The notes below the pieces were generated by a model. It saw only the letters and a program-made list of their open reading frames with translations. It was not told the DNA's origin and did not search any database. Position numbers and translations under genes: made by a program. A stretch of DNA of 10,417 bases from Candidatus Fermentibacterales bacterium. GTDB lineage: Bacteria > Fermentibacterota > Fermentibacteria > Fermentibacterales > JAFGKQ01. Each line of letters begins with the position of its first letter. Positions within the stretch are counted from its first letter, which is position 1. Location: positions 1 through 10,417 of the forward strand of contig JAFGKQ010000266.1 in the NCBI GenBank assembly GCA_016928495.1, written 5' to 3'. This document shows positions 1 to 10,417 of the stretch, piece after piece.

Positions 1-197
1 CTCTGAGGCTGGGGGTGCTCTGGACGCTGTGCGGAAGGCCCAGGTTCGGTGCCCTGGAGCTCGAGAAGGCCGACAGATGGATATGCTCGGGCAAGTCGGG
101 AGAGCACCCTCTTCCGGGAGGGGCCGGCATGACAGCGGACAGGGACAACATCAGGATCGAGGGCCGCCCGGACCGTGAGAGCACCGAGGAGGGATGA
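1..197 (+). CDS. tilS: tRNA(Ile)-lysidine synthase, 3' end only (partial)
   Basis: Open from the left window edge (codons in phase from base 3) to a TGA at 195-197, leaving 64 residues. TilS is an ATP-dependent PP-loop enzyme that puts lysidine on C34 of the CAU-anticodon tRNA(Ile) so that it reads AUA; it acts in the cytoplasm. The fragment has the pattern typical of the helical region after the PP-loop domain: a Leu-rich helix with GRPRFGALELEKA, then a SGKSGEHPLPGG stretch that matches the 'SGKSG..L.LPGG' turn of TilS, then a short polar tail. Seen directly: the pattern and the stop overlapping the next start. Known: tilS often lies directly before hpt and ftsH, as here. The catalytic PP-loop motif is outside the window, so the call rests on this fragment plus gene order. 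AUA codons are fairly common in this window, so the enzyme has work to do. Confidence 0.72.
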   Translation, partial: LRLGVLWTLCGRPRFGALELEKADRWICSGKSGEHPLPGGAGMTADRDNIRIEGRPDRESTEEG

Positions 198-775
198 TGG
201 GATCGAGCCTGGAGGGGGCCGGGAGGATGCGGGTCATCCTAACGCAGGATCAGATCAGGCGTCGCGTGGCGGAGCTGGGCTCGGAGCTCTCGGATCACTA
301 CAGGGGGCTGAACCCGGTCGTCATACCGCTGCTCAAGGGCGGCTTCATCTTCGGAGCGGATCTGGTCAGAGCGATGGCCGGAGTCGAGATGCAGATCGAG
401 TTCCTCGGGGCCCAGAGCTATGGCAGCGGAGTGGTCAGCTCGGGCGAGGTCAGGCTCACTCTGGATGCGTCGATGCCACTCGCTGGCAGACACGTCCTTA
501 TGATCGAGGACATCGTAGACAGCGGCAACACCCTGGCCTATATTCACAGGCTGATCCGGTCGCGGAAGCCGGCCTCGCTTCGTACCGTAGTGCTGCTAGA
601 CAAGACAGATGCGAGGAAGGTCGAGGTCGAAGTCGACTGGGTCGGCTTCAGCATACCCGACAGGTTCGTCTACGGCTACGGCCTCGACCATCCGGGCGGT
701 GTCGGTAGGAACCTGCAGCACATCGTGGCTCTCGAGGGACCTCCGGGTGACGGGGGCAGCGAGGGCATCAGCTAA
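194..775 (+). CDS. hpt: Hypoxanthine phosphoribosyltransferase
   Basis: Purine-salvage enzyme joining hypoxanthine or guanine to PRPP to give IMP or GMP in the cytoplasm. The 193-residue reading frame has the family features in order: LKGG (47-50, pyrophosphate contact loop), SYGSG (75-79, flexible loop), the PRPP-binding signature EDIVDSGNT (105-113), LLDK with the purine-contacting Lys137, and GFSIPDRFVYGYGLD (151-165). The end (GRNLQHI) resembles the FRDLNH segment of human HGPRT more than the YRNLPYI of many bacteria. The chosen ATG overlaps the tilS stop as ATGA, the junction type used repeatedly in this operon. However, the ATG at 227 (MRVILTQDQI) fits the usual family N-terminus better and has GGAGG at 211-215, so residues 1-11 may not be translated. 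It is followed by ftsH after 26 nt. The enzyme assignment is very secure; the start is uncertain. Confidence 0.95.
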   Translation: MMGSSLEGAGRMRVILTQDQIRRRVAELGSELSDHYRGLNPVVIPLLKGGFIFGADLVRAMAGVEMQIEFLGAQSYGSGVVSSGEVRLTLDASMPLAGRHVLMIEDIVDSGNTLAYIHRLIRSRKPASLRTVVLLDKTDARKVEVEVDWVGFSIPDRFVYGYGLDHPGGVGRNLQHIVALEGPPGDGGSEGIS

Positions 776-801
776 CAGGACAGGGAGAAGCCCTCCAGAA
801 C

Positions 802-2730
802 ATGGCAGACAATCGCCCCCAAGGCCCTGACGGGCGCAAGCCGCCCGGCGAGCCCCCTCCTCCAGTGAGGTACGGGTGCTCCATGCGCACCCTGTCCCTG
901 TGGATACTGCTGGGGCTCCTCACCGTGACGATCTTCTCCATCTTCGGCGGCGACAGGGGATCGGTCGAGATAACCTACTCGGAGCTTCTGGCCTTCGTCG
1001 GCAACGGACAGGTGCAGAAGGTCGCAATCGAAACCGGTGGCGCCATCAGCGGGGACTTCGTGGTTCCGCAGACCGTCGAGGGCGCCAGCTACGAGAGGTT
1101 CAGCAGCTTCATCCCGCTCGAGAGCACGGCTGTCATCGACTCGCTGAGCGCCCACGGGGTCGCGATAGAGGGACGACCCGAGAGCCTGGACTTCCTGCAA
1201 ATCCTGTTCAGCGTCGGCCCGATACTGCTGCTCGTAGCCTTCTGGATCTTCATCATGAGGAATGCAGGAGGGGGCAACAGGGCGTTCTCGTTCGGCAAGA
1301 GCAGGGCCAGGCTGTTCACCTCGGACAGGCCGAAGGTGACCTTCGACGACGTTGCGGGGGCCGACGAGGCCAAGGAGGAGCTCGAGGAGGTCATCGAGTT
1401 CCTGAAAGAGCCCAAGAAGTTCAGCAGGCTGGGTGGCAAGGTGCCGAAGGGGGTCCTGCTGCTGGGCCCGCCCGGCACGGGCAAGACGCTTCTGGCCAGG
1501 GCCGTCGCGGGCGAGGCCGAGGTCCCCTTCTTCTCCATGAGCGGCTCGGATTTCGTGGAGATGTTCGTCGGGGTGGGAGCCTCCAGGGTGAGGGACCTGT
1601 TCAGCCAGGGCAAGGCCAAGGCCCCCTGCATCATCTTCATCGACGAGATCGACGCTGTCGGCAGGCACAGGGGATCGGGCCTCGGGGGTGGTCACGACGA
1701 GCGGGAGCAGACGCTCAACGCCCTGCTCGTGGAGATGGACGGGTTCGAGCCCAACGAGGGCGTGATAGTCATGGCGGCCACCAACAGGCCGGATGTGCTC
1801 GATCCCGCTCTTCTCCGGCCTGGCAGGTTCGACAGGCGGATCATGGTCAACATGCCCGATGTCAGGGGGCGTGAGGCCATACTGAAGATCCACACCCGGA
1901 GGATGCCCCTTTCCGACGACGTCGATCTCGGCAGGATCGCGCGCTCCACACCGGGGTTCAACGGAGCGGATCTGGAGAATCTCGCGAACGAAGCCGCGCT
2001 AAGGGCCGCAAGGCGCCGGTCGAACGTGATCGAGCCGGAGGATTTCGACGCGGCGACCGACCGCATAGTCATGGGCATCGAGAGGCGCAGTCTGGTGATA
2101 AGCGACGAAGAGAAGAAACTGACTGCGGTTCACGAGAGCGGTCACGCTCTGGTGGCCATGTTCACCCCGGGGTCCGATCCCGTCCACAAGGTCACGATAG
2201 TGCCGCGGGGCAGGTCCCTCGGGGCGACCAGCTTCCTGCCGATGGACGACAGGCACAACTACTCGCTCGAGTACTGCATGGGGGTCCTGGCAAGGCTGAT
2301 GGGCGGCAGGGCTTCGGAGTCCTTCTACCTGAACACGCTCAGCACCGGGGCGGGGGACGATCTCGAGAAGGCGACCGAGCTGGCCAGGAGGATGGTCTGC
2401 GAGTGGGGCATGAGCTCCGCGCTGGGATCCGTGACCCTGGGCGAGTCCGGGGAGCCGATCTTCCTGGGAAGAGACATGGGCAGGATCAGGAACTACTCCG
2501 AGAGCACGGCAGAGATCATCGACTCGGAGATCCGTCGCCTGGTCGACCAGGCCTACGAGAGCGCCTTGGGCATACTGAAATCGAGAGTGAACATCCTGGA
2601 GGCTATGATGGAACAGCTCCTGGTGAACGAAACCCTGACCAGCGAGCAGATCCATGAGCTGGTCAGGAAGCTCGAACAGCCGGAGGCGGACGAAGGTGCT
2701 GCCGAAGGACAGGCGGAAGGCCCGGATTGA
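802..2730 (+). CDS. ftsH: ATP-dependent zinc metalloprotease FtsH
   Basis: Membrane-anchored AAA+ protease that extracts and degrades membrane and short-lived cytosolic proteins as a hexamer. Its 642 residues match the family length. Domain order: Pro-rich cytoplasmic tail (1-25), TM1 (about 29-48), an external domain (about 49-130), TM2 (about 131-151), AAA+ module with Walker A GPPGTGKT (222-229), pore motif MFVGVGAS (254-261), Walker B IIFIDEID (277-284) and arginine-finger region RPGRFDR (339-345), then an M41 peptidase domain with zinc motif HESGH (444-448, where HEAGH is commoner) and the likely third ligand Asp at 519-520 in TGAGDD. The C-terminus (after about 625) is acidic and low-complexity. 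The ATG at 802 is preceded by AGGGAG at 782-787, a rather long spacing; a start at ATG 883 would remove the tail but has no clear Shine-Dalgarno site. It ends 1 nt before folE. Confidence 0.98.
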
Positions 2731-2731
2731 G

Positions 2732-3301
2732 ATGGACCTCGACAGGATAAGAGACGGCGTCAGGATGATCCTCGAGGGCCTCGGAGAGGACCCCGGCAGG
2801 GATGGTCTCAGGGAGACACCTGAACGCGTTGCCAGGGCCTATGCCGAGATCTGCAGGGGACTGGAGCCTGGCTGCATGAAGCCCATAAGGACCCTCGAGA
2901 CTGCGAACCAGGACGAGCTCATCATCGTTAAGGACATCAGCTTCTCGTCCATTTGCGAGCATCATCTGCTACCCTACATAGGAAGATGCGATGTGGTCTA
3001 CATACCGTCGAACGACCGCATTGCAGGGCTGAGCGCGATAGTCGAGACGGTCGAGCTGATGGCTGCCAGACCGACCATACAGGAGCGCCTGACGACGGAG
3101 ATCGCCGACCGGCTCATGGCGGAGATCAACGCCAAGGGCGTGCTGGTCGTGATGGAGGCCGAGCACATGTGCCTGGCGATGAGGGGCGTGAGGAAGAGGG
3201 ACTCCAGGATCGTGACCTCTGCGATGCGGGGCTTTCTTCGAAGGCACGAGACCAGATCCGAGGCGCTGTCGCTGATCGGCAGGACCATACCGTCGAGATG
3301 A
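2732..3301 (+). CDS. folE: GTP cyclohydrolase I (variant lacking two phosphate-binding basic residues)
   Basis: FolE opens the guanine ring of GTP to make 7,8-dihydroneopterin triphosphate, the first step of tetrahydrofolate synthesis. The 189-residue protein has the family core: ETPERVARAY (28-37), zinc site SICEHHLLP (Cys75, His77/His78), GLS (99-101), QERLT with the guanine-binding Glu (QE 117-118), EAEHMC (His145, Cys147 as the other zinc ligand) and the C-terminal TSAMRGFLRR. Arg151 corresponds to E. coli Arg185. Unusually, the segment after GLS reads AIVETVELMAARP where E. coli has KINRIVQFFAQRP. The equivalents of Lys136 and Arg139, which bind the triphosphate, are therefore Ala and Glu. 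The frame is open further upstream inside ftsH, but ATG 2732, one base past the ftsH stop, gives the normal family N-terminus. The gene overlaps folP by 4 bp. Catalytic competence or substrate may differ, yet folP next door argues for a folate role. Confidence 0.93.
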   Translation: MDLDRIRDGVRMILEGLGEDPGRDGLRETPERVARAYAEICRGLEPGCMKPIRTLETANQDELIIVKDISFSSICEHHLLPYIGRCDVVYIPSNDRIAGLSAIVETVELMAARPTIQERLTTEIADRLMAEINAKGVLVVMEAEHMCLAMRGVRKRDSRIVTSAMRGFLRRHETRSEALSLIGRTIPSR

Positions 3302-4500
3302 CGCCGGGTCTGAGGCGCCTGCATCTCTCCTGCCAGCGGGACTGGCTGAGGGAGCTAGAGCTGATCGGGGCAGACACGGACTGCTGGGACCGGGTCCGTG
3401 AGAGAAGCGGCATCCTGGTCTTCAGGGTGGATCCCATCAGGGCACCGGCGGCCTCCATTCTGAAGCAGAGCATGCTGGCCTCGGGTTGCGACGCCATCAT
3501 CAGTCGCGATACGATCACCTGCCGCTGCGAGGAGACGGGAGCCCTGGTCATGGGCACTCCCAGGAACCTCAGGCTGGCCTGCCTTTCTCTCGAGCACCAG
3601 CCCTTCGGGCTACCCGAGATCGGCCGCCGGATATCGAGCGCTCTGGACTCCCCTCCTGCCCGGCCGGAGTCGCTGGAGTGGGACGATCGCAGGATCGACT
3701 TCTCCGGGCTCCCGGCGGTGATCGGCGTGCTCAACGTCACGCCGGACTCCTTCTCCGATGGCGGGATCTATCTGGATCCTGACGCGGCAGTGTCGCACGC
3801 GCTGTCGATGATATCCGAGGGCGCGTCCGTCATAGATGTGGGAGCGGAGTCGACGAGGCCGGGAGCGCTTCCAGTTCCGGAGGGAGTGCAGATAGACAGG
3901 GTGATCCCCGTGATCCGGGAGATCGTGCGTTCCGACCCCGGCGCGCTGGTCTCGATAGACACATCGAGTGCGAAGGTAGCAGCAGCGGCGCTCGACGCGG
4001 GGGCCTGCATGATCAACGATGTCAGGGCCCTGGCGGACGCCGGGCTCCGGGAGCTGGCTGCCCGGGCTGGCGTGCCGGTCGTGTTGATGCACATGAAGGG
4101 GACGCCGGCCGACATGCAGGTGGACCCCGCCTATGAGGACTGCGTGGGTGAGATCTACGCCTTCCTGGCCGGGGCCGTGGCCCGTGCGGTCGAGGCAGGC
4201 GTGCGCCGCGAGCTCATCATCGTGGATCCCGGGATAGGCTTCGGAAAGCGGCTCGGCGACAACCTCGAGATACTCCGCAGGCTGTCCGAGCTCCGATGGC
4301 TGGGGCTGCCGGTCCTGCTGGGACACTCGAGAAAGAGCTTCATAGCCCACCTCCTGGGAGACGTACCGGCAGAACAGCGGGATGCGTATACTCACATCGT
4401 GACGGCGATGGTGGCGCATGACGCCGACATGCTCCGTGTTCACGACGTGGCAGGCACTCTCAGCGCGATCCGGCTCGGCGCCTCGCTGAAGGGGGGATGA
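3298..4500 (+). CDS. folP: Dihydropteroate synthase with N-terminal extension
   Basis: FolP condenses 6-hydroxymethyl-dihydropterin pyrophosphate with p-aminobenzoate to dihydropteroate. The C-terminal 270 residues are a complete TIM-barrel DHPS: GVLNVTPDSFSDGG (143-156), GAESTRPG (182-189), SIDTSSAKVA (219-228) with MINDV (238-242), MHMKGTP (264-270), VDPGIGFGK (309-317), LGHSRKSF (341-348) and the final RVHD (380-383). All the usual pterin- and phosphate-binding motifs are present. Before it lie about 130 extra residues with SILKQSMLASGCDAII, a TCRCEE motif (74-79), LVMGTP and HQPFGLPEIGRRI, so the protein is 400 rather than about 280 residues. From memory, some other bacterial DHPS proteins have a similar extension; its role is unknown to me. 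ATG 3298 overlaps the folE stop (ATGA), and the stop overlaps cdaA the same way, so coupling is likely. Confidence 0.96.
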   Translation: MTPGLRRLHLSCQRDWLRELELIGADTDCWDRVRERSGILVFRVDPIRAPAASILKQSMLASGCDAIISRDTITCRCEETGALVMGTPRNLRLACLSLEHQPFGLPEIGRRISSALDSPPARPESLEWDDRRIDFSGLPAVIGVLNVTPDSFSDGGIYLDPDAAVSHALSMISEGASVIDVGAESTRPGALPVPEGVQIDRVIPVIREIVRSDPGALVSIDTSSAKVAAAALDAGACMINDVRALADAGLRELAARAGVPVVLMHMKGTPADMQVDPAYEDCVGEIYAFLAGAVARAVEAGVRRELIIVDPGIGFGKRLGDNLEILRRLSELRWLGLPVLLGHSRKSFIAHLLGDVPAEQRDAYTHIVTAMVAHDADMLRVHDVAGTLSAIRLGASLKGG

Positions 4501-5306
4501 TAGGGGCCTTGTCTCCACCACTCGGGCAGCCTCTGTTCAGCGGGTTCTGGCTGGCTCAGGCCGCCGACGTTCTCATAGTAGCCCTGGTCGTCCGCAAGCT
4601 GCTGAGCGAGCTCTTGAAGACCCGGGCCCTCAAGATCACGTTGCTCTTCGTCGTCATCATCGGTGCCGGCATGGCGCTGAGGGCGCTGGATTTCACGATA
4701 GTGGGGTATCTGGTCAGCAGGGTGATACCGTTCGCCTTCCTGGCCCTCGTGTTCCTGTTCCACAGCGAGATCAGGGACGTGCTCTCGAACCTGGCGATCT
4801 TCCTGGAGGAGCACATCCCCTTCGGGCGCGATAGGGTCTGGACGCAGCAGAACACGATAGACACGATCCTCGAGACGGCGAAGTATCTGAGGCGCAGGCA
4901 GCTCGGCGGCCTCATCGTGCTGGAGAGGGCGGAGTCCCCGAAGAACCTCTACGAGGGCGGCATGAAGCTCGATACGAGGGTAAGCGCCGAGCTGCTCGGC
5001 TCCATCCTCGAACCCCCCGGGCCCCTCCACGATGGTGCAGTGATCATCAAGAACGACAGGATAGTCGGTGCCGCAGTGATCCTGCCTCTCTCGACTCAGG
5101 AGGACTACGTGGCGGGCAAGGGCACCCGGCACAGGGCGGCCCTGGGTATCGCCGAGAGCTCGGATGCCATAGCGGTGGTGATCAGCGAGGAAACCGGCAA
5201 GTTCTCGCTCGCGGCGGATGGGGTCCTGGAGAGCTCACTGACGAGTGCGGTGTTGCGCGAGCGGCTGCTCGCCCTCACCGGTCACAGTGATGGCGAGGAG
5301 CACTAG
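4497..5306 (+). CDS. cdaA: Diadenylate cyclase CdaA (cyclic di-AMP synthase)
   Basis: A membrane-bound enzyme that fuses two ATP molecules to c-di-AMP, a second messenger for potassium, osmotic and cell-wall homeostasis. The 269-residue protein has hydrophobic helices at about 20-34, 45-60 and 68-88, then a DAC (DisA_N) domain. The two diagnostic motifs are intact: PLHDGAVI with DGA at 179-181, and GTRHRAALG with RHR at 211-213. KLDTRVSAELLGSI and the EETG segment (231-234) also fit CdaA. The start overlaps the folP stop (ATGA) and is preceded by a G-rich AAGGGGGG run directly against the ATG. In many bacteria cdaA is followed by ybbR and glmM; here a degenerate prenyl-synthase-like gene follows after 2 nt and no YbbR-like protein is seen. 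Because cdaA is co-encoded with folate genes and ftsH, its expression is probably constitutive and tied to growth. Confidence 0.97.
   Translation: MIGALSPPLGQPLFSGFWLAQAADVLIVALVVRKLLSELLKTRALKITLLFVVIIGAGMALRALDFTIVGYLVSRVIPFAFLALVFLFHSEIRDVLSNLAIFLEEHIPFGRDRVWTQQNTIDTILETAKYLRRRQLGGLIVLERAESPKNLYEGGMKLDTRVSAELLGSILEPPGPLHDGAVIIKNDRIVGAAVILPLSTQEDYVAGKGTRHRAALGIAESSDAIAVVISEETGKFSLAADGVLESSLTSAVLRERLLALTGHSDGEEH
5295..5300 (+). promoter_or_regulatory. Ribosome binding site supporting a GTG start
   Basis: GAGGAG inside the last codons of cdaA lies 8 nt before the GTG at 5309. This supports GTG 5309 as the start of the next gene, 2 nt after the cdaA stop. Confidence 0.6.
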
Positions 5307-5308
5307 CA

Positions 5309-6145
5309 GTGCTGCTTCAGCGATGGCGCGAGAGGCTCGCGGGCTCGGTCGCCGAGCGCTTCCAGGAGCTGACTTCTTCGTGTCCCGATCCGATGCCGCA
5401 GGATCTGCGCTCCGCGATACTGGACGCGCTCGAGCAGCAGGACTGCGACAGGGGCCTTCTCTCGTGTGCCGCCGCTGCCCACTGCGGGGCCGATCCGGAG
5501 GTGGGCCTTCTGCCCGGGGTGTCCGTGATCATGCTCGAAGCAGCGCTCGCATCACATCTTCCGGTGGTCGGGCTGGGAGGGGGAAACAGCCTTCTCCTGG
5601 ACTACGGAGAGGCGACGGCCCTGCTCGTAGGCGATGCCCTGATCCCGCTTGCCCTCGAGAACCTCTGTGGAACAGGGAGCAGGGGGGACCGGCATGCGCC
5701 TGTTCTGGTAGCCGACGCCATCAGGGCCTTGGGCGCGAGAGGGGCCCTGGACAGGATGTCCCTGGAAGTGGAGGAGAAGGACCCCGACGTGCTCGAGAGG
5801 CTCCGTCTCAGTGGCGGCGAGATGCCCGTTACCCTCAGGGAGTGCTTCGGGCGCTTCTCGGCTGCGGCGGGCGCACGCATGGCGCCGGCACACGATCAGA
5901 CAGGGCTGGACGAGATGAGCATGTTCGGGTTCGAGGTCGGAAGGGCTTCCGGCCTGGCGGGACTCAGTGAGAGGATGTGCCGTCTGTTCGGACTCAGTCA
6001 CGAGGATCTCGAAGGTGAGGCGGTGGCTCTCGTCAGCAAGGCGGCATCCAGGATATCGGATTCTCCCTGCGACTCACTGGCCAGGCTTCTTGTGGAAAGC
6101 GCTCTCGAACCCGGGAGCCAGAGCGACCTCCTGGAAAACGCATGA
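5309..6145 (+). CDS. Degenerate polyprenyl-synthetase-like protein (probable pseudoenzyme)
   Basis: A 278-residue, mostly helical protein with no signal peptide. The segment DYGEATALLVGDALIPLALE (98-117) closely matches the 'FGEA.A.LAGDALL.LAFE' helix that follows the first Asp-rich motif of trans-isoprenyl diphosphate synthases (IspA/IspB type). Flanking parts also line up: LLSCAAAAHCGADPE (50-64) with the helix after GGKRLRP, and a late stretch (about 180-228, RFSAAAGAR ... FGFEVGRASGL) with the 'LF.AA..LGA ... YG..LGLAFQI' region. The catalytic parts are missing. Where HDD..D..D...R.G.P should be there is HLPVVGLGGGNSLLL (83-97), the GGKR phosphate-binding residues are replaced by CDR, and the second DDxxD is replaced by GLSERMCRLF. 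It therefore probably cannot make prenyl diphosphates and may be structural, regulatory or a partner of an active subunit. The start is GTG with RBS GAGGAG. Homology is by eye and the function is unknown. Confidence 0.6.
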   Translation: MLLQRWRERLAGSVAERFQELTSSCPDPMPQDLRSAILDALEQQDCDRGLLSCAAAAHCGADPEVGLLPGVSVIMLEAALASHLPVVGLGGGNSLLLDYGEATALLVGDALIPLALENLCGTGSRGDRHAPVLVADAIRALGARGALDRMSLEVEEKDPDVLERLRLSGGEMPVTLRECFGRFSAAAGARMAPAHDQTGLDEMSMFGFEVGRASGLAGLSERMCRLFGLSHEDLEGEAVALVSKAASRISDSPCDSLARLLVESALEPGSQSDLLENA

Positions 6146-6951
6146 CGAAGCTCCGCCCTGGCCAGCTGGTGACCGGACTGGTTTTCTGCATTCCTCTCCT
6201 GGCCCCGGTCTCCTGCAGTCTGTTCAGGATCAGCCGGGAAGAGGTCCAACGGCACCCCGCCGAGCCGGGCATGGGCCTTCTCGTGGACAACGCCTGTGGC
6301 GACGTGACCATAGGAACCTGGGATCACAAGGAGATCGAGGTCATGGTCGTCAGAACGAGCTGGGGCGGGGCCGACGAGTTCGACAGGATCGTCCTGAACA
6401 TCGAATCCGGCGAGCCATTCCGCATCGAGACGTCCTTCCTGGAGGCAGATGTCAGGGCCTCCGTCGACCTCCATCTGAGGGTACCCATGGGCATGAGCGT
6501 CGAGCGCGTGACCAGCTACAACGGTGATATCGTCCTTGCCGGGACCGTGGGAGACGCGCAGCTCGAGTCAACCAACGGGGATGTGACGATAACCGGACAC
6601 CGGGGACTGATCTCCGCCAGCACGACCAACGGGAACATCACCATGATAGGTGACAACGAGGGGTTCCTTGTTCTGGACACCACTCACGGGCTGGTAACGA
6701 CTGAGCTGGTGGAGTCGCCGACGGTGGATGGCCGCATAAAGGTCAGCAATGGCGGGGCCCTGATCTACCTGGGTGAGAACGTGAACGCTGATCTCAGGCT
6801 CCGGGTGTCCAACGGGGAGCTGCGGACCGAGGGCACTGACATAGATGTCCGGCACCTCATGGGGACGAGATTCGAGGTGGTCCTCGGTGACAGCGGAGCG
6901 ATTGTGGACATCGTGGCCACCAACGGAGACATCCAGCTGGCCTCGCGCTGA
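6142..6951 (+). CDS. Exported DUF4097-type beta-helix protein, possibly a lipoprotein
   Basis: A 269-residue protein starting in an ATGA overlap with the preceding stop. The N-terminus has a basic start, a hydrophobic stretch LVTGLVFCIPLLAPVSC and then Cys25. The box P-V-S-C is imperfect at -3, so lipidation is uncertain, but export is likely. The mature part repeats a Ser/Thr-Asn-Gly motif: SYNGDIVLAG (125-134), STNGDVTITG (143-152), TTNGNITMIG (161-170), VSNGGALIYLG (201-211), VSNGELRTEG (222-231) and ATNGDIQL (259-266). This is the hallmark of the DUF4097 / 'putative adhesin' family, a right-handed beta-helix with no known catalytic activity. Known members have been linked to the cell surface and to regulation; nothing here fixes a role. 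It is the last gene of the long plus-strand run and stops 14 nt before an inverted-repeat element. Confidence 0.75.
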   Translation: MTKLRPGQLVTGLVFCIPLLAPVSCSLFRISREEVQRHPAEPGMGLLVDNACGDVTIGTWDHKEIEVMVVRTSWGGADEFDRIVLNIESGEPFRIETSFLEADVRASVDLHLRVPMGMSVERVTSYNGDIVLAGTVGDAQLESTNGDVTITGHRGLISASTTNGNITMIGDNEGFLVLDTTHGLVTTELVESPTVDGRIKVSNGGALIYLGENVNADLRLRVSNGELRTEGTDIDVRHLMGTRFEVVLGDSGAIVDIVATNGDIQLASR

Positions 6952-6968
6952 GCTCGGGTGAGCTCGGG
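6949..6968 (+). repeat. Tandem 10-bp duplication at the stop codon and element edge
   Basis: TGAGCTCGGG occurs twice back to back (6949-6958 and 6959-6968). The first copy contains the stop codon of the DUF4097-type gene; the second runs into the first three bases of the inverted-repeat element. It may be a scar of insertion or slippage. It is not matched on the right side of the element, so it is not an ordinary target-site duplication. Confidence 0.8.
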
Positions 6969-7127
6969 GACGTAGTTAAAGAAACTTAAGAAACTTGCCC
7001 TATTATCCTCTAGATACCTTCAATAACGGATTGCTAGCAGGAGTGTCACAAGAACCCTATTGCCCTATTAAGGGCACATAATCCCTTTAATAAGCCAAGT
7101 TTCTTAAGTTTCTTTAACTACGTCCCC
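6966..7127. mobile_element. MITE/REP-like inverted-repeat element, copy 1
   Basis: A 162-bp non-coding, AT-rich element with perfect 32-bp terminal inverted arms at 6966-6997 and 7096-7127. Each arm starts GGGGACGTAGTTA and then carries AAGAAACTT twice in tandem. The arms are identical to those of the second element at 9006-9153. The 98-bp interior has a small hairpin and encodes nothing. The element lies between two convergent genes: 14 bp after one stop and 10 bp before the other. As RNA on either strand it would form a very long stem, so it may serve as a bidirectional terminator or an RNase III target. No target-site duplication and no transposase are visible, which favours a non-autonomous element mobilised in trans; a RAYT-type (Y1 transposase) REP is one candidate, by inference only. 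Confidence 0.82.
7061..7076. other. Inner hairpin of element copy 1
   Basis: TGCCCT-ATTA-AGGGCA forms a perfect 6-bp stem with a 4-nt loop inside the element interior. It has no sequence counterpart in copy 2, which has a different small hairpin in its interior. Confidence 0.6.
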
Positions 7128-7137
7128 AGTTCCCCGG

Positions 7138-7896
7138 CTACAGCCCGATGTAGTTCCCGACCCGGATGTAGGGGCCCGAGAAATCGACCGTGAACCCCTC
7201 GGCTTCTTCGTCATCGATCTCCACCGGGCAGTACCTGTAGCCTGCCTCCACTCCCAGCAGGATAGGAATGCAGCCCAGTAGCCTGTGTGTCCGTTCCTGG
7301 TCGAGCCTCAGGGCTCCCAGAACACCGAATGACGAGCCTCCTCCCTTCACGCCGGTATCGGGTGATCGCAGCTCTCTGCTGATGCTGTTGTAGGTGGGGC
7401 CGGCCCCGAGGTAGAACCCGACGGCGTCGCTTCCACCGAGCCGGTAGAACCCGGTAGCCTCGACCGATATGCACATGTCGCTCATGTCGATTACATCAGT
7501 CGATGGCGGACCGAAGAGGAAAGCGAGTCCACCCGTGAAGAGGCCCAACCAGATGTACTCCCAACTGGCGGATGCCTCCTGATAGGCCCCGGATACGGTA
7601 TTCATGGTCAGCCCGAGCCGTCCCCGGAAGCGATCCGAGATGTTCCCGAGCACCTCGATGTCGAAGCCCCATGCCGGGTAGTCCAGATCGTAGCCCACGC
7701 CGGCCTGCATGAACTCCTCCTCCAGGGCTTCCTCGTCCGCCATGTCCACGAAGCTCACGCCCATCCCCATACCGAGCCGGAAGCTGGCCGGCGGCTCCTG
7801 CTCCTCGGAGGCGGCCGGCTTCCGGGAGTCCAGCTGCAGGCCCGCGAAGGTCTGCCCTGTGAGCAGCAGGACTACCGGGAGCAACCCCGCGATCAT
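7138..7896 (-). CDS. Predicted outer-membrane beta-barrel protein, unknown function
   Basis: A 252-residue protein with a likely Sec signal peptide (residues 1-18, hydrophobic GLLPVVLLL, cleavage after TFA). After an acidic/Pro linker (about 20-38) come alternating, Gly- and aromatic-rich strands: SFRLGMGMGVSFVDM, RFRGRLGLTMNTVSGAY, AVGFYLGAGPTYNS, SSFGVLGALRL, LLGVEAGYRY and a last strand GPYIRVGNYIGL. This is the look of small outer-membrane barrel proteins; a hydrophobic stretch WLGLFTGGLAFLFGP (116-130) is also present. I recognise no specific family. Its ATG overlaps the stop of the upstream lipoprotein gene (ATGA on the minus strand), so the two are probably co-translated and may work together. 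It converges with the DUF4097-type gene across the inverted-repeat element. Confidence 0.78.
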   Translation of the reverse strand: MIAGLLPVVLLLTGQTFAGLQLDSRKPAASEEQEPPASFRLGMGMGVSFVDMADEEALEEEFMQAGVGYDLDYPAWGFDIEVLGNISDRFRGRLGLTMNTVSGAYQEASASWEYIWLGLFTGGLAFLFGPPSTDVIDMSDMCISVEATGFYRLGGSDAVGFYLGAGPTYNSISRELRSPDTGVKGGGSSFGVLGALRLDQERTHRLLGCIPILLGVEAGYRYCPVEIDDEEAEGFTVDFSGPYIRVGNYIGL

Positions 7897-8243
7897 CGGG
7901 ACACCTCGAACAGGGACGTCAGGATCTTGTCCCCATCGAGGTAGACCCTGATGAAGTAGAGCCCGTTCTCGATGACCTGTTGGTCATCGTCGAGCAGGTC
8001 CCAGTACACGCTGTGGTCGCCCTGGTCCTGAGTCTCGTTCTCGATCAGCCATCTGACCTGGACGAGGTAGGAGTTCACCGCGGTAACGGACACCAGGCCG
8101 GAGTCCGGCAGAACGTAATAGAAATCGAAAGGACCGGAGACCTGCTGAAAAGGGTAGGTCGCGTCTTCGCACGCGAGGATCAGGAGGCTGAGGGTAGCTG
8201 CAAGAGCCAGCCTTCCCCAGGTGGCAGGAACAGAGCGGATCAT
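7893..8243 (-). CDS. Small lipoprotein with FlgD-like C-terminal segment
   Basis: A 116-residue protein. The N-terminus MIRSVPATWGRLALAATLSLLILAC is a classic lipoprotein signal with lipobox I-L-A-C25, followed by Glu-Asp. The mature part ends in YWDLLDDDQQVIENGLYFIRV (80-100) and DGDKILTSLFEVSR. This resembles the end of FlgD-like or fibronectin-like Ig domains ('WD..D..G..V..G.YF.R...DG'), a fold common in cell-surface proteins. The start is well supported: AAAGGAGG lies a few bases upstream on the minus strand (plus-strand CCTCCTTT, 8250-8257). Its stop overlaps the start of the beta-barrel gene, so it is the first gene of a two-gene unit read leftward from the divergent promoter region. 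A role anchoring or assisting the barrel protein is inference only. Confidence 0.78.
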   Translation of the reverse strand: MIRSVPATWGRLALAATLSLLILACEDATYPFQQVSGPFDFYYVLPDSGLVSVTAVNSYLVQVRWLIENETQDQGDHSVYWDLLDDDQQVIENGLYFIRVYLDGDKILTSLFEVSR

Positions 8244-8282
8244 GTGCCCCCTCCTTTCCGTCTGTTTTGCGGAGCCCCATTG

Positions 8283-8290
8283 GTTATAGT
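8283..8290. promoter_or_regulatory. Possible overlapping divergent -10 boxes
   Basis: The 97-bp gap between divergent genes contains GTTATAGT. It reads TATAGT on the plus strand (8285-8290) and TATAAC on the minus strand (8283-8288), so it could be a shared -10 core for both directions. No convincing -35 box at normal spacing is seen on either strand, so this is weak. Leaders would be roughly 30-45 nt. Confidence 0.3.
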
Positions 8291-8340
8291 CCTACGATGT
8301 GGGGAGGCTTCCGGCAAGCCTGGAGCACGGAGGGGAAGGA

Positions 8341-9015
8341 ATGAGAGAGCATCCGTATGTACTGGCTCTGGTTGCTGGTGCAGGACTTCTGGCAGTTCTA
8401 GTCTCGGGTTGCAGAACCCCATTGTTCGTGGATCCCAGTCCCGGCAGTCTCCTTCCCAAAGGGGGAGTCGAGATACGGCCGGGGTTCTCCTGCATTCAGT
8501 ACGAGAACGGCGACGACTCTGGCACGGAGACCCGCAACTACGGAATCAGCGCGGCTTTCGGAACGGCCAGAGTGCCCTTGATCGGCTGCAGAGCGCAAGC
8601 TGCTCTACGATTCGAGTTTGCGGACCATGACAATCCCGAGATCGAGGACTGGTTCTACCTCGGATGGCAGGGCCACTTCGGAATCTCGCAGTGGGTGAGC
8701 CTGAGTCTGAGCAGTACCGCGAACTGGAGAGAAAACTCGTTCGACTGCAATCTCCTTGACCTCGGGTTGCACGGGACAATCCCCCTCGCGGACGTTGCGA
8801 GGCTCAATCTGAGTGGCAGGGTCATTCCCCATGAGAGGGACATGGGGGACTCGGAGGATCCGGCGGTGCTGTTTGCCATCAATGGCTCGGTGTCGCTCAG
8901 CTCGGATCACGACAGGTGGGCAGTCACCCCTGCGGTAGCGTACCTGATCGATCCGGATGAGCATTTCAACAGGCTGGCCTGGGCCCTGTTCTTCTCGATC
9001 AAGTCGGGGACGTAG
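8341..9015 (+). CDS. Predicted outer-membrane-associated lipoprotein, unknown function
   Basis: A 224-residue protein with signal MREHPYVLALVAGAGLLAVLVSGC, lipobox V-S-G-C24. The rest has alternating polar/hydrophobic strands with many aromatics (DWFYLGWQGHFGIS, WVSLSLSSTANW, ALFFSIK) and no recognised domain, suggesting a beta-rich envelope protein. The ATG at 8341 was chosen over a GTG at 8299 because it sits right after GGAGGGGAAGGA (8329-8340) and begins the signal peptide exactly. The stop codon (TAG 9013-9015) and the final residues Gly-Thr are encoded by the left arm of the second inverted-repeat element. The native end was therefore probably replaced, perhaps after ..FFSIK. It diverges from the lipoprotein/barrel pair and converges with the FAD oxidoreductase gene. 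Confidence 0.78.
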   Translation: MREHPYVLALVAGAGLLAVLVSGCRTPLFVDPSPGSLLPKGGVEIRPGFSCIQYENGDDSGTETRNYGISAAFGTARVPLIGCRAQAALRFEFADHDNPEIEDWFYLGWQGHFGISQWVSLSLSSTANWRENSFDCNLLDLGLHGTIPLADVARLNLSGRVIPHERDMGDSEDPAVLFAINGSVSLSSDHDRWAVTPAVAYLIDPDEHFNRLAWALFFSIKSGT

Positions 9016-9153
9016 TTAAAGAAACTTAAGAAACTTGTCCCATTATCCTCCCTCTGACGTGAGGGGGGTACTAAAAGGAACAACTGAGGCGCTATAAGCG
9101 CAACGACTCACATTAAATGGGCAAGTTTCTTAAGTTTCTTTAACTACGTCCCC
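9006..9153. mobile_element. MITE/REP-like inverted-repeat element, copy 2
   Basis: A 148-bp element whose 32-bp arms (9006-9037 and 9122-9153) are identical to those of copy 1. The complementarity extends two bases outward (9004-9155), and inward after one bulged T by CCCATT/AATGGG (9039-9044 with 9116-9121). The first 13 interior bases resemble copy 1 (11 of 13, ending ATTATCCTC), so both copies point the same way; the rest of the interior is unrelated. The left arm supplies the TAG stop of the upstream lipoprotein gene, and the right arm ends 3 bp before the stop of the convergent FAD gene. No target-site duplication is seen (flanks ATCAAGTC and GAACTACC). A bidirectional terminator role is plausible. 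Confidence 0.85.
9089..9101. other. Inner hairpin of element copy 2
   Basis: GCGCT-ATA-AGCGC is a perfect 5-bp stem with a 3-nt loop in the interior of copy 2. It differs in sequence from the inner hairpin of copy 1. Confidence 0.55.
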
Positions 9154-9156
9154 GAA

Positions 9157-10417
9157 CTACCCGTCGGCCCAGACGGACTCGTCCCACTGGAACTGGCGCC
9201 TGACGGCATGAGGGGAGCCGAGGATCTCGGCGGCGGCGCACTGCCCCATCTCTATCGAATGGTCCATGTTGTTGTACCTGAAGAGGCCCTGCCTGCCGCA
9301 CGTGACAGAGCCCGGAAGGTCGTCGAGGGCGTCCAGGACCACCCTCACGTTCTTCTCGTATCCCAGCAGGTAGATGGGATACGCGTGGGACTGCCTCTCG
9401 ATGGTCGTGTCCAGAACATCGCTTTGACTCAGCAGACCTAGCGCCTCGCCTCCCTCGACAGCCGATCTCACCAGAGCCAGGTCTCCCGTCCAGATGTCAT
9501 CTCCATGCTGGCAACTGAACTCGAAGACCAGCTGGGTCTGGTCCGGCGGAAGGTCCGGATCGAAGTTCTCGGGGATGGACAGCCTGTTGAAAAGGTACTT
9601 CGACTCGGGGATGTAGATCCAGTGGTCCCTGGCCCTGATGCGACCCCGGATGCGGACGGCGACGAAGACCAGACTCCTGAAGACCAGCTCCTCCGCCGCG
9701 TCCTGGACAGCGTCCTGCAAAAGAGGCCCGAGCAGGTCGACGTAGTCGGTCACGGGGATCGTGCTCACGATGCTGGCGACCTCGATCTCCTCGTCGTCCG
9801 TGTCTATCAGGAAGCCACCCGGAGACCTGCGCACCGCCCTCGGGACAGCGCCGAACAGCAGCCTGCCGCCCGCCCGCTCGATCCTTGCCGCGAAGGATTC
9901 GGCTATTCGCCCGATTCCCCCTGCCGGGTAGTGGAAGGTGCTGACCAGGCTCCTGATGTCCCTGTCTCCCGGGAATACCGTCTCTCTGACAAGCCTGGTA
10001 AGGCTGGGGACGGAGATCCGCTGACTGGCCCAGTCCGCGGAGAGCCGCGTCGATGGGCAGCCCCACAGCTTCTCCGTGTAGGGCCCGAAGTAGATGTCGT
10101 AGAGCCGCTGGCCGAATCGGTGCGCGACCCAGTCCCGGAAGTTCTCGTCCCGCCTCCTGCCCAGCAGGCCTCTTGCCTTCTCCGTGACGTAGCTGAATAC
10201 GATGCCGAGCGAGGTATGCAAGGGCATCTGCGAGAGGACGTCCCCCAGGGAGAGGGGATAGTGGAAGTAGCGATCGAGGAGCCGTATCCTGCTGGTTCGC
10301 TCCAGTTCGACGAGGCGGCCCTCCAGGACGTCCCTGACACGATCGAGGAGCTCGGGCTTCTGAGTGTGGAACCTGTGGGGCCCCAGATCGAACCTGAAGC
10401 CCTGAGGCGACCTCTTC
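9157..10417 (-). CDS. FAD-dependent oxidoreductase, UDP-galactopyranose mutase / protoporphyrinogen oxidase-like (partial, N-terminus missing)
   Basis: The reading frame stays open to the right window edge, giving 419 C-terminal residues; about 40 N-terminal residues with the Rossmann GxGxxG motif should lie outside. The first visible residues FRFDLGPHRFHT are the second FAD-contact region of this family. Further marks are YFGPYTEKLWGCPSTRLSADWASQRIS, HYPAGGIGRIAESFAARIERAGG, STIPVTDYVDLLGP, HWIYIPESKYLFNRLSIPENF, FEFSCQHGDDIW and the FAD-binding end GRQGLFRYNNMDHSIEMGQ. Enzymes of this amine-oxidase-like group include UDP-galactopyranose mutases and many uncharacterised proteins in polysaccharide gene clusters. 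The exact substrate cannot be told from the sequence. ATG 10225-10227 is internal, not the start, because conserved sequence continues upstream of it. It converges with the lipoprotein gene across element copy 2. Confidence 0.88.
   Translation of the reverse strand, partial: KRSPQGFRFDLGPHRFHTQKPELLDRVRDVLEGRLVELERTSRIRLLDRYFHYPLSLGDVLSQMPLHTSLGIVFSYVTEKARGLLGRRRDENFRDWVAHRFGQRLYDIYFGPYTEKLWGCPSTRLSADWASQRISVPSLTRLVRETVFPGDRDIRSLVSTFHYPAGGIGRIAESFAARIERAGGRLLFGAVPRAVRRSPGGFLIDTDDEEIEVASIVSTIPVTDYVDLLGPLLQDAVQDAAEELVFRSLVFVAVRIRGRIRARDHWIYIPESKYLFNRLSIPENFDPDLPPDQTQLVFEFSCQHGDDIWTGDLALVRSAVEGGEALGLLSQSDVLDTTIERQSHAYPIYLLGYEKNVRVVLDALDDLPGSVTCGRQGLFRYNNMDHSIEMGQCAAAEILGSPHAVRRQFQWDESVWADG

Follow-up and report, generated by a model that had tools for sequence, protein, structure and literature searches.

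TIRtrons, units built around a TIR-associated tyrosine transposase (TIRYT), were described by Di Nocera et al. 2013 (PMC3733652); a GGGGWSAS foot is stated for some or most of their TIRs, not all. According to Quentin et al. 2018 (PMC6006769), the TIRYTs probably correspond to subclass 2.1 of the TnpA-Y1 transposases, the second largest class (14.9%, Table 1 of that paper) and also Bertels group 1; REP-like sequences were not found near subclass 2.1 genes in that study, and the link to TIRs needed confirmation. REPINs have conserved ends and a less conserved spacer with a preferred length (Bertels and Rainey 2011, PMC3116915).

The 10.4 kb stretch of DNA analysed here (the window; contig C28 of a 2.31 Mb assembly in 337 contigs, 81% complete) holds two short inverted-repeat elements, which are very probably miniature, non-autonomous TIR doublets, the equivalent of REPINs, belonging to a Y1/HUH TIRtron on another contig of the same genome (C225:1050-2310). 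The kind of element is already known and poorly characterised; what this case adds is that full-length and miniature copies have exactly matching arms, that a single genome contains two enzyme/arm pairs and that the transposase tail matches DnaA domain IV by structure.

Arms and interiors of the doublets

One perfect 32-mer, GGGGACGTAGTTAAAGAAACTTAAGAAACTTG, makes up all four arms in the window as two inverted pairs (Table 1), and sequence comparison upheld the original prediction that they are identical without a mismatch. The likeness of about 13 bp that it had reported after the left arm appears as 96% identity over 47 nt (6964-7010 vs 9004-9050); the remaining interiors are unrelated, that of doublet 1 resembling the others only in a subterminal G[GT]CNN[AT]TTA-like stretch adjoining each arm. 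Convergent genes end 3-14 bp beyond each doublet or within the arm itself (at 14 bp and 10 bp for doublet 1) and, as had also been claimed, no target duplication was seen around either window element. The 148-nt doublet folds 12 SD better than dinucleotide shuffles (z -12.3), and a single arm alone gives no significant hairpin (z -1.15 vs shuffles). Taken as structured RNA, only the doublet 2 interior folds clearly better than its shuffles (z -3.4 on the plus strand, -2.1 on the minus strand), and an Rfam scan of the window gave no match.

Table 1. The two TIR doublets of the window and their parts (positions count from the first base of the window)
Feature	Position	Strand	Description
Doublet 1, TIR doublet read as non-autonomous	6966..7127		162 bp; perfect 32-bp inverted arms; between convergent genes
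Doublet 1 left arm	6966..6997	+	32-mer
Doublet 1 right arm	7096..7127	-	32-mer, reverse complement
Doublet 1 interior	6998..7095		98 bp; not significantly structured
Doublet 2, TIR doublet read as non-autonomous	9006..9153		148 bp, the family's commonest size; between convergent genes
Doublet 2 left arm	9006..9037	+	32-mer; provides the TAG stop codon of gene 8299-9015
Doublet 2 right arm	9122..9153	-	32-mer, reverse complement
Doublet 2 interior	9038..9121		84 bp; two internal hairpins

A search of the whole genome, as the prediction had proposed, carried the arm beyond these two loci: the exact 32-mer occurs nine times in 2.31 Mb against zero for a reversed control pattern, and 20 arms lie within 3 mismatches of the 31-mer. 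The nine exact copies against none for the control, together with the 12 SD folding of the doublet, exclude a chance origin of the arms, and an assembly artefact is unlikely because four contigs with different flanks carry exact copies. No arm within 3 mismatches was found in a set of 59 further genomes, of which 41 belong to the same order and none to the same family. Viral contigs likewise contained no 31-mer, and GGGGACGTAGT occurs across the order, outside its own genome, at chance-level counts only.

The family defined by this arm (family A) includes six short inverted doublets, namely the two in the window and those on C138 (148 bp), C133 (206 bp), C125 (149 bp) and C316 (148 bp), whose arms are the exact 32-mer or carry 1-3 changes; four of the six have a total length of 148-149 bp with an interior of 84-85 bp. 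The remaining arms comprise the C225 pair, two widely spaced arms on C49 and four solo arms, and more diverged relatives and decayed arms are also present in the genome. Positions 1-32 are conserved, and conservation extends through G[GT]CNN[AT]TTA up to about position 40, where it ends. A C stands before the foot in 18 of 24 cases, where 31% would be expected (P ~1.5e-5); this may mark the cut site or reflect a target preference. Interiors past position 41 are not significantly similar to one another or to the full-length copy's ends, and readings of them as deletion derivatives of that copy, or as copies of each other, were rejected.

Other arrangements of the arm were also observed. On C49, inverted arms at 1649-1680 and 2987-3018, separated by 1.37 kb, both have G in place of C at position 20, a change present in no other arm, and they surround an outer-membrane-like gene (1960-2619, minus strand), as though a host gene had been trapped between them. 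C255 carries a 42-bp stretch twice (2006-2047 vs 3072-3113, 1.07 kb apart, one mismatch), consisting of 31 bp of a gene's 3' end and the first 11 bp of the arm, after which the arms continue differently; this looks like flanking host DNA carried with the arm, or like recombination inside the foot. At C55:4855-5087, copies of a related arm, AGGGACGTAGTTRAAGCRATTCAACTTGCTCG, follow one another every 71 bp as far as the contig end.

The full-length copy and a second enzyme/arm pair

The original prediction had noted that no transposase lies nearby, which is true within the 10.4-kb contig, but an enzyme with the same arms is encoded on C225, and the proposed search for a Y1/RAYT transposase between such arms was thus successful. 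Two PF01797 proteins were found in the genome, of which this one is bounded perfectly on both sides by the window 32-mer. The full-length element spans 1261 bp, with inverted arms at 1050-1081 and 2279-2310 that are identical at 32 of 32 positions and a single gene between them (1130-2209, 359 uninterrupted codons); upstream, the gene at 120-1073 runs into the arm, which supplies its C-terminus (last residues EGDVVKET). Judged by its sequence, the gene inside the arms is an intact Y1 (HUH) transposase. Its protein matches Pfam Y1_Tnp (E 8.6e-8) and NCBIfam REP_Tyr_transpos (E 2.2e-14, 53.6 bits, which is below the model's cut-off of 80), contains the motifs NHVH, LFQN and YIHLNP, and in an alignment of 15 proteins N59-H60-x-H62 and Y119..N123-P124 are invariant. 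The C-terminus matches Pfam HTH_23 weakly by sequence (E 0.15), and phmmer of the transposase against PDB sequences gave no match. In an AlphaFold2 model (mean pLDDT 80.9), residues 1-191 match E. coli TnpA-REP (4er8, Z 13.1) and residues 255-345 match DnaA domain IV (1j1v, Z 12.6, rmsd 2.6 over 91 residues). Because the modelled protein joins a TnpA-REP-like N-terminus to a DnaA domain IV-like C-terminus, we assign it to TnpA-Y1 subclass 2.1 (TIRYT) and call the unit a TIRtron; its motifs (NHVH, FQ, YIHLNP), length and DnaA-like tail are those of subclass 2.1 (motif definitions from PMC6006769, Table 1).

Just one further Y1 gene was found in the genome (C90, 238 aa); it encodes a second TIRYT and is bounded by a different, perfect 24-bp inverted arm, TTATGGGGACACATCACTTATCTC; the arm of this second family (family B) is GGGGACACATCACTTATCTC. 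The GGGG-starting 20-mer of the C90 arm has 36 copies within three mismatches, and the family comprises 12 short inverted pairs of 59-153 bp as well as the pair around the C90 gene. It would be difficult to account for two enzymes, two arms and two doublet populations if enzyme and arm did not belong together. Bases immediately outside the GGGG foot are conserved at both ends in family B (RTTAT, AATAA, GATAA), unlike family A, in which it is mainly a single C that stands before the foot, and the two families may differ in cut position. A third repeat family was also observed, with the foot GGGGACACGCACTATTT and 20 copies within 2 mismatches on C145, C255, C321, C234, C281 and other contigs; on C145, C255 and C321 its repeat forms the right end and the GGGGACGTAGT arm the left end, so that the two ends differ. 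A transposase with the third-family arm was not found in the 81% complete assembly.

Beyond this pair, we compared 27 class-2 (Y...NP) Y1 genes from the genome itself, its order, and genomes labelled Nitrospirae, Deltaproteobacteria and Chitinivibrionales, among others. Inverted repeats scoring above 30 shuffles flank 22 of the 27, and most of these repeats start with GGG(G)AC or GGG(G)TC; among the longest is a perfect 32-bp arm in a Nitrospirae MAG (TTTGGGGACGTTGTTTCATACGTTGCATAACT), which has one further copy besides those flanking its gene. Five other species of the order carry a related arm in 3 to 21 copies, in one species repeatedly as 65-bp pairs. Six IS200-type (Y...Q) genes of the order gave only 9-17-bp matches, about the shuffle maximum, without the foot.

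Proposed mechanism and alternative explanations

We infer that the C225 enzyme mobilises the doublets; the genome itself showed neither movement nor an empty site or excision event. In the proposed mechanism the transposase would recognise only the arm (its GGGGAC foot and inner portion, together with the subterminal G[GT]CNN[AT]TTA), so that any DNA between two inverted arms could move. During lagging-strand synthesis the two arms of the single-stranded element would pair as a 32-bp stem, and the paired arms would be cut and rejoined via the catalytic tyrosine without target duplication, by analogy with the single-strand tyrosine cleavage at folded ends in IS608/ISDra2 and TnpA-REP. Arm identity would be kept since copies with damaged arms stop spreading, interiors would drift freely within a length limit, and copies would survive where they are least harmful, in the short gaps between convergent gene ends. 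If the arms alone are read, two solo arms ending up close and inverted would suffice to create a doublet; that the short interiors are neither homologous nor deletions of the full-length copy counts against the model, which leaves doublet formation unexplained. Further points against it are the NCBIfam score below the curated cut-off and the failure of Quentin et al. 2018 to find REP-like sequences close to subclass 2.1 genes. The DnaA-like tail may be the part that recognises the arm. DnaA-like domains normally bind double-stranded boxes, which does not easily fit a purely single-strand mechanism. In a more tentative reading, the domain would grip the arm in double-stranded form, and cutting of the folded single strand would fall to the HUH domain.

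The same repeats could in principle be immobile and retained by the host to act, at convergent gene ends, as terminators in both directions or as hairpins that stabilise mRNA, with selection or gene conversion holding the arms identical. Six of seven doublets are indeed flanked by convergent genes, an arrangement shown by 18 of 77 gene pairs (~23%) on the same contigs (binomial P ~0.001, from simple ORF calling and small numbers; for C133 and C316 convergence was judged from translations), long RNA hairpins are predicted, and REP elements favour sites between convergent and unidirectional genes (PMC3733652). However, selection against gene disruption gives the same position bias, the arms end in CCCC without a U-run, no function common to the neighbouring genes was seen, the transposase gene is bounded by the same arms, and solo and decayed arms are present, as spread and decay predict; we therefore regard this reading as unlikely.

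Strong conservation of the arms, with everything between them variable, would also be expected of a host chromosomal motif (protein-binding or matS/parS-like) whose presence at the Y1 gene is coincidental, yet the second Y1 gene of the genome has a different, equally dispersed arm, related transposases elsewhere have flanking arms of their own, and absence from 41 same-order genomes is unlike a host function, all of which makes such a motif very improbable. Hardly credible at all is that the doublets are ordinary MITEs derived from an insertion sequence of DDE type whose inverted ends are 32 bp long: they are indeed short, lack coding capacity and have perfect terminal inverted repeats, but target duplication is missing at both window elements, a Y1 HUH enzyme is the only transposase found between these arms, and the interiors are not derived from the full-length element.

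Relation to described systems

We classify the elements as TIR doublets belonging to a TIRtron whose transposase is of subclass 2.1; they are REPIN-like in their working. The original prediction of non-autonomous elements moved by a Y1/RAYT-type enzyme gains support from the Y1 gene between the same arms, but the arms are not canonical GTAG-foot REPs; they are TIRs of the TIRtron/TIRYT kind because a single arm forms no significant hairpin and the transposase has a DnaA domain IV-like tail. Shared with TIRtrons are a Y1 transposase that carries the motifs NHVH, FQ and YIHLNP and has a DnaA/HTH domain at its C-terminus, long flanking inverted repeats with a GGGG foot, and dispersed TIRs occurring as dimers. 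The published majority foot is GGGG[AT][CG]A[CG], which the family A foot GGGGACGT fits at 6 of 8 positions, departing at positions 7 and 8, and the family B foot GGGGACAC fits fully; a further difference is that here the full-length copy and several miniature ones share identical 32-bp arms. A literature search on the GGGGACG foot returned unrelated papers only.

With REPINs the doublets have in common two conserved inverted arms, a variable spacer of preferred length and a related transposase, by which mobilisation is presumed. They fall outside the REPIN definition, since their arm is no GTAG-foot hairpin: a REPIN arm holds a palindromic REP with a GTAG/GTGG foot, whereas the arm here is longer and alone forms no significant hairpin, and the transposase belongs to another subclass. 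The canonical REP/RAYT system (REPtron; E. coli TnpA-REP, 4er8) has the same HUH/Y1 catalytic fold, and GTAG does occur at arm positions 7-10, but not at a hairpin foot; a DnaA-like domain is added and the arms are terminal inverted repeats. IS200/IS605 elements (IS608, ISDra2) likewise share the Y1 HUH transposase fold, but they have a Y...Q tyrosine motif and subterminal hairpins instead of long inverted ends, and the six such genes in relatives lack such arms.

The identical arms and the two enzyme/arm pairs provide exact oligonucleotide substrates together with a built-in control for cross-specificity. It is possible, though we suggest it only tentatively, that DnaA-tailed Y1 enzymes of subclass 2.1 drive REPIN-like replicating populations in many phyla, each enzyme with its own arm, with a shared GGG(G)[A/T]C foot and with a spacer that matters by its length only. 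If true, arm populations of subclass 2.1 enzymes in many phyla would correct the view that these enzymes have no associated mobile repeats.
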